Assembly: GCA_021371795.1 (NCBI GenBank)
Contig: JAJFVK010000006.1
Coordinates: 87,452-151,451, forward strand
Source: Planctomycetaceae bacterium
Lineage (GTDB): Bacteria; Planctomycetota; Phycisphaerae; Sedimentisphaerales; UBA12454
DNA: 64,000 nt
Direction of reading: 5' to 3'
Under the pieces are notes generated by a model that saw only the letters and a program-made list of their open reading frames with translations, did not search any database and was not told the origin of the DNA. Position numbers and translations under genes: made by a program. Shown piece by piece: positions 1 to 64,000 of this stretch; the stretch's first letter is position 1, and each line of letters starts with the position of its first letter.

Positions 1-73
1 AAAACCATAAACCAACCACAGACGCCGGGCAAAGCACCACTTTGCCGAAAGATTATTGAGTCGTCGTATATGA

Positions 74-1258
74 TTATGGCAATGTGCCATAAAGCCAGTA
101 TTCGACAAATTTACCTAAGTCATATAAGTCAACAGAACCGTTCTTATTAAGGTCGGCACCGGAACACCAGTTCGGTTCGGCGCAATCTTGATACATCCAG
201 CGGCTGGCAAAGACGGCGTAATCAACAAAGTCCACATCGCCATCCGCATCAATATCGCCGGGAGTAATCTGAACAAATTCATAAGCACCCATATCAATTT
301 GTCCATAAAGCACACGCAGATTGCCGTCCAAATCAGTCTCACCAGGTTCTGCTTGATAGTTCGGATTGCCGACATTTACGCAAGGGGAAAATTCAGTTAA
401 ATGATAACCACCGGCTGAAAATAATGGATTTTCGTTTATATTTCCCACTCCGGAGTATCCACCCTGCATATTAGAATATGTTACCGTCATAGGCCCATGA
501 ATCAAGGCACTTGCCACATTGCCCCATATGATACAGTTACTCATAGTTGGGCTTACGCCATTGTTGTAGGCACCGCAAATAACAGATTCTCCTTGCATTA
601 TGTTGCCGCTTATGGTGCAGTTCCTTATGTTTGCATTGCTATAAGAATAGTTGTAAATTGCGGCACCGCAACCAATCGTTCCTGTATTATTAAGGATAGC
701 ACAGTTGCTTATAGTCGCACTGCCACCACAATTAAAAATTCCGGCACCCCAGCCTCCCGAATTATTACGGATTATGCACTTATTTATTATTGGACTGCCG
801 TAAGTATTATAAATCCCGCCGCCACAGCCCTCAGGCACCAAATTATCACAGATAATACAATTATTTATGACAGGGTTGCTCGATGAAATGAAAATTCCTC
901 CACCATAGCCGTAGCCTCCTCTTATTGTGATTGCTTCGAGAATCGAATTGCCGCCTTCACCGTAAGTAAAATTGAACCCATTATGCGGCTCATCTTCTGT
1001 GCCGGTGCAATTTATTACACAATCGTTTGGATTGTCGTTCGCCCCCCGAACCGTTATCGCCTTCCCGCTAAAATCAATATCCCGATTGCCATTGCCTATA
1101 TATACCCCCGGTGCAATCACAACCGTATCGCCATTAACGCTCGCATTAATTGCCGCCTGAATAGTGCCGTACTGTGAAGGCACATTGCGAACGGTGGCAA
1201 AAGAAAATGGAGACCAACAATTGATTATAATGGCGATGGCTAAAAGAGTTCGCTTCAC
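74..1258 (-). CDS. secreted parallel beta-helix protein with C-terminal dockerin-type module
   Basis: A 394-residue exported protein. The start is GTG, preceded on the minus strand by a strong GGAGGAG ribosome site about 10 bases away. Residues 1-21 form a signal peptide (MKR, a hydrophobic run, then SFA). Residues about 25-320 are a right-handed parallel beta-helix of the polymorphic-outer-membrane/pectate-lyase type, with repeating NCxIxxN turns such as NCIICDN, KCIIRNN and NCAILNN. Residues about 334-391 hold two calcium-loop repeats (DIDADGDVD and DLNKNGSVD, each followed about 12 residues on by a Trp), the layout of a type I dockerin. The substrate is unknown: beta-helix proteins of this class include polysaccharide lyases and adhesins, and no catalytic residues can be assigned. 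It is probably extracellular or surface-attached. Confidence 0.85.
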   Translation of the reverse strand: MKRTLLAIAIIINCWSPFSFATVRNVPSQYGTIQAAINASVNGDTVVIAPGVYIGNGNRDIDFSGKAITVRGANDNPNDCVINCTGTEDEPHNGFNFTYGEGGNSILEAITIRGGYGYGGGIFISSSNPVINNCIICDNLVPEGCGGGIYNTYGSPIINKCIIRNNSGGWGAGIFNCGGSATISNCAILNNTGTIGCGAAIYNYSYSNANIRNCTISGNIMQGESVICGAYNNGVSPTMSNCIIWGNVASALIHGPMTVTYSNMQGGYSGVGNINENPLFSAGGYHLTEFSPCVNVGNPNYQAEPGETDLDGNLRVLYGQIDMGAYEFVQITPGDIDADGDVDFVDYAVFASRWMYQDCAEPNWCSGADLNKNGSVDLYDLGKFVEYWLYGTLP

Positions 1259-1429
1259 GTTAATCTCTCCTCCGCAATAATAGCAACAAAACCGGACAGA
1301 CCAAAACAGCTACAAAAAAGAATTGCACCAGAATTGTGAGATACGATTGTATTTTTCTTTTCAACATTTGTTAATATTCCCACCGCATCATATAAAAATT
1401 AGTATAAAGCATTTTAATTGAAAGTCAAG

Positions 1430-1525
1430 ATATATTAATTATTATAATTATTAGAATTATTAGGGAATTATTGGGAATTATTAGGGGAATTATTAGGGAC
1501 AGCCACCTATTTTTTTCTGCCGAAA
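1430..1525. repeat. short tandem ATTATTAGGG repeats ending in GGGACAGCCACC
   Basis: Five or so imperfect copies of (GG)GAATTATTAGG run head to tail and end in GGGACAGCCACCTATTTTT. From memory, the GGGACAGCCACC block resembles the ends of REP/Y1-transposase associated palindromes in many environmental bacteria; no transposase gene is present here. The 760-bp spacer 1259-2017 holds this repeat and, further right, a T-tract array, but no convincing gene. Confidence 0.55.
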
Positions 1526-1693
1526 TCAGCGGCATCTGTGTCGGAGTGTAACGCAGACCCCAGAATCTTCAGGAATTTTATTCCTTGAAATTAAAATTCA
1601 GATGGGGTAATCAGCGTTAAAAAAGGGGTCTTGAATTGCAACGTCTTTGTATTGGATACGTTAGCGATTTCGTTTTAAAAAAGCGCAAGCAGC

Positions 1694-1975
1694 ATTTTCA
1701 GTTTTTGCGTATTTTGTCGTTTTTATGTGATTTTACTTCATTTTACTGACAATTTACTGCCGATTTGTGTAAAAGCGTGTTATTCAGTGAGCGTTTTTTT
1801 ACGAACTTGCGCTGAACAATCTTAACGTGCGCAAAATAGGCGATAAATTCCTGCGCAAAAATAAAAAATCGGCGTCTTTTTGAGGTTTTTTGATTTAATT
1901 TCGCGCAATTCAGACTTTTTGACAGTGTTTTTTGAACTGAAAAACGTATCCACAATTTTTAAAAACGGCAATAAT
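1694..1975. other. AT-rich spacer with helically phased T-tracts and GCGCA boxes
   Basis: Runs of 3-5 T centred near 1696, 1704, 1713, 1722, 1732, 1742, 1754 and 1765 recur every 9.8 bp on average, close to one helical turn. Several GCGCA boxes follow, including AATTCCTGCGCA at 1846-1857, which recurs exactly at 37340-37351 in another phased spacer. Phased A/T tracts are known to bend DNA. The biological role here is unknown. A 70-codon minus-strand reading frame in this stretch looks like chance. Confidence 0.6.
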
Positions 1976-2017
1976 CAGTGTGAAAATTTACTTCGCGGTA
2001 TAGTATTTTTTGACAAA

Positions 2018-2485
2018 TCATAGTATCGGTTTTTTTGCCGACATATACAAATCATAGTGGATTTCAAATCTTAATTTGTGTCTGGCTTCCTCTTCGGCCA
2101 TTTCCATAAGCACTTCGCGAAATTCCGGTTCAGTTGTCATAGCATACAACTCCATATAAAATCTGAACGCTTCTTTTTCCTTGTTCATCGCGATAACCAG
2201 TAAATCCCCGCAATCCATTTGCGATACTTTTGATAAATCGACCATAAAATCAAGCGGAGTGCTATTTGAAATTTTTGGACGGTCGCTTACGGTTTTGCCC
2301 AGCTTGAATATTTCAAGCTCAAGATTCGTCTTGTGCACAAGTTCTTCCTCGGCAAATTGTTTGCACATTAAGATGACTTGAGGGTCTTCGGTATATTGCG
2401 ACATGATGTTGTAAAATATATTAGCCTCTGTTTCCCTGTTGACGCCCACCATCAGAATATCGACAATATCTCCAGTATCTGCCAT
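2018..2485 (-). CDS. ferritin-like diiron protein (rubrerythrin-type fold)
   Basis: A 155-residue cytosolic protein with two helical-pair repeats, each offering carboxylate and histidine ligands: ETEA near residue 18 and EEELVH near 45 in the first half, EKEA near 107 and EEEARH near 132 in the second. This E...ExxH duplication is the diiron signature of ferritin-like and rubrerythrin-like proteins. The C-terminal rubredoxin domain of true rubrerythrins is absent. The expected role is iron binding or peroxide detoxification, but the partner is unknown. GGAGAG precedes the ATG. The gene lies 47 bp downstream of pssA on the same strand and may be cotranscribed with it. Confidence 0.75.
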   Translation of the reverse strand: MADTGDIVDILMVGVNRETEANIFYNIMSQYTEDPQVILMCKQFAEEELVHKTNLELEIFKLGKTVSDRPKISNSTPLDFMVDLSKVSQMDCGDLLVIAMNKEKEAFRFYMELYAMTTEPEFREVLMEMAEEEARHKLRFEIHYDLYMSAKKPIL

Positions 2486-2532
2486 TTTAATCTCTCCAAT
2501 AAACCAATAAAAATATCTCTATCGATTTTTAA

Positions 2533-3477
2533 TTACTGGGAAACTGTAACTGCCGATGCGTCTTCTTCGTCTTCCTCTAATTTGCTTTGGGTGGGCTTGC
2601 GGGCTATAATATGGTCGTAAATCCACTTTGTAATGCCGCTCAACGCAAAACTCCAAAATACAATCACCAAAGCACACTCAAAATACCAGACCACTATAAC
2701 GATAATAACCACAGCTTTAATCAAATACCCAAAAGGCTTGCTGCCTTTAAGATACTGATTCACAACGTGCGGATAGCGAATTCTGCTGACCATCATTGTG
2801 CCGGCCAAAAGGGTCGCGAATGGCAGGATATATACCAAAATGGTATGGCAAATCTGCAAATACGGCCGCCAGTTTTCTGCGATTTTCATTGTCATTTCCT
2901 GATTGAGAATAACAAGACTTGCAACCGCACCGGCAGCGGCAGGGCTGGGCAATCCTAAAAAACTCATATGGTGAGATTCGTCGTCTTCGTTTTCGACGTT
3001 GAACCTTGCAAGGCGAATAGCGGCGCAACTGAAATATATCGCGGCCACAAGCAGCAGAAAACGATATATAAAAATATCGATAACAGGATTAAACGATATA
3101 CTTGTTTCGACAACCCGCAGCATAAGAAACGCAGGTGCGATGCCGAAGCTGATTACATCGCAGAGGCTGTCCAACTGACCGCCGAAACTGCTTGTGCTAT
3201 GGCTCAAACGTGCCAGATGCCCGTCGAGCATATCAGCAATCATCGCGAAGAAAATCATATAGCCGGCCATTTTCAAAAATGGAAACTCCGGATGATAAAT
3301 GTCAAGGCCGGAGATGTGGCCGGTTGATGCTTTCGCTGCGAAGATAATCGCCGCAAAACCGCACGCTCCATTAATCAGCGTTACCAGCGATGGCAAAACG
3401 GTAATGTATTTGAGTCGCCTTTTGCTTTTGCGAATATTTTTGTGCGTATGTTCCGAATTATTATTTTGTTCTGTCAT
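2533..3477 (-). CDS. pssA: CDP-diacylglycerol--serine O-phosphatidyltransferase
   Basis: This enzyme makes phosphatidylserine from CDP-diacylglycerol and L-serine at the inner membrane. The CDP-alcohol phosphotransferase motif DGx2ARx8Gx3Dx3D is visible at residues about 84-106 (DGHLAR, then GGQLDSLCD). About eight hydrophobic segments follow, and the C-terminus is a charged, acidic tail. At 314 residues it is longer than minimal family members because of this tail and a basic N-terminus. Its start overlaps the end of psd by 17 bp, so the two consecutive steps to phosphatidylethanolamine are translationally coupled, with psd upstream. Confidence 0.92.
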   Translation of the reverse strand: MTEQNNNSEHTHKNIRKSKRRLKYITVLPSLVTLINGACGFAAIIFAAKASTGHISGLDIYHPEFPFLKMAGYMIFFAMIADMLDGHLARLSHSTSSFGGQLDSLCDVISFGIAPAFLMLRVVETSISFNPVIDIFIYRFLLLVAAIYFSCAAIRLARFNVENEDDESHHMSFLGLPSPAAAGAVASLVILNQEMTMKIAENWRPYLQICHTILVYILPFATLLAGTMMVSRIRYPHVVNQYLKGSKPFGYLIKAVVIIVIVVWYFECALVIVFWSFALSGITKWIYDHIIARKPTQSKLEEDEEDASAVTVSQ

Positions 3478-4171
3478 ACTTAGCCAATATCGTCAAACCT
3501 GCCCGGACTTTGTCGCCTTTTTTCACGAGAAATTTTGCGGTACTTTGAGCCGGCAGGTAAAGTTCCGTTCTTGAACCAAATTTTATCATTCCAAATATCT
3601 GTCCGCCAGCAAATTCCTGACCCTTTTGTGCGGCGCAAACAATTCTCTTTGCGATAGCACCGCTTATCTGTCTGACGTAAATTTTTTCTTTCGGTTCATT
3701 CAGGCGGGTCATCGTTAAGTTATTGCTCTCGTTGAGTTTACCGCAATTAGCGTCCATCGCGTTTATAAAAGCGCCTTTGCGGTAATTTATGTTCTCTATT
3801 CTAACCGCACAGGGCGTTCTGTTCAAATGCACATTAAAAATGCTCAAAAATATGCCGACCCTAATCGCAGGACCGCCCATAACGTCCGGCTCATCAACAA
3901 CTTCCACTTCGGTTATGGTGCCGTCGGCAGGGGAGAGAATTAAATCGTCGCCGAGCGGAATTTCACGCACAGGGTCGCGGAAAAACGACAGCATCCATAC
4001 CAGAACTATCGCGAAAACAATCTCCAGAAACCAGAACAGGCCGACGCTTAAAAACGCCGTGAACATCGACAGCAGCATTGCTAATGCGCATAAGCCCGGA
4101 TAGATGACCACTTGCGGCAAACCGTATTTCGTAATTGGTATTCTCATAAAAATCCTTAAATGCGCGAGCAT
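3461..4171 (-). CDS. psd: phosphatidylserine decarboxylase proenzyme
   Basis: It decarboxylates phosphatidylserine to phosphatidylethanolamine at the membrane. At 236 residues it belongs to the short Psd class, which is cleaved at a Gly-Ser bond to make the pyruvoyl group; the site is FGSRTE near residue 204, where the Ser would become the pyruvate. Two hydrophobic helices occupy residues about 25-65. Other family blocks are LSPADGTI, FLSIFNVHLNR and GAFINA. A second possible start is Met9 (MRIPITKYG). It precedes and overlaps pssA, forming a phospholipid operon. Confidence 0.92.
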   Translation of the reverse strand: MLAHLRIFMRIPITKYGLPQVVIYPGLCALAMLLSMFTAFLSVGLFWFLEIVFAIVLVWMLSFFRDPVREIPLGDDLILSPADGTITEVEVVDEPDVMGGPAIRVGIFLSIFNVHLNRTPCAVRIENINYRKGAFINAMDANCGKLNESNNLTMTRLNEPKEKIYVRQISGAIAKRIVCAAQKGQEFAGGQIFGMIKFGSRTELYLPAQSTAKFLVKKGDKVRAGLTILAKYDRTK

Positions 4172-4255
4172 TATAACCCCGAAGCGACAAAGGCCATAGT
4201 AAAATAATTCAACAACAGCACAGTAAATTGTGTGTCAAACTTGCTTGTATTTGTT

Positions 4256-4425
4256 AAAAAAAAACGCTTAAAAACAGTCTAAAAACCTTAAAAAACACAT
4301 CAAAAGTGCCTCAAAACACCTCAAAAACCGTTAAAAACACCTCAAATCGCTCATTTTTTTAGTCAGTTTTGACCCAAATCGACACTTTTTGACACAAAAA
4401 CGTAAGTAAAACACACAAAAAAGAA
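4256..4425. other. array of about 16 helically phased A/T tracts (predicted curved DNA)
   Basis: Tracts of 3-9 A or T are centred near 4260, 4272, 4283, 4292, 4303, 4314, 4325, 4335, 4345, 4357, 4368, 4377, 4388, 4398, 4409 and 4419. The mean period is 10.6 bp. The first nine are all A on this strand, with units like CAAAAcacct. The array sits in the 640-bp gap between the divergent psd and the exoprotein gene at 4815. The rest of the gap holds a stretch with TTTAGGGTATAG and a dispersed-repeat fragment (CCGCGGATTCCACAGATGAC, about 4634-4653), but no gene. Confidence 0.75.
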
Positions 4426-4814
4426 ATAAATGAGCAGTGAAATGAAGTGAATTAACCTGAAATCGTCTAAAAAATTAAGGACTATGGGTGTCCATAAAAA
4501 AATGTGCAAGTTTTAGCGTAAAGGGTTTAGGGTATAGAGGACAGGGTATAGTAATAACTCCATCCATCAATTTTATGTGGGTATTATACCATAAAACATC
4601 TTGTTTGTCAAGAAAATTACACGAAAAATTTAACCGCGGATTCCACAGATGACACTGATATCCGCCTGCGGCGTACAAGTTTTTTTTCTTGATTATTTGG
4701 GTAAAATAGGTATGATTATAGGTACTTTGTTGACTCATTGAGTGCGAGGAGATGTTTGTAGGCACTCCTTTGCAGTTTATGTTTTCGAGCAAAATGTTTT
4801 TCAAAAGGTGGAAG

Positions 4815-7016
4815 ATGAAGAGATTCACAGCAGTAATATTGGCGGGGGTTATTTTTACAGCAATTGTTTGTGTGTCTTCTGCAAAGGCAGAAACTATCAC
4901 AATCGGCACAGGCGCTTATTCGTGGGAATATCCATTAAATACGAGTTATTATGATGCCCGCACACAGACAATTTATCTTGCCGCTGAAATCGGCTGCGAA
5001 AAAACTCTGAATTCGCTTGCCCTCGATGTTACGACAATACCGGGAGTGGTGATGAATAATTTCACAATAAGGATGAAACATACGAGCCGTTCCGCATACA
5101 GCAGTCTGAAGGCGTGGGAGTCAACGGGTTGGACAGTCGTTTATCAGTCGAACCAGACTGTTTCTACAACAGGCTGGACGACATTCATATTCAGTACGCC
5201 ATTTTATTATGACGGCACGCAAAACCTGATGGTTGATATATCTTTTAATAATAGTTCAGGTCCATATTTAGGCAAGGGCTACTGTCGATATTCAACTCCG
5301 GGCGGTACACGTTCGATATATTATGGCGCGGATAACGACTATGGAGATCCATTAACATGGTCAGGCTACACTTCACCAATACCAAGCAGTACTACCAAGA
5401 TTCCGAACATACGGCTTGACTATGCACCTATGGTAACCGTGCCAAATGTAGTTGGTATGACACGAACGGCGGCAGAATCTGCTATTACATCAGCAGGTCT
5501 TGCCGTTGCCATATCATCGGGATTCAGCGATACAGTACCCGCAGGATATGTTATAAGCCAAGAACCAGTGGCAGACACTTCTGTCGCATCAGGAACATCT
5601 GTAAATATAGTGGTTTCATTGGGTATTAGTATCACTGTTCCCAATGTAGTTGGTCTGGAGCAATCGGCGGCGGAATCCGCCATTACATCAGCAGGTCTTA
5701 CCGTTGCCGTATCGCCGGGATTCAGCGATACAGTACTCGCAGGATATGTTATAAGTCAAAATCCGGCAGCGGGTGCTTCTGTTGCATCGGGAATATCTGT
5801 AAATATAGTGGTTTCATTTGGTACAGCAGGAAGCTACGATTACAGCGGCGGAAGCGGGACAACAGAAGACCCATACAAAATCGCAAATGCAATTGACCTC
5901 CTGGCTTTAGCGGCATACGCTAACGACTATAGCAGGGCTTTCATTCTTGTAAATGATATCAATCTGGCGGGATTTGTTTTTTCTAAAGCTGTTATTGCGC
6001 CTGATATAAATTCTTCTACCACCGGTTTTCAGGGAACTGCCTTTACTGGTGTTTTTGATGGCAATGGCCATTCAATTATTTCACTTAAGATAGATACCGG
6101 CGGAGTAAGCAATAATTATCTTGGCCTGTTCGGAAAACTTGATTCCGGCGGTATCGTAACAAACCTGGGCACAGAAGATGTGAACATTATTGGCGGCGCC
6201 AGTTCTTATATCGGCGTGCTGTGTGGATATAATTCTTCCGGCAGCATCGCGAACTGTTATTCAACAGGCAATGTAAGCGGAACAGAGTATGTCGGCGGGC
6301 TGTGTGGATATAATAACAGCGGCAGCATCAGCAACTGTTATTTGACCGGCACTGTAAGCGGAACAAATCGGGTTGGCGGGCTGTGCGGAACTAATTATCA
6401 CGGCAGCATCACCAACTGTTATTCTACAGGCAATGTGAGCGGAAAAGGGGCTGTCGGTGGGCTGTGCGGAGAGCATTATTCCGGCAGCAGCACCAACTGT
6501 TATTCGACAGGCAATGTAAGTGGAACAAATTCTGTCGGCGGGCTGTGCGGATATAATTCTTCCGGCAGCATCGCGAACTGTTATTCGACAGGCAATGTGA
6601 GCGGAAGCGGTGATTATATCGGGGGGCTGTGCGGATGGAATTATTCTGGCAGTAGCATTAGCGGTAGTTATTTTCTTAATACGGCAGGGCCGAATAATGG
6701 ATATGGTACGCCGCTGACAGATGCGCAGATGAAACAGCGGGCAAGTTTTGTCGGTTGGGATTTTGTAGGTGAAACTGTGAATGGGTCGAATGATGTTTGG
6801 AGAATGTGTATTAACGAAGTTAATTATCCGGGGTTGAGTTGGACATATTCATCGGGCGGAGATTTTGATTGTCCGGATGGCGTTGATATTTATGATTTGG
6901 CTTTCTTGAGCAGTCAGTGGTTATTTGAAGGCGAGTTTATCGCTGATATTGCGGGCGGTGATGATATTGTTGATTTCCTCGACTTCGCAGTATTGGCTGA
7001 AAACTGGATGGAGTGA
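4815..7016 (+). CDS. secreted protein with two PASTA domains, GLUG repeats and dockerin-type C-terminus
   Basis: The start is placed at ATG 4815 because AGGTGGA lies just upstream and a clean signal peptide follows (MKRFTAV..., ending AKA). The open frame extends 21 codons further up without a good start. The mature protein is about 710 residues. It has an N-terminal beta-rich region; two PASTA-like domains at residues about 206-336 (VPNVVGM and VPNVVGL, each with AESAITSAGL); a GLUG region at about 470-612 with six repeats like GGLCGYNSSGSI-NCYSTGNVSG; and a Trp-ended dockerin-type module in the last 50 residues. PASTA domains are best known in kinases and penicillin-binding proteins that sense peptidoglycan, and GLUG repeats in surface adhesins. 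An adhesive surface role is inferred. Confidence 0.8.
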   Translation: MKRFTAVILAGVIFTAIVCVSSAKAETITIGTGAYSWEYPLNTSYYDARTQTIYLAAEIGCEKTLNSLALDVTTIPGVVMNNFTIRMKHTSRSAYSSLKAWESTGWTVVYQSNQTVSTTGWTTFIFSTPFYYDGTQNLMVDISFNNSSGPYLGKGYCRYSTPGGTRSIYYGADNDYGDPLTWSGYTSPIPSSTTKIPNIRLDYAPMVTVPNVVGMTRTAAESAITSAGLAVAISSGFSDTVPAGYVISQEPVADTSVASGTSVNIVVSLGISITVPNVVGLEQSAAESAITSAGLTVAVSPGFSDTVLAGYVISQNPAAGASVASGISVNIVVSFGTAGSYDYSGGSGTTEDPYKIANAIDLLALAAYANDYSRAFILVNDINLAGFVFSKAVIAPDINSSTTGFQGTAFTGVFDGNGHSIISLKIDTGGVSNNYLGLFGKLDSGGIVTNLGTEDVNIIGGASSYIGVLCGYNSSGSIANCYSTGNVSGTEYVGGLCGYNNSGSISNCYLTGTVSGTNRVGGLCGTNYHGSITNCYSTGNVSGKGAVGGLCGEHYSGSSTNCYSTGNVSGTNSVGGLCGYNSSGSIANCYSTGNVSGSGDYIGGLCGWNYSGSSISGSYFLNTAGPNNGYGTPLTDAQMKQRASFVGWDFVGETVNGSNDVWRMCINEVNYPGLSWTYSSGGDFDCPDGVDIYDLAFLSSQWLFEGEFIADIAGGDDIVDFLDFAVLAENWME

Positions 7017-7117
7017 AAATGATTTAATATTTTTTTTGGGAATTTTTGAATTTAAAAGGTCAGACGCGGACAAATTTGAGATTTCAGAATTAAATCCAAA
7101 ATCAAAATTATGCATTC

Positions 7118-7166
7118 GGGCAGACACATAGGTCTGCCCCTACAATACGTTTCCGTTCCGGAAACG
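7118..7166. repeat. two adjacent small palindromes between convergent genes
   Basis: GGGCAGAC/GTCTGCCC (7118-7139) is followed by CCTAC and then CGTTTCCG/CGGAAACG (7148-7166). The first hairpin belongs to the family that reappears inside pabB (29873-29927). The pair lies between the ends of two convergent genes and could also help terminate both, though no T-run follows. Confidence 0.55.
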
Positions 7167-7218
7167 GCTAAACGATGGAATTGTAATTTAAAAATTCACG
7201 CTCAGCGTTCCATGTAAT

Positions 7219-8530
7219 TTATGACTCAATACAGGTATTTCGCTGAATGAAATTTTTCACGTTATCGGCAATCAGACCCTGGCCTTTCATAGCTTCGGTT
7301 CCAAACGCCATCGCGGGACGGAACGGTTTACAGTCTTTTGCCATCGTGATTTTCACATTATCGAAAAGCACATTCTCAATCGGGCTTTCAGGCAGGCCAA
7401 TAAAAACAGATGCCGCGGATTGCGCATTGTTTGCAGTAATGTTTGTAATTTTAATATTTTTTACGTGCGGAGTAGTATTTGTGACCGGCTGGAAATTACG
7501 GTCTGAAAGATACGGAATTTCCTCCGGCTTTGCGCCGCATTCATAATATAGATTCATAACAATCGGACAGCCGACGCCGTTCATTGTGATATTGTTAAGC
7601 GTAATGTTTTCAACTGTGCCGGCTCTGCCGCGACGTGATTTTAGTCTTATGCCTCGGTCTGTGCCGTGGAAAACACAATCTGATATTTCGATGTTGCGAA
7701 TGCCGGCGGCGGTTTCCGAACCCATAACTATGCTGCCGTGGCCGCGAAGCATATTGCAGTTTTTCGCAACGATATTCTCGCACGGTTTATTGACGCGCAG
7801 GCCGTCTTTGCCGATTCCGGATTTTAAGCAAAGGCAATCGTCATTTACATCGAAGTTGTAATCTAAAATATTAACGCCGTTGCAGGAATCGATGTCTAAG
7901 CCGTCGCCGTTGACGCCGGTGTCGGGATTTTGGAATGTTACGTTTTTAATTGTTACGTCTTTGCAATAGAGTATGTGTGTGTTCCAGAAAGGGGAGTTGC
8001 GGGTTGTGAAGCCTTCGAGCAGGACGTTTTGGCAGTTGTTGAATTGAATCAGCGGCGGTCTGAAAAAGAATGAACCGATTCCGCCACCGCCGCAGTCTGA
8101 AAGGTCGATGCCTGTATTGAGTTTCATAAATTCGTTATCCAAAGCGCAAAGCGGTAACGGGTTTTTTATCGCCTTGTTTTAGTTGCTTAAATTTCTCATG
8201 CCAACGTGTGCCGTTGCCATCGATGATTCCATCGCCAGTGATTGAGACATCCTGAAGATTTTCGGCGTAAATGCACGGCGAATAACCGTAACATTCAACG
8301 CCTTCCCAGCGGGATTTAACAGGGCGGAAGTGGGTAAAATCATCTGTGAAAAGGATTATTGCGTCTTTTTCAAGGTGTAAGTTAACTCCTGACCGCAGGC
8401 GAATCTGGCCGGTAAGATATGTACCCGTAGGAACGATAATTTTGGAGTCTTTTGGGATTGCTTTGTTAAAAATGGCTGTGTTATCGGCTTTTCCATCTCC
8501 AACGGCTCCTAAATCTTTGATGTTAATCAT
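7219..8530 (-). pseudogene. glycoside hydrolase family 28 (polygalacturonase-type), split by a frameshift
   Basis: Two consecutive minus-strand frames make up one GH28 protein. Codons 1-131 (8530 down to 8135) start MINIKDLGAVGDGKADNT, the usual N-terminus of this beta-helix family, and stop after VTALRFG. The rest (from about 8142 down to 7219, 307 codons) resumes with EFMKLNTG in another frame. Together they give about 436 residues, a normal GH28 length. All four catalytic motifs lie in the second part: NGDGLDID, NDDCLCLKSG, GHGSIVMGSE and RGIRLKS. GH28 enzymes hydrolyse pectic and related uronides. The break could be a true inactivating shift or a sequencing error. No signal peptide is apparent, so the product would be cytoplasmic. 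Confidence 0.85.
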
Positions 8531-8771
8531 AAATTCCTCCGTGTTTTTTTTTGTTTAGACTGCCTTTATTTATACCTTATATCACATATAAATCCAGTCG
8601 AAATAATAGCAGATACTATTGTTTTCGCATCCTACACAACCCTCCCAAAAGTTATTTTATTGACGAAATTTTCAGGATGTTGATAATGCTGGAGATTTGC
8701 GAAAAAAACGCGAAGTTAAAGGAAAAAAAAGCCGATAAAGGCTTATTAAAGTAACTGTCTTTAAGGAAAAA

Positions 8772-9461
8772 ATGATGTTTGAGACTCATAAAGGTCTGAT
8801 AAAAACAAATAATCCGTCAATCATTAACGGTTTTGGTGATGCCGGCCAACAGGCCGGGCAACGGGTGCAGATGCAGTATCAGCGGACACGTGAAATGACG
8901 CTGGACGATATGCTGCTGGAAAATCGCATCATATTTATGATTGGCGAAATTCAATATAGTATGGCAACTGCGGTAATTATGAAGATGTTGTATCTTGATA
9001 ATCAAAAACGCGGAAGCGAAATTAGTTTGTATATTAATTCGCCGGGCGGAAGCGTTGACGATACGATGGCGATTTACGATACGATTCAGTTCATCGGCTC
9101 GCCGGTCGCGACATATTGCATCGGCTGTGCGGCGTCCGGTGCGGCAATCGTTCTGGGCTCCGGTGCAAAAGGCAAACGTCATGCTCTCCCGCACGCAAAA
9201 ATTATGCTCCACCAGCCGTGGGGCGGCGTAACCGGTCAGGCTTCGGATATCAAAATTCAGGCTGAAGAAATTCTCAAATCAAAGAGAGTTATTAACGAAA
9301 TTCTTTCGAAGCACACAGGTCAGCCGATAGAAAAAATTATGTCTGAAACAGAACGCGACAGATATATGACAGCAGATGAAGCGAAAAATTACGGCTTGAT
9401 TGACGAAGTGCTGCACGAAACCATTGATGAAAAAGATAAAAAGAAAAAAGAAAATAAATAA
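8772..9461 (+). CDS. clpP: ATP-dependent Clp protease proteolytic subunit (first paralog)
   Basis: A 229-residue serine peptidase that forms the Clp degradation chamber with an AAA+ unfoldase. The triad is visible as Ser122 (CAASGAA), His147 (MLHQPWGG) and Asp196 (ERDRYMT). INSPGGSV and GAKGKRHALP are also family blocks. The usual Ser-Met-Gly after the nucleophile is Ser-Gly-Ala, and the N-terminus is about 20 residues longer than usual, before DDMLLENR. AAGGAAAA precedes ATGATG. A second, more canonical clpP lies 129 bp downstream, so mixed ClpP1P2 rings are possible. Confidence 0.93.
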   Translation: MMFETHKGLIKTNNPSIINGFGDAGQQAGQRVQMQYQRTREMTLDDMLLENRIIFMIGEIQYSMATAVIMKMLYLDNQKRGSEISLYINSPGGSVDDTMAIYDTIQFIGSPVATYCIGCAASGAAIVLGSGAKGKRHALPHAKIMLHQPWGGVTGQASDIKIQAEEILKSKRVINEILSKHTGQPIEKIMSETERDRYMTADEAKNYGLIDEVLHETIDEKDKKKKENK

Positions 9462-9463
9462 TG

Positions 9464-9560
9464 AGCCACAGAGTTAAATTTTATTTTTAGCCACAGAGTT
9501 CACGACTCGACTGAGCTCGCCGAAGTCAGAGAACACAGAGGCATTTATTTTTTAACGATA
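9464..9560. repeat. dispersed AGCCACAGAG-type repeats between the clpP genes
   Basis: GAGCCACAGAGTT occurs at about 9463, and TTTTTAGCCACAGAGTTCAC at about 9485 is followed by AGAACACAGAGGC. The same phrase, TTTTTAGCCACAGAGTTCAC, is repeated upstream of the small membrane gene at about 30797. This is a dispersed intergenic repeat. A perfect GACTCGACTGAGCTC stretch is interposed in this copy. Confidence 0.55.
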
Positions 9561-9590
9561 AAGCTCACAGAGATAAATAAAGGAAAACAG

Positions 9591-10220
9591 ATGACACTAA
9601 ATCAAAATTTAGTACCGATAGTAGTGGAAAAAACCGGACGCGGCGAACGCTCTTATGATATTTTCTCGAGACTGCTCAAGGACAGAATCATCTTCCTCGG
9701 CGGGCAGGTCGATGATGAATCCGCGAGCCTTATCATCGCTCAAATGCTGTTTTTGAGTAATGAAGATTCCAAAACCGATATCAACTTCTACATCAACTCG
9801 CCGGGCGGAAGCGTAACGGCGGGTCTTGCGATTTATGACACAATGCAATTCCTTCGCTGCCAGGTTGCGACATACTGCGTCGGACAGGCCGCCAGCATGG
9901 GCGCGATACTCTTTACCGCAGGCGCTAAAGGCAAACGATATATGCTCAACAACAGCAGAATCCTTTTGCATCAGCCGTTAATCAGCGGCATTCTGGAAGG
10001 GCCGGCAACCGATCTTGATATTCAGGCCAAGGAAATTCTCCGCCTGCGCGGCAGATTATATGAAATACTTTCACATCACACCGGCAAACCGGTAGAGAAA
10101 ATCGAAGCCGACTGCGACAGAAATCGCTGGGTCGAAGCTCATGAATCAATCGAGTACGGCCTTGCGGACGAAATCCTGCAGAAAGCTCCGCAGCCAGTGG
10201 AAAGGCCCCAAGAAGATTAA
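9591..10220 (+). CDS. clpP: ATP-dependent Clp protease proteolytic subunit (second paralog)
   Basis: A 209-residue ClpP with the standard triad: Ser102 in GQAASMGA, His127 in LLHQPL and Asp176 in DCDRNRW. It starts [23 protein letters not shown], which matches typical ClpP N-termini, and AAGGAAAAC precedes the ATG. It is closer to the common housekeeping type than its upstream neighbour. Tandem, unequal clpP genes occur in several phyla and may assemble as hetero-tetradecamers. No clpX or clpA is in the window. Confidence 0.95.
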
Positions 10221-10244
10221 TGGCCGGCGCGGCACGAAGATTTT

Positions 10245-11495
10245 TTAAATTCCCGCTGCAAGATTTTTAGTTCGAATCAAACGAATTTTGACCGTCAGCA
10301 GAATTGAGACTATCAAAGCCGCCGCGAACAAACCGCTGAAAATATATAATGTTGCTGAATAGCTTTGTGTTCTGTCTTTTACCATAGCCAGCAGCATCGG
10401 CCCGAAAATACCCGCAGCCGACCACGCCGTTAAAATATAACCGTGAATCGCGGAAACCTGTTTGGTGCCAAAAAGGTCGCTGATATACGCAGGCACCGAT
10501 GCAAACCCGCCGCCGTAACAGGTCATAATTAAAAATACTACAGCCTGAAATAGAACGGGATTTGTAATGCGGGGCAGTGCCAAAAACGCGACAATCTGAA
10601 TCACAAAGAACAGCATCCACGTTACCGGTCTGCCGATATGGTCTGAAACGCTCGACCAGCCGATTCTGCCAAGCCCGTTGAACAACGCGATTATCGCGAC
10701 CATTCCTGCCGCTGCCGCTGCTGACAAGCCCGCCAATTCCTGCCCCATCGGCGAGGCAACCGAAATTATCGCTATGCCGCAGGAAATATTAATAAACAGC
10801 ATCACCCACAGAAAATAAAACCGCGCGGTCTTGACGGCTTCATTTGCCGTTAGCTGCGAAAGGTCAGCTTTGATTTTTTTTGTTCCGTTATCTAATTTCG
10901 CCTTGAAACCGGCAGGCATCCATCCTTGTGGCGGCGGAGCTAAATATTGTGCCGAGATGAACATTACAACAAAATATATTACGCCAAGAACATAAAACAT
11001 ACCTTCAACACCGATTGATTCGATGGACATGAGTTTTTTCATTGCGAAGCTGCTGATAAACGCCGCGAAGCCGAACCCCATAATCGCAATGCCCGTCGCC
11101 ATTCCTCTTTTATCCGGGAACCATTTTATCAAAGTCGATACCGGCGTAATGTATCCTGTGCCGAGACCGATTCCGCCGAGCACTCCATAAGATAAATATA
11201 ACAGACGCAGCGATTCAAACCTGACTGCAATACCTGCACAAATAACACCGACACCGAAGAAGCAGGCCGACAGTGTGCCGGCTTTTCTCGGTCCATATTT
11301 TTCAACAAAGTGACCAAAGAACGCTGCGCTTAATCCAAGAAAAGCAATCGCGACCGCGAAAGTCAGCGTAACATCAGACAATTTACATTCGAAAATATTC
11401 ATAATCGGCTTTGCCGCTACGCTCCATGCGTAAACCGAACCGATGGAAATGTGAATACCAACCGCGCTTAATGCAATCAACCATCTATTTTTCAA
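10245..11495 (-). CDS. MFS transporter, oxalate/formate antiporter (OFA)-like
   Basis: A 416-residue integral membrane protein with about 12 hydrophobic helices. The start is TTG (MKNRWLIALSAV...), supported by GGAG six bases upstream; no ATG is available. The N-terminal stretch with SIGSVYAWS and the loop GHFVEKYGPRKAG after helix 2 are typical of the OFA subfamily of major facilitators. KWFPDKRGMATGIA after helix 4 and GRIGWSSVSDHIGRP between the halves support this. The substrate is probably a small monocarboxylate or dicarboxylate, but none can be named. It follows gcvPB on the same strand by 31 bp and may be read through from the glycine-cleavage operon. Confidence 0.85.
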   Translation of the reverse strand: MKNRWLIALSAVGIHISIGSVYAWSVAAKPIMNIFECKLSDVTLTFAVAIAFLGLSAAFFGHFVEKYGPRKAGTLSACFFGVGVICAGIAVRFESLRLLYLSYGVLGGIGLGTGYITPVSTLIKWFPDKRGMATGIAIMGFGFAAFISSFAMKKLMSIESIGVEGMFYVLGVIYFVVMFISAQYLAPPPQGWMPAGFKAKLDNGTKKIKADLSQLTANEAVKTARFYFLWVMLFINISCGIAIISVASPMGQELAGLSAAAAAGMVAIIALFNGLGRIGWSSVSDHIGRPVTWMLFFVIQIVAFLALPRITNPVLFQAVVFLIMTCYGGGFASVPAYISDLFGTKQVSAIHGYILTAWSAAGIFGPMLLAMVKDRTQSYSATLYIFSGLFAAALIVSILLTVKIRLIRTKNLAAGI

Positions 11496-11526
11496 GTATT
11501 ACTCCGTTTTATTCTATGTTCTGTGC

Positions 11527-12972
11527 TTATATTTCCGCTATATCAACATTTTTCGCTGCCGCGGTTTCATCCAATCTTCCAACAGGTGTTGTGATTGGCG
11601 CAGCTTTCAATTTCTCCGGCTCATTTTTCGCCAGCTTCGCTAATTCAATCATTGTATTAATAAATATATCGAGCGTTTCTTTGCTTTCTGTTTCCGTCGG
11701 TTCAACCATTATCGCTTCTTTTACTATCGACGGAAAATAAACTGTCGGCGGATGAAAACCTCTTTCAATCAGACCCTTGGCGATATCGATTGCATGAACG
11801 CCGTTTTTCGTTTGTCTTTCAGCGCTGAAAACACATTCGTGCTTGCAGGTCTGCCCAAAAGGTAAATCGTAATAATCCTTCAGTTTTTCTTTGATATAAT
11901 TTGCGTTCAGAACCGCGTTTTCCGAAACAGCTTTCAAACCTTCTTTGCCGAGCATTAGAATATAAACATACGCCCGCAGAATAATCGCGAAGTTGCCGTA
12001 AAACGGCGCGATATAACCAATCGACTTCGGCCTGTCATATTCGAGCGCAAATGTTCCGTCGTCTCTTTTCACAACAATAGACACCGGCAGAAAATCGACT
12101 AATTTTTTCACAACGCCAACCGGCCCCGCGCCGGGACCGCCTCCGCCGTGAGGTGTGGCGAAAGTTTTGTGAAGATTTATGTGCATAATATCGAAACCAA
12201 AATCGCCCGGCCGAGCCTTGCCGACAATCGCGTTCAAATTCGCGCCGTCATAATAACAAAGACCATCAACCGAATGAATAATTTCGCAAATCTCTTTTAT
12301 ATTCTTTTCAAAAATGCCCAGCGTGTTCGGACAAGTCAGCATCAGGCCGGCAGTTTCAGAATTAACCATTTTTCGCAACGCTTCAACATCCATCATACCT
12401 TCGCTGTCGGAAGGCACAGAAACAACTTTGTAGCCCGCAATCGCTGCGCTTGCCGGATTTGTCCCGTGTGCGCTGTCTGGAATCAGAACCGTTGTTTTTT
12501 TATTTCCCTTGTCGCGGTGATAGGCCGCCATAATCATAATGCCGGTAAGTTCGCCGTGAGCGCCGGCCATCGGCTGCATTGTAAAGCCTGCCATCGCAGT
12601 CAATTCGCAAAGATATTTATCCATATCATACAAAACTTCAAGCGCACCCTGCGTAAGCATTCCGCCCATTCGCAACTGCGGCAGTAACGGATGAAGATGT
12701 GCAAAGCCCGGATACGCCGCGATTCGCTCGGCGACTTTCGGATTATATTTCATCGTACATGAACCCAGCGGATAGAAATTTGTATCAACGCCAAAGTTCC
12801 TGCGCGAAAGTTCCGTAAAATGCCGAACAACATCAAGTTCACTCAACTCCGGCAGTTTCGCATCAGAATTTCGCAATAATTCTTTTTTAATATGAATAGT
12901 TGTCGGCACATCGCTCGCGGGCGGCATTACGCCATGACGACCTTCAACGCTTTTTTCATATATGAGTTTCAT
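11527..12972 (-). CDS. gcvPB: glycine dehydrogenase (decarboxylating) subunit 2
   Basis: This is the C-terminal half of the P-protein in organisms with a split GcvP. With GcvPA it decarboxylates glycine and passes the aminomethyl group to lipoyl-GcvH. It has 481 residues. The PLP lysine lies in HINLHKTFATPHGGGGPG; GAHGELTG and DSAHGTNPASA are family blocks. The start overlaps the gcvPA stop by 4 bp (ATGA), implying coupled translation. The last about 30 residues form an Ala/Glu-rich tail (KLKAAPITTPVGRLDE) that is common in this subunit. Confidence 0.95.
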   Translation of the reverse strand: MKLIYEKSVEGRHGVMPPASDVPTTIHIKKELLRNSDAKLPELSELDVVRHFTELSRRNFGVDTNFYPLGSCTMKYNPKVAERIAAYPGFAHLHPLLPQLRMGGMLTQGALEVLYDMDKYLCELTAMAGFTMQPMAGAHGELTGIMIMAAYHRDKGNKKTTVLIPDSAHGTNPASAAIAGYKVVSVPSDSEGMMDVEALRKMVNSETAGLMLTCPNTLGIFEKNIKEICEIIHSVDGLCYYDGANLNAIVGKARPGDFGFDIMHINLHKTFATPHGGGGPGAGPVGVVKKLVDFLPVSIVVKRDDGTFALEYDRPKSIGYIAPFYGNFAIILRAYVYILMLGKEGLKAVSENAVLNANYIKEKLKDYYDLPFGQTCKHECVFSAERQTKNGVHAIDIAKGLIERGFHPPTVYFPSIVKEAIMVEPTETESKETLDIFINTMIELAKLAKNEPEKLKAAPITTPVGRLDETAAAKNVDIAEI

Positions 12973-14300
12973 AGTACAGCCTCCAGTGCTTCGGCGAGCA
13001 TTCCAATTTGCTGTTTAGTTCGCTTTTCAGTTACGGCAATCAGCAGCGAATTTTCCATTCCTTCGTAATACCTGCTCAACGGAAAGCCAGCGGCAAACCC
13101 TTTTTCAATCAGTTTGCCCGCAACCTCCGCGGCATTGGCCGGAAGTTCAATCACAAATTCATTAAAAAACCATTTCGCCTGAAATTTAGATTTCACGCCT
13201 TTTACCGCAGTCAATCTCTGCCATGCGTAACTCGCCTTGTCCGCACACAACTGCGCAGTTTGTTTCAATCCATCTTTGCCAAGCAGCGAAGAATAAACTA
13301 AAGCCGTCAGCGCACAAAGTGCTTCATTGGAACAAATATTCGAGGTCGCCTTGTCGCGGCGAATGTGCTGCTCACGCGCCTGCAATGTTAAAACAAATCC
13401 AGTTCTGCCCTGATTATCTTTTGTCCTGCCGACGATTCTGCCCGGCATTTTCCGAACATAATCTTTTTTCGTCGCCATGAATCCAAGATACGGCCCGCCA
13501 AAACTCATCGGCAATCCTAAACTTTGGCCTTCGCCGGTAACGATGTCAGCGCCCATTGCGCCGGGCGTTTTCAAAATGCCAAGCGAAATCGGGTAGCATG
13601 AAACAATCAGCAGTGCGCCTTTTTTGTGAGCGGCTTCGGCCAAATCCGTAAAATCATCGACACAGCCGAAGAAATTCGGATTCTGTACGATTATTGCCGC
13701 GGTACCATCGTCAAGTTTTTCCAGCAGAGCCTTTCTGTTCACAAGTCCCTGTTCGTTTTTCGTTTGTTCCAAATCAATATTCAAATTCTTCGTGTACGAC
13801 TGAATCATTACACGGTAAATAGGATTGACGCTGTCATCGATTAGAATTTTATTTCTGCCTGTGATTCGCAGCGCCATCATCATCGCTTCATAAAGAGCCG
13901 TTCCACCATCGTAAAGCGAAGCGTTTGAAGCCTGCATTTCAGTCAACCTGCAAATCAAAGACTGATACTCGAAAATCGCCTGCAAGGTACCCTGCGAAAT
14001 CTCCGGCTGGTAGGGCGTATAAGCAGTATAAAATTCACTCCTGCTGATAAGCGCGTAAACAGCCGAGGGGATAAAATGGTCGTAAAAACCGCCGCCGAGG
14101 AAACAAGTCAAATCGATATGATTCTTATCGGCGAGGTCGGCGAGTCTGTTGCGAACTTCAAACTCGCTCATTCCCGAAGGCAGATTAAATTCCTTTGTCA
14201 GAAATTCTTTCGGAATATCGGCAAACAGACCATCCATTGAAAGACCGATTTCAGACAGCATTTGTTTCTGCTGGCTGGGTGTGTTGGCTATGAAAGACAT
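12969..14300 (-). CDS. gcvPA: glycine dehydrogenase (decarboxylating) subunit 1
   Basis: The 443-residue N-terminal half of the split P-protein. Recognised blocks are YTPYQPEISQGTLQAIFEYQ, NASLYDGGTA, VTGEGQSLGLP and GRTKDNQGRTGFVLTLQ. It has no PLP lysine of its own and works as a heterotetramer with GcvPB. AAAGG precedes the ATG. It lies 80 bp downstream of gcvH in the minus-strand order gcvT-gcvH-gcvPA-gcvPB. Confidence 0.95.
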   Translation of the reverse strand: MSFIANTPSQQKQMLSEIGLSMDGLFADIPKEFLTKEFNLPSGMSEFEVRNRLADLADKNHIDLTCFLGGGFYDHFIPSAVYALISRSEFYTAYTPYQPEISQGTLQAIFEYQSLICRLTEMQASNASLYDGGTALYEAMMMALRITGRNKILIDDSVNPIYRVMIQSYTKNLNIDLEQTKNEQGLVNRKALLEKLDDGTAAIIVQNPNFFGCVDDFTDLAEAAHKKGALLIVSCYPISLGILKTPGAMGADIVTGEGQSLGLPMSFGGPYLGFMATKKDYVRKMPGRIVGRTKDNQGRTGFVLTLQAREQHIRRDKATSNICSNEALCALTALVYSSLLGKDGLKQTAQLCADKASYAWQRLTAVKGVKSKFQAKWFFNEFVIELPANAAEVAGKLIEKGFAAGFPLSRYYEGMENSLLIAVTEKRTKQQIGMLAEALEAVL

Positions 14301-14380
14301 TTTTTACCTTTCGTATTTCGTTATTCGTGAAGCGTGAAGCGAAAAAAAACGAGATACACTTCACGAGATACGCTTTACGC

Positions 14381-14758
14381 TTATACCGTTTTAAGATATT
14401 CTTCGTATTGTGTGGCGTTCATAAGATGTTTCGTGTCAGGCTTTGAAACTTTCAATTTGCAAATCCAGCCTGTTTTATAGCAATCCTGATTAATAAGTTC
14501 AGGCTTTGAGGATAATTCTTCATTAACTTCCGCGACCTCGCCCGCCAGAGGACTATAAACATCGCTTGCCGCCTTTGAGCTTTCAACAACAGCCGCAACA
14601 TCGTGAACATTTAATTTCTTGTTCAGCGAGGGAAGCTCAACGAAAGTAATTTCGCCAAGTGAATGTTGAGCGTGGTCGCTGATGCCGATTGTCGCTGTGC
14701 CGCCGTTAATTTCAACCCATTCGTGGTCTTTTGTATAAAAAAGATTTCCTGGTACCAT
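14381..14758 (-). CDS. gcvH: glycine cleavage system H protein
   Basis: A 125-residue lipoyl carrier of the glycine cleavage system. The lipoylated lysine is Lys62 in VVESSKAASDVYSPLAGEV. YTKDHEWVE near the N-terminus and INQDCYKTGWICKL near the end are characteristic. It shuttles the aminomethyl group from the P-protein to the T-protein and the reduced lipoyl arm to the L-protein, which is not encoded here. The gap to gcvT holds a foldback element. Confidence 0.96.
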   Translation of the reverse strand: MVPGNLFYTKDHEWVEINGGTATIGISDHAQHSLGEITFVELPSLNKKLNVHDVAAVVESSKAASDVYSPLAGEVAEVNEELSSKPELINQDCYKTGWICKLKVSKPDTKHLMNATQYEEYLKTV

Positions 14759-14776
14759 TTTTTACTCCTTATTTTT

Positions 14777-14910
14777 AGCCACCAAGACACGAATTTATTT
14801 AAGATTTAAGATTGAAGAATGAAGATTTGAGGAACGCCTGCGGCGTGATATTTATATTAATCTTCAATCTACAATCTTCAATTTTTCAATTTATAAGTGT
14901 CTTTGTGGCT
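14777..14910. mobile_element. MITE-like foldback element, copy 1
   Basis: About 135 bp bounded by inverted ends AGCCACCAAGACAC and GTGTCTTTGTGGCT, with TA on both flanks as a possible target duplication. The interior is itself a long imperfect inverted repeat: AAGATTGAAGAATGAAGATT on the left, AATCTTCAATCTACAATCTTC on the right, around a GAACGCCTGCGGCG core. A second copy in the opposite orientation lies at 23675-23806. No transposase is present, so it would be non-autonomous. Confidence 0.7.
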
Positions 14911-14915
14911 AACGT

Positions 14916-16088
14916 TTAAAATTTTTCGAATCGTTCTGCTGCCATTCCTTTAATATCGGCGGTAAGTTTATCGCCGATATTTACTTTTTCTTTTCTGCCC
15001 TGCTGGATGTGTCCTGCGTTTCGGGCGGTATAATAAATGCCGACAGGTTTTCCTGCCGCGTTATATTCTTTTTTAATCAGTGCAAGAACAATTTGCGTCC
15101 CGCCTGCCGTAGCACAGCTTAAAACGTGTCCGATACAAATGCCTGCTTCATTTAAAACGCCGTCAAGCTGCCTGATTGGCCGAACGCCTTTGCCGCCGTC
15201 AAATTTTAATCTCGCGACTTCGGTTTCATAGTTTACTTTTTTCGCAATCGCGTCTTTACCGATGAAGTTTTCTTTTTGAAGTTTTACCGCCCAACTGTAA
15301 CCCGCTTGGAAAGGCGAAATATTAAAATCGCCCGCAAGCTCATGGCCGTACAATGGCAATCCCGCTTCAATTCGCAAACTGTCGCGCGAGCCAAGCCCGC
15401 ACGGAATAATACCCAGCGGTTTTCCCGCTTCGAGAATCATATCCCAAAGTTTCGCAGCTTTATTCGGATGCACGAAAATTTCGTAACTGACTTTTGCGCC
15501 GGTGTAACCGGTCGAAGTAATAATTACATCGAGATCATTTTTCTTCGCGAAAATAAAAGACAGTGATTTCATTCCGCTTACATCAACGCCGAAAATATTT
15601 TCCAGACACTTTACCGCTGCAGGTCCTTGAAGAGCCATATCGACTCTGGCATCGGGTAAAGAAGCGTTTTTGAGGTCAGCGACTTCGATTTGTCCTTGCT
15701 TGACTTTCGCAATCCAGTCTTTAACTTTCTGTTCGTTGGAAGCGTTGGCGACGAGCATAAAATTATCGTCAGCGATACAATAAACAATCACATCATCGAT
15801 AATATCGCCTGCGTAATCCAGAACATAAGCATATTGTGCTTTGCCTGGCTTCAATTTCGGGACATCGTTGGTAACAAGCAGGTTCAGAAACTTCATTGCG
15901 TCTTTGCCTGTGATTTTCAAAAACGCCATGTGGGTACAATCGAAAAGTCCCGCTGTTTTGCGAACGGCCGAGTGCTCTTCGCTGATGGATTTGTACCACA
16001 ACGGCATCATCCAGCCGGCGAAAGGCACAATTTGAGCCTTGGCCGCAAGAGCCGCGTGCTTGTCAAATAAAACAGTTTTCTTGTCCAC
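14916..16088 (-). CDS. gcvT: aminomethyltransferase (glycine cleavage T protein)
   Basis: This enzyme transfers the methylene group from aminomethyl-GcvH to tetrahydrofolate and releases ammonia. I place the start at GTG 16088 (VDKKTVLFDKHAAL...): AAGGAT lies five bases upstream and the protein then begins like other GcvTs. The open frame runs 13 codons further, to 16127, without a good ribosome site. The product is 390 residues. FAGWMMPLWY, HMAFLKITGKDA, FLNLLVTNDV and GYTGAKVSYEIFV are family blocks, and CGLGSRDSLRIEAGLPLYGHEL is the C-terminal signature. It is first in the minus-strand gcv cluster. Confidence 0.95.
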   Translation of the reverse strand: MDKKTVLFDKHAALAAKAQIVPFAGWMMPLWYKSISEEHSAVRKTAGLFDCTHMAFLKITGKDAMKFLNLLVTNDVPKLKPGKAQYAYVLDYAGDIIDDVIVYCIADDNFMLVANASNEQKVKDWIAKVKQGQIEVADLKNASLPDARVDMALQGPAAVKCLENIFGVDVSGMKSLSFIFAKKNDLDVIITSTGYTGAKVSYEIFVHPNKAAKLWDMILEAGKPLGIIPCGLGSRDSLRIEAGLPLYGHELAGDFNISPFQAGYSWAVKLQKENFIGKDAIAKKVNYETEVARLKFDGGKGVRPIRQLDGVLNEAGICIGHVLSCATAGGTQIVLALIKKEYNAAGKPVGIYYTARNAGHIQQGRKEKVNIGDKLTADIKGMAAERFEKF

Positions 16089-16321
16089 ATTTATCCTTAT
16101 TAGCAGAATAGTGATAAATCTAAGCAAAATTATTCAAATGTCAACGTTTTTCACGCATAAAGAGGTGCTGAATATTTAGGGATTATTGTTTATTTTTAAT
16201 TGCCCACAAATCTTGGCTCTTATTTTCTTGCAATATTGCCTTGTTTTATGTAAAGTTACTGCGAAATGACCGTGATTTGCGATTATTTTAGTAATTCTAA
16301 ATTATTAATTGTCAATGATTT

Positions 16322-16412
16322 GGAGAGGTGACCGAGTGGCTGAAGGTAACGGTTTGCTAAACCGTCGTACCGGTGAACGCTGGTACCGCGAGTTCGAATC
16401 TCGCCCTCTCCG
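16322..16412 (+). tRNA. tRNA-Ser (anticodon GCT)
   Basis: The acceptor GGAGAGG (16322-16328) pairs with CCTCTCC (16405-16411), and the discriminator is G16412. The anticodon is GCT at 16356-16358 in the loop TTGCTAA. The long variable arm (TCGTACCGGTGAACGCTGGTACCGCG) is typical of serine tRNA, and GTTCGAATC forms the T-loop. CCA is not encoded. It reads AGC/AGU codons. It stands alone between gcvT and ald. Confidence 0.97.
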
Positions 16413-16774
16413 TTTTAAAGAGAGCCATTAGTTAAGCTCTTGATTACCAACGGATTAAGAGACTCATTAGAGCCTCATTATAGTTTTCCACCAAATTTTA
16501 TTACCTCATACCTTTGTGTCTCACTTCGCAACCTGCGTGCATCTAAAAAAATAGACTTTTTAAGAAAATTTCTATCCGCGAAAAGACTCTTACGCGCTAC
16601 GATAGATTGGAATTGATATGCAATAATTGTCTTATTTTCGTGATGATTATGTGTGGGTTTGTTCGATTTTCGTATTTTTAAAGATATTTTTTACTAATTT
16701 AGCATAATTTACTATAAAAAATACGTTTTACGAGTACAATCAGCAGATACACATGATTTTTTAAGGAATTTGGT
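16413..16774 (+). promoter_or_regulatory. ald leader: candidate promoter within phased A/T tracts
   Basis: Near the gene, TTTACT (16690-16695) and TATAAA (16713-16718), 17 bp apart, give a plausible sigma-70 promoter. A/T tracts are centred near 16659, 16668, 16677, 16689, 16699, 16709, 16718 and 16727, a period of about 9.8 bp, so the promoter sits in potentially curved DNA. The stretch just after the tRNA shows nothing else recognisable. Assignment is by eye only. Confidence 0.35.
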
Positions 16775-17893
16775 ATGAAAATAGGAATTGTCAAAGAAAT
16801 CAAGACACATGAGTACCGAGTAGGTGCAACGCCATCTTGTGTAAGAGTGTATTGTTCGAAAGGTCATAAAGTTTTCGTTGAAAAACAAGCAGGCATTAAT
16901 GCCGGATTTGAAGACAGTGAATACGCCGCCGCAGGCGCAACAATCATTTCCGATAAGCGGAAAATATTTGCCGATTCCGATATGATCATCAAAGTCAAAG
17001 AACCTCTGCCGGAAGAGTATGATTTATTCTGCGAGGGACAAATCTTATACACTTATCTTCATTTGGCCGCTTCAAAGGAACTTACGCTTGCGCTGCTCAA
17101 ACAGAAAATAAAAGGCGTAGCTTACGAAACAATTGAAACTCCGACAGGTCTGCTGCCATGTCTGAAGCCGATGAGCGAAATTGCAGGAAGGCTCTCAATT
17201 CAGGAAGGTGCAAAATATCTTGAGAAACCGTTTGGCGGCCGCGGCATATTGCTTGGCGGAGTGCCGGGTGTAAGACGCGGAAGCATTGCAATACTGGGCG
17301 GAGGCGTCGCGGGCCTGAATGCGTGCAAAATCGCCGTAGGTATTGGTGCAGATGTTACGATTCTCGACATTGATTCCAACCGTTTGGCTTATCTCGATGA
17401 TATATTTGGCTGTAACATCACAACGTTATACAGCAACGAAGCAAATATCGATGCCGTTTTACAAAATGCCGACCTTGTAATTGGAGCAGTATTAATCCCC
17501 GGTGCACAAGCGCCTCGTCTTATCAAAAAGGCTCACTTGAAAAAAATGAAAAAGGGCGCTGTCATTGTCGATATCGCCGTAGATCAGGGCGGCTGCACAG
17601 AAACAACAAAACCGACGACACACGACAACCCCGTTTATACAGTTGATGGCGTAGTTCATTATTGCGTTGCGAATATGCCTGGTGCAGTAGCTCTCTCGTC
17701 AACCATTGCATTAACAAGTACAACACTGCGTTATGGCCTGATGATTGCCGAACACGGCCTTGAAAAAGCCTGCCGAATGAATCAGGATATTGCCAAAGGT
17801 GTAAATGTATATAATGGAAAATGTGTTTATAATAATGTTGCACAGGGACTGGGGCTGACCTATACTCCACTGGATTCAGTATTAGATTCTTAA
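16775..17893 (+). CDS. ald: alanine dehydrogenase
   Basis: It interconverts L-alanine with pyruvate and ammonia, using NAD. It is 372 residues, the usual length. [20 protein letters not shown] is the family N-terminus. Substrate/catalytic residues fall at Lys75 (IKVKEP) and His96 (TYLHLAAS). The Rossmann motif is [11 protein letters not shown] near residue 175, followed by [19 protein letters not shown] and VANMPGAV are C-terminal signatures. AAGGAA precedes the ATG. An Lrp-type regulator follows by 10 bp, suggesting amino-acid responsive control and use of alanine as a carbon or nitrogen source. Confidence 0.96.
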
Positions 17894-17903
17894 GGATATA
17901 TAT

Positions 17904-18338
17904 ATGCAGCCGGACAGTACAGATTGGAAAATTATAAATCAGCTCTCGAAAAATTCTGTTCCCAACAGTGTGGTCGCCAGAGATTTGGGGCTTTCTGAAG
18001 GTGCCGTGCGTCAGCGTCTCAAGAAATTACAGGAAAACGGCATTTTAAAAATCAAAGCATTGCGGAATCCTGAAACGCTCGAAAATCAGGAATTGGCTTT
18101 GATTACTGTAAATGTTTCCGAAAGCAAACTGTTGAATCAGAAGGCCGTCGAGATTTCACAGATTGAAAACGTCATATCTGTTGCTATCCTTTCAGGCCGT
18201 TATGATTTATTGGTAGAGGTATTGGTTGATTCAAATAAGGGGTTAATTCAGTTCCTTACAAATAAACTGTCTGCGATTAAAGGAATTTCCAAAACAGAAA
18301 CATTTGTAGTGCTAAAATCCATCGGAAAATGGATTTAA
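17904..18338 (+). CDS. Lrp/AsnC family transcriptional regulator
   Basis: A 144-residue regulator. Residues about 5-55 are the helix-turn-helix (DWKIINQLSKNSVPNSVVARDLGLSEGAVRQRLKKL), and residues about 70-140 are the RAM effector domain with the alternating beta/alpha pattern (ALITVNV, VISVAILSGRYDLLVEVLV). It is slightly shorter than Lrp because the N-terminus is clipped. AAGGA lies 8 bases before the ATG. Immediately downstream of ald and on the same strand, it probably senses an amino acid and controls ald, by analogy with other ald-Lrp pairs. Confidence 0.88.
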   Translation: MQPDSTDWKIINQLSKNSVPNSVVARDLGLSEGAVRQRLKKLQENGILKIKALRNPETLENQELALITVNVSESKLLNQKAVEISQIENVISVAILSGRYDLLVEVLVDSNKGLIQFLTNKLSAIKGISKTETFVVLKSIGKWI

Positions 18339-18717
18339 AATTTTACAGAAATCATTTTTCCGGTCTGCTATTTTTGCAGCACCTGCGGCGTGATTTCCGT
18401 TACATCCGCGCCGCCCTGATTGAAGTTGCCGCGGTCATCATAAAGGGCTTATTCGCGATGGCCTGAAGATTTCAATTGGCCGCAGAGATAGTCTGGCACA
18501 AAGAAATTATTAATTTTGAATTTTTAATTCTCAATTGAAGAGTCTGTCTTTGGTGAAACCTGTTTTTAACGTTCCCCGAAAGGGGCTTCAAGAACATTGA
18601 ACATTCAACTTTCAACGTTTAACGTCGAATGAGGAGTGCCCCTCCATAGGCGGGTAAATCTCGCATGGATTTTTTTATCAAAATACAAAAATTGACGGCA
18701 GGGCAAGCGGATACTAT
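18339..18717. other. intergenic region without a clear gene
   Basis: The spacer holds a GTTCCCCGAAAGGGGCTTC hairpin (about 18570-18590), a low-complexity AACATTCAACTTTCAACG stretch, and a minus-strand run (about 18370-18450) that could encode a short peptide tail, DDRGNFNQGGADVTEITPQ. That tail may be a degraded gene end. There is no intact reading frame with a ribosome site. Confidence 0.4.
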
Positions 18718-20487
18718 TTATTCTTTTCGTTCTCTGATTAGACCAAGGAATAATAAGGAATGAAATATTCTGTCTGTAATCTGGACACAAAATTGATTTG
18801 GTAAACTGATTCCATGACAAACATTATTCCGCAGATTCCATCCACGAGGGTCTGTATATAAAACTCGGAAATATAAAACAGCATCTTCTCCAAGCAATTG
18901 AACTATAACATCATCTCTGAGTATCTCATTAAAGGTTTTATAATCGTATCCGCCATAACGATTTTGCTTAGATATAGTCCCACCAGCTAATTCTAATAAT
19001 TTCCTTATGGCATCTTCGACTTGCGGGATTAATAAATGTATGGCAACAAGATGATCCTCATTAAAATATGCATCTAAACCTCTTTTGACGATATTCATTT
19101 TTTCTTTTGTAAATACAGGCGATTCAGATAATTTTCCGATTATGCTATCAGACGAAATAGAGAACTTTTCCTTAAATTTATGTAATACATTGCGAAGAAA
19201 TATAGAAATAAATTGCATATCTTGAGCAATTTGCATAATAATATGACCATCTATGTCTTCTTCAAGTGAGCCTATATTTGCAATAGTACGGCCATTATGG
19301 TCTTGTAAGGCGTTTGAAAACAGAAATGAAAGAGGAAAATTTTTAGAGGTATTTTTTAGTTCTTTTTGAGTTTCACTTTTATTAGGAATGTACTGAATTA
19401 CTATCATAGTCATTACTTTATCAATTTCTCCGGCAGTCATTGCATTGACATAATTATCCATTTCTTCCCGAGGAATTTCTGTCTTAACTGAAATCGGCTT
19501 CATATCCTTATGAGCATCGGGGCCGCGATTGTGAATAATATTTAGTAGTTTATCAGCTTCATCTTTAAGGCCGAAATCTCTATATATCGATTCAACCTTT
19601 TGCAACCAGGTGATAGCTAAAAGACCAGAAGCTTCTTTAGAAATCTTTTCAAATGCGCCCCCATATTTTAGCAAAGCTCTCTTGATGTCGTCCGGGTTAT
19701 TTTGTTTGCGATAATATTGTGCTAACCGAATAGCAGCAGATTCTGCAGCGAATGGGTCAAATGATTCTTTGTTGTCAAAATTAGATACACGGTCAAGCCT
19801 AGTTTCGAGGTCATCAATAATATTTTTCGCCTGTTCGTCGACCAATTTAATTTTTTTGTTCATTAAAAGAGTATCAAATGAAAACCCCCATAAGCCACGT
19901 TTAGAATCGTCAGCAATCTTACCCTCAAAATCAATCATTGTATCACGGAGTTGATTTGAGCGGATTTTATCATTTATACTAATTGCTAATTTGGTAGCAT
20001 ATTTTATTTTCCGAATAACATTACTTTCATATTTATGGCACAGCAATTTTGCCATTTCGATTACACTGTCAATGCAAATATGTGCCATTGTGATATCAGC
20101 AGGCTTATTAGTTACGTGTTTTGAAAATTCCCAAACCAGTGTTGCATAACGAGTTTTTAATATGGGATGTTTTGCTTGTTTTGCTCGATTGTACCAATAA
20201 TCAAGTATTTCAGGTGTTACTTGGTTCAGACTAGGAATTTCCCATGTTGTTCCATCTTTATCCTTCCCCGACATCATTGGACCGAAATAAATCCCCCATA
20301 CGCTTCCTTGTTCTGAGCCATCCTCATAAAAATCAAATGCCGTGTACTCAGCAAGCCATTCCATTGGAGGCTCAGATTTATCGTCTTTTTTACGCAACTT
20401 TCTTACCGCTTCGCTTACTTCATGTTCATCGAAAGGGTCTGTTGCATTCTCAAATGCAGATAAAACTTTTTCAATTTCGTTCACCAT
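18718..20487 (-). CDS. large soluble protein with C-terminal RNxxxHG motif (DUF4209-like)
   Basis: A 589-residue, mostly helical protein without signal peptide or membrane segments. The last 60 residues contain RNNVCHG, matching the RNxxxHG signature of DUF4209, inside GWNLRNNVCHG. This pattern also resembles the RxxxxH of HEPN RNases, but nuclease activity is only a possibility. Upstream, IPQVEDAIRKLLELAGG resembles the helix that precedes this motif in DUF4209 proteins. The N-terminal 450 residues are unrecognised helical sequence (NRAKQAKHPILKTRYATLVWEF). GGAGAT precedes the ATG. It is monocistronic, between spacers with no related gene, and looks like an accessory, possibly acquired, gene. 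Defence or toxin roles are speculative. Confidence 0.6.
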   Translation of the reverse strand: MVNEIEKVLSAFENATDPFDEHEVSEAVRKLRKKDDKSEPPMEWLAEYTAFDFYEDGSEQGSVWGIYFGPMMSGKDKDGTTWEIPSLNQVTPEILDYWYNRAKQAKHPILKTRYATLVWEFSKHVTNKPADITMAHICIDSVIEMAKLLCHKYESNVIRKIKYATKLAISINDKIRSNQLRDTMIDFEGKIADDSKRGLWGFSFDTLLMNKKIKLVDEQAKNIIDDLETRLDRVSNFDNKESFDPFAAESAAIRLAQYYRKQNNPDDIKRALLKYGGAFEKISKEASGLLAITWLQKVESIYRDFGLKDEADKLLNIIHNRGPDAHKDMKPISVKTEIPREEMDNYVNAMTAGEIDKVMTMIVIQYIPNKSETQKELKNTSKNFPLSFLFSNALQDHNGRTIANIGSLEEDIDGHIIMQIAQDMQFISIFLRNVLHKFKEKFSISSDSIIGKLSESPVFTKEKMNIVKRGLDAYFNEDHLVAIHLLIPQVEDAIRKLLELAGGTISKQNRYGGYDYKTFNEILRDDVIVQLLGEDAVLYFRVLYTDPRGWNLRNNVCHGISLPNQFCVQITDRIFHSLLFLGLIRERKE

Positions 20488-20686
20488 ATGATCTCCTCAA
20501 GGGAATGAGTGAATTATAGCGGGAAAACGGAGAAAAGGCAAAGGGAAAACGAATCTCGGAGACGAGATAATTACCCCTCCATTACTGTCAGGGCTCTGTT
20601 TTTTGCGTTGAAACATCGCAGATATATATAGTTGACAATTCTGATTCCCTGCCGATAATATATTGCATTCAGAAAGGAATCTTGAA

Positions 20687-21292
20687 ATGGCTATAACTAA
20701 AAACTCAAAATTCAAAATCATATTCTGTCTGCTGACTTCTGTATTCTGTATTCTGCCGTTTGCCGGCTGTCAGGAAAAGCAGAAGGCTGAATCGACAACA
20801 GAAACAAAGGCTCCCGCAAAATCTAACGCGAAACTTTCTGACGAAGTTGCGCAGCTTACAAAGCAGGTCGAAGGCTTAATGGGCATAAACAAAGAAGCAA
20901 GGACTTCTGCGCTGTCAACACTGAATGCGGTTGAGCTTTTATCCAAAAGCGGACTCTATACAAATGATACAACAAAGAAGAAAGACAGGCTGGTTGTGTA
21001 TCTGAAGCCAATCGACGATATGGGCGATGCTGTCAAAGCGGCAGGGGAAGTCAATGTCGAACTTTGGAATTTGAACGCCAAGCCGGAAAACGCGATGCTT
21101 GCGCAATGGAAAGTAACGCCTGAAGAATTGAAAAAGAAATGGACAAGCTCGCTGATGTCAACGCATTATAAACTGGACTTTGACGCCGGCGATAAATTGG
21201 CCGGTAAAGAAAAAGAACTTACGCTAAAAACGCAATTCACCGATTATCTGACAGGTAAGGTTTTCAAGTCTCAATTAGTAATTAATAAATAG
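20687..21292 (+). CDS. putative lipoprotein of unknown function
   Basis: The start is taken at ATG 20687, where AAAGGA lies 8 bases upstream; an in-frame ATG 8 codons earlier lacks one. The 201-residue product has a lipoprotein signal (hydrophobic run, then LPFAGC at the lipobox Cys). A charged linker and coiled-coil-like segment follow (KLSDEVAQLTKQVEGLM), then a beta-rich domain with VVYLKPIDDMGDAVKAAGEVNVELW and LTLKTQFTDYLTG. I do not recognise the family. It lies convergent with the anti-sigma/sigma pair and shares a terminator with it. Confidence 0.75.
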   Translation: MAITKNSKFKIIFCLLTSVFCILPFAGCQEKQKAESTTETKAPAKSNAKLSDEVAQLTKQVEGLMGINKEARTSALSTLNAVELLSKSGLYTNDTTKKKDRLVVYLKPIDDMGDAVKAAGEVNVELWNLNAKPENAMLAQWKVTPEELKKKWTSSLMSTHYKLDFDAGDKLAGKEKELTLKTQFTDYLTGKVFKSQLVINK

Positions 21293-21307
21293 TTTTTGCA
21301 TCGTTAG

Positions 21308-21335
21308 CTCGCCGATTCATTCGGCGGGTTATTTT
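21308..21335. terminator. bidirectional terminator hairpin
   Basis: CTCGCCGA, a TTCAT loop and TCGGCGGG form a GC-rich stem (core CGCCGA 21310-21315 with TCGGCG 21321-21326). It is followed by GTTATTTT rightwards and, on the other strand, by a weaker A/T stretch. It separates the lipoprotein gene from the convergent anti-sigma gene. Confidence 0.65.
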
Positions 21336-21822
21336 ACGAGAAGATTTCGTCGGAGTATTCCTGACCGAGTTGTTTTTCGTAATAATTATGAAGTGCTTTT
21401 TCGCCGGTGTTCTGGAATTTCTCGATTGAGGTGAAGATTCCGGTTTTCAGCAGGAACAGAATCGCAAAACACGCAGCCATGTTGGCGATGGAGCTTTTGA
21501 GCGGTGCGATTTTTTCCATAAATTTAATGTCCGGCCGGGCAATTCTCAATTTTTCAGCTTTTGCGGTATGACGCACCGAATGAGCGAGAGTGTCTATTGT
21601 CTGCACATTCGCGGCTTTCAATAAATCAAGCTGGTGCGGACGAGATTTGAGCAGCGACAATGCAAGATAGACTTTGCCAAGCGAGGCAAGGCGTCTTTGG
21701 CATTTCGGGCAGTTGGCAATATGATTCTGAACCCAGACGGCATCCATACTTATTAAGCTGGAGACGATTTTGTTCAGTCTGCTTCGTATGTCTTTGCAAT
21801 AAATTGTATTTTTAAATTTCAT
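21334..21822 (-). CDS. putative membrane anti-sigma factor (zinc-finger type)
   Basis: A 162-residue protein. Its first 60 residues contain HIANCPKCQRRLA (HxxxCxxC), the core of zinc-binding anti-sigma domains that hold ECF sigma factors inactive. One hydrophobic helix near residues 113-131 (IANMAACFAILFLLKTGIF) would anchor it in the membrane. The C-terminal about 30 residues would be outside. Its start overlaps the sigma-factor gene by 4 bp, the standard sigma/anti-sigma arrangement. Family membership rests on the motif and the neighbour, not on overall similarity. Confidence 0.7.
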   Translation of the reverse strand: MKFKNTIYCKDIRSRLNKIVSSLISMDAVWVQNHIANCPKCQRRLASLGKVYLALSLLKSRPHQLDLLKAANVQTIDTLAHSVRHTAKAEKLRIARPDIKFMEKIAPLKSSIANMAACFAILFLLKTGIFTSIEKFQNTGEKALHNYYEKQLGQEYSDEIFS

Positions 21823-22370
21823 ATTTTATTCATCCAAACCGCCAATAACTGTACCGCTCTGTGCCGATATACTCTGGCGCTGCCTTCGGTTATACTCAAA
21901 ATTTTCGCGACCTGCGCATAAGGAAGTTCAGCCAAATCGTGCAGCGTTACGACATCCCGCAGCAGGTCTGGCAATTTTGTAATAGTATCGCGAAGCTGCT
22001 GCTGCAAAGCGTTGGAATCCATATCGACTGTTTGAGCTTCTTCCGTTTTGGTTGCGGCCAGTTGAGGCAGATTTTTCTTTTCGAGCATTCGCCTTCTTAA
22101 AAACGAAATCGCGGTGTTGCTTGCCGAGCGGAAGACATAGGCTTTGATGTTGTTTGGTTTTTCGCCGTGGTCGTAATGAGCAAGGTGCAGAAATGTGTCC
22201 TGATACGCGTCGCAGACGTCCTGTTCGTTGCCGAGGATTCGCCAAAGCATAGTGATTAACTGTTCGCCATACGACTGCATTGCAGGCAGCACCCATTGCT
22301 GGGACGCATTCAGCGTGTCAGGTATCGCAAAATCCCACAACAACTTATAGCTTTGAGCTTTGCTTAACAT
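21819..22370 (-). CDS. ECF-type RNA polymerase sigma factor
   Basis: 183 residues with the two ECF regions: region 2 at about 28-95 (LITMLWRILGNEQDVCDAYQDTFL..., AYVFRSASNTAISFLRRR) and region 4 at about 125-178 (LPDLLRDVVTLHDLAELPYAQVAKILSITEGSARVYRHRAVQLL). It recruits RNA polymerase to a regulon that cannot be read from the sequence. The gene is divergent from the secretion-type operon starting at 22510, only 139 bp away, so that operon is a natural candidate target. Confidence 0.9.
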   Translation of the reverse strand: MLSKAQSYKLLWDFAIPDTLNASQQWVLPAMQSYGEQLITMLWRILGNEQDVCDAYQDTFLHLAHYDHGEKPNNIKAYVFRSASNTAISFLRRRMLEKKNLPQLAATKTEEAQTVDMDSNALQQQLRDTITKLPDLLRDVVTLHDLAELPYAQVAKILSITEGSARVYRHRAVQLLAVWMNKI

Positions 22371-22509
22371 TAGTTTTCAACAGTTAAGACGTTCAGGCTG
22401 ATACTATGTTACCAAAAAATCGGGAAAAATACAAAATTTTTGGAAATTTTTATTTTTTCAATAACGTTTTGCCTGCCGGTGCGTCTAAATCATTGGTTTC
22501 GGAGAATTT

Positions 22510-23670
22510 ATGGTTTCAAAAGGTAAAAATAGGAAAGCTGAAGGCCAATCGCAGGATGCGGTATCGCTGGTTGACGGCTTTATGGCCGGTGCGGTCGAAA
22601 CTGGGGCAAGCGATGTGCATTTTGAGCCGACAGAGAATGGTCTGGTCGTGAAATACCGCCTCGACGGCGTTTTAAATACTGTTGAAACGCTTCCGAAGGC
22701 GTTTTCCGAAAATATCATTGCCCGCCTGAAAGTGCTTGGCAATCTTTTGACATACCGTAACGATATTCCGCAGGAAGGCAGAATTGAGGTCAATTCGCAG
22801 AACAAAAACGTAACCGATGAACGGCTGGCGATTTTTCCGACAATTCACGGCCAAAGAGCGGTTGTTCGGATTTTTTATCAGCATAAAAACCTGACGGAAA
22901 TCGAGCAGCTTGGTTTTTCAAAAAATATTTTTAATACGCTTACGAAAATTGCGTTTAAAAGTCAGGGATTATTTCTTCTCACCGGCCCGGCCGGCAGCGG
23001 CAAGAGCACAACGCTTGCTGCGCTGCTGCGATATATACTGGAGAAGTTTCCCGGCAAAAGCATCGTATCGCTCGAAGACCCGGTCGAAATAAGAGTCGAT
23101 GGCGTAACGCAGGTTCAGATTACGCCTTATGGCGAAATGACGTTCCCGACCGCGCTGCGTTCGCTTTTGCGGCAAGACCCGCAGGTTTTGATGATTGGCG
23201 AAATACGCGATGCCGAGACTGCGAAGATTGCGATTGAAGCTGCGCTGACCGGCCATTTTTTAATGAGTACGATGCACAGTTCAACGCCGGCGGCTGGTTT
23301 CCTGCGTCTTTTGGAAATGGGAATCGAGCCTTATCAGATTACATCGAGCGTAACGGCGATATTGAATCAAAGGCTCGTCCGCAGGCTTTGTGATAAATGC
23401 AAAAAACAAATCGGTAAAAATTCTTATGAGTCCATCGGCTGCGAAAGCTGTCTTAATACCGGTTATAAAGGCAGGGCACTGATTGCGGAAATCGTCGAGC
23501 TTGACAGTCAGTTGCGAAAAGCGATTGCCCAGCGTAACGACCTTGAGCAGCTTGAGGCGATACTCAAAGACAGAGGGCATACGAATATGCTTGCCGACGG
23601 CAAAAGACTTGTCGAGCAGGGCGTTACTTCGATGGATGAACTGAACAGAGTTTGCGGAGTAATAGAATAA
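22510..23670 (+). CDS. type II secretion / type IV pilus assembly ATPase (GspE/PilB family)
   Basis: This hexameric ATPase powers pseudopilus or pilus assembly at the inner membrane. At 386 residues it lacks the long N-terminal domain of full GspE/PilB and begins at the second N-terminal domain (SDVHFEPTENGLVVKYRLDG). Walker A is GPAGSGKSTT near residue 160; the Asp box SLEDPVE near 200, LRSLLRQDPQVLMIGEIRDAETA (Walker B) near 218-240, and the His box LMSTMHSSTPA follow. A zinc tetracysteine (CDKC...CESC) lies near 294-317. GGAGA precedes the ATG. It is the first gene of a six-gene operon. Confidence 0.92.
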   Translation: MVSKGKNRKAEGQSQDAVSLVDGFMAGAVETGASDVHFEPTENGLVVKYRLDGVLNTVETLPKAFSENIIARLKVLGNLLTYRNDIPQEGRIEVNSQNKNVTDERLAIFPTIHGQRAVVRIFYQHKNLTEIEQLGFSKNIFNTLTKIAFKSQGLFLLTGPAGSGKSTTLAALLRYILEKFPGKSIVSLEDPVEIRVDGVTQVQITPYGEMTFPTALRSLLRQDPQVLMIGEIRDAETAKIAIEAALTGHFLMSTMHSSTPAAGFLRLLEMGIEPYQITSSVTAILNQRLVRRLCDKCKKQIGKNSYESIGCESCLNTGYKGRALIAEIVELDSQLRKAIAQRNDLEQLEAILKDRGHTNMLADGKRLVEQGVTSMDELNRVCGVIE

Positions 23671-23674
23671 AAAT

Positions 23675-23806
23675 AGCCGCGAAGAAACTATGAAATTGAA
23701 TAATGAAGATTGTAGATTGAAGATTTTTATAAATATTCCGCCGCAGGCGTTCCTCTAATCTTCATTCTTCATTCTTCAATCTTAAATTTATTTGTGTCTT
23801 AGTGGC
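23675..23806. mobile_element. MITE-like foldback element, copy 2 (inverted relative to copy 1)
   Basis: The reverse complement matches 14777-14910 closely: the same AAGATTGAAGAATGAAGA arm, the same GAGGAACGCCTGCGGCG core and the same AATCTTCAATCTACAATCTTC arm. The right end is GTGTCTTAGTGGC and the left end is the more diverged AGCCGCGAAGAAAC. It fills the spacer between the ATPase and GspF-type genes, only about 20 bp from the ribosome site of the latter. Confidence 0.7.
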
Positions 23807-23828
23807 AGAAAATAGTTGGAGTGAAAAT

Positions 23829-25022
23829 ATGGCTATATATGAATATGATGCTTTAGCGGCGAATGATCGGCTGATGTGCGGCACAATCGAAGCGGCATCA
23901 CCTGCCGAGGCCGAGCAGCTTTTGAAGGATATGAAGCTGACCGTCAACTCGATTGAGAAGGCGAAACTCAAAGGGCCGAAGACTTCCATCAGCAGGGATG
24001 AATTTCTGCTTTTCAATCAGCAGCTTGCTTCGATTACAAAAGCGGGTGTGCCTTTGGAAAGAGGCTTGCGCGAACTGTCGGCGGACATCGGCTCGCGCAA
24101 AATGCGAAAATTGGTTGAGGACATCGCAAGCGAACTTGAACGAGGCGAGAGCATTGAAAAAGCGTTCGAGAAAAGGCAAAAATATTTTCCGCCGCTTTAC
24201 GGCAGGATTTTAAAAGCAGGTGTCGAAACCGGCAGATTGAGCCAAATGCTGACGAATCTGAATCGGCACATTGAAATGTCGAATCAGACGCGAAAAATTA
24301 TTTTTGAAGCTATTGCGTATCCAGCGGTAATTTTTGCGATGGCATCAGTAATAATAACATTTATGTTTCTGCTCGTTATTCCGCAATTCTCAAATATATT
24401 ACAAGATATGACCGGCGGGCAGCTTCCAAGCCTGACAAGAGTTGTGCTTAAAATACCGAAATATGTTATTCCTTTCTGGATAGGCGTTGGAATTTTAACG
24501 GGGCTGATAATAACATTGAACGTTTTGGTGTCGCCGAATTCTGCAATAAGAAAAATGAAGGAATCGGTATTGTTGAGCATTCCGGTCCTTGGCAGACTAT
24601 ACCACAGCAGTATTATGGCGAAGATGGCTGAATCTATGGCCGCGATGATTGCCGCCGGAACCGATATGTCCAGTTGCCTGCGATTAAGTGCCGAATCTTC
24701 GGGAAGCCAGAATCTTATCTTTGAGACAAAATTTTTGGCCGAGCAAATCGAAAAAGGCACAAATATTATGCAGGCGGGGCAGTTCTGCCGAATAATTCCA
24801 AAACTGTTTCTTTACTCGATACAATTAGGTTCGCAGCGGAATGAGCTTGAGGACAATCTGCATAGTCTTGGCCAGATGTATGTCGAGCAGGTGCGGTGCA
24901 GTCAGGCCAGATTGGAGGCTATTCTGCTGCCGCTGATGCTGATGGTTGTCGGCGGATTAGTTGGAATGATAGTATTAAGTATTTTTTTGCCGATGTGCAG
25001 AATTATTACTTCGCTGATGTGA
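23829..25022 (+). CDS. type II secretion / pilus inner-membrane platform protein (GspF/PilC family)
   Basis: The start at ATG 23829 is supported by GGAG seven bases upstream and by the family N-terminus MAIYEYDALAANDRLMCGTIEA. A GTG nine codons earlier lies in the foldback element. The 397-residue protein has two T2SF domains: residues about 60-180 (FNQQLASITKAGVPLERGLREL) and about 265-390 (MAKMAESMAAMIAAGTDMSSCLRLS). Each is followed by membrane helices (FAMASVIITFMFLLVIPQF; LLPLMLMVVGGLVGMIVLSIF). It couples the ATPase to the pseudopilus. Confidence 0.92.
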   Translation: MAIYEYDALAANDRLMCGTIEAASPAEAEQLLKDMKLTVNSIEKAKLKGPKTSISRDEFLLFNQQLASITKAGVPLERGLRELSADIGSRKMRKLVEDIASELERGESIEKAFEKRQKYFPPLYGRILKAGVETGRLSQMLTNLNRHIEMSNQTRKIIFEAIAYPAVIFAMASVIITFMFLLVIPQFSNILQDMTGGQLPSLTRVVLKIPKYVIPFWIGVGILTGLIITLNVLVSPNSAIRKMKESVLLSIPVLGRLYHSSIMAKMAESMAAMIAAGTDMSSCLRLSAESSGSQNLIFETKFLAEQIEKGTNIMQAGQFCRIIPKLFLYSIQLGSQRNELEDNLHSLGQMYVEQVRCSQARLEAILLPLMLMVVGGLVGMIVLSIFLPMCRIITSLM

Positions 25023-25029
25023 GATAAAA

Positions 25030-26463
25030 ATGTTTTTGATGCTGATTATGTCTGTTCTTATTCTGTATGTTTTCCTCGGTTACAAAACGCCGCGGCTGGC
25101 GATTATCACAATGCCAATTGCGGTGTCGTTTTTCTTTATAGTATTCGCAAGTCATGACCTTGGTTTGGAGGCGGTTACATCCTTGTTGATTTTCTTCACA
25201 ACACTGTTGGCAATAATTGTAAGACCGCATGAAACCGATATTGTTCCATGGCCGAAAAGGGCTGCGAAACTGGCTTTCACAATTGTTTTAACTATGGGAA
25301 TTACAATCGGCCTTTTTATCTTGTCTTTCCCGATAGGTACGGTTTTTATCGGATTGCTGGGCATTATCTGTGGTTATTTAATAGGTGCGAACTGGACTGG
25401 AAAAAATTATACAACTGCTTATGTCATTTCGACAATCGGCGCCAGTATGAGGCAGAATTTACCGCTTCCTATGGCGTTGCAGTCTGCGGCGGAAAACTTA
25501 AAATACAAACATTCGATTATCCTGCGGCAAATTTCAAAATGGCTCTTGCAGGGTTATTCGTTGAGCGAATCGATTAAACGGGGCTTCAGGAACTGCCCGG
25601 CAAGGATAACCGCGTTAATAGCTGCCGGCGAAAAGACGAATCAGTTGCCGCGAGTTATTGAGACTATTGAAAAGGATTTGCTCGAAAACGCAGAAGACCG
25701 CAAAAGTGTAAGACCTGTATATCCGGCTACATATTTTATCGCTGTATTAATATGTATGACGTTTATTGTTGTCGGACTTATGGTGTTTATAATTCCGAAA
25801 TTCAGCTCCGTAATCAAAGATATGACAGGCGGCAGTCTGCCGAAATCCACGATGCTTCTTATTAAAATCTCGAATTATGTATGTTTCAACTTTGGATGGG
25901 CGATAATGTTGGGGATATTATTTATTACAGCAGTTATTTATAGCACGGTGCGGTTCAGACCTCGCAGGACTGAAAGGCCGCGTCTGCTTTCACGGATTGG
26001 TGATTTTATAAAATGGCATCTGCCGATGGTACACTGGTTTGAAAATAATTACTCGAATTTGCAGACTGTGGAAGTTTTGAAAATTTCGCTTAACTCCGGA
26101 AGCACGCTCAATCAGGCGATAAGAAATACAATCGAGCTTGATGTGAATTGCCGGTACAGGGGAAAATTAAAAAAGTGGTTAAGGCTCGTCGAAGCGGGTG
26201 AAAATCCCGCGAAATCTCTAAAACAGGCGGGGCTTTCTGCGTCGCTTGCGATTGCTTTTGACCAAAATTCGGAAAATACGTTAAACGTTCTTGAAATGCT
26301 CGAAAATGTCTATCGTACTAATTATAGCTTCAGGGTTAATCTTGCCAGATTCATTCTGCTGCCGTGTGTAACGATACTTCTTGGAGGCGTAGTTGGTTTT
26401 GTTAATTATTCGGTTGTTGCGGTTATGGTTGAGATTATTACGGCATGTTCAAATTTTGTATGA
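25030..26463 (+). CDS. second GspF/PilC-like membrane protein with extra N-terminal membrane domain
   Basis: 477 residues. Residues 1-125 contain about five hydrophobic segments (MFLMLIMSVLILYVFLGY, IITMPIAVSFFFIVF, AVTSLLIFFTTLLAIIV and more) in place of the cytoplasmic N-terminus of GspF. Two T2SF-like domains follow, near residues 135-255 and 345-460. The phrase IPKFSSVIKDMTGGSLPKST parallels IPQFSNILQDMTGGQLPSL in the preceding gene, showing the two are paralogs. A dimer of unlike platform subunits is possible. It starts 7 bp after the first GspF gene. The membrane-rich N-terminus is unusual for the family. Confidence 0.8.
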   Translation: MFLMLIMSVLILYVFLGYKTPRLAIITMPIAVSFFFIVFASHDLGLEAVTSLLIFFTTLLAIIVRPHETDIVPWPKRAAKLAFTIVLTMGITIGLFILSFPIGTVFIGLLGIICGYLIGANWTGKNYTTAYVISTIGASMRQNLPLPMALQSAAENLKYKHSIILRQISKWLLQGYSLSESIKRGFRNCPARITALIAAGEKTNQLPRVIETIEKDLLENAEDRKSVRPVYPATYFIAVLICMTFIVVGLMVFIIPKFSSVIKDMTGGSLPKSTMLLIKISNYVCFNFGWAIMLGILFITAVIYSTVRFRPRRTERPRLLSRIGDFIKWHLPMVHWFENNYSNLQTVEVLKISLNSGSTLNQAIRNTIELDVNCRYRGKLKKWLRLVEAGENPAKSLKQAGLSASLAIAFDQNSENTLNVLEMLENVYRTNYSFRVNLARFILLPCVTILLGGVVGFVNYSVVAVMVEIITACSNFV

Positions 26464-26834
26464 AAAAGAAATTTAAAAATAATGGTTCGCTAATGGCCGA
26501 AACGATGATTGCCATGGCATTGCTTGGCACGATTATGGTCTGTATGGCGATTGGGCTGAAAACTTTCGGCAATTTTAATAAGTATCTGTTCGCCAAACAA
26601 AGATGTATTTCAGCCGCGCAGGCGCAGCTTGACAGTATTTCAGCAACAGGCACGCCGATTAGTGATGAAATAAACAAACGCTTGTGGCCGAAGGTGAAAA
26701 TCAATATCGAAGAATCGCAAGGCAGTGGCCAATGGCAGGGGTTGAAATTAGTCAAAGTAAAAGCGGTTGAGCAAAGCGGTCAAAAACAGGCTCATATCGA
26801 AATGGCGAGATACTTTGCGGAAAAGAAAAACTAA
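26460..26834 (+). CDS. prepilin-like protein (GspI-type pseudopilin)
   Basis: A protein of about 124 residues with a basic leader (MKKKFKNNG), then a processing site G|SLMAE with Glu at +5, followed by the hydrophobic helix TMIAMALLGTIMVCMAIGL. This is the type IV pilin/pseudopilin N-terminus, to be cut and methylated by a prepilin peptidase that is not in this window. The ATG at 26460 overlaps the previous stop by 4 bp; another ATG at 26445 is in frame. The rest is a small globular domain that I cannot assign more closely; size and position suit a minor pseudopilin. Confidence 0.72.
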   Translation: MKKKFKNNGSLMAETMIAMALLGTIMVCMAIGLKTFGNFNKYLFAKQRCISAAQAQLDSISATGTPISDEINKRLWPKVKINIEESQGSGQWQGLKLVKVKAVEQSGQKQAHIEMARYFAEKKN

Positions 26835-26835
26835 A

Positions 26836-27309
26836 ATGAAAAAAGGCTATTCATTAACGGAGCTTTTGGTGCTGATGGCGATAATGGCGGTTATCGCTCT
26901 GCCGATAAGCAGATTGACTAAAGTCGTTATGTGGAATATTCCGCAATCATTGCAATTCGTACAATATAATACGAGCATTCTCAATGCTATGCAGTTTATA
27001 AAACATGATATCAATGCCGCGGCTGCGTTGGCCAAAACAGAAGATGGTAAACTTGTGATTGAGCAAAATGGCAAAACGATTAATTACGTTTTTAATGATG
27101 GCAAAATAATCCGCAGCAGCGGCGAGGATGAAATGCAATGGGATATGAAGGCCGGGAAAGTTGACTGGGATGTCTGGCAAAAAGACGGGAAAGGCTATGC
27201 CGTGGAGATTAGCAAATATGTCGGGGCTGCAAGGTACAATGGCGTTGATAAAAAAATGGAAAATTCGTATGTCTTTTTCGCCGGCGTGCAGGCGGAGGCG
27301 GTAAAATGA
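26836..27309 (+). CDS. prepilin-like protein with GspJ-type position
   Basis: The start is ATG 26836, two bases after the previous stop, because the protein then begins MKKG|YSLTELLVLMAIMAVIALPI with the G|xxxxE cleavage site. A longer frame opens 23 codons upstream inside the previous gene and is not credible. The product is 157 residues. The mature domain is beta-rich (KLVIEQNGKTINYVFNDGKIIR). Third in the pseudopilin run, it probably forms part of the pseudopilus tip. Confidence 0.75.
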   Translation: MKKGYSLTELLVLMAIMAVIALPISRLTKVVMWNIPQSLQFVQYNTSILNAMQFIKHDINAAAALAKTEDGKLVIEQNGKTINYVFNDGKIIRSSGEDEMQWDMKAGKVDWDVWQKDGKGYAVEISKYVGAARYNGVDKKMENSYVFFAGVQAEAVK

Positions 27310-27644
27310 AAAAAGGTTTTGTTCTGCTTTCGGTTATGTTGATTCTTTTTCTGATGGGGACTGAATTTCTCATTCTCAACAGCACGTCGAATTTTATCGC
27401 GATTGAAACCAACAACGCTCTGCTTCAGGCCGACAAACAGAATCTGATTTCAAGCGGTCTGGCTCTTGCGGCGGTCAATAATTTCCCAAAAGGCGACACG
27501 ATTGAACCTGACACGACAGGTTTGGCATGGAAAGAAGCGAAAATGAGCATAAAAATCGAAGCCGACAGACTGGCTGAAATCAGCGTTTTCTGCAAAAGAG
27601 GAACACGAGAACTTACAAGCGTTAAGAAGTATTATATCCCATAA
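27306..27644 (+). CDS. short prepilin-like protein lacking Glu+5 (GspK/PilX-like leader)
   Basis: 112 residues starting MKKG|FVLLSVMLILFLMGTEFLIL. The leader and hydrophobic helix match pseudopilins, but the fifth mature residue is Ser, not Glu. In type II secretion, the tip protein GspK is the one that lacks Glu5. True GspK is much larger (about 300 residues), so this would be a very reduced version, or a PilX-type minor pilin. It overlaps the previous gene by 4 bp and ends the operon. Confidence 0.6.
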   Translation: MKKGFVLLSVMLILFLMGTEFLILNSTSNFIAIETNNALLQADKQNLISSGLALAAVNNFPKGDTIEPDTTGLAWKEAKMSIKIEADRLAEISVFCKRGTRELTSVKKYYIP

Positions 27645-27649
27645 AGTAC

Positions 27650-27765
27650 AATATCAAAAATTAAATATCAAACATCAAAATTTTGGAATCCCTTCGGGAT
27701 AACTATTTTTACATTTTAATATGTCATTTTAATTTTTAATTTTTGATTTTTGATTTTCACACTTG
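27650..27765. repeat. palindrome GGAATCCCTTCGGGAT in AT-rich inverted arms
   Basis: The left arm (ATCAAAAATTAAATATCAAA) and right arm (AATTTTTAATTTTTGATTTT) are complementary in an imperfect way. They flank a small hairpin ATCCC-TTC-GGGAT at 27688-27700. The same design recurs at 41878-41980 and in other spacers of the tuf-rpoC region. Confidence 0.6.
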
Positions 27766-27831
27766 CCTATTGCTGTAAGTGTTTTGAAAATAAGAGATTA
27801 TGTGCAAAGTTATGCTTTTTTGTTAATACTC

Positions 27832-27859
27832 TTGCAATAGTCGAAAAAAACTATATAAT
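27832..27859 (+). promoter_or_regulatory. sigma-70 type promoter for rpmE-prfA
   Basis: TTGCAA (27832-27837) and TATAAT (27854-27859) are separated by 16 bp, near-consensus -35 and -10 boxes, 30 bp before the rpmE start codon. The tuf promoter at 38142 has the same -35 box and spacing. Confidence 0.75.
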
Positions 27860-27889
27860 ACTTAGCTTTATATTAATTAAGGTGACAAA

Positions 27890-28132
27890 ATGAAGAAAGA
27901 CATACATCCAAAATATCAGGTTGCAAAGGTAAAATGCGGCTGCGGAAACACTTTTGAGACACGCAGTACTGCCAAGGACATTCACGCTGACATTTGCTCA
28001 ATGTGCCATCCTTTCTATACCGGCAAGCAGAAGTTCCTTGATACAGCCGGCCGAATCGAAAGATTTCAGAAGAAATATGGCCAGAGCTATATGACACCAA
28101 AAGACGAAAAGGCACCAAAAAAAGAAAAATAG
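27890..28132 (+). CDS. rpmE: 50S ribosomal protein L31
   Basis: 80 residues. [27 protein letters not shown] is the L31 N-terminus, and [25 protein letters not shown] is the conserved core. The cysteines CGCG and CSMC make the zinc-binding (C+) form. A Lys-rich tail ([11 protein letters not shown]) closes the protein. AAGGTG precedes the ATG. It is followed by a terminator and then prfA, a common L31-RF1 neighbourhood. Confidence 0.95.
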
Positions 28133-28152
28133 TTTTTCTTTAGATAACAATT

Positions 28153-28206
28153 TACGCTGTTGAACTTAATCATACGGATTATGTATCGGCAGCGTATTTT
28201 TTTTGT
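28153..28206 (+). terminator. Rho-independent terminator or attenuator after rpmE
   Basis: TACGCTG (28153-28159) pairs with CAGCGTA (28190-28196), with a 30-base loop, followed by eight T residues. It lies only 20 bp before prfA, so it may act as an attenuator between the two genes. The long loop lowers confidence. Confidence 0.5.
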
Positions 28207-28224
28207 ATTTATTTGGCCTGAAAA

Positions 28225-29313
28225 ATGACAGACACAAACACGACAGTAATAAAAAAATTAGACGAGATTAACGACCGGTACTTGCAGCTCGAAGCGCAGC
28301 TCAATGACCAGGCGATAGCGTCGGACCATGCGAAACTGATTCCGGTTTCAAAAGAGATGGGCAAGCTCAAATCTGTCGTTACAAGCTATCGAGAATATAA
28401 AAAACTTGTCTCTGAAATCGAACAGTCCCAAACGATTATAAACGACCCTGCTGCTGATGAGGAATTCAAGCAGCTTGCGACGGAAGATTTAAAAGGTCTG
28501 GAGGAAAAAAGGCAAACGCTTTTTGAACAGATAAAAGATTCGCTTGTTATGTCTGACGACGCTGCGGTTGGCTCAATCATTATGGAAATTCGCGCAGGCA
28601 CCGGCGGCGATGAGGCGGCTCTGTTTGCGCGTGATTTATACGATATGTATATTCACTACGCCGAGAAGAAGAAATGGAAAGTCGAGCTTATGGACTTCAG
28701 CACAAACGAGCTTGGCGGGTTCCGTGAAGTTGTGTTTAATATCAAAGGCTCCGGCGTTTGGACGCATTTCGGTTACGAAGGCGGCGGCCACAGAGTGCAG
28801 CGAGTGCCGGAAACTGAAACGCAGGGACGTGTTCACACCTCGGCGGTTACAGTCGCGGCGTTGCCGGAAGCTGAAGAGCTTGACATTCAGTTGAATCCTG
28901 CCGATATCAATGAGTTTGTCAGCAGGGCAGGCGGTCCCGGCGGACAGGCCGTTAATAAAATAAACAGTGCCGTGAAACTTGAGCATAAACCAACAGGCAT
29001 AACAGTAAATATGCGTGAGGACAGAAGTCAGCACAAGAACCGCGCCAAGGCGTATCGTCTGCTGCGAAGCAGGGTGTTCGAGCATTACCGGAGTATTGAA
29101 ACCGCAAAACGCGAAAAGACAAGAAAAACTATGATTGGCTCCGGCGACCGTTCCGAAAAAATCAGAACCTACAATTATCCGCAGAATCGCGTTACAGACC
29201 ACCGCATTAATCTTTCGCTGTATAATCTCGATAAAATTATGGCCGGCGACATGGAAGACCTTATCGCCGGATTAGTCGAATACGATAAAAAGCTAAGACT
29301 TGAAAGTTTGTAA
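28225..29313 (+). CDS. prfA: peptide chain release factor 1
   Basis: It recognises UAA and UAG stop codons and triggers peptide release. 362 residues, the normal length. The GGQ loop is AGGPGGQAVNK near residue 238. The stop-codon tripeptide region reads RVPETETQGRVHTSA near 193, with Pro-Glu-Thr in the PxT position, which identifies RF1 rather than RF2 (SPF). The N-terminal coiled region and RSEKIRTYNYPQNRVTDHRI near the end are family features. The usual partner prmC is not downstream; pabB follows instead. Confidence 0.96.
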   Translation: MTDTNTTVIKKLDEINDRYLQLEAQLNDQAIASDHAKLIPVSKEMGKLKSVVTSYREYKKLVSEIEQSQTIINDPAADEEFKQLATEDLKGLEEKRQTLFEQIKDSLVMSDDAAVGSIIMEIRAGTGGDEAALFARDLYDMYIHYAEKKKWKVELMDFSTNELGGFREVVFNIKGSGVWTHFGYEGGGHRVQRVPETETQGRVHTSAVTVAALPEAEELDIQLNPADINEFVSRAGGPGGQAVNKINSAVKLEHKPTGITVNMREDRSQHKNRAKAYRLLRSRVFEHYRSIETAKREKTRKTMIGSGDRSEKIRTYNYPQNRVTDHRINLSLYNLDKIMAGDMEDLIAGLVEYDKKLRLESL

Positions 29314-29322
29314 TTTTGCTGC

Positions 29323-29379
29323 AGAGCCCGGAGCGTTGGAGCCGCAGCGGAAACCCCGCGTTGGGGTAAGCGATGGGTA
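29323..29379. repeat. AGAGCCCGGAGCGTT...AGCGATGGGTA dispersed repeat
   Basis: AGAGCCCGGAGCGTT (29323-29337) and AGCGATGGGTA (29369-29379) flank a 31-bp insert containing the hairpin CCCCGCGTTGGGG. The same two blocks are directly adjacent at 36879-36904, so this copy appears interrupted. Confidence 0.55.
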
Positions 29380-29397
29380 AGTAGAAGATAATGAGAT

Positions 29398-30789
29398 ATG
29401 AATTGTCGTCTGGTTTCTAAAATTGTTCAGTCGCATATTTGTTTACAAAATTTAGTTAAATATTATTCATCTCTTTCCAATCCGTCAATCCTCGGCGGTG
29501 CTGATTTTGTTTCAGAAAGAAACCGGTACAGTTATTTTTGCGCAGAGCCTGTCGAAATTTTTGAATTTAATAATCACGACGAAAAACCGTTCGAGAATTT
29601 GAAAACGGTCTTGAGCAAATACCGACTCGAAAAGGGCATCGACGGCGTTTTTACCGGCGGATGGATTGGCTTTTTCAGTTACGACCTGAACAGATTTGTC
29701 GAAGATGTCCCATCGTGTAAAAATGATGACATCGGCCTGCCTTTGATACGATTGTGTTTTTATGATAAGGTAATTTGCTTCGACCATTTGGAGAAGTGCT
29801 TCAATCTTTTCGCGATAGAGTTTGATGACGATGGCCAAGAAAAGATAAAAAAACTTGAAAATGTTATAAATTGTAGGGGCGAACCTATGTGTTCGCCTGA
29901 TGGGCAGACACGCAGGTCTGCCCCTACGGTTTCTAATATGACGCAGGATTATTATCTTGACGCGATTAATAAAACTAAAAAGCATATTTACGACGGCGAT
30001 GTTTACCAGATAAATTTTTCACAGCGTTTCACAGCGGATTTTAATTCCGAAGCTTCTAAACTTTTCCTCTGGCAGAACAAATTTAATCCCAGCCCATATT
30101 CGGCGTACATTGGTGCGGACGATTACAAAATCGTCAGCGCATCGCCTGAATTATTTATAAACATTATGTGTCATTCCCGCGAAAGCGGGAATCCAGACTT
30201 TATTATTACAACCTGTCCGATTAAAGGCACAAGACCGAGAACCGGCGATGAGGAAGCTGATAAAAAGAATCATAGCGAGCTTGTCGATAACGAAAAAGAA
30301 AAAGCCGAGTTGGATATGATAATCGACCTTGAGCGAAATGACATGGGCAGAATTTGCGAGCCCGGAACGATCAAAGTTGATAAAAGAAGAGACATCGAAA
30401 AATTCTCAACTGTTTTCCACGCTGTTTCGACAATCAGCGGAAAACTGAAAAAGGGGATGGATTTTACGGATTGCCTTTTGGCGATGTTTCCCGGCGGCTC
30501 GATAACCGGTGCGCCGAAAGTCAGCGCGATGAAGATAATAAACGCCCTCGAACCGACCGCCAGAGGCCTTTATACCGGCTCGATTGGCTGGATTGATTTG
30601 GCCGGCAATGCGTGCTTGAATATCGTGATAAGAACCATTATTATAAAGGATAGTAAGGCGTACGTTCAAACCGGCGGCGGAATCGTAGCCGACTCCGACC
30701 CGCAGGCCGAATGGAACGAAACACTTGTAAAAGCAAAAGCCCTGCTTGCCGGAATAAACGCGGTTTGTAAGCCGCAGAGAAAGGAATAA
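29398..30789 (+). CDS. pabB: aminodeoxychorismate synthase component I (chorismate-binding)
   Basis: It converts chorismate to aminodeoxychorismate for folate, with ammonia from an amidotransferase not seen here. 463 residues. The chorismate-binding domain shows YQINFSQRF, SASPELFI, CPIKGTRPRTGDEEAD, ELDMIIDLERNDMGR, FHAVSTISGKL, FPGGSITGAPKVSAMKII and the C-terminal QTGGGIVADSDPQAEWNETL. Two palindromic repeats have entered the coding sequence in frame: one adds a segment reading CRGEPMCSPDGQTRRSAPT between the N-terminal and catalytic domains, the other adds CHSRESGNPD just before the PIKGT motif. TrpE is an alternative, but the pabC neighbour favours PabB. Confidence 0.88.
   Translation: MNCRLVSKIVQSHICLQNLVKYYSSLSNPSILGGADFVSERNRYSYFCAEPVEIFEFNNHDEKPFENLKTVLSKYRLEKGIDGVFTGGWIGFFSYDLNRFVEDVPSCKNDDIGLPLIRLCFYDKVICFDHLEKCFNLFAIEFDDDGQEKIKKLENVINCRGEPMCSPDGQTRRSAPTVSNMTQDYYLDAINKTKKHIYDGDVYQINFSQRFTADFNSEASKLFLWQNKFNPSPYSAYIGADDYKIVSASPELFINIMCHSRESGNPDFIITTCPIKGTRPRTGDEEADKKNHSELVDNEKEKAELDMIIDLERNDMGRICEPGTIKVDKRRDIEKFSTVFHAVSTISGKLKKGMDFTDCLLAMFPGGSITGAPKVSAMKIINALEPTARGLYTGSIGWIDLAGNACLNIVIRTIIIKDSKAYVQTGGGIVADSDPQAEWNETLVKAKALLAGINAVCKPQRKE
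29873..29927. repeat. compound palindrome inserted in the pabB coding region
   Basis: GTAGGGGC (29873-29880) and GCCCCTAC (29920-29927) form the outer arms. Inside are GGCGAACCTATGTGTTCGCC and GGGCAGACACGCAGGTCTGCCC, two hairpins side by side. The GGGCAGAC hairpin also occurs intergenically at 7118-7139. Translated in frame, it gives RGEPMCSP...QTRRSAPT. Confidence 0.75.
30169..30197. repeat. ATTCCCGC palindrome inserted in the pabB coding region
   Basis: ATTCCCGC-GAAA-GCGGGAAT (30173-30192), preceded by TGTC and followed by CCAGAC. It is read as CHSRESGNPD. The same palindrome with the same TGTCATTCCCGC flank, inverted, lies intergenically at 41374-41396 between nusG and rplK. Confidence 0.75.
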
Positions 30790-30831
30790 TTATTTTTAGC
30801 CACAGAGTTCACAGAGAGCACAGAGAAAAAA

Positions 30832-31146
30832 ATGGATGAATTAGAGAATAACATAACAAAACCAAAACTTTGCAGGCTTGCGATTTTGTCGCCACTATTA
30901 GTTCTTATTAGCTTTTGGCCGGGAGTTCTTGCAATGGTTCTCCCAGATTTCCCAGAGCACCAATTTGTATCTCCTGTTATCTTTGTTTTAAGTTTTATAG
31001 GTTTTATTTTGTCGAGTATTCTCACTGGCATAATAGCTCTCCATAAAATACACAAAAGTCGTAAACAACTAAGAGGTGATTTCATGGCTCTATTGGGAAT
31101 TGTAGTAGCCGTGTTCCTTCTTTTTTTGGGTTTTTGTATGTCATAA
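30832..31146 (+). CDS. small membrane protein, possibly DUF4190-like
   Basis: 104 residues with three hydrophobic segments (residues about 16-35, 48-68, 86-103) separated by a short charged loop HKIHKSRKQLRGDFMALLG. The Ser/Arg-Lys-Gly loop between the last two helices resembles DUF4190 proteins, but the match is loose. A dispersed AGCCACAGAG repeat lies directly upstream and no clear ribosome site is visible. It sits between pabB and pabC and breaks that pair; its function is unknown. Confidence 0.55.
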   Translation: MDELENNITKPKLCRLAILSPLLVLISFWPGVLAMVLPDFPEHQFVSPVIFVLSFIGFILSSILTGIIALHKIHKSRKQLRGDFMALLGIVVAVFLLFLGFCMS

Positions 31147-31156
31147 GGATTTAAAA

Positions 31157-32017
31157 ATGACTTCAAAAGTATATTTAAATACAGAAATAACCGATTCATC
31201 GGAAGCGAAAGTCAGTTGCGGGGATGGCGGGTTTTTATATGGTGCCGGATTGTTTGAAACAATGCGTGCATCGAATGGCGTTGTCTTTGCCCTTGATGGG
31301 CATCTCGACAGGCTTTTCGCAAGTGCGGAGAAATTGAAGATAAATCTTCGCGGCGATAAAAAATTCATCGCTGACGCGGTCTATGAAACGCTGAACGCCA
31401 ACGCATTGAAAGAAGCTCGAATCCGTGTAACCGCCACAAGCGGAGCTATGGGAACGGAAACCCCAGAGCCGACGCTTTATGTAACAGCTTCTGAATTTGC
31501 CGCATATCCGAAAGAGTATTACGAAAAGGGAATTCTTGTTATACTAAATTCATATCGTCAGAATCCTGCGGATGTTTTGAGCGGCCACAAAACGACGAGT
31601 TATTTCGCAAGAATTTCGGCACTCGCTGCGGCAGTTCAGAAACGTGCGACAGAGGCGATTTGGTTTACAGTTGACCACAGGCTCGCCGAAGGTTGCATAA
31701 GCAATGTGTTTCTGGTGAAAAATTCCATGCTTTATACGCCGCCGCTCACAACAGGAGTTTTGCCCGGCATTGCAAGAAAGACGGTTTTGACTCTTGCCGC
31801 CGAAAATGCGATTAAATTCGAGGAAAAAGATTTATCTATCGATGAGCTGCTCGGTGCCGATGAGGTTTTCATAACGAATGTTATAATGCAGGTGCTGCCA
31901 GTTACAGCAATCGAAGCGCACAGCGTTGGCAACGCAAAGCCGGGAGCAATTACGAAAAAAATAATGGCTCTTTATACAGAAAATTTTAACAAAGAGGTGC
32001 AGAATGTTAAAGGTTAA
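31157..32017 (+). CDS. pabC: class IV PLP enzyme, probable aminodeoxychorismate lyase
   Basis: 286 residues of the branched-chain aminotransferase/4-amino-4-deoxychorismate lyase fold. Early blocks are DGGFLYGAGLFETMRASNG and LDGHLDRLFASAEKL. The PLP lysine is in SGHKTTSYFAR near residue 144. EAIWFTVDHRLAEGCISNVFLV and TTGVLPGIARKTVL are the distal signatures. Proximity to pabB supports the lyase that yields p-aminobenzoate and pyruvate; an amino-acid aminotransferase role cannot be excluded by motif alone. It overlaps the next gene by 14 bp. Confidence 0.8.
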   Translation: MTSKVYLNTEITDSSEAKVSCGDGGFLYGAGLFETMRASNGVVFALDGHLDRLFASAEKLKINLRGDKKFIADAVYETLNANALKEARIRVTATSGAMGTETPEPTLYVTASEFAAYPKEYYEKGILVILNSYRQNPADVLSGHKTTSYFARISALAAAVQKRATEAIWFTVDHRLAEGCISNVFLVKNSMLYTPPLTTGVLPGIARKTVLTLAAENAIKFEEKDLSIDELLGADEVFITNVIMQVLPVTAIEAHSVGNAKPGAITKKIMALYTENFNKEVQNVKG

Positions 32018-33107
32018 GGATTGCATTAAGCATATCGAAGAAATCGCACCGCCGAAACTCGCGCAAAGCTGGGACAATACAGGTCTGCTCATCGGCGATG
32101 CCAACGCGGCGGTTAAAAAGATTCTGCTGACAATCGATATTACGCAGGACGTTGTAAAAGAAGCGAAAAAATCAAACTGCAATTTCATTATCAGTTATCA
32201 TCCCGTTATCTGGGACGGCCTGAAAACCGTCGAAAAAGATTCGGTTGTTTATGAACTGATAAAAAACGATATTGCTGTTTATTCAATTCACACCGCCCTT
32301 GATGTTGTTGACGGCGGAGTGAACGACGGGCTTGCGGATATGGTCGGAATAAAAAACGCTAAACCGGTCGGCGATTTTATCGAGTGCAAGCAGGGAAATT
32401 TCAAACTTATAGTTTTCGTTCCGATGAAATCATTGCAGAAAGTCGCTGATGCGTGTTTCCGAGCCGGTGCCGGCTGGATTGGCAATTACAGTCATTGCAG
32501 TTTCAATTCGGCAGGGCTGGGTACGTTTTTTCCGCTCGAAGGCGCGAACCCGACTATCGGCAAACGCGGAAAATTTGAAAACGTCGAGGAAATAAAATTT
32601 GAAACGATTGTGCCCGCTGAAAAAATTGAAAATGTCGTCAAAGCGATGAAAGCTGCGCATCCTTATGAAGTACCCGCGTTCGATGTCGTTAAATTATATG
32701 GCACGGAAGACAAAATCGGACTCGGCAGAATCGGTCTGCTCGAAAAACCTGCGCAGTTGAGTGTGATACTCAAAAAAATAAAGAAAATCACAGGTGCCAA
32801 AGCGGCAGGGATTGTCGGCCCGAAGAGAAGGCTCGTTAAAAAGGCCGCCGTTTGTGCAGGTTCGTGCGGAAAATTGATTATGAATGTCATCGCCGAGAAG
32901 TGCGATTTGTACCTGACCGGCGAAATCAAGCATCATCAGGCGATTGCCGCCCAGGAGGCAGGCGTAACGGTAGTTTGCTTGAGCCATACGGTGTCGGAAA
33001 GATTTATCCTTAAAAAAGTTGCAAAAGAACTACAAAAAGGTTTAAAATCTGCTAAAATTGTAATAAGTAAAAACGACAAAGACCCATTTGAATGGATTAG
33101 TATATGA
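32004..33107 (+). CDS. NIF3-like dinuclear metal-centre protein (YqfO type)
   Basis: 367 residues. The N- and C-terminal NIF3 domains are visible (PKLAQSWDNTGLLIGD, SYHPVIWDG, YSIHTALDVVDGGVND; distal AVCAGSCGKLI, YLTGEIKHHQAI, LSHTVSER). His residues in these blocks bind two metals. An inserted middle domain of about 130 residues (KLIVFVPMKSLQKVADACFRAGAGWIGNYSHCSF) is the PII/CutA-like insert of the YqfO subgroup. The biochemical role of NIF3 proteins is debated; some act on GTP cyclohydrolase I. It overlaps pabC and scpB, so it belongs to the same operon. Confidence 0.9.
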   Translation: MLKVKDCIKHIEEIAPPKLAQSWDNTGLLIGDANAAVKKILLTIDITQDVVKEAKKSNCNFIISYHPVIWDGLKTVEKDSVVYELIKNDIAVYSIHTALDVVDGGVNDGLADMVGIKNAKPVGDFIECKQGNFKLIVFVPMKSLQKVADACFRAGAGWIGNYSHCSFNSAGLGTFFPLEGANPTIGKRGKFENVEEIKFETIVPAEKIENVVKAMKAAHPYEVPAFDVVKLYGTEDKIGLGRIGLLEKPAQLSVILKKIKKITGAKAAGIVGPKRRLVKKAAVCAGSCGKLIMNVIAEKCDLYLTGEIKHHQAIAAQEAGVTVVCLSHTVSERFILKKVAKELQKGLKSAKIVISKNDKDPFEWISI

Positions 33108-33787
33108 CAGAAGAACTCGAACAGCAGGATGCAGAATTGACAGACAATGTTTCTGGAGATGAAGTTACGGATGTCCCGGCGGACGCTCCAATAGATACTC
33201 CGCAGGAAAATTCAGCAGATGCTGATACGACAGATGCAGCACCGACTGAATGGCCGCAGGATATAACTGTCGAATCGGTGATTGAAGCGATTCTTTTCGC
33301 GACAGATGAGCCGCTTTCGATTGACAGGCTTGTGAATATTGCGCAGTTCAACGGCGGCGCAAAACAGATACGAAAGTGCATCGAGACGCTCAACCAGCAG
33401 TACGTCGAAACTAAAAGGTCTTTCCGCATAGAGGAAATCGCCGGCGGCTTCCAGATGATGACACTGCCGGAGTATAATAATTGGCTCAAGAATATGCTCA
33501 AGCAGCGAAGCGATAATAAATTGAGTCCGGCCGCTCTCGAAACGCTTGCGATTATCTCGTACAAGCAGCCGATTATTCGCGCCGACATCGAAGCGATTCG
33601 TGGCGTTGCCTGTGGTGAAATCGTCAGAACTCTTATGTATAAAGGTCTGGTAAAAATCGTTGGCAAAGCTGAAATCCTCGGCAGGCCGATGCTTTACGGC
33701 ACAACCAAGAAATTCCTTCAGGTTTTCGGATTGAGCGACATCAAAGACCTGCCAAAAGCCGAAGACTTAAAGCAGCCGCAGCAATAG
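33104..33787 (+). CDS. scpB: segregation and condensation protein B
   Basis: 227 residues. Two winged-helix domains follow an acidic, disordered N-terminus of about 55 residues (DEVTDVPADAPIDTPQENSADADTTDAA), which is longer than in most ScpB proteins. ESVIEAILFATDEPLSIDRLVNI and FRIEEIAGGFQMMTLPEYNNWL define the first domain; LSPAALETLAIISYKQPIIRADIEAIRGV is the hallmark of the second. It joins SMC and ScpA in the condensin-like complex; neither partner gene is here. It overlaps the NIF3-like gene by 4 bp. Confidence 0.95.
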   Translation: MTEELEQQDAELTDNVSGDEVTDVPADAPIDTPQENSADADTTDAAPTEWPQDITVESVIEAILFATDEPLSIDRLVNIAQFNGGAKQIRKCIETLNQQYVETKRSFRIEEIAGGFQMMTLPEYNNWLKNMLKQRSDNKLSPAALETLAIISYKQPIIRADIEAIRGVACGEIVRTLMYKGLVKIVGKAEILGRPMLYGTTKKFLQVFGLSDIKDLPKAEDLKQPQQ

Positions 33788-33853
33788 TTTGTCTATTTTG
33801 GCTATTTTGTCCATCTTGTTGCTTTTCGCCTTATTTTTGGTATAATTTAGTAT

Positions 33854-35482
33854 ATGGCGGCAGAAGGAATATATTTTAAGAGATATTGTCTGATAATATC
33901 GCTGTTTTTCGCGGTATTTTTGGGTAATTTCAATGCTTTTGGGCAAATCTCATTAGGCCAAAACGGCTCAAATGTTGAGGCACTTCATTCACTTGGGATT
34001 ACGGGTTCCGGCGTAAATGTCGGAATGCTGTCAAGCCGAAACGTCAGGGACGACCATCAGGCGTTTTATAAATCTCCAACAAACCATAACTCTCGTGTGA
34101 CTAATCGTGATTATTCCGGCAGCGGCGTTAATTATTTAGGCGGTACATATCCCGGCCACGATACATGGGTCGCCGGTATTGTCGCAAGCAGAGGCTGGAC
34201 AGGTTACACAACCGCAACAGGAACTGCGCCGGACTGTAATCTTTATTCGGCAAGAGTTGTAACGGAAGCCGGCGAGACCTACACAACAGATTTAATCGAA
34301 GCTTTTGAAGCGTTTATTGATACTTATAATTGCAGAGTTTTTGTTTTGCCGTTGCAATATTCCGGCGATACGGACGGTTCGAGTAATTTATCAAAAATGG
34401 TTGATTACTATGCTTTTCAGTACAACGTTGTTCTCGCACTGGCAAGCGGAAACGAATATATATACCCGACGATTTTCGGCGATGCGTATAACGGTATTAC
34501 CACCGGCGCGTTGATTGATGAAACATCTGGCTATTATGACAAAGTCGGAACGTTATCAAATCCCGGTCCTACGACTGACGGCAGAAACAAGCCCGACATA
34601 AGCGCACCGGGCAGCAGTCAGGTTACGCCTCACATCACAAGTACAACCGCAGCTTACACAACCGTCAAAGACGGCGCGACGAGTTTCTCGTGTCCGCAAA
34701 CCGCAGGCATAGCCGCGTTGCTGCTGCAATACACCAATTCTACTCCTGACCCATGCGATAACAGAAATACCGTAATCAAAGCTGTGATTGTAAATTCGAC
34801 TTTCCCGAATATTAAAACCAAATATGGTATTGCCACTAATCCTGCCGTAAATGTATGGGATCCAAATAGAGGTTACGGCAGAATTGATGCGCTGGCCGCT
34901 TACGAAACATTATCAGCCGGCAGAATAAGCAAAGGTGTTCCAGTTTCAAATCAGAAGCAGTCAGGCTGGGCTTATGATTCAATGACAGGCAGACAGACGG
35001 ATACGTATTTAATTTCGGCCGAGAAGAATGAACGATTAGTTCTGACAGTTACGTGGAACAGGAAGATTAACAAAAAAACATTTCCGTCTGTTTCTTTTGA
35101 AGAGGATACTCCCAGATTCAACATCGATTTGATTATTAAGAATCCTTCCGATGTAAATGTGTATGCCGATACCGACACGCTGAACAATTTGATCAAGGTT
35201 GATTTGCCGCTCGATTCGACAGGGCAGTACAAAGTTATTCTCACCAATACAACAAGCAAATCTCGCTCGTACGCGTTGGCGTTTGAACGGCTGGAAACTC
35301 TGGCCGGCGATTTGAATTCAGATTTTGTTGTGAACTACAAGGATTTAAAGCAGTTGGCAACAGATTGGCTCGGCGTTGGTCTTGCTTCTGATATAGCTGC
35401 CGACCCCAACGTAAACTTTTTGGACTATAACGCCTTTTCAGCAGATTGGCAAAGTATCGACAGTCGATATTATACGCCGTAG
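33854..35482 (+). CDS. secreted subtilase-like protein with dockerin-type C-terminus
   Basis: 542 residues with an N-terminal signal (about 1-30, ending NAFG). The S8 fold is supported by GHDTWVAGIVASRG (His102), the oxyanion Asn200 in LALASGNEY, NKPDISAPGS, and GATSFSCPQTAGIAALL (Ser277). The position of the catalytic Asp, normally VxVxDTG, reads VNVGMLSSRNV, so Ser60/61 replaces it; Asp66 and Asp67 lie six residues on. Activity is uncertain. Residues about 365-480 form a beta-sandwich P-domain-like region, and residues 487-540 are the dockerin-type repeat (GDLNSDFVVNYKDL...DW). It is extracellular. Confidence 0.8.
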   Translation: MAAEGIYFKRYCLIISLFFAVFLGNFNAFGQISLGQNGSNVEALHSLGITGSGVNVGMLSSRNVRDDHQAFYKSPTNHNSRVTNRDYSGSGVNYLGGTYPGHDTWVAGIVASRGWTGYTTATGTAPDCNLYSARVVTEAGETYTTDLIEAFEAFIDTYNCRVFVLPLQYSGDTDGSSNLSKMVDYYAFQYNVVLALASGNEYIYPTIFGDAYNGITTGALIDETSGYYDKVGTLSNPGPTTDGRNKPDISAPGSSQVTPHITSTTAAYTTVKDGATSFSCPQTAGIAALLLQYTNSTPDPCDNRNTVIKAVIVNSTFPNIKTKYGIATNPAVNVWDPNRGYGRIDALAAYETLSAGRISKGVPVSNQKQSGWAYDSMTGRQTDTYLISAEKNERLVLTVTWNRKINKKTFPSVSFEEDTPRFNIDLIIKNPSDVNVYADTDTLNNLIKVDLPLDSTGQYKVILTNTTSKSRSYALAFERLETLAGDLNSDFVVNYKDLKQLATDWLGVGLASDIAADPNVNFLDYNAFSADWQSIDSRYYTP

Positions 35483-35509
35483 AGTACGAATATTCGAAGT
35501 TTTGAGTTG

Positions 35510-35905
35510 TTGATATCGGTAGCGGTAACGTCTTGGTGTAGGTTTGGCCAAATGGTTGTCGTGCTGAAAACATCAACCGACAACAACGTCTGCCGCGACT
35601 TTACCGATACCTATACCAACAACGGCCAAACTTTGTGTCGTCATCCTGCCGTTTCGTATTCGTTAGTCTGTGAGTAAGATTTCTATTTCACTTTTCCAAA
35701 TTTGTGGTAGTCTATCACGCCATTATTATCTTAAGGTTTGTACTACTATAACCTTCTTGTTTTTTGTGCTTGATTTTCAAATTTTGTTATAGTTTTTGGT
35801 TTCGGTATCGGTAAGGTTTTGTTGTCGTTATTTGGTGTTCGTGTTATGGTAACGAAACACCAAACCCGCAGCCGAGAACACAACGTTACCGTTACCGATA
35901 CCCAT
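35510..35905. repeat. nested inverted-repeat (foldback) region, about 390 bp
   Basis: The outer arms TATCGGTAGCGGTAACG (about 35514-35530) and CGTTACCGTTACCGATA (about 35884-35900) are near-perfect inverted repeats. A second pair lies inside: TTACCGATACC (about 35601-35611) and GGTATCGGTAA (about 35803-35813). Hairpins occur within each half: GTTTGGCC/GGCCAAAC and GTTGTCG/CGACAAC on the left, TTTGGTGTTCG/CGAAACACCAAA on the right. This 470-bp gap carries no gene of its own; a 62-codon frame at its right end overlaps the real transporter start. Confidence 0.65.
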
Positions 35906-35952
35906 AACAGAAATTTACTTTTGGTAGCGGCTATGCCGCATTATGGATTTTT

Positions 35953-36849
35953 ATGTGGCTTTATCTTGGCGTGTTTTCCGCTCTGTTTTTGGGCTTTTAC
36001 GATATAAGTAAAAAACATTCGTTACGGCAAAACGCCGTTTTGCCGGTGTTGCTCTATTCGTGTCTTACTGCTGCGGTTATCTTTCTTCCTTTTATTATAT
36101 TGTCCTATACCCATCCCAACCTTATGTCGGGCAGCGGTTTGTATGTCCCGCCTATAACGACGTTCAGCGGCCATTGGCACTTGTTTTTAAAATCGCTGAT
36201 TGTTTATATTGCATGGATTTTGAGCTACACAGCTCTTAAGCATTTGCCAATTTCCATCGCTACGCCAATCGGCGCATCGGCTCCGCTGTGGACGCTTTTG
36301 GGTGCGGTTCTGATTTTCCACGAGCATCCCAACGCGATGCAGTATGCCGGTCTTGCGATAATGATTGGCTCGTATTATTTGTATTCCATCATCGGCAGTA
36401 AAGAGGGAATTAAATTCACCAGCGACAAATGGGTTGCGTTTATTTTTGCCGCGACACTGGTCGGCACATTGAGCGGCCTGTACGATAAGCACCTGATACA
36501 AACGCTTAAATATCATCCGCTGACCGTGCAGGCGTGGTTCTTTGTTTACCTCGTTGTTTTGTTCGCGCCGACAGTGTGGCTTTCAAGATTTTACGGCCAG
36601 AAGATTCCATTTATCTGGCGTTGGAGCATACCATTAATAGGTATATTTTTGATAGTCGCCGACTTTGCGTATTTCAGAGCTTTGACATATCAGGGTTCGT
36701 TAATAGCGATGTTAGCGACGCTTCGGTGCAGTTGCGTTGTGATTTCGTTCCTCGGCGGCATTCTGCTGTTTAAAGAGCTTCGGCCTGCGTACAAAGCAGT
36801 AGCGCTGACCGGTGTTATCGCCGGCGTGTTCATGATTTTGACTGCGTAA
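35953..36849 (+). CDS. EamA/DMT-family transporter
   Basis: 298 residues with about ten hydrophobic helices in two EamA repeats (1-140 and 155-298). PISIATPIGASAPLWTLLGAVLIFHEHPNAMQYAGLAIMIGSYYLYS ends the first repeat; GSLIAMLATLRCSCVVISFLGGILLFKELRPAYKAVALTGVIAGVFMI ends the second. Both show the family's terminal Glu/Pro-loop pattern before the last helix. It exports or imports a small metabolite that cannot be guessed. It has no good ribosome site and follows the foldback region. No linked operon gene is evident. Confidence 0.85.
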   Translation: MWLYLGVFSALFLGFYDISKKHSLRQNAVLPVLLYSCLTAAVIFLPFIILSYTHPNLMSGSGLYVPPITTFSGHWHLFLKSLIVYIAWILSYTALKHLPISIATPIGASAPLWTLLGAVLIFHEHPNAMQYAGLAIMIGSYYLYSIIGSKEGIKFTSDKWVAFIFAATLVGTLSGLYDKHLIQTLKYHPLTVQAWFFVYLVVLFAPTVWLSRFYGQKIPFIWRWSIPLIGIFLIVADFAYFRALTYQGSLIAMLATLRCSCVVISFLGGILLFKELRPAYKAVALTGVIAGVFMILTA

Positions 36850-37076
36850 CAGAGTCCGTTTAGCTCCTTCCGTTCATCAGAGCCCGGAGCGTTAGCGATG
36901 GGTAGTTTTTAGTCATAGTCGTTTTTATAAATCAATTTATCTCTGAATTTCATCACTCTTCAGAAACAAATCAAACCTCAAATCCTCATGAATATATAAA
37001 ATGTTCACGCGGCATTCCAAAAATTCAAAATTTTCGACCCTATACCCTACTTTACGCTCCACGCTGAACGCTGTTG

Positions 37077-37351
37077 TTTTTTACGTTTTTCTGTGAATTT
37101 CTGTCGATTCTACGTTGATTTACTGCGATTCACTGTGTTTTATGGTGATTTAGTTACGCAAAATGGCTGATTTTCGAAGTTTTGCCTCTCAAAATCCGCG
37201 TTTTTCACCGCTTTTGAACGGTTTTAGGGGTGTTTTTAAGCATTTTTGACTAAAAAACACTGAAAAAACGCTCTTTGATGCGAGTATTTCGCGCAGAAAA
37301 TTCACAAATTGCGCAGGTTTTCGTAAAACTGCGCATGGTAATTCCTGCGCA
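37077..37351. other. phased A/T-tract array with GCGCA boxes
   Basis: T runs centred near 37079, 37088, 37099, 37108, 37120, 37129, 37139 and 37150 (mean 10.1 bp) are followed by tracts at 37172, 37181, 37192, 37203, 37213, 37223, 37235, 37245, 37254 and 37265 (mean 10.3 bp). Then come several GCGCA boxes, including AATTCCTGCGCA at 37340-37351. The 730-bp gap 36850-37579 also has an AGAGCCCGG repeat at its left end and no credible gene. Confidence 0.75.
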
Positions 37352-37579
37352 GGTTTGTAAAAATTTTACTGATTCTCGCAATTTTTCGTATGCGTCGGAA
37401 CGAAGCGTGAAAAGAAAAAACGGGAGGAGGCAGATTTTTAAAAACTTGCGACAATTTTGTAATATAAAAGACGTGAATTACAATTTTGTAATTTACAACG
37501 GGGTTTTTACACTGAAAACGCATTTCTATTTGGCACATCAATTGCGCTATAAGTTAATTTCGAAAGGGTTTATAAAGCA

Positions 37580-38103
37580 ATGATTAAAGGTTTTTTAATT
37601 GATATGGACGGCGTAATCTACCGCGGTGAGCAGCTCATTGACGGTGCGGATTTATTCATCAAACAACTTGTCGAACGGGAATATCCGTTTATGTTCCTTA
37701 CTAATAATAGTCAGCGGACACGGCGCGATGTCGCGACGAATCTTGACCCGAATTGTCCTGTGCCTAATGGCTCGTTGCGGCCGGGCTGCGGAGCGATTGT
37801 CGCAATGCTGGAGACGGCGACAGGGCGGAAGCTTTTAGTGTTGGCAAGCCGAGTCCTATAATGATGCGTGCGGCGAGAAAAGAACTGGGAATTGACGCTG
37901 CAGCGACGACGATGATTGGCGATACTATGGAAACGGATATTCTCGGCGGCCTGAATATGGGGTATCGAACGGTTCTTGTGCTGTCGGGCGGAACGAAGCT
38001 TAGTGATTTAAGCAACTATGCTTACCGGCCGGATGTCATAATTGACTCGGTAAAAGACTTAATAGAGAAAGATAGTCCGTTAGTGTTTGAGGCGTTAAAA
38101 TAA
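37580..38103 (+). pseudogene. NagD-type HAD hydrolase, internally deleted and frameshifted
   Basis: The 5' part (93 codons) begins MIKGFLIDMDGVIYRG (motif I) and MFLTNNSQRTRRDVAT (motif II). It then jumps to LDPNCPVPNGSLRPGCGAIVAMLETATGRK, which in NagD-type enzymes lies about 110 residues later, so most of the cap domain is missing. A frame break near 37842 follows; in the next frame the sequence continues GKPSPIMMRAARKELG and GDTMETDILGGLNMG (motifs III and IV) to the end. One extra G before GCAAGCCG would restore the frame. Both halves are well conserved otherwise, so the decay is recent. The intact family dephosphorylates sugar or nucleotide phosphates. Confidence 0.85.
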
Positions 38104-38141
38104 AAAATTTCAAAAATTTTCAAAAAATTATTTTTAATTAT

Positions 38142-38169
38142 TTGCAATTTCTCCGGTCTTCCTTATACT
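38142..38169 (+). promoter_or_regulatory. sigma-70 type promoter for tRNA-Thr-tuf
   Basis: TTGCAA (38142-38147) and TATACT (38164-38169) are spaced by 16 bp. The -35 box and spacing match the rpmE promoter. It would give a leader of about 140 nt before the tRNA. Confidence 0.65.
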
Positions 38170-38198
38170 GCTTAATTCGCTTTTGGCGAAAAATGAGT

Positions 38199-38242
38199 CA
38201 GGGAGTCCCTTTACATTTTTTTATGTAAGTGGGGGTGCCCTG
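38199..38242 (+). other. long hairpin in the tRNA-Thr/tuf leader
   Basis: CAGGGAGTCCCTTTACAT and ATGTAAGTGGGGGTGCCCTG pair over most of their length around a T-only loop. The structure lies between the candidate promoter and the tRNA. It could be a processing signal, an attenuator stem without a T-run, or a small RNA; nothing in the sequence decides this. Confidence 0.5.
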
Positions 38243-38318
38243 TGTTTCAGTATTGAAAACACGATTTAAACCACGAAGGGCACAAGAAAAAAGTGTCTTT
38301 TGAGGTATAAAAATAATT

Positions 38319-38391
<73 letters not shown>

Positions 38392-38522
38392 AAGTTAACA
38401 TTGTGACAGCTTAAAATCGGCAGTCGTGAAAAGTGTAAAGCCGATGAGGCTTTTAAGGTTATAGAAATAGTAATAAATGTAAATTAATTAGCTCAATACT
38501 TAACGTTGGAGGTTAGTACAAA

Positions 38523-39749
38523 ATGGCTAAAGCAGTATTTGAAAGAAAGAAACCACACGTAAATGTTGGTACAATCGGACACGTTGACCACGGCAAGACG
38601 ACTCTTACCGCGGCAATGACAAAAGTAATGGAATTAAGTGGCTTTAGTAAGTTCAAATCTTACGATGATATCGCGAAAGCCTCGGAATCACAGGGTAGAA
38701 GAGACCCAACAAAGATTCTGACAATCTCCACTGCTCACGTTGAATACGAATCAGCAACAAGGCACTATGCCCACGTTGACTGTCCGGGACACGCTGACTA
38801 TGTAAAGAACATGATTACTGGAGCCGCCCAGATGGACGGAGCTATTCTTGTAGTCAGTGCTTACGATGGTCCAATGCCGCAGACAAGAGAGCACATCCTT
38901 CTTGCCCGCCAGGTAAACGTACCGAAAATCGTAGTGTTCCTTAATAAGGTCGACCTTGTCGATGATCCGGAACTTCTGGAACTTGTTGAAATGGAAGTCA
39001 GAGACTTGCTCAACAAATACGACTTCCCAGGCGATGATACACCGATTATCAGAGGCTCTGCCAATACAGCTATGGCTGCTACAAAGATAGATGATCCTGC
39101 TTGTGCACCAATCGTTGCACTGGTCAAGGCTATGGACGAATACATTCCGATTCCACAGCGCGAAGTCGATAAGCCATTCCTTATGCCTATCGAAGACGTG
39201 TTCAGTATTAAAGGCCGTGGTACAGTAGGTACAGGCCGTATCGAACGCGGTATTGTAAAGGTCGGCGAAGAAATCGCGATTATCGGCTTGAACAAAGAAA
39301 CCAGAAAAACAGTTGTTACCGGTGTTGAAATGTTCAATAAGACTCTTGATCAGGGTCAGGCCGGCGACAATGTCGGCTTGCTGATGAGAGGTGTTGAGAA
39401 AAATGAACTCGAACGCGGTATGGTTGTTGCCGCTCCTGGTTCTATCACTCCTCACACACACTTCGATGCAGAAGTTTACGTTCTGACGAAAGACGAAGGT
39501 GGAAGACACTCACCGTTCTTCGCAGGATATAAACCACAGTTCTATTTCAGAACAACTGACGTTACCGGCGCGGTAAAGGCAATCAAGAGCCGTGAAGGTA
39601 AACCAGCAGAAATGTGTATGCCGGGCGACAACATCGCAATGGAAGTAGAGATTATTTCACCAATCGCTATGGAAGAAGGCCTAAGGTTTGCTATCCGTGA
39701 AGGCGGCAGAACAGTAGGCGCCGGTGTTGTTGTTAAAGTTATTAAATAA
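38523..39749 (+). CDS. tuf: elongation factor Tu
   Basis: The GTPase that brings aminoacyl-tRNA to the ribosome. 408 residues, about 10 more than usual. The P-loop is GHVDHGKT (19-26), DCPGH is at 86-90, and NKVD lies near 140. Switch I is atypical: the segment [24 protein letters not shown] replaces the near-universal (K)ARGITI...HVEYE, so the Arg-Gly before the Mg-binding Thr (here Thr67) is lost. Domains II and III look normal ([41 protein letters not shown]). GGAGG precedes the ATG. No second tuf is present in the window. Confidence 0.96.
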
Positions 39750-39780
39750 ACTTAAAATCAAAATTGCAAATCAGAATGCG

Positions 39781-39812
39781 GATTCGGCCTTAACCGGCCG
39801 AGTCCCTTTTTG
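39781..39812 (+). terminator. terminator after tuf
   Basis: GATTCGGCC (39781-39789) pairs with GGCCGAGTC (39796-39804), followed by a CCTTTTT run. The hairpin has the same GGATTCGGCC core as the palindromes at 40752-40772 and 47864-47882, so the terminator may be derived from that repeat family. Confidence 0.7.
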
Positions 39813-39850
39813 ATAAGAAATTTCGATTGAAACTAAATTAAAGAGTAAAT

Positions 39851-40018
39851 ATGGCAAAAGCAAAAAAAAGAGAATATGCCTGGCTCGAGTGTAAGGAATG
39901 CGGACAGCGAAATTACAGGACGCAGATTAATGTCTCCCAAGGTACTCCGAAACTCGAATTGAATAAGTTCTGCAAAAAAGAGCGGAAACGAACTGTTCAC
40001 AAGTTAAGAAGAAAGTAA
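39851..40018 (+). CDS. rpmG: 50S ribosomal protein L33
   Basis: A 55-residue frame, ATG 39851 to TAA 40016-40018, too short for a long-ORF search. The translation begins MAKAKKREYAWLECKECGQRNYRTQ and ends KFCKKERKRTVHKLRRK. The pair CKEC is present, but the second zinc pair is reduced to CKKE, leaving three cysteines. The position between tuf and tRNA-Trp/secE matches the standard order. Confidence 0.92.
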   Translation: MAKAKKREYAWLECKECGQRNYRTQINVSQGTPKLELNKFCKKERKRTVHKLRRK

Positions 40019-40183
40019 TACACGGTATTTTCGTTATCGCGGCGTGTGCAAGTCCGATTTTCTGACCGGCAGGCTAACCCGCGAATGAAGCACCGGGTAT
40101 TGAAAAATGGTAATTGGCCGCTGAACCTTTGAAAAGAGGTGAGGCATTCAATGAAGAATACCGGCATTGTTTGCCGGAATGAT
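40019..40183 (+). other. unassigned spacer with a strong hairpin before tRNA-Trp
   Basis: 165 bp between rpmG and tRNA-Trp with several G/C-rich blocks (GACCGGCAGGCTAACCCGCG, GAAGCACCGGGTATTG) and the hairpin CCGGCA-TTGTT-TGCCGG at about 40161-40177. There is no reading frame. It is unusually GC-rich for a spacer here and may contain a structured RNA; I do not recognise it. Confidence 0.35.
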
Positions 40184-40256
40184 AGGCCAGTAGCTCAATT
40201 GGCAGAGTGGCGGTCTCCAAAACCGCAGGTTAGAGGTTCGATTCCTCTCTGGCCTG
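40184..40256 (+). tRNA. tRNA-Trp (anticodon CCA)
   Basis: The acceptor AGGCCAG (40184-40190) pairs with CTGGCCT (40249-40255), with discriminator G40256. The anticodon is CCA at 40217-40219 in the loop CTCCAAA, and the T-loop is GTTCGATTC. The 3' CCA is not encoded. It lies just before secE, the usual place. Confidence 0.97.
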
Positions 40257-40319
40257 CTTATCGAAGACGCTGAAGGCGAACTTGAAATTGAATTTAAATT
40301 TGGGATTTCGAGGTTTTTG

Positions 40320-40718
40320 ATGTTAGAGAAATATAAATGGGGTCAGGGTAAGGATACCCGACTGTACAGCGCGGTAGCGGTAGCGATAATAGCGGTCATC
40401 GGCTGCTGGAGGCTTCATGAAAAGCTGAAAGCAACAATGGACACTACGCAAACGCTCGGACTTTCGTTAAGCATTTGTGTTCCGCTGGGACTGATGGCTG
40501 CTATAGCGGGCTTTCTGTATTGGCTGTCAAATCGCCCAACTGTCGCTGATTTTCTAATCTCCGCGGAAGGCGAATTGAAAAAAGTGAGCTTCAGCTCAAA
40601 ACGCGAAATAGCAGTATCGACAACCATCGTCATTGTAGTAGTTTTGCTGATGGCTGGAATGCTCGGTGTTGCTGATTTTGTTTTTGATATGTTCTTCACA
40701 AACGTACTGGGTATTTAA
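40320..40718 (+). CDS. secE: preprotein translocase subunit SecE
   Basis: The start is ATG 40320 (MLEKYKWGQ...); a TTG one codon earlier is unlikely. 132 residues with three membrane segments: about 20-38, 50-70 and 102-125. The last 60 residues carry the conserved SecE region: an amphipathic helix FLISAEGELKKVSFSSKREIAVSTT (compare the typical LKKVxWPSRxE), followed by the final transmembrane helix. The two extra helices upstream make this the longer, three-helix form. It stabilises SecY in the translocon. It is next to nusG as usual. Confidence 0.9.
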   Translation: MLEKYKWGQGKDTRLYSAVAVAIIAVIGCWRLHEKLKATMDTTQTLGLSLSICVPLGLMAAIAGFLYWLSNRPTVADFLISAEGELKKVSFSSKREIAVSTTIVIVVVLLMAGMLGVADFVFDMFFTNVLGI

Positions 40719-40719
40719 T

Positions 40720-40800
40720 TTAAAAATAAAAATTAAATATCAAAAATGCGGATTTGGCCTGAAAGCCAATACTAATTTAACTGAAGATAATAAACTTAAG
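40720..40800. repeat. palindrome GGATTTGGCCTGAAAGCC in an AT-rich arm (secE-nusG spacer)
   Basis: AAAAATTAAATATCAAAAATG precedes GGATTTGGCC-TGAA-AGCCAATAC, an imperfect hairpin of the same GGATTCGGCC family as those after tuf and rpoB. Confidence 0.5.
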
Positions 40801-40806
40801 GTATTT

Positions 40807-41355
40807 ATGCGTTGGTATGTATTACGAGTAGCCTCCAACCGGGAGGAACAAGTTAGAGAAACGCTTGTGCGCAAAGTTACGCTCGAAAACCTTCAAAGCG
40901 ATATCGGCAGAATTGTAGTGCCGGTCGAACAGGTGAAACGTATTCGCGGCGGTAAACAGAAAGTACAAAAACGCAAACTTTATCCCGGCTACGTTTTTAT
41001 GGAAATCGAACCTGACGCCAACCGCAAAATAAGCGAAAAGGCGTGGTTCCTTATTAAAGAAACTATGGGCGTAGGCGATTTCGTCGGCACCGAAGGGCTG
41101 CCGGTACCTATGAGCGATACCGATGTGGCTAAAATGCTTAGCGAAGTTGAAAAAGTAAGCGAACAAACCGCTGCTAATATCAAAGTCGATTTCGCAAAGG
41201 GCGATGTTGTTAAAATTCGCGAAGGCGCATTCGAGAACTTCGAAGGTGCGGTCGATTCAATAGATACCGAACGCGGCGTTGTACGAGTAATCGTAACAAT
41301 CTTCGGCAGAAGCACGCCGTTAGATATCGAATATTGGCAGATAGAAAAAGTGTAA
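40807..41355 (+). CDS. nusG: transcription termination/antitermination protein NusG
   Basis: The start is ATG 40807 (MRWYVLRVASNREEQV...), the family N-terminus; the frame is open for 47 more codons through the repeat upstream. 182 residues. The NGN domain runs to about 125 and includes KRKLYPGYVFMEIE and ETMGVGDFVG. The C-terminal KOW domain is at about 130-182 (FAKGDVVKIREGAFENFEGAVDSID). It binds RNA polymerase and Rho or ribosomal S10. Confidence 0.95.
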   Translation: MRWYVLRVASNREEQVRETLVRKVTLENLQSDIGRIVVPVEQVKRIRGGKQKVQKRKLYPGYVFMEIEPDANRKISEKAWFLIKETMGVGDFVGTEGLPVPMSDTDVAKMLSEVEKVSEQTAANIKVDFAKGDVVKIREGAFENFEGAVDSIDTERGVVRVIVTIFGRSTPLDIEYWQIEKV

Positions 41356-41361
41356 CGAAAA

Positions 41362-41400
41362 TCAAAAATGTAGATTCCCGCTTCCGCGGGAATGACACTC
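41362..41400. repeat. ATTCCCGC-TTCC-GCGGGAAT palindrome (nusG-rplK spacer)
   Basis: Perfect 8-bp arms at 41374-41381 and 41386-41393, flanked by AAAATCAAAAATG and GACACTCG. This is the inverted form of the repeat inside pabB at 30169. Reading it on the minus strand gives a SFPRKREST-type peptide, which is a repeat artefact. Confidence 0.7.
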
Positions 41401-41451
41401 GTCGCCGTATCGGCGACGGTTAAACGAATGATTTAAAAAGGTTAATAGCAG

Positions 41452-41877
41452 ATGGCAAAACAAATAACAGGTAAGATAAAATTGCAGGCACCAGGCGGCT
41501 CGGCAACACCTGCACCGCCAATCGGGCCGGCATTAGGTCAGCACGGCGTAAATATCGGACAGTTCGTTCAGCAGTTCAACGCACGAACCAAAGAACTCAA
41601 CGGAATGATTGTTCCTGTTGAAATTACGGTGTTTGCAGACAGGACGTTCGAATTTATCGTTAAAAGTCCGCCGGCAGCGGTATTGCTCAAAGACGCGGCA
41701 CAGTGCGCAAAGGGCAGCGGCGTTCCTAACAAGGAAAAAGTCGGAAAAGTTACAAAAGACCAGGTCAAAAAGATTGCCGAACGCAAACTGCAAGACCTGA
41801 ACGCTTTCGATATTGACCACGCCTGCAGAATCATTGAAGGCACTGCACGAAGCATGGGAATCGAAATAGAAAAGTAA
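41452..41877 (+). CDS. rplK: 50S ribosomal protein L11
   Basis: 141 residues. [35 protein letters not shown] is the N-terminal domain with the Pro-rich thiostrepton-binding segment, followed by [10 protein letters not shown]. The C-terminal rRNA-binding part includes [26 protein letters not shown]11 forms the GTPase-associated centre with 23S rRNA and the L10/L12 stalk. Confidence 0.97.
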
Positions 41878-41980
41878 ATCAAAAATAAAAATGTAAAAAT
41901 CAAAATTTTGGAATCCCGCTTTGCGGGATGACTTCCTTAATTTTAATTTTTGATATTTGAAATTTAATATGAAATAATAG
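41878..41980. repeat. palindrome GAATCCCGC-TTT-GCGGGATGAC in AT-rich arms (rplK-rplA spacer)
   Basis: ATCCCGC (41913-41919) and GCGGGAT (41923-41929) lie between AAAATCAAAATTTT on the left and TTAATTTTAATTTTTGATAT on the right, giving a long foldback of about 100 bp. This is the clearest example of the spacer repeat family. Confidence 0.7.
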
Positions 41981-42056
41981 CTTACCACGGCAGGCATGCC
42001 AACGCAGGTGTGCGAAAGTGGGAGCGAAAAGTGAAACCTTTTTGCGGAGTATAAAA

Positions 42057-42752
42057 ATGAAAGTAAGACGAAGTAAACGCTATAAAGCAGCGGCTAAGGA
42101 ATGGTCGCAGACACCAATGAAACTGGAGGATGCGGTTAAAAAACTCAAAACTTTTAACCCGACCAAGTTCGACCAGAGCATCGATTGTGTAGTTCAACTT
42201 GGCATTGATCCCAAAATGGCAGACCAGCTTATCAGAGGTGCGATATCTCTGCCGCACGGTATCGGCAAAAGCAAAAAAGTAATCGCATTCTGCGAAGATT
42301 CGGATATCGAACCAGCTAAAGCAGCAGGCGCTATCGAGGCAGGCAATGACGACCTTATTAAGAAGGTCAACGACGGCTGGATGGATTTCGATGTTGCAAT
42401 AGCGTCACCAAAAGTGATGGGCAAAGCCGGCAGACTCGGTAAAGTTCTCGGCCCGCAGGGTAAAATGCCTTCGCCTAAGAACGGTACCGTAACAGCAGAT
42501 ATTATTACCGCAATCAGAGAGTTCGCGGCCGGTAAAACAGACTTTAAAAACGATACCGGCGGAAACGTGCATACTGTTGTTGGTAAATTAAGCTTTGATG
42601 AAAATAAACTTGTCGAAAATATACGGGCGTTTTTAAGCACTATACGAAAGATGAGACCACAATCGGCTAAAGGCACTTATATGAAAAAAATAGCCGTCAG
42701 CGCGACAATGAGTCCATCTGTAACGATAGATGTGTCCGAATTTAACCTATAA
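42057..42752 (+). CDS. rplA: 50S ribosomal protein L1
   Basis: The start is ATG 42057 (MKVRRSKRYKAAAKEW...), with GGAG eight bases upstream; an in-frame GTG at 42018 lies in the spacer. 231 residues. Family blocks are FDQSIDCVVQLGIDPKMADQLIRGAISLPHG, PKVMGKAGRLGKVLGPQGKMPSPKNGTVT and TDFKNDTGGNVHTVVG. L1 forms the mobile stalk at the E-site and in many bacteria represses its own rplK-rplA mRNA. Confidence 0.97.
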   Translation: MKVRRSKRYKAAAKEWSQTPMKLEDAVKKLKTFNPTKFDQSIDCVVQLGIDPKMADQLIRGAISLPHGIGKSKKVIAFCEDSDIEPAKAAGAIEAGNDDLIKKVNDGWMDFDVAIASPKVMGKAGRLGKVLGPQGKMPSPKNGTVTADIITAIREFAAGKTDFKNDTGGNVHTVVGKLSFDENKLVENIRAFLSTIRKMRPQSAKGTYMKKIAVSATMSPSVTIDVSEFNL

Positions 42753-42766
42753 TATAAAATTTACAG

Positions 42767-42790
42767 TGTGGGCTAAAGCCCACCCTACAA
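42767..42790. repeat. GTGGGCT-AA-AGCCCAC palindrome (rplA-rplJ spacer)
   Basis: TGGGCTAAAGCCCA with flanking GTG and CCCTAC just after the rplA stop. It resembles dispersed palindromes ending in CCCTAC, as at 7118 and in pabB. It could also form a weak attenuator stem ahead of rplJ, though no T-run follows. Confidence 0.5.
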
Positions 42791-42806
42791 ATGATAAGGT
42801 GAAGAT

Positions 42807-43349
42807 ATGAGTAAACAAATAAAACAACTGTTAACTAATGAACTTCAAAGCAAGTTTAAGGGTGTAAACGAATTCATCGTTGTAGATATGACCGGTATCG
42901 ACGGCATAGCGAACAACCAGCTTCGCGAAAAACTCCTCGAAAAGAAAATCAAAATTACAATGGTTCGCAACGCAATGATGCGTCATGCAATGAAAGCCCT
43001 GGAAATGCCGGCGGCAATGGATCTGTTTGTTACAGGTTCCTGCACGGTCGCAGTCGGCGGCGCAAGCATCGTCGATCTGGCTAAAGAGCTCGACAGCCTT
43101 GCCAAGCAAATGCCAATCAAATTCAAAGGCGCATACCTTGAAGGCACAAGCCTTGACGCAGCGGCAGCTAAGGGTCTGGTTAGTATGAAAACCAGAGCCG
43201 AACTGCAGGGCGATATTGTTATGCTGGCCAATGCACCGGCAAGAAGACTCGCATCACAGATTGGCGCACCAGCATCGAAAATCGCAGGCTGCGTAAAGAC
43301 AATTATCGAAAAAGGCGAGAAAGAAGCCCCAGCACCGGCGGCAGCGTAA
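42807..43349 (+). CDS. rplJ: 50S ribosomal protein L10
   Basis: 180 residues. The N-terminal rRNA/L11-binding domain includes KGVNEFIVVDMTGIDGIANNQLREKL and ITMVRNAMMRHAM. The C-terminal helix (PARRLASQIGAPASKIAGCVKTIIEKGEKE) recruits L7/L12 dimers. The short Ala/Pro tail is normal. AAGGTG precedes the ATG. With rplL it forms the stalk operon and is a likely autogenous regulator. Confidence 0.95.
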   Translation: MSKQIKQLLTNELQSKFKGVNEFIVVDMTGIDGIANNQLREKLLEKKIKITMVRNAMMRHAMKALEMPAAMDLFVTGSCTVAVGGASIVDLAKELDSLAKQMPIKFKGAYLEGTSLDAAAAKGLVSMKTRAELQGDIVMLANAPARRLASQIGAPASKIAGCVKTIIEKGEKEAPAPAAA

Positions 43350-43354
43350 AGAAA

Positions 43355-43440
43355 ATCAAAAATTAAATATCAAAAATCAAAATAGTGGAACCGCCTTGTG
43401 GCGGGGATGTTTTAAAATTAAATAAGCTTATTGTAAGTGT
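43355..43440. repeat. palindrome CCGCC-TTGT-GGCGG in AT-rich arms (rplJ-rplL spacer)
   Basis: AAAATCAAAAATTAAATATC lies left of GGAACCGCC-TTGT-GGCGGGGATG, and TTTTAAAATTAAATAAGC lies right. It has the same arm composition as the elements at 27650, 41878 and 47828, but a different palindrome core. Confidence 0.6.
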
Positions 43441-43504
43441 CCCGCAAGGGTTAAACGCGGCGGTGTAGCTGCGGCAGGTGCAAAAGCGCAGAATATAGGA
43501 GTAT

Positions 43505-43903
43505 ATGACAATGTCAGACAAAACATGGAGTCCTGAAATCACACAGTTAGGCGACGCAATCGTAAAGCTGACCCTTATGCAGGCAAAAGAATTAGGCGAT
43601 TACCTGAAAGAAGTTCACGGCATCGAACCTGCAGCAGGCGGCGCAGTTATGATGGCAGGCCCGGCAGCAGGCCCGGCAGCAGTCGAAGAAAAGACAGCTT
43701 TTGATGTTATCCTGAAAACAGCCGGCGATAAGAAAATCCAGGTTATCAAAGAAGTTCGCGCTATAACAGGTCTGGGTCTGAAAGAAGCAAAAGACCTTGT
43801 TGACGGCGCTCCAAAGCCAGTTAAAGAAGGCGTAACCAAAGATGAAGCTGAATCGATGAAGAAACAAATCGAAGCAGCCGGCGGCACAGTAGAGATTAAA
43901 TAA
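43505..43903 (+). CDS. rplL: 50S ribosomal protein L7/L12
   Basis: 132 residues. The N-terminal dimerisation/L10-binding part ([21 protein letters not shown]) is joined by an Ala/Gly hinge ([17 protein letters not shown]) to the C-terminal factor-binding domain ([49 protein letters not shown]). There are two possible starts: ATG 43505 just after AGGAG, or ATG 43511 (MSDKTW), which has the better spacing of 10. It recruits elongation factors. Confidence 0.96.
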
Positions 43904-43914
43904 GTGATAATAAT

Positions 43915-43956
43915 CAGGGTGCCTGGTCTAAAAATCAGGCACTCTGATAAATTTTT
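43915..43956 (+). terminator. attenuator-type hairpin between rplL and rpoB
   Basis: CAGGGTGCCTG (43915-43925) pairs with CAGGCACTCTG (43936-43946) around a GTCTAAAAAT loop. ATAAATTTTT follows. A partial terminator at this point is the classical way to set ribosomal protein versus RNA polymerase ratios in bacteria. Confidence 0.75.
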
Positions 43957-43961
43957 GGTGA

Positions 43962-44045
43962 ATTGAATAATGAAGATTGAAGATTTATTGTAATAACGGT
44001 CTGGTGAAAATATAAATTTTCAATCTTCAATTTTAAATATTAAAT
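43962..44045. repeat. AT-rich foldback before rpoB
   Basis: GAATAATGAAGATTGAAGAT and TTTTCAATCTTCAATTTTAA form an imperfect inverted repeat. The arms resemble those of the MITE-like elements at 14777 and 23675, but the ends and GC core are missing, so this may be a decayed relative. Confidence 0.5.
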
Positions 44046-44065
44046 TAGTTTACGGGAGTCTGTAA

Positions 44066-47000
44066 ATGGGCATAAAACCAATTCGCGATTTCGGCAAGAT
44101 TCAGGATGCTATCGAAGTTCCAAATCTTATCGAGGTTCAGCGCGCAAGCTATGATAGATTTCTTCAATCTGATATGGCTTATCAGAAACGAAAGCTAATC
44201 GGTCTGGAAGCTCTGTTTAGAGAGATATTCCCAATCGAAAGCTACGACAAGACGATGAGTCTTGAATTTATCGGCTACGAACTCGATAAACCTCGTTATA
44301 GTCCCAACGAATGCAGAGAACTTCGCCTGACTTACGGCTATCCGTTGAAAATACGCTGCAGATTGAAACGCAAAGACGCTGATGACGTTGCAGAGCAGGT
44401 TGTATATCTGGCAGAAATCCCAGTTATGATCGGCGGCGGCGAATTTATCATCAACGGTGCCGAGAGAGTAATCGTAAATCAGCTCCACCGTTCGCCCGGC
44501 GTTGACTTCCTTATCGAAAGCAAGGAAGGCGACAGAGTTCTGCACGGCGGAAGAATTATTCCGGAACGCGGAAGCTGGATTGAAATATCCGTTACACGCA
44601 AAGATGTTTTAATCGTCCGCATCGACCAGTCGAGCAAAATTCCGGCTACGATGTTCCTGCGTGCAATGAATGAAGAATACGGCAAGATTGACCAAATTCT
44701 AAGACTGTTCTACGAAACCAAAACCGTAACAGTTGATAAACTCGACCCGCTGATGTGGGCGGTTGGTCCAATCGTCGATACTGAATCCGGCGAAATTATC
44801 GTCGAGGGCGGTACGCAAATCGGCGACAGAGTCGGACAAATCGAAAGAAGTGCGATAAAGAAACTTGAAGTGATAGCGAAAGCGGCTGACCCGCTTGTAT
44901 TAAATACACTGGCGGAAGACGACTGCGAAAGCCACGAAGAAGCACTGCTGAAACTCTATGCAAGACTTCGTCCGGGTAATCCGCCGAATGTTGAAAAAGC
45001 GAAAATCCTGTTCCGTGAAAAATTCTTCGATGCTGACCGTTACAGACTTGGCAGAGTCGGCAGATTCAGACTGAACAGAAAATTCAAACAGAACATCAAC
45101 GAAGATGAAATGACTCTTAAGCCTGATGATTTTCTTAATACAATTAAGTATATCATCGGACTGCGAAATAGTCAGGGCGTTATTGACGATATCGACCATT
45201 TGGGCAACAGAAGACTGCGTACAATCGACGAACTTGCGGCTGATGAAATCCGCAAAGGTCTGCTGAAACTGCGCAGAACTGTTCAGGAACGTATGAGTAT
45301 GAAAGAGCCGGGACAGATTGAAAGAATCGCCGACCTTGTCAACTCAAAGAGCGTTTCGAGCAGTATCGAATACTTCTTCGGCAGAGGCGAATTGAGCCAG
45401 GTTGTTGACCAGACGAACGCGTTAAGTCAGTTGACTCATGAACGAAGACTGTCAGCTTTGGGACCGGGCGGTTTGAACAGAAAACGCGCGGGCTTCGAAG
45501 TTCGCGACGTTCATATAAGCCATTACGGCAGAATTTGTCCGATTGAAACGCCGGAAGGCACGAACATCGGTCTTATCGCATCACTTGCGATTTTCTCGAA
45601 GGTTGACGAATACGGATTCCTTCTTACGCCATACAGCAAAGCTGAAAAAGGCAAACTTACAGGCGAAGTAGTTTACCTGCGAGCTGATGAGGAAATGGAA
45701 GTAACGTTCGCACCGCCAACGGCGATACTGTCAGGTACGCAAAAACTTCAGGACGGCGTAGTGCTTGCCCTGAAATACGGCGAACTTGCACAAATCGACA
45801 GCAAAGAAGTCAACTATGTTGACGTGTCGAGCAGGCAAATCGTCGGTATATCGGCGGCTCTTATCCCGTTCCTCGAACACGACGACGCGAACAGAGCGTT
45901 GATGGGCTCGAACATGATGAGGCAGGCTGTGCCGCTTTTACTGACAGAGCCTCCACTTGTTACGACAGGTATGGAACCGCACGTGGCAGCGAACTCGAGT
46001 ATGGTTGTTCGTGCTCGCCAGACCGGTACGGTTACAGCCGTTGATGCCAGACAGATTGTCATCAACGATACAGATATATATGAACTTGAAAAATTCGTCG
46101 GACTCAACGAAAGAACGTGCCTGAATCAGGTTCCGCTTGTTTCGCTTGGTCAGAAAGTCAAGAAGAGCGAAATAATCGCAGACGGCGGCGGAAGCGGCAG
46201 AGGCTCTTTGGCTCTGGGCAAGAATGTTCTTGCTGCGTTTATGACTTTCGACGGATTCAATTTTGAGGATGCCATTTTAATCAGTGAAAAACTTGTGAAA
46301 GAAGATGTTTTCACAAGCATACATATTGATGAATTCAGCGTTGAAGTACGCGAAACGAAACTCGGACGCGAAGAGTTCACTCGCGATATTCCGAATGTCG
46401 GCGAAAAGGCACTTCGCAATCTCGATGAAAGCGGCGTTGTTCGCGAAGGTACACGCGTTGACGCAGGAGATATTCTTGTCGGTAAAGTATCGCCGAAGAG
46501 TAAAACCGAACTTACACCGGAAGAAAAACTTCTGCATGCGATATTTGGCAGAGCCGGCGAAGATGTAAAGAACGATTCGCTGGAACTTCCGAGCGGGTAT
46601 AACGGCATTGTTATCAAGACGAGCCGATTCACACGCAAAGGCGCAGGCAGCGATGAGATGAAAAAGATACAGAAGCAGAAGATGAAGGACTTCGAGGTAA
46701 AGATGAAACAGCATCAGTGCCTTGTCTTCAAGCAGATGATAGACGAAATCGGCGAAAAAGTCGAAGAAGTTTCGATGGTCGACCCGACAACAAGACAGAA
46801 AGTCGGAGCAAGCGAAGATACCGAAGTTATCTTTGAGCAGATTCAGAACTTCGACCTTTCGTGGTGCAAACCGGCCGGTGCAAGAGCGGCGGCACAGGTA
46901 GTCATCGAAAAATATATGCCAAGGATTAAAGACCTTGCAGAAGAAACGAAGATTAAACTTGAACGTATGAAGCACGGCGATGAACTGCCAAGCGGCGTTC

Positions 47001-47824
47001 TTGAAATGGTTAAAATATACGTTGCGACAAAACGTACTTTGAGCATCGGCGATAAAATGGCCGGTCGTCACGGTAATAAAGGCGTTATCGCCAGAATTAT
47101 GCCTGTCGAAGATATGCCGTTCCTTCCGGACGGTACGCCAATCGATATCTGTTTGAATCCGCTGGGCGTGCCAAGTCGTATGAACGTCGGTCAGATTCTT
47201 GAGACGCACTTAGGCTGGGCTGCGAAAGTACTTGGCTTCGATGCTGTAACGCCGGTGTTCTCTGGTGCAACAGAAGATGAAATTAAACAGGTTTTGATGG
47301 ATGCCAATTTGCACGTGGTAAATCGCACTAAAGAACTCGAAGCTAAAAGACAGGCTCCGCCGGCTAATGAGATTTTTGCTCAAATCGACGAAGATATGAA
47401 AACACAGCTATATGACGGCAGAACCGGTCAGGCTTTCGAACAGAAAGCGACAGTCGGTTATATCTATATGATGAAACTGCATCACCTTGTCGATGATAAG
47501 ATTCACGCTCGCTCGACAGGCCCATACAGCCTTATTACTCAACAGCCTCTTGGCGGTAAGGCCAGAACCGGCGGTCAGAGATTCGGCGAAATGGAAGTTT
47601 GGGCGCTGGAAGCTTATGGCGCAGCTTATACATTGCAGGAATTGCTGACAGTCAAGAGCGACGACATCGAAGGCAGAACTAAGATTTACGAATCAATGGT
47701 CAAAGGCAAAAATACTCTCGAAGCCGGTACGCCAATTTCCTTCGATGTGCTTTGCAGCGAAATTCGAGGTCTGGGATTGAATATCCAGCTCGAAAAAAAG
47801 CAAGTAGGCAATAAGGGACTGTAA
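44066..47824 (+). CDS. rpoB: DNA-directed RNA polymerase subunit beta
   Basis: 1252 residues. Conserved blocks run from the N-terminal RASYDRFL and [21 protein letters not shown] to the fork-loop/rifampicin region [34 protein letters not shown], then [18 protein letters not shown], the active-site [12 protein letters not shown] and the C-terminal [18 protein letters not shown]. In the rifampicin pocket the usual Asp, His and Ser positions are kept. The E. coli large insertions are absent, which explains the shorter length. GGGAG lies ahead of the ATG. Confidence 0.98.
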
Positions 47825-47827
47825 ACT

Positions 47828-47935
47828 AAATTTAAAAATCAAAAATTAAAATTTAAAATTGTGGATTCGGCCTAAAGGCCGAGAGTATTTAGATGATGAC
47901 AATTTTAAATATTTGAGTAGTGAAAAGATACTTAG
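47828..47935. repeat. palindrome GGATTCGGCC-TAAA-GGCCGAG in AT-rich arms (rpoB-rpoC spacer)
   Basis: AAAATCAAAAATTAAAATTT precedes GGATTCGGCCTAAAGGCCGA, and GACAATTTTAAATATTTGAG follows. The hairpin core equals that of the tuf terminator but lacks a T-run, so it would not terminate. Confidence 0.7.
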
Positions 47936-47952
47936 TCTGGAGTAAAAAATAA

Positions 47953-50900
47953 ATGGCTGAAAGTATTTATGATAAAATAAATGATTACGGTTCGGTGAAA
48001 ATCAGTCTTGCCAGTCCGAACGATATTCGAAGTTGGTCGTTCGGCGAAGTACGCAAGCCGGAGACAATCAACTATCGAACATATCGTCCGGAAAAAGACG
48101 GACTTTTCTGCGAAAGAATTTTTGGCCCTGAAAGGGACTGGGAATGTTCATGCGGAAAATACAAAGGCACGAAATTCAAAGGCATCATCTGCGACCGATG
48201 CGGCGTTAAGGTAACGCACAGTAGAGTCCGCCGAAAAAGAATGGGGCATATCAACCTTGCTGCGCCTGTTGTGCATATATGGTTCTTCAAAGCAATGCCT
48301 TCCAGACTCGGCTCGCTGCTGGCGATGAAAACAATCGACCTGGAAAAAGTTGTTTACTTCCAGGATTATCTGGTAACCGACCCGGGTCAAAGCCCGCTGA
48401 AATACAAACAGCTCCTGAACGAAGAAGAATATCGCGAAGCTGTTACTAAATACGGCAATTCATTTAAAGCGGCAATGGGCGCTGAAGCAGTTAAAGAACT
48501 TCTGATTCAGTTGGATCTTGATCAGCTTGCAGGCGAACTTAAAGCCGGAATGGCCAAGACAAGCAGCAAACAGAAAATCAAAGATTTGACGAAAAGACTG
48601 AAAACAGTTAACGCCATCAAGGGCAGCCCCAATAAAGCTGAATGGATGGTGATGGATGTTACGCCGGTGATTCCGCCGGATCTGCGTCCGCTGGTTATGC
48701 TCGAAAGCGGCAATTTCGCGACAAGCGATTTGAACGATTTGTATCGCAGAATCATCAACAGAAATAACAGACTTAAAAAACTGATGGACCTTAACGCTCC
48801 TGAAGTTATTATCCGCAACGAAAAAAGAATGCTTCAGCAGGCGGTTGACGCGCTGTTCGATAACGGCAGATGTAGAAGACCGGTACTCGGCAGTAATAAC
48901 AGGCCGCTGAAGAGCTTGACAGATATGATTAAAGGCAAGCAGGGACGCTTCCGTGAAAACCTGCTCGGTAAACGTGTCGATTATTCAGCACGTTCAGTTA
49001 TCGTTGTCGGTCCGCATCTTAAATTACATCAATGCGGTCTGCCGAAGAAAATCGCGCTTGAACTTTTCCAGCCGTTCATTATTCGTGAACTGAAGGATAG
49101 AGGTTTCGCCGATACAATCAAGAGCGCAAAGAGAATGCTCGAAAGACGTGATGAGCAGGTATGGGATATTCTTGAAACGGTAATCGATCAGCATCCTGTA
49201 TTGCTCAACCGTGCTCCTACACTGCACAGAATGGGTATCCAGGCGTTCGAGCCGGTGCTTGTCGAAGGTAACGCTATCATGCTTCATCCGCTGGTATGCA
49301 AAGGCTTCAATGCTGACTTCGACGGCGACCAGATGGCCGTTCACCTTCCATTGAGCATCGAGGCACAAGTCGAAGCTCATACGCTGATAATGGCAACCAA
49401 TAACGTATTTTCACCAGCGAACGGCTCGCCTATGGTCAGCCCTTCACAGGATATCGTGCTTGGAAATTACTATATTACAGTAGCACGTAAAGACGAAAAA
49501 GGCGCCGGAATGCTTTGTGGTTCGCAGCAAGAAGCGATCACAGCTTACGAACTCGGCAAAGCATCGATTCATGCACTGTTGAAAATCGCGATTCCAAAAG
49601 GCAGAAAAGTTGTTACCGACAGCGGCGTTATCGAAAGTCCTGGCGTAATCGAAACAACTCCGGGCAGATGCATTTTCAATGAAGTGCTGCCGCCGGAAAT
49701 GGCATTCTATAATATTTTGATGGGACAGAAATCTCTCAAGAGAGTTATTAACGACTGCTTTGCGGTAACACAAGGCGCAAAGAGTCTTGATCTTCTTGAT
49801 AATTTAAAAGAACTCGGTTTCAAATACGCGACATTGGCAGGCTTAAGTTTCGGTCTGACTGATTTGAGAATTCCGCCTGAAAAACAGGGCATTATTGACA
49901 AAACTCAAAAAGTCATCGACCGTATTTATAAGAGCTTCAACGACGGCGTTTTGACCGAAGGCGAAAGATACAATCAGGTAATCGATGCCTGGACTCACGC
50001 ACGTGTCGCTGTAACCAACGCGATGATGCAGGGTCTGAAAAACGAAATGCGCAATGGCAAGCCTTATCTGAACCCAATCTATTTGATGAGTGATTCTGGT
50101 GCGAGAGGCAGCGTTGACCAGATTCAGCAGCTTGCAGGTATGCGTGCTTTGATGGCGAAACCAAGCGGCGAAATTATCGAAACACCAATTAAGTCAAACT
50201 TCCGCGAAGGTTTGAACGTTCTTGAATATTTCAGTTCGACTCACGGTGCACGTAAAGGTTTGGCTGATACGGCTCTTAAAACAGCTGACTCCGGTTATCT
50301 GACAAGAAAACTGGCGGACGTCGCTCAAAACGTAATCGTCAATGAAATTGACTGCGGTACATTGCAGGGTATTACAAAGACTACACTGTACAAGGGCGAA
50401 CAGGTTGAAATTCCGCTACGAGAATTGATTATCGGCAGAACGGCACGCGATAACATCCGCAACCCGATTACCGACGAAATGATTGCCCGCGAAAACGAAG
50501 TTATTACTCCGCAGGCGGCAGATAAAATTGAACAGCTCGGATTGGAATCGATTCGTGTTCGCAGTCCGCTTACATGCGACAGCGCACTTGGCATTTGTGC
50601 AAAATGCTACGGCTGGGATCTGGGCAAATCGAGACTCGTCGAAGAAGGCATGGCGGTCGGTATTATTGGTGCTCAATCAATCGGCGAGCCTGGTACACAG
50701 TTGACAATGCGTACATTCCACACCGGTGGTATCGCGAGCCGTGCTATTCTTGAAAACGATCAGAAATCGCCAAGAGACGGCGTTATTCAATACAGAGACC
50801 TAAACGTTGTGCCTGTGAAACAGGAAGACGGAACAGATATATATATCGCTCTTAAACGAAACGGCGAAATGGCGCTCGTTGACGAAAAGGGCAGAGAATA

Positions 50901-52224
50901 TGATAAATTCAAAGTACCTTATGGTGCTATAATTGACGTAAAAGACGGCCAGGAAGTAAAAGCAAGAGAAAAGCTGTTCTCCTGGGATCCGCACAGAGTG
51001 CCTATCCTTGCTGAAATCGGCGGTGTTATTCGCTTTGTCGATATTATCGAAGGCGAAACAATGCAGGTCGAAGAAGAACGCAAGGGCCAGAAAGGCAAGC
51101 CTGTTGTTATCGAACATAAAGGCGATAAACATCCGCAGGTCATTATCGAAGATGAAAGCGGAAAGATTCTTGATGTTCACTACTTGCCGGCAAAGGCTCG
51201 TATCGAAGTTATCGAAGGCCAAAAAGTTCAGGCCGGTCAGCTTCTTGCACGACAGCCGCGTGGTGCGTCCGGTACACAGGATATTACCGGCGGTCTGCCT
51301 CGTGTAACTGAAATCTTCGAGGCACGCAAACCGAAAGAACCGGCAGCGATGGCTGAAATCAGCGGTCGTGTTGAACTCAAGAGTGATAAACGCCGCGGTA
51401 AAATGACAATTATTATCCGCAGCGAAAAGATGGAAAAGGAACACCATGTTCCTCGCGACAGGCACTTGAACGTTCACACTGGCGATAATGTTGAAGCGGG
51501 CGACCCGTTGACAGATGGTCCATTGGTTCCGCACGACATCTTGAGAATCAAGGGTGAAGAAGCGTTGCAGAGGTATCTGCTTGCGGAAGTTCAGAACGTT
51601 TATCGTTCGCAGAATGTAACTATCAATGATAAGCATATCGAAGTGATTCTGACGCAAATGCTGCAGAAAGTCGAAATCGATATTGTCGGCGACAGTGCTT
51701 TCCTGCCGGGCGATATTATTCCGAAACATACATTCAAGAAGGTAAATGAAGAACTGTCGCAAAGTTTGAAAATCGCCGATGCGGGCGAAACAGACCTTGT
51801 CGTCGGACAGGTTTATACCAAACAGCAAATCGAAGCGGCGAACGAAAAGGTCGAAAAACTCGGCGGCGAACCCGCAAAGGGCAAGAAGCCACGACCTGCA
51901 ACCGCAAGAACCCTGCTTATGGGTATAACCAAGGCTTCATTGCAGTCGGAAAGCTTTATCTCGGCGGCCAGCTTCCAGGAAACAACTAAGGTCTTGACGG
52001 AAGCGGCTCTGGGTGGTAAAGTAGATGACTTACTCGGTTTGAAAGAAAACGTCATTCTGGGTCATTTAATTCCGGCGGGTACTGCTTTCAGGCCGCACCT
52101 TGAGATGAGGGTTAAACACCTTGCCAAGGCTCCGTTGCCGAAAGAACTGGCAGAATTGAAGGAAACACATGATGCCGAAGCACAGGCTGAAGCAGCTGCA
52201 AGAGCGGCTCTTGGTCTTGAGTAA
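47953..52224 (+). CDS. rpoC: DNA-directed RNA polymerase subunit beta'
   Basis: 1423 residues. The first zinc site begins CSC at 65-67 and ends ICDRCG near 80. The catalytic [16 protein letters not shown] lies near residue 455 and binds the Mg ion. Rudder and bridge regions are [34 protein letters not shown] and [20 protein letters not shown] second zinc site is [14 protein letters not shown]. The trigger-loop region contains [16 protein letters not shown]. The C-terminus ends in an Ala-rich helix ([11 protein letters not shown]). It forms one operon with rpoB. Confidence 0.98.
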
Positions 52225-52266
52225 TTAAAATTTATAGTTTAAATTTGGAATAAAATAAGGAAAAAT

Positions 52267-52632
52267 ATGCCAACGATTAATCAGTTAGTGAAAAAAGGCA
52301 GAGGCCATAAAGGCAAAAAGCGTATATCCGATATTACGGGCTGTCCTCAAAAAAGAGGCGTATGTCTGATTGTAAGAACACAGACGCCCAAGAAACCAAA
52401 CTCGGCTTTGCGTAAAATCGCTCGTGTCCGCTTAACCAACGGCAAAGAAGTAACTGCCTATATTCCGGGTATCGACCATAACCTGCAGGAACACAGTACG
52501 GTTCTTATCCGCGGCGGCAGAGTAAGAGACTTGCCTGGCGTTCGTTATCATATCGTCCGCGGTACACTGGATTCAGCAGGTGTTGCAAACAGAAAACGCA
52601 GCCGCAGCAAGTATGGCGCTAAAAGAAGTTAA
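52267..52632 (+). CDS. rpsL: 30S ribosomal protein S12
   Basis: 121 residues. [13 protein letters not shown] and [35 protein letters not shown] are the conserved decoding-centre segments; the streptomycin-site Lys (KPNSALRK) and [16 protein letters not shown] loop are intact. AAGGAA precedes the ATG. First gene of the rpsL-rpsG-fusA string, close behind rpoC. Confidence 0.98.
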
Positions 52633-52657
52633 AAGTTAAAAGTGAAAAGGCTATAAA

Positions 52658-53131
52658 ATGGCAAAAAAGTTTACAGCTTCCGTAAAACAGTTAAAACCGG
52701 ACGGAAAATTCAGTAGCAAACTTGTTTCCAAGTTCATCAACTCAATGATGTGGCAGGGAAAGAAGTCAACCTCAACACAGATATTCTATAGTGCTTTGGA
52801 TATCGTGGCTTCCAAGGTAAAGGATGTTGCGCCGCTTGAAATATTTGAGACGGCTATCAATAACGTCAAACCACACCTTGAAGTCCGTTCCAAAAGAGTC
52901 GGCGGTGCAAGCTACCAGGTGCCAATGCCCGTTAATCCGAAAAGACAACAGTCTCTGGCTTTCCGCTGGATACTTGCTTCAGCAAGAGGCAAAAAGGGAA
53001 GGGCAATGCACGAAAGACTTGCAGCAGAACTGTTCGATGCTTACAACAAGCAGGGCGGTGCTATGACAACTCGCGAGAATATTCATAAGATGGCCGAAGC
53101 CAACAAGGCTTTCGCTCATTTTGCCTGGTAA
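52658..53131 (+). CDS. rpsG: 30S ribosomal protein S7
   Basis: 157 residues. Blocks [67 protein letters not shown] and [25 protein letters not shown] are the S7 signature. S7 nucleates the 3' domain of 16S rRNA. It is followed by a strong terminator before fusA. Confidence 0.97.
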
Positions 53132-53147
53132 CAACGTAATAAAAAAT

Positions 53148-53192
53148 ATGCCACGGTTGGAGTTTTTAATAATTTGACCGTGGCATTTCTCT
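53148..53192. terminator. terminator between rpsG and fusA
   Basis: ATGCCACGGT (53148-53157) and ACCGTGGCAT (53177-53186) form a perfect 10-bp stem with a 19-base loop. A-rich sequence precedes it and TTCTCTTTA follows. It probably ends the transcript that includes rpsL-rpsG, so fusA may have its own promoter in the 140-bp AT-rich spacer that follows. Confidence 0.8.
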
Positions 53193-53326
53193 TTATTTAA
53201 AATTTAATATTTAAAATTAAACCAAGCATTCAGCGAATAGCCTCAAAGTATTCAAGTTTTAAATAGTTCAATTTGAAATTATTTTTACAGAATTAGTTTA
53301 ATTAGAAAAGAATAGAAGAAAATAAA

Positions 53327-55408
53327 ATGCCAGAATCATTATCAAAAATCAGAAATATCGGAGTAATGGCTCATATCGATGCAGGCAAAACAACCTTCAG
53401 CGAGCGAGTTCTATATTATACAGGTAAGACCTACAAAATGGGCGAAGTACACGAAGGTACCGCTGTTATGGACTACCTCGAAGAAGAACAGCAAAGAGGT
53501 ATTACAATAACAAGCGCAGCAACGACCTGCCCGTGGAAAAAATGGGTGTTCCATCTTATCGATACGCCGGGACACGTGGACTTTACAGCAGAAGTTGAAC
53601 GTTCACTTCGTGTGCTGGACGGTGCTATCGCTGTGTTCGATGGTTCCGAAGGCGTACAGGCACAAAGTGAAACAGTCTGGCGTCAGGGACAAAAATATCA
53701 TCTGCCTTGTATTTGCTTCATTAACAAGATGGATAAAATCGGCGCAGATTTTGAAATGAGCGTAAACAGCATCAGAGAAAAACTTGCCGCTCATCCTGTT
53801 GCTCTGCAGATTCCAATCGGAGCGGCTTCAACATTTGAGGGTCTGATTGAACTTATCACAATGAAAGCCGTTTATTTCAAAACTGAAAAACTCGGCGCAA
53901 CTGTTGAAGAAGCTGAAATTCCAGAAGAGATGAAAGCCGAGGCTGAAAAATGGCGTCACGATATGCTTGAGGCGCTTGCAGAATTCGACGACCAGCTTAT
54001 GGAAAAATATGTTCATAACGAGCCTGTCGGAGAAGAATTAATTCACAAGGCAATAAGAAAAGGAACAATCTCCGGCAAACTTCATCCTGTGTTCGTAGGC
54101 TCTGCGCTGCGTTATATCGGCATCCAGAGGGCATTAGACGGCGTCGGCATGTATCTTCCTTCTCCGGTTGACAAGCCTGAAATTATTGCTCATGAGCCAA
54201 GCGGTGACAAAAAGGAAGTAATCGTAAAGTGCGATACGCATAAACCTTTTGTCGGTTTGGCGTTCAAAATTATCGCGGACAAACACGGCGATTTGACTTT
54301 TATCAGAATTTATCAGGGTGTGTTGAAAAACGCCACCCGAGTTCTTAACGCGAATCGCAACATAAAAGAAAATGTTACTCGTCTGTTTAAAATGCACGCA
54401 AGCAGCAGAGAAAATGTTGAAACGGCAAAGGCCGGCGATATCGTAGCATGTATCGGTTTGAAAGATACGATGACAGGCGACACGCTGTGCGATACGAAAC
54501 ATCCTGTGCAGCTTGAGAACATTAAGTTCCCTGAAGCTGTTATAAGTATGTCGATTGAGCCAGAAGGTGCGGGCGACAGAGATAAACTTCCTACCGGTCT
54601 TGCGGCACTTCGCAAGGAAGACCCGACTTTCCAATTTAAATATGACCCGGAAACCGGCCAGACAATTATCAGAGGTATGGGCGAACTGCACCTTGAAATT
54701 ATACAGCACAGACTTACACGCGATATGAAAATCAATGTCAAAGTCGGCAGACCAAAAGTCGCTTACAGAGAAGCATTCAGCAAGAAAATCGAACAGGAAA
54801 CAAAATTTGTTCGTCAAACGGGCGGTCACGGTCAGTATGGCCATGTTGTTATTATAATGGAACCGCTGCTTGATGAAGAGGGCAGATTCAAAAAAGAAAA
54901 CGAATTTGAGAACAAAATTATCGGAGGCACAATTCCGAAAGAATATATTCCAGCGGTTAAAAGCGGCGTAATGGAAGCACTTACCAGCGGCGATTTAGCG
55001 GGCTATCCTGTTGTCGGCGCTAAAGTTTCGTTAATTGACGGTTCTTTCCATACTGTCGATTCATCCGAATTGGCATTTGAACAGGCCGGTATGCTGGCTG
55101 TTCGCGAAGGTCTCAAAAAAGCAGGCAGTATACTTCTTGAGCCGATTATGAAATTAGAGGTAACAATACCAGATACTGAATTCGGCACGGTTCAGGGCAA
55201 TATAATCAGCAAACGCGGATTAATTACGGACAGCAGAATGCACGGCAATTTACGAACAATTGACGCTAATGTACCGCTTTCCGAGATGTTTGGCTATTCG
55301 AGCGAACTCCGCAGTGTAACCAGCGGAAGAGGCACTTTCGTGATGGAACCGCTGACTTATGAAAAAGTTCCTGAACAAATTGCAGAAAAAATTTTAGCAG
55401 GCTATTGA
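53327..55408 (+). CDS. fusA: elongation factor G
   Basis: 693 residues. The GTPase motifs are AHIDAGKTTFSERVLYYTG (P-loop), EEQQRGITITSAATTCPW (a normal switch I, in contrast to EF-Tu here), DTPGHVDFT and NKMDKIG. Domain II and the translocation domain IV (GHGQYGHVVIIMEPL...) follow, with ESGRGTF-like SGRGTFVMEPLTYEKVP at the end. It catalyses ribosomal translocation. It lies between rpsG and rpsJ as usual. Confidence 0.98.
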   Translation: MPESLSKIRNIGVMAHIDAGKTTFSERVLYYTGKTYKMGEVHEGTAVMDYLEEEQQRGITITSAATTCPWKKWVFHLIDTPGHVDFTAEVERSLRVLDGAIAVFDGSEGVQAQSETVWRQGQKYHLPCICFINKMDKIGADFEMSVNSIREKLAAHPVALQIPIGAASTFEGLIELITMKAVYFKTEKLGATVEEAEIPEEMKAEAEKWRHDMLEALAEFDDQLMEKYVHNEPVGEELIHKAIRKGTISGKLHPVFVGSALRYIGIQRALDGVGMYLPSPVDKPEIIAHEPSGDKKEVIVKCDTHKPFVGLAFKIIADKHGDLTFIRIYQGVLKNATRVLNANRNIKENVTRLFKMHASSRENVETAKAGDIVACIGLKDTMTGDTLCDTKHPVQLENIKFPEAVISMSIEPEGAGDRDKLPTGLAALRKEDPTFQFKYDPETGQTIIRGMGELHLEIIQHRLTRDMKINVKVGRPKVAYREAFSKKIEQETKFVRQTGGHGQYGHVVIIMEPLLDEEGRFKKENEFENKIIGGTIPKEYIPAVKSGVMEALTSGDLAGYPVVGAKVSLIDGSFHTVDSSELAFEQAGMLAVREGLKKAGSILLEPIMKLEVTIPDTEFGTVQGNIISKRGLITDSRMHGNLRTIDANVPLSEMFGYSSELRSVTSGRGTFVMEPLTYEKVPEQIAEKILAGY

Positions 55409-55729
55409 CGGATTAAAAAAGTTCTGGTATAACTCTTAATTCCTAAGCCGTAGCGAGCGTTTCAATAAGAAATGCGTTTCAAGTTGGGCTGATTAACATA
55501 TCAGAGATACTTCTGAACGATTTGGACGGCAAATGTAGGCTTCATGGCCGTAAAATGACGACAACAGGACTATGATAGTCTTGTAATAGATAAAAATTTA
55601 GCGAAAATATATAAAAAATCGCATTTTCAGCATTATTATAGTTGATTTTGTAAAATAAATGAGTATCCTCTTATGTTTTCGCCTCTGAAGGCGATGGGCG
55701 AAGTAGATTTTTGTAGCAATAGGATATAT
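55409..55729 (+). other. fusA-rpsJ leader region
   Basis: 320 bp without a gene. It has an AT-rich last third with TTGTAA and several TATA-like strings, but no pair of boxes I would call a promoter. A 19-codon in-frame extension upstream of rpsJ (to 55673) lacks a ribosome site and is not counted. The region may hold the start of the rpsJ operon. Confidence 0.3.
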
Positions 55730-56044
55730 ATGGCAGTTGAGACAGAAAGAATCAGAATAAGAATGGAAGCGTACGATCCGCGTGCGCTGGACACATCAGC
55801 TCGTGAAATAGTAGAGCAGGCACGCAGAACTAACGCTCGTGTCAGCGGTCCGATTCCGCTTCCAACCCGTATTGAAAGATACACTGTTCTTAGAAGTCCG
55901 CACGTTGACAAGAAAAGTCGTGAACAGTTTGAGATGCGCACTCACAAGCGTTTGATAGATATCTACGAAGCCAATGCAAGGACAGTAGAAGCTCTGAATC
56001 GTCTTGTAGTACCGGCCGGTGTGTTTGTAAAGATTAAGGCATAA
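55730..56044 (+). CDS. rpsJ: 30S ribosomal protein S10
   Basis: The start is ATG 55730 ([20 protein letters not shown]...), with AGGA five bases upstream. 104 residues, typical length. [46 protein letters not shown] is the conserved core. S10 also pairs with NusG and NusB during antitermination. It opens the S10-spc ribosomal cluster and is followed by a hairpin before rplC. Confidence 0.97.
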
Positions 56045-56054
56045 TTTGGAATAT

Positions 56055-56097
56055 AAAAAAACGTAAAGTACAAAGTGAACTTTACGTTTTTCTTTTT
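56055..56097 (+). terminator. terminator-like hairpin between rpsJ and rplC
   Basis: AAAAACGTAAAG (56057-56068) pairs with CTTTACGTTTTT (56080-56091), followed by CTTTTT. It looks like a complete intrinsic terminator lying inside the S10 operon, 24 bp ahead of rplC. It probably acts as an attenuator. Confidence 0.75.
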
Positions 56098-56120
56098 AGA
56101 AGCAGTAAGGCAATATAACT

Positions 56121-56765
56121 ATGATGCTTATTGGTAAAAAAGTTGGAATGACGCAGATATATGACGAAGCAGGGAAAATCCAGCCTGTAACAGTTATCCT
56201 GGCCGGTCCATGTGTCGTTACGCAGGTAAAGACTGTCGAAACTGACGGCTATAACGCTGTTCAGGTCGGCTTTGATGATGTAAAGGCTTCTCGTATGACC
56301 CAGGCCAAAGAAGGTCATGCCAAGAAGGCCAATACAACCGCAAAAAGATGCGTTCGTGAAGACAAGTTCGAAGGCAAAGACGCTCCTTGCAATGCAGGCG
56401 ATACAATAACGGTCGAGGCATTTGCTGAAGTGAAATATGTTGATATTACCGGCACAAGCAAAGGTAAAGGTTTTGCCGGCGGTATGAAACGCCATGGTTT
56501 CGGCGGTATGCCCGCAAGTCACGGTACTGAAAGAAAGCACCGTTCACCTGGTTCTATCGCAGGTCATGCGGCAAACAGAGGCTGGGGTGGTAAGCCGGCA
56601 AAAGGCAAGAGAATGGCCGGTCATATGGGAGACGTAAAAATAACAACTAAAAATCTCGCACTTGTGAGTATAGATACAGAAAAAAATCTGCTTGTCGTAA
56701 GAGGTGCCGTTCCAGGCGCTGCGGGCGGATACGTGATAATAAAACAAAGTAAGGGAAAGAAATAA
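56121..56765 (+). CDS. rplC: 50S ribosomal protein L3
   Basis: 214 residues. MLIGKKVGMTQIYDEAGKIQPVTVI and the peptidyl-transferase loop FAGGMKRHGFGGMPASHGTERKHRSPGSIAGHA are characteristic, including the Gln/Gly-rich W-loop region (GWGGKPAKGKRMAGHMGD). The gene starts at one of two adjacent ATG codons. L3 nucleates 23S domain folding. Confidence 0.97.
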   Translation: MMLIGKKVGMTQIYDEAGKIQPVTVILAGPCVVTQVKTVETDGYNAVQVGFDDVKASRMTQAKEGHAKKANTTAKRCVREDKFEGKDAPCNAGDTITVEAFAEVKYVDITGTSKGKGFAGGMKRHGFGGMPASHGTERKHRSPGSIAGHAANRGWGGKPAKGKRMAGHMGDVKITTKNLALVSIDTEKNLLVVRGAVPGAAGGYVIIKQSKGKK

Positions 56766-56769
56766 TTTA

Positions 56770-56876
56770 GGTTCAAGTACCTTAGAGCAGTAAATTTTCG
56801 CGATTGAAGGGTAATGCGTTATTTTAAAAGCAATACCCGCGGATTAATGGAAAGAGTCAATCAGGATTAGTATAAT
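56770..56876 (+). promoter_or_regulatory. repeated S10-operon leader element, copy 1 (before rplD)
   Basis: Contains TAGAGCAGTAAATTTTCGCG, then TTATTTTAAAAGCAATACCC, CGCGGATTAATGG and AATCAGGATTA, ending 8 bases before the rplD start. The last block supplies the AGGA ribosome site. Close copies lie before rplB and rpsN. Confidence 0.65.
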
Positions 56877-57506
56877 ATGATTACTATAGCAGTACATAAC
56901 AGAGAAGGTAAAGAAATTGACAGCCTCAAAGTCGATGAAGCGGTTTTCGGCGGACGCATAAGGCACGCACTGCTCAAACAGGCAATCGTAATGTACAACG
57001 CTAACAAGCGAGTCGGTACAGCAGCGACGAAAAGCAGAGGTATGGTCGAAGGTTCTACGAGAAAACTTTATAAGCAAAAAGGCACGGGTAATGCTCGCGC
57101 GGGTACTGTTCGTCAGAACATTCGCCGAGGTGGCGGTGTTGCTTTCGCAAAGGTCGCGCGTGACTTCGGTAAAGATATGCCGAGGAAACAAAGACAGCTT
57201 GCAACGGATGCTGCAATTCTTGCAAAATTGAAAGTCGGAAACGTCGTTATTATCGATGAGTTGAAATTTGAAAAACCAAAGACAAAAGATTTTGTCAAGG
57301 TTCTTGGAAATTTGAAAATCGAAAGAACATGTGTTGTTGCAATCAATCAGTCTGACGAAAATCTTTATATGTCGACCAGAAACTTGCCGGGCATATCAGT
57401 TATGAAGGCAATCGAACTCAACGCAGGCGAAATATGCAATAAGCAAAAAATGCTCTTCACCAAAGAAGCATTTATGGGATTGATTGAAAAGGGTAAGAAA
57501 GATTAA
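56877..57506 (+). CDS. rplD: 50S ribosomal protein L4
   Basis: 209 residues. ALLKQAIVMYNANKRVGTAATKSRGMVEGSTRKLYKQKGTGNARAGTVRQNIRRGGGVAF is the conserved loop that reaches the exit tunnel; DFGKDMPRKQRQLATDAAIL follows. In enterobacteria L4 represses the whole S10 operon. It is preceded by a repeated leader element that also stands before rplB and rpsN. Confidence 0.95.
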   Translation: MITIAVHNREGKEIDSLKVDEAVFGGRIRHALLKQAIVMYNANKRVGTAATKSRGMVEGSTRKLYKQKGTGNARAGTVRQNIRRGGGVAFAKVARDFGKDMPRKQRQLATDAAILAKLKVGNVVIIDELKFEKPKTKDFVKVLGNLKIERTCVVAINQSDENLYMSTRNLPGISVMKAIELNAGEICNKQKMLFTKEAFMGLIEKGKKD

Positions 57507-57554
57507 TTTATTTCCCCGCCACATGTGCGGGGGCTAAATAAAACGGATAAAAAT

Positions 57555-57833
57555 ATGGACGATCATGAAATAGTAGTAAGGCCGCTGATAACAGAACAAA
57601 GCACGCATTTGGCGAATACAAAAAATGCTTACGCTTTCGAGGTTAATCCGGACGCAAACAAGCCGCAAATTAAAGCAGCGATTGAGCGGTTGTATGAAGT
57701 AAAGGTAAAAGAAGTCCGCACGGCCAATCGTATCGGCAAAAAAAGCCGGAGAGGCAGATTTACCGGACAGAAATCAGACTGGAAAAAAGCAGTCGTTGTG
57801 CTTGATGAGAAATATCATATAGATTTATTTTAA
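57555..57833 (+). CDS. rplW: 50S ribosomal protein L23
   Basis: The start is ATG 57555 (MDDHEIVVRPLITEQSTHLA...); the frame is open ten codons upstream through a spacer. 92 residues. KNAYAFEVNPDANKPQIKAAIERLYEVKVKEVRTAN and GRFTGQKSDWKKAVVVLDE are typical. L23 lines the tunnel exit and docks trigger factor and SRP. Confidence 0.94.
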   Translation: MDDHEIVVRPLITEQSTHLANTKNAYAFEVNPDANKPQIKAAIERLYEVKVKEVRTANRIGKKSRRGRFTGQKSDWKKAVVVLDEKYHIDLF

Positions 57834-57839
57834 TGCCCT

Positions 57840-57937
57840 TTAGGGCAGTAAGTTTTCGCGGTGAAACGCAGTTTATTTTTAAGAGTTTTTTCCGCGGATT
57901 AACGGAAAACTTTAATCAGGATTAATGAGTTGCAGAT
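57840..57937 (+). promoter_or_regulatory. repeated S10-operon leader element, copy 2 (before rplB)
   Basis: Blocks TAGGGCAGTAAGTTTTCGCG, TTTATTTTTAAGAG, TCCGCGGATTAACGG and TTTAATCAGGATTA align with copies 1 and 3. It ends about 16 bases before the rplB start; AGGA sits a little far from the ATG in this copy. Confidence 0.65.
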
Positions 57938-58789
57938 ATGGGTATAAAAATATACAGACCAACATCTAACGGACGCCGAAACCAGTCGGTGAATGATTAC
58001 GCAGAACTGACAACGGCCAGTCCGGAGAAAAGTCTTTGCGTAAGAATTAAAAAGGCCGGCGGTAAAAATAACCACGGCGTAACGACTTGCAGATTCCGCG
58101 GCGGCGGTGCAAGAAAACTTTATAGAGTTATCGATTTCAAACGCAACAAAGACAATGTGTCGGCGACGGTTGAAACAGTTGAATATGATCCGAATAGAAA
58201 TTGCTTTATTTCTCTTGTTGGTTATGAAGACGGTGAAAAGCGATATATACTTGCTCCGCAGGGGTTGATGGTCGGACAGAAGATTCAAAGCGGTCTTGAG
58301 GCGGAACCGAAAGTCGGCAACGCAATGCCGTTGTCAGCGATACCGGTCGGCGTTGAAATTCATAACGTCGAAATGACAGCCGGTCAGGGCGGCAAACTTG
58401 TACGAGGCGCAGGCCTTGCAGCAAGATTGATGGCTCGCGAAGGCGAATGGGCGACAGTTGTTCTGCCAAGCGGCGAAATGAGAATGCTGCGAGTAGAATG
58501 CAGAGCTACAATCGGTACGCTTAGCAATCCGGATTATCAGAATATCAAAATCGGTAAGGCCGGAAGATGGCGTCATACCGGCAGAAGACCGCACGTTCGC
58601 GGTAAAGCCCAGAACCCAGTCGCTCATCCGATGGGCGGCGGTGAAGGCAGAGCTAACGGCGGAAGACATCCGTGCTCGCCGACAGGTGTTCTTGCTAAGG
58701 GCGGCAAGACAAGAAATCCGCGTAAGGTAAGCGGCAGGAAAATAGTACGCAGAAGAAAAACCAATCGCGGTGTACAATTAGTGCTGTAA
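57938..58789 (+). CDS. rplB: 50S ribosomal protein L2
   Basis: 283 residues. NNHGVTTCRFRGGGARKLYRVIDFKRNK, AGQGGKLVRGAGLAARLMAREGEWATVVLPSGEMRML and the peptidyl-transferase segment GRRPHVRGKAQNPVAHPMGGGEGRANGGRHPCSP (with the universally conserved His) are present. The usual N-terminal L2 length is kept. L2 bridges the subunits and supports peptidyl transfer. Confidence 0.98.
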   Translation: MGIKIYRPTSNGRRNQSVNDYAELTTASPEKSLCVRIKKAGGKNNHGVTTCRFRGGGARKLYRVIDFKRNKDNVSATVETVEYDPNRNCFISLVGYEDGEKRYILAPQGLMVGQKIQSGLEAEPKVGNAMPLSAIPVGVEIHNVEMTAGQGGKLVRGAGLAARLMAREGEWATVVLPSGEMRMLRVECRATIGTLSNPDYQNIKIGKAGRWRHTGRRPHVRGKAQNPVAHPMGGGEGRANGGRHPCSPTGVLAKGGKTRNPRKVSGRKIVRRRKTNRGVQLVL

Positions 58790-58801
58790 AAAAGTTTGCG
58801 A

Positions 58802-58830
58802 TTGAGACGACTGAATGAATTTAGTCTCAA
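58802..58830 (+). promoter_or_regulatory. hairpin in the rplB-rpsS spacer
   Basis: TTGAGAC (58802-58808) and GTCTCAA (58824-58830) form a 7-bp stem. The preceding GTTTGCGATTGAGAC resembles the CGCGATTGAA block of the repeated leader elements, so this may be a degenerate fourth copy. Confidence 0.35.
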
Positions 58831-58883
58831 CCGTGAAGTGAAGTAATAAAAGTAAAATCGGAACAGTATAATTTGAGGTAATA

Positions 58884-59168
58884 ATGTCTCGTTCGTTAAA
58901 AAAAGGACCGTTTGTTGATGCAAAACTTTTAGCAAAAGTTGTTAGGCAGATTCAGACTGGAATCAAAGACCCTATAAAGACCTGGTCGCGACGCAGCACA
59001 ATCGTTCCGGAATTTGTAGGTTATACTTTCATGGTTCATAATGGGAAAGTATTTAATAAAGTATTCGTAACAGAAGAAATGGTCGGTCATAAGCTGGGCG
59101 AATTTTCGGTGACACGTATTTTCCGTGGTCATTCGGGCGTAAAAGCAGCTGAAGCCGCGGCGAGTTAA
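58884..59168 (+). CDS. rpsS: 30S ribosomal protein S19
   Basis: 94 residues. [64 protein letters not shown] and the closing RGHSG are diagnostic. It joins S13 in the head of the small subunit. It runs 9 bp ahead of rplV. Confidence 0.98.
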
Positions 59169-59177
59169 GGTGAAACA

Positions 59178-59729
59178 ATGTTAAGCGCAAAAAAGCTTGA
59201 TAAATTAATTAAATCTTCGGGCACAAACGTAGCAGAACTGGCCGAGAAAATTGCTCGTACCGGTCTGGAAAAGAAACAGGCGACAACTGCTTTGAAGAAT
59301 TGGCGTAAGGGCTTGAATAGCCCGATTGCCGGCAAAGCTGATGTTGAAGCAATAGCACAGGCACTGGGCGTTGAGCCGACAGATATTTCTGAATGGCGAT
59401 GTACGGTAAAATATGCACCGTCAGCGCCAAGAAAAGCCGCACTTGTTACAGAGTTGATTGCCGGCAGAGGTGCGCAGGAAGCACTCGATTTGCTTAAGTT
59501 CACGCATAAGCGTGCATCTTATATGATCGACAAGGCACTGAAAAGCGCAATCGCAAACGCAGACGAAGATTCGGCAGATGTTGAAAGCCTTTATATCTGC
59601 GAAGCGCGCGTTGACGGCGCAGGCGTAAGAGTCGGCACGAAAAGATTTATCGCCAAAGACAGAGGCCGTGCACATAGTTTGAAAAAATTAGCAAGTCACA
59701 TTCATATTACTGTGACGGAAGCGAAATAA
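59178..59729 (+). CDS. rplV: 50S ribosomal protein L22 with N-terminal extra domain
   Basis: 183 residues, where bacterial L22 usually has about 110. Residues about 75-183 are ordinary L22: TVKYAPSAPRKAALVTELIAGRGAQEALDLLKFTHKRASYMIDKALKSAIANA, then VGTKRFIAKDRGRAHSLKKLASHIHI. The first about 72 residues (LDKLIKSSGTNVAELAEKIA..., VEAIAQALGVEPTDISEW) are helical and read like a helix-turn-helix of the XRE type. I infer either a fused RNA/DNA-binding domain or a lineage-specific ribosomal extension. A ribosome site (AAGGTG) lies before the MLSAKKL start, so the extension is real coding sequence. Confidence 0.93.
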   Translation: MLSAKKLDKLIKSSGTNVAELAEKIARTGLEKKQATTALKNWRKGLNSPIAGKADVEAIAQALGVEPTDISEWRCTVKYAPSAPRKAALVTELIAGRGAQEALDLLKFTHKRASYMIDKALKSAIANADEDSADVESLYICEARVDGAGVRVGTKRFIAKDRGRAHSLKKLASHIHITVTEAK

Positions 59730-59743
59730 TTTAAGGACTTATT

Positions 59744-60544
59744 ATGGGTCAAAAAGTACAGCCAATTGGTTTTAGAACAGGCATAAGGTTGCCGTGGCAG
59801 AGCACATGGTTCGCTCCAAAAGCCAACTACGGTCAAATGCTGGTAGAAGACCATCGCATCCGCAAATACGTGGATGATAAATTCAACAAACAGCCGCCGT
59901 TCGCAGCAGTTTCTAAAATTGAAATAGCAAGAACACGTAATGAAGTAAAGGTAACGCTTCATACAGCTCGTCCGGGTATGGTAATCGGACCAAGAGGCGC
60001 TGAAGTTGACAAGTTGAGACAAGATCTTGAACAGTTAATCGACAGACAGGTAACTGTCAATGTTATGGAAATAAAAGAGCCGTCATTGGATGCACGACTT
60101 GTTGCTGAAGCAATAGCAGAGCAGATTAAGAAAAGAGTCGCTTTCCGCAGAGCTATGAAACAGCAGACCGAATCGTCGATGCAGGCCGGCGCAAAAGGCG
60201 TGAAAATTATTTGTTCAGGTCGTCTTGGCGGAGCCGAAATGGCACGCAAAGAGACCCAGATGGAAGGCAGTATTCCGCTTCATACAATCGATGCCGATGT
60301 TGATTACGCTTCAATCGGAGCGACTACAACTTATGGCGTTATCGGTATAAAGGTTTGGATTTATAAAGGTAAATTTGGAGCCCAGATAGAAGAACAAGGT
60401 CAGGATACTCCGCGGAGAACGCTGCACAGGCCAAGAGCGGCAAGAAGAATTGAACGCAACTCCGGGCCGAGACGTGAATACTCAAAGCCTGCACAGGCAG
60501 CACCGAGCGATTCATCGCCAGCGACAGAAAATAAACAGTCTTAA
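59744..60544 (+). CDS. rpsC: 30S ribosomal protein S3
   Basis: 266 residues. MGQKVQPIGFRTGI is the start signature. The KH domain holds VIGPRGAEVDKLRQDLE, and LGGAEMARKETQMEGSIPLHTIDADVDYA follows. A C-terminal tail of about 45 residues rich in Pro, Arg, Ala and Ser (RRTLHRPRAARRIERNSGPRREY...) is longer than in E. coli. It guards the mRNA entry channel. Confidence 0.97.
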   Translation: MGQKVQPIGFRTGIRLPWQSTWFAPKANYGQMLVEDHRIRKYVDDKFNKQPPFAAVSKIEIARTRNEVKVTLHTARPGMVIGPRGAEVDKLRQDLEQLIDRQVTVNVMEIKEPSLDARLVAEAIAEQIKKRVAFRRAMKQQTESSMQAGAKGVKIICSGRLGGAEMARKETQMEGSIPLHTIDADVDYASIGATTTYGVIGIKVWIYKGKFGAQIEEQGQDTPRRTLHRPRAARRIERNSGPRREYSKPAQAAPSDSSPATENKQS

Positions 60545-60568
60545 TACAAATAAAATAGGGAAACAGTT

Positions 60569-60988
60569 ATGGCTCTGATGCCAAAAAGAGTTAAATATCG
60601 TAAAAGTCAGCGCGGCCGAATGAAAGGCAACGCGACAAGGCAGAACTATGTAGCCTTCGGCGAATACGGCCTGCAGGCGCTGGAATTAAGCTGGATAACG
60701 GCCAGACAAATAGAAGCGGCAAGAGTTGCTGCATCGCACTATCTGCACAGAGCCGGCAAGGTTTATATCAGAATATTCCCGAGCAAATCCATATCCAAGA
60801 AACCGCTTGAGACAAGAATGGGTAAAGGTAAAGCGGAAGTTGAACAATGGGTAGCAGTTGTGAAACCCGGTATGGTAATGTTCGAAATGGGCGGAATCGG
60901 CGAAGATGTAGCGAAAAGGGCAATGGCCAGAGTCGCACATAAAATGCCGATTAAATGCAGATTTATTACAAGAAGACATACGGTATAA
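60569..60988 (+). CDS. rplP: 50S ribosomal protein L16
   Basis: 139 residues. [49 protein letters not shown], then [40 protein letters not shown] are diagnostic. The motif [13 protein letters not shown] contacts the A-site tRNA. GGGAAAC precedes the ATG. Confidence 0.97.
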
Positions 60989-60997
60989 GGTGTAGTG

Positions 60998-61192
60998 ATG
61001 GAAGCAACCCAGATAAGAGAAATGAAATCGGAAGACAGAACAGTTGAGCTCGAAAAACTCGAGAGGGAACTGTTTACTCTGCGAACAAGAGCTGAAACTG
61101 AAAAGCTTGAAAATACGCACCTGTTGCGGAATATCAAACGTGATATCGCCAGGTATAAAACAATAATCAGACAAAGCCAATTGAAGGCCTAA
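60998..61192 (+). CDS. rpmC: 50S ribosomal protein L29
   Basis: 64 residues from ATG 60998 (MEATQIREMKSED...); a GTG directly before it is also in frame. A two-helix protein with RELFTLRTRAETEKLENTHLLRNIKRDIARYKTIIRQ, as in other L29s. AAGG lies 8 bases upstream. Sandwiched between rplP and rpsQ (3 bp). Confidence 0.92.
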   Translation: MEATQIREMKSEDRTVELEKLERELFTLRTRAETEKLENTHLLRNIKRDIARYKTIIRQSQLKA

Positions 61193-61195
61193 CAG

Positions 61196-61465
61196 ATGAC
61201 AGAACAGAGAAAACAAAGAAAGACGATTCGCGGCACGGTAGTAAGTCGCAGCGGCGATAAGAGTATCAAGATAGAATTGACTTTTAAAGTCAGACATCCT
61301 GTTTACGGGAAACTTGTAAAAAGAACGACCCGATTTGGTGTTCATGATGAAAAAAACGAGGCCGTCATCGGTGACTTGATTGAAATCATTGAATGCAGAC
61401 CCATGAGCAAAACCAAGTCGTGGCGATTAGTACAGGTAGTGCAGAAGGCACCGGAACAAATATAA
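61196..61465 (+). CDS. rpsQ: 30S ribosomal protein S17
   Basis: 89 residues. RKTIRGTVVSRSGDKSIKIELTFKVRHPVYGKLVKRTTRFGVHDEKNEAVIGDLIEIIECRPMSKTKSWRLVQVV is a canonical S17 with OB fold. It starts 3 bp after rpmC with no own spacer, so translation is coupled. Confidence 0.97.
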   Translation: MTEQRKQRKTIRGTVVSRSGDKSIKIELTFKVRHPVYGKLVKRTTRFGVHDEKNEAVIGDLIEIIECRPMSKTKSWRLVQVVQKAPEQI

Positions 61466-61489
61466 AATCAGGTATTAAAGGACAGAACT

Positions 61490-61879
61490 TTGATTCAGCA
61501 AAGAACAATGATAGACATAGCCGATAACTCCGGCGTACGCAGAGCACAGTGCATTAGCGTGCTCGGCCGCAGCGCTGCCAGTACCGGCAAGTATACACGC
61601 TGCACCGCGGCAGTCGGCGATATAATCTGTGTGGCCTTAAAGAAGTATCTGCCCACTTGTCAGCTTGACAGGAAAAAGGTTTACAGATGCGTGGTAATCA
61701 GAACCAAACGACCGATTCGCAGGGCTGATGGCAGCTATGTCAAATTTGACAGCAACGCAGCCGTGATTATCGACGCTGACGGCAATCCAATCGGCACAAG
61801 AATTTTTGGTGCAGTAGCAAGAGAACTAAGAGAAAAGAATTATATGAAAATCGTTTCTCTGGCAAGCGAGGTCGTATAA
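61490..61879 (+). CDS. rplN: 50S ribosomal protein L14 (TTG start)
   Basis: 129 residues. MIQQRTMIDIADNSGVRRAQCISVLG is the standard N-terminus but its first codon is TTG; AGGA seven bases upstream supports it, and the first ATG is inside the conserved sequence. Further blocks are DIICVALKKYLP, KKVYRCVVIRTKRPIRRADGSYVKFDSNAAVIID and GTRIFGAVARELREKNYMKIVSLASEV. There is an insertion of a few residues near CTAAVGD. It ends overlapping the rplX start by one base. Confidence 0.96.
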   Translation: MIQQRTMIDIADNSGVRRAQCISVLGRSAASTGKYTRCTAAVGDIICVALKKYLPTCQLDRKKVYRCVVIRTKRPIRRADGSYVKFDSNAAVIIDADGNPIGTRIFGAVARELREKNYMKIVSLASEVV

Positions 61880-62211
61880 TGGCAAAGAATGTTAAAAAAG
61901 GTGATATGGTTGAAATTATAGCCGGTGCAAGCAAAGGCACAACCGCAAAAGTAATGCGAGTATTACCTTCCGAAGGTAGAGTTATCGTTGAAGGCATTAA
62001 CAGAAGATTCAAACATGTAAAGCCGTCACGGAAATATCCGCAGGGCGGAAGAATTCAGGTTGAAGAACCAATTCACATCAGCAATGTGCTTCCGGTTAGT
62101 CCGAAAAGCTCGGCTGGTACGAGAGTAAGATTCGTAACTGATGGCAAAGGCGTAAAAAAACGCGTCTCTTTGGATGGTTCTGAAATAGGTATTTTGAGAA
62201 AAGCGAAATAA
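61879..62211 (+). CDS. rplX: 50S ribosomal protein L24
   Basis: 110 residues. KKGDMVEIIAGASKGTTAKVMRVLPSEGRVIVEGINRRFKHVKPSRKYPQGGRIQVEEPIHISNVLP is the KOW-containing L24 core. The family's GKDKGK loop reads GASKGT. The tail VRFVTDGKGVKKRVSLDGSEIGI is usual. It shares the TAATG junction with rplN. Confidence 0.95.
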   Translation: MAKNVKKGDMVEIIAGASKGTTAKVMRVLPSEGRVIVEGINRRFKHVKPSRKYPQGGRIQVEEPIHISNVLPVSPKSSAGTRVRFVTDGKGVKKRVSLDGSEIGILRKAK

Positions 62212-62215
62212 TAAT

Positions 62216-62290
62216 AGTTATGAGTTTTGAGTGTTGAGTTCTTAGTTGAGACTCAAACTGAAAAACTAAAAACTTAAAACTAATAAAAGG
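62216..62290. repeat. low-complexity foldback between rplX and rplE
   Basis: TGAGTTTTGAGTGTTGAGTT and AACTGAAAAACTAAAAACTT are imperfect complements around TTAGTTGAGACTCAA. It is made of the same kind of simple GAGTT/AACTC words as dispersed repeats elsewhere in bacteria. No promoter or gene is apparent. Confidence 0.5.
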
Positions 62291-62299
62291 TTTTTTTAA

Positions 62300-62839
62300 A
62301 TGGCAAGGTTAAAAGATTTATATAAGTCGAAGGTTGTTGCGACACTTAAAGAAAAGTACGAATATTCAAGCTCTATGGCAGTGCCGAGAATGCTTAAAAT
62401 TGTAATTTCTATGGGCGTCGGCAAGGCAACGCAGGATAAGAAATTTATCGAAAGCGCGACTGCTGATTTGGCATTGATTTCCGGCCAGAAGCCGTTACTT
62501 TGCAAGGCAAAGAAAAGCGTATCGAACTTCAAAGTTCGTCAGGGCGACCCGACTGGTTTGAAAGTTACGCTCCGCGGCTTTCGTATGTTCGAGTTTATGG
62601 ACAGACTTATCAATCTTGCGATTCCGCGAGTAAAAGACTTCCGCGGATTAAATCCAAAGAGCTTCGATGAGGCTGGGAATTATTCGATGGGTATCAGTGA
62701 ACAAACCATCTTTCCGGAAATCGACGCTGCTAAAGTTGAAAACGTTCAGGGTATGAACATAACGTTTGTAACAACGGCTAAAACAAATGATGAAGCAAGA
62801 GAAATGCTTAGATTGTTTGGAATGCCGTTCAGGGAGTAA
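62300..62839 (+). CDS. rplE: 50S ribosomal protein L5
   Basis: 179 residues. VPRMLKIVISMGVGKATQDKKFIESATADLALISGQKPLLCKAKKSVSNFKVRQGDPTGLKVTLRG, RVKDFRGLNPKSFDEAGNYSMGISEQTIFPEID and GMNITFVTTAKTNDEAREMLRLFGMPF are diagnostic. It binds 5S rRNA. Confidence 0.97.
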   Translation: MARLKDLYKSKVVATLKEKYEYSSSMAVPRMLKIVISMGVGKATQDKKFIESATADLALISGQKPLLCKAKKSVSNFKVRQGDPTGLKVTLRGFRMFEFMDRLINLAIPRVKDFRGLNPKSFDEAGNYSMGISEQTIFPEIDAAKVENVQGMNITFVTTAKTNDEAREMLRLFGMPFRE

Positions 62840-62844
62840 TACCA

Positions 62845-62939
62845 GTTAGGGTAGAAAACTCTCGCGATTGAAAAGATACGTTATTATTTTAAAGTGCTTA
62901 TCCGCGGATTAGCGGGAAAATTTAATTAGGATTAACAGA
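62845..62939 (+). promoter_or_regulatory. repeated S10-operon leader element, copy 3 (before rpsN)
   Basis: TTAGGGTAGAAAACTCTCGCG, cut here for length, is followed by TTATTATTTTAAAG, TCCGCGGATTAGCGG and TTTAATTAGGATTA. It fills the entire rplE-rpsN gap and supplies the AGGA ribosome site 8 bases before the rpsN ATG. Confidence 0.65.
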
Positions 62940-63125
62940 ATGACAACCAAAGCTCTAATGAATAAAAGTCGGCAAAAGCCCAAATTTACGACAAGAGTGT
63001 ATACACGCTGTCAGATTTGCGGCCGAGCCAGAGCGGTTTACAGGAAATTTATGATTTGCAGATTGTGTCTGCGAAAACTCGCATCGGAAGGCAAGATTCC
63101 AGGCCTGAAAAAAGCGAGCTGGTAA
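62940..63125 (+). CDS. rpsN: 30S ribosomal protein S14, zinc-binding short form
   Basis: 61 residues. [48 protein letters not shown] carries the zinc site CxxC-x(12-13)-CxxC, which makes this the type Z form. It contacts 16S rRNA in the head. A repeated leader element precedes it. Confidence 0.96.
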
Positions 63126-63180
63126 TAGACGAATTGAAATTGATATTTAAAATTGAAAATTAATTAATAGGGTATATCAA

Positions 63181-63579
63181 ATGCACAGTGATCCGATAGC
63201 GGATATGCTTACGAGAATACGAAATGCCGGCACGGCAAGACTGAATTATACCAATATAAAGAAGTCTAAAATATGCCTGGGCATTGCGAATGTTCTGAAA
63301 AGCGAAGGATACATTACCGGCTTTGAAACAATAGATGACGCAACCGGTCAGGGCCTTATCAGAGTGGAACTGAAGTACACTATGGAAGGTATGCCGGCGA
63401 TAACTGAAGTTAAACGAATAAGCAAACCGGGCAGAAGGCTTTACGGCTCTGTTGATAAACTGCCGCATGTTTTGAACGGCATGGGTATAGCGATAGTAAC
63501 AACAAATAAAGGCATTATGACTGACGGACAGTGCCGCAAGGACTGCGTCAGCGGCGAAATACTTTGTACGGTGTCCTAA
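63181..63579 (+). CDS. rpsH: 30S ribosomal protein S8
   Basis: 132 residues. MHSDPIADMLTRIRNAGTARL, KSEGYITGFETIDD, KRISKPGRRLYGSVDKLPHVLNGMGIAIVTTNKGIMTDGQCR are diagnostic, and GEILCTVS closes the protein. In many bacteria S8 represses the spc operon. Its stop overlaps the rplF start (TAATG). Confidence 0.97.
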   Translation: MHSDPIADMLTRIRNAGTARLNYTNIKKSKICLGIANVLKSEGYITGFETIDDATGQGLIRVELKYTMEGMPAITEVKRISKPGRRLYGSVDKLPHVLNGMGIAIVTTNKGIMTDGQCRKDCVSGEILCTVS

Positions 63580-64000
63580 TGAGTCGAATTGGAAAAAAAG
63601 CAATAGATATACCATCTGGAGTAAAGATTGAATTCGCGGGCCAAACTGTAAAGGTTAGCGGTCCCAAAGGCAGTCTTGAACTTCAGAGAAATCCGAAAAT
63701 AACAGTTAAGCTCGATGACAGCGGTAAAAAAATAGTAGTAGATAATACCGCACCTGAAGGCCGACTGGAAAAAGCGATGTTCGGAACAACAAGAGCATTG
63801 CTGAACAATATGGTAATCGGCGTCAGCAAAGGCTATGAGAAAAAAATGGAAATCTACGGAACAGGCTACAACGTAAAAGAGCAGGGCGGCAATCTTATAT
63901 TGACTGTCGGCTATGCAAACCCCGCGAGTGTAGCGATTCCTAAAAGCGTAAAAGTAATTATAGACATACCTGCGACAAAAGGTAATGATACGCCGGCTAA
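63579..64000 (+). CDS. rplF: 50S ribosomal protein L6 (partial, continues beyond the window)
   Basis: The ATG at 63579 overlaps the rpsH stop. The 140 codons inside the window read MSRIGKKAIDIPSGVKIEF, VKVSGPKGSLELQ, GTTRALLNNMVIGVSKGYEKKMEIYGTGYNV and LTVGYANPASVAIPK, the standard L6 N-terminal and first half of the C-terminal domain. The frame is still open at 64000. Confidence 0.96.
   Translation, partial: MSRIGKKAIDIPSGVKIEFAGQTVKVSGPKGSLELQRNPKITVKLDDSGKKIVVDNTAPEGRLEKAMFGTTRALLNNMVIGVSKGYEKKMEIYGTGYNVKEQGGNLILTVGYANPASVAIPKSVKVIIDIPATKGNDTPA

Follow-up and report, generated by a model that had tools for sequence, protein, structure and literature searches.

Why should the spacer between psd and a divergently oriented surface-protein gene carry a long series of A/T tracts set one helical turn apart? 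In the 64-kb stretch of planctomycete DNA that we analysed as a whole (hereafter the window), 16 runs of at least three A or T lie within positions 4256-4422, with centres from 4260 to 4419.5 and a mean spacing of 10.63 bp, and the first nine of the 16 tracts are A-runs on the plus strand, in agreement with the first-pass annotation of 4256-4425. The power at 10.6 bp over 4256-4425 was 12.7, compared with a mean of 1.26 (sd 0.71, maximum 5.7) for dinucleotide shuffles, and as none of 5,000 shuffles matched it (p < 1/5000), the claimed periodicity withstood the shuffled control. This is the highest periodicity score anywhere in the window, and places of power ≥6 numbered three in the window, three in the 393-kb contig C19 and zero in locally shuffled DNA. 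With its in-phase tracts the array falls under the definition of a curved A-tract cluster (in-phase tracts over ~100 bp or more). The phased tracts run on beyond the core that was noticed first, to ~4481, and the unit also takes in a promoter block (Table 1). An origin from tandem repeats was rejected, since TRF reported only weak units of 10, 11 and 21 bp (scores 40-80, 67-74% matches) and the phase is kept across strand switches. A coding function was likewise dismissed, both for the window copy, where the sole listed spacer ORF (4475-4909, minus strand) leaves the array core uncovered, and for the further copies described below, which fall in spacers according to the genes called around each of them.

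Table 1 Coordinates of the arrays and neighbouring features in the window.
Feature	Position	Strand	Remarks
Third, divergent array	1690..1940	+	79% over 47 bp to type I consensus; GCGC motifs
psd, phosphatidylserine decarboxylase, downstream of the window copy	3461..4171	-	PF02666, E 1.6e-39
Type I phased A/T-tract array	4256..4481	-	Five further homologous copies of type I
Variable stretch, promoter block to array	4482..4567	-	Differs among copies in the type I alignment
Conserved promoter block	4568..4611	-	-35 TTGACA 4611-4606, 17-bp spacer, -10 TATAAT 4588-4583; sigma-70, 12/12 consensus
PASTA/GLUG-repeat surface-type protein, divergent neighbour	4752..7016	+	PF03793, PF07581
Second phased array, mostly different sequence	37060..37290	+	Period 10.4, R 0.91; upstream of ORF starting near 37581

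A simple tract-bend model predicts a bend of about 185 degrees over 125 bp for the window array. Our shape and periodicity scans covered one complete contig (C19), the window and the stretches around the copies, and all five of the strongest bends that the tract model found in 457 kb coincide with such arrays (window positions 37137 and 4299; C19 positions 71290, 130181 and 212174). The ranking was less exclusive with the Bolshoy dinucleotide model, for which the parameters were entered by hand and under which sites in C19 with no relation to the arrays bend about as strongly. The array at 37060-37290 is the second-best periodicity place in the window; we also observed that its tracts are phased even more strongly than those of the array beside psd.

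A search across the genome (G000; 2.85 Mb, 28 contigs, 98% complete) revealed that the arrangement first noticed beside psd is not private to that gene. Used as a query, the array retrieved homologous arrays on six other contigs, and a composite consensus matched 21 stretches. We distinguish a type I with six copies (the window, C14, C21, C5, C20 and C19), in which the strand carrying the promoter is T-rich, as is the minus-strand reading of 4256..4481, and a type II of ~490 bp, in which the phased tracts are accompanied by TGCGCA motifs and a ATAAGTCTTTATTTT end. Type II comprises at least 21 copies, five of them interrupted by insertion sequences; the alignment used below holds the 16 uninterrupted copies, and six further pieces, which represent five elements or more, break off at insertion sequences. 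Together with further arrays on C2, C6 and C19, whose similarity to both types is slight or absent, the family amounts to about 30 elements, and the mean identity of the diverged copies is about 70%. The spacers that they occupy may be convergent, divergent or tandem, and no orientation is favoured. Insulation between divergent genes, one of the roles originally suggested for the array, does not fit the presence of the same element in convergent and tandem spacers. A role linked to genes was rejected because copy orientations are mixed, and one oriented by replication because, judged by eye, the orientation switches within several contigs without a consistent strand bias.

Such a dispersed set of diverged copies permits the question of what has been conserved between them. 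We re-placed the substitutions of each copy at random on the same base, relative to a consensus that was derived from the same, mutually related copies. For type I, this led to expected bends of 99-138 degrees, compared with 164-192 degrees in the real copies (z 2.8-4.4, six of six), and for type II, z was positive in all 16 copies with a mean of 1.9 under the tract model; under the Bolshoy model, the conservation of the bend was weaker (mean z 1.4 and 1.3). Tracts of type I were lost at seven of 12 off-phase sites and at seven of 114 in-phase sites (Fisher p 2.5e-5), and nearly all in-phase sites were already occupied, which left little room to score gained tracts. Runs were exchanged between A and T in place more often than expected (10 versus 2.3 in type I, 53 versus 18.5 in type II), counts that are not independent events, as related copies share swaps by descent, and runs were lost less often than under the null (14 versus 31 and 118 versus 227, respectively). 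The copies differ in length by one 11-bp and one 32-bp step, i.e., one and three helical turns, and the aligned cores contain at least 520 substitutions versus 10 gap intervals in type II and at least 159 versus six in type I, given here as raw counts. When arrays of this genome were picked by the runs of one strand, the runs of the opposite strand shared the lattice (R 0.81 and 0.56); the phasing of type II is less coherent overall (R 0.25-0.44). The conserved bend, the retention of in-phase tracts and the A-to-T and T-to-A swaps point to selection on shape rather than on sequence. The initial proposals of strong curvature and of selection for it are thus supported, in terms of predicted bend, by the tract model, by bend retention and by the tract-loss tests.

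With moderate confidence, we therefore regard the window copy as a member of a dispersed, intergenic, intrinsically curved DNA family that is kept for its shape. We favour a structural role in the chromosome because the copies are located exclusively in spacers, are indifferent to gene direction and conserve their tract lattice, and our best guess is that they would serve to organise or anchor the supercoiled chromosome. A bent segment may favour the tip of a supercoiled loop, pinning the plectoneme there, and/or may be bound by a nucleoid-associated protein that reads the minor grooves of A-tracts, in which case each copy would help to position one supercoiled chromosomal loop. Pinning or protein anchoring is proposed because curvature over ~70 bp pins plectonemes at their tips in vitro (PMC6301789) and A-tract periodicity is stronger in genomes with DNA-bridging nucleoid proteins (PMC3940949). 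More speculatively, transcription from the type I promoter would enter the bend and might modulate supercoiling locally.

The main rival holds that the copies belong to a repeat family, either mobile (MITE-like) or propagated by gene conversion, whose AT-richness and curvature are incidental, which persists because its spacers are harmless, and whose shape serves no function in the chromosome. We consider this rather unlikely. It would account for homologous copies that are dispersed in one genome while a sequence search of 40 relatives gave matches in four, all of them short and weak, and for the insertion events, at least five in number and involving three insertion sequences, that have hit type II copies. 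It would also agree with the situation at psd, where none of the seven relatives with readable upstream DNA has an array (best tract-bend 61-84, compared with 236 here). The psd genes of the relatives are 54-78% identical to that of the window, a distance too large for their spacers to be aligned; the nearest named relative by psd is a Planctomycetes MAG, GWF2_42_9. The expectation of an array at the same place in sister genomes thus failed in all seven, whereas separate arrays do exist in several relatives; the position is therefore not conserved, which does not refute an element that is dispersed in its own genome. Against a mobile repeat, however, stand the lack of terminal inverted repeats or sharp ends (judged by eye, the alignments of 16 type II and six type I copies fade at both ends), the conservation of lattice and predicted bend beyond random substitution, and the arrays of the relatives, which have the same period in different words.

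The latter became apparent when a pattern of five T tracts was searched at 10.5-bp and at 13.5-bp spacing, with overlapping matches counted. The 10.5-bp spacing prevailed in the present genome (G000; 255 versus 120) and in the relatives G005 (259/85), G007 (347/126), G011 (326/75) and G004 (402/258); G001 gave 153/145, and G009, G010 and G012 had a small excess only. G011 contains seven places scoring ≥140 in 320 kb, mostly of unrelated sequence, compared with one or two in run-shuffled controls, and the arrays of G004 and G005 are built from other words, e.g., CGCTTTTT and CACTTTT. A test for a lattice shared by both strands failed at the loci of G004, G005 and G007 and was weak in G011 (p 0.04). 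Arrays among the relatives are thus patchy, and their wording differs with the lineage, which may reflect either convergence or the fast turnover of an ancestral family.

Curvature alone does not account for the conserved promoter block of type I or for the TGCGCA motifs of type II. In the window block, the -10 element lies inside the dyad GGTATAATACC, which is followed by CCCACATAAAATTG, and the direction is into the array. The type I consensus of this block reads TTGAYW-17-TATAAT-ACCCACATAAAATTG; a variable stretch separates it from CCTTAATTTTTTAGACGATTTC and the array that follows. A conserved promoter that matches the consensus perfectly and faces both the array and psd would suit regulatory DNA, i.e., either a curve or UP-like element that lies upstream and assists the downstream gene (psd in the window) at its promoter, or a proU-like downstream element bound by a silencer. 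The co-directional downstream gene in four of the six type I copies and the frequent occurrence of curvature upstream of bacterial promoters (PMC6301789, PMC4060949) are in line with this explanation. The copies, however, lack the upstream, gene-oriented placement that it requires: over all copies about half of the downstream genes are opposite in direction, six copies lie between convergent genes, and psd is retained in relatives without any array, and we judge this explanation less probable again than a mobile repeat. A transcribed non-coding RNA or a termination signal, with RNA made from the promoter through the T-rich array, is the least probable of the three, for although each of the seven matches to the promoter block in the whole genome is followed by a co-oriented array (by inspection), the stretch behind the promoter varies between copies, the predicted fold is no better than that of shuffles (z 0.23), no Rfam match was found at the locus beside psd, and the A/T run swaps would alter the RNA and keep the bend. 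A similar promoter block is also present on the type II copies of C18 and C24. As a separate observation, the dyad around the -10 box of the window block (4568-4611) is near-perfect (GGTAT-A-ATACC) and operator-like.

The curved family in the reading that we prefer, kept for its shape, shares features with several known systems. The dispersed intergenic repeats REP/BIME, ERIC and MITEs likewise consist of numerous short copies that are homologous and keep to spacers; what identifies them is a palindrome or terminal inverted repeats, whereas the copies here lack such ends and conserve the helical lattice of their A/T tracts. The downstream regulatory element of the proU/bgl type is curved DNA bound by H-NS, and there, as in type I, a promoter fires into AT-rich curved DNA, but here the copies are many and have no dedicated downstream gene. 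The periodic An/Tn clusters of C. elegans also consist of helically phased A/T runs across non-homologous sequences; these clusters are eukaryotic, mainly intronic and tied to germline expression, and nothing points to a common origin. The A-tract clusters of Tolstorukov et al. 2005, as described in later papers (PMC3940949, PMC2843746), are likewise helix-phased short A/T runs with a predicted bend and a proposed role in nucleoid packaging, but occur singly and widely, within genes as well as in spacers, whereas the family here is homologous, dispersed and restricted to spacers, has a promoter block and conserves its lattice between copies. The plectoneme-pinning sites of Kim et al. 2018 (PMC6301789) have in common with the present elements a strong predicted curvature over >70 bp, but cluster just upstream of transcription starts, whereas the elements here ignore gene direction.

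If the shape-based reading is true, bacterial chromosomes would contain dedicated structural elements that are defined by shape and not by sequence. A wider version, which we offer only tentatively, is that this planctomycete lineage possesses genome-wide, shape-coded chromosome organisers, in which the lattice would be selected while the sequence turns over, including by swaps between A and T, so that each species has families of its own, and in which the type I promoter would make the bend topologically active. The arrays are discrete, countable elements with comparable relatives and thereby offer an evolutionary test of selection on DNA shape itself; they also supply defined fragments for supercoil-pinning or protein-binding tests.

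Several minor observations concern the elements themselves. At the contig ends of C7, C10, C11, C12, C24 and C25 (L103-L108), type II elements contain the ends of three different insertion sequences, and C25 and C10 appear to be the two halves of one interrupted copy. At least five of the roughly ten insertions found fall in elements that make up about 0.4% of the genome, and the arrays seem to be hot spots for insertion and points at which the assembly breaks. Recurrent palindromic TGCGCA/TTGCGC motifs adjoin the A-tracts of type II and, by their sequence, are possible candidates for protein-binding sites. Degenerate, word-like spacer repeats (CTCTGTGTCCTCTGTG, GGCTACTGGCTACTGACTAC, CCCTATACCCTA and AATCCGCGGTT) occur at or inside elements (L037, L045, L103 and window positions 4530-4560), and in G007 repeats of this kind (CGCAGATTTTCACGGATTTT) recur with a period of ~10 bp themselves and grade into the arrays. 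Finally, the 32-bp insert of type II (TCGAAGC...GATCCCGCAAAGCGGGACAA), which contains a stem-loop and has a length of three helical turns, is present at the same site in L113, L115 and L120.
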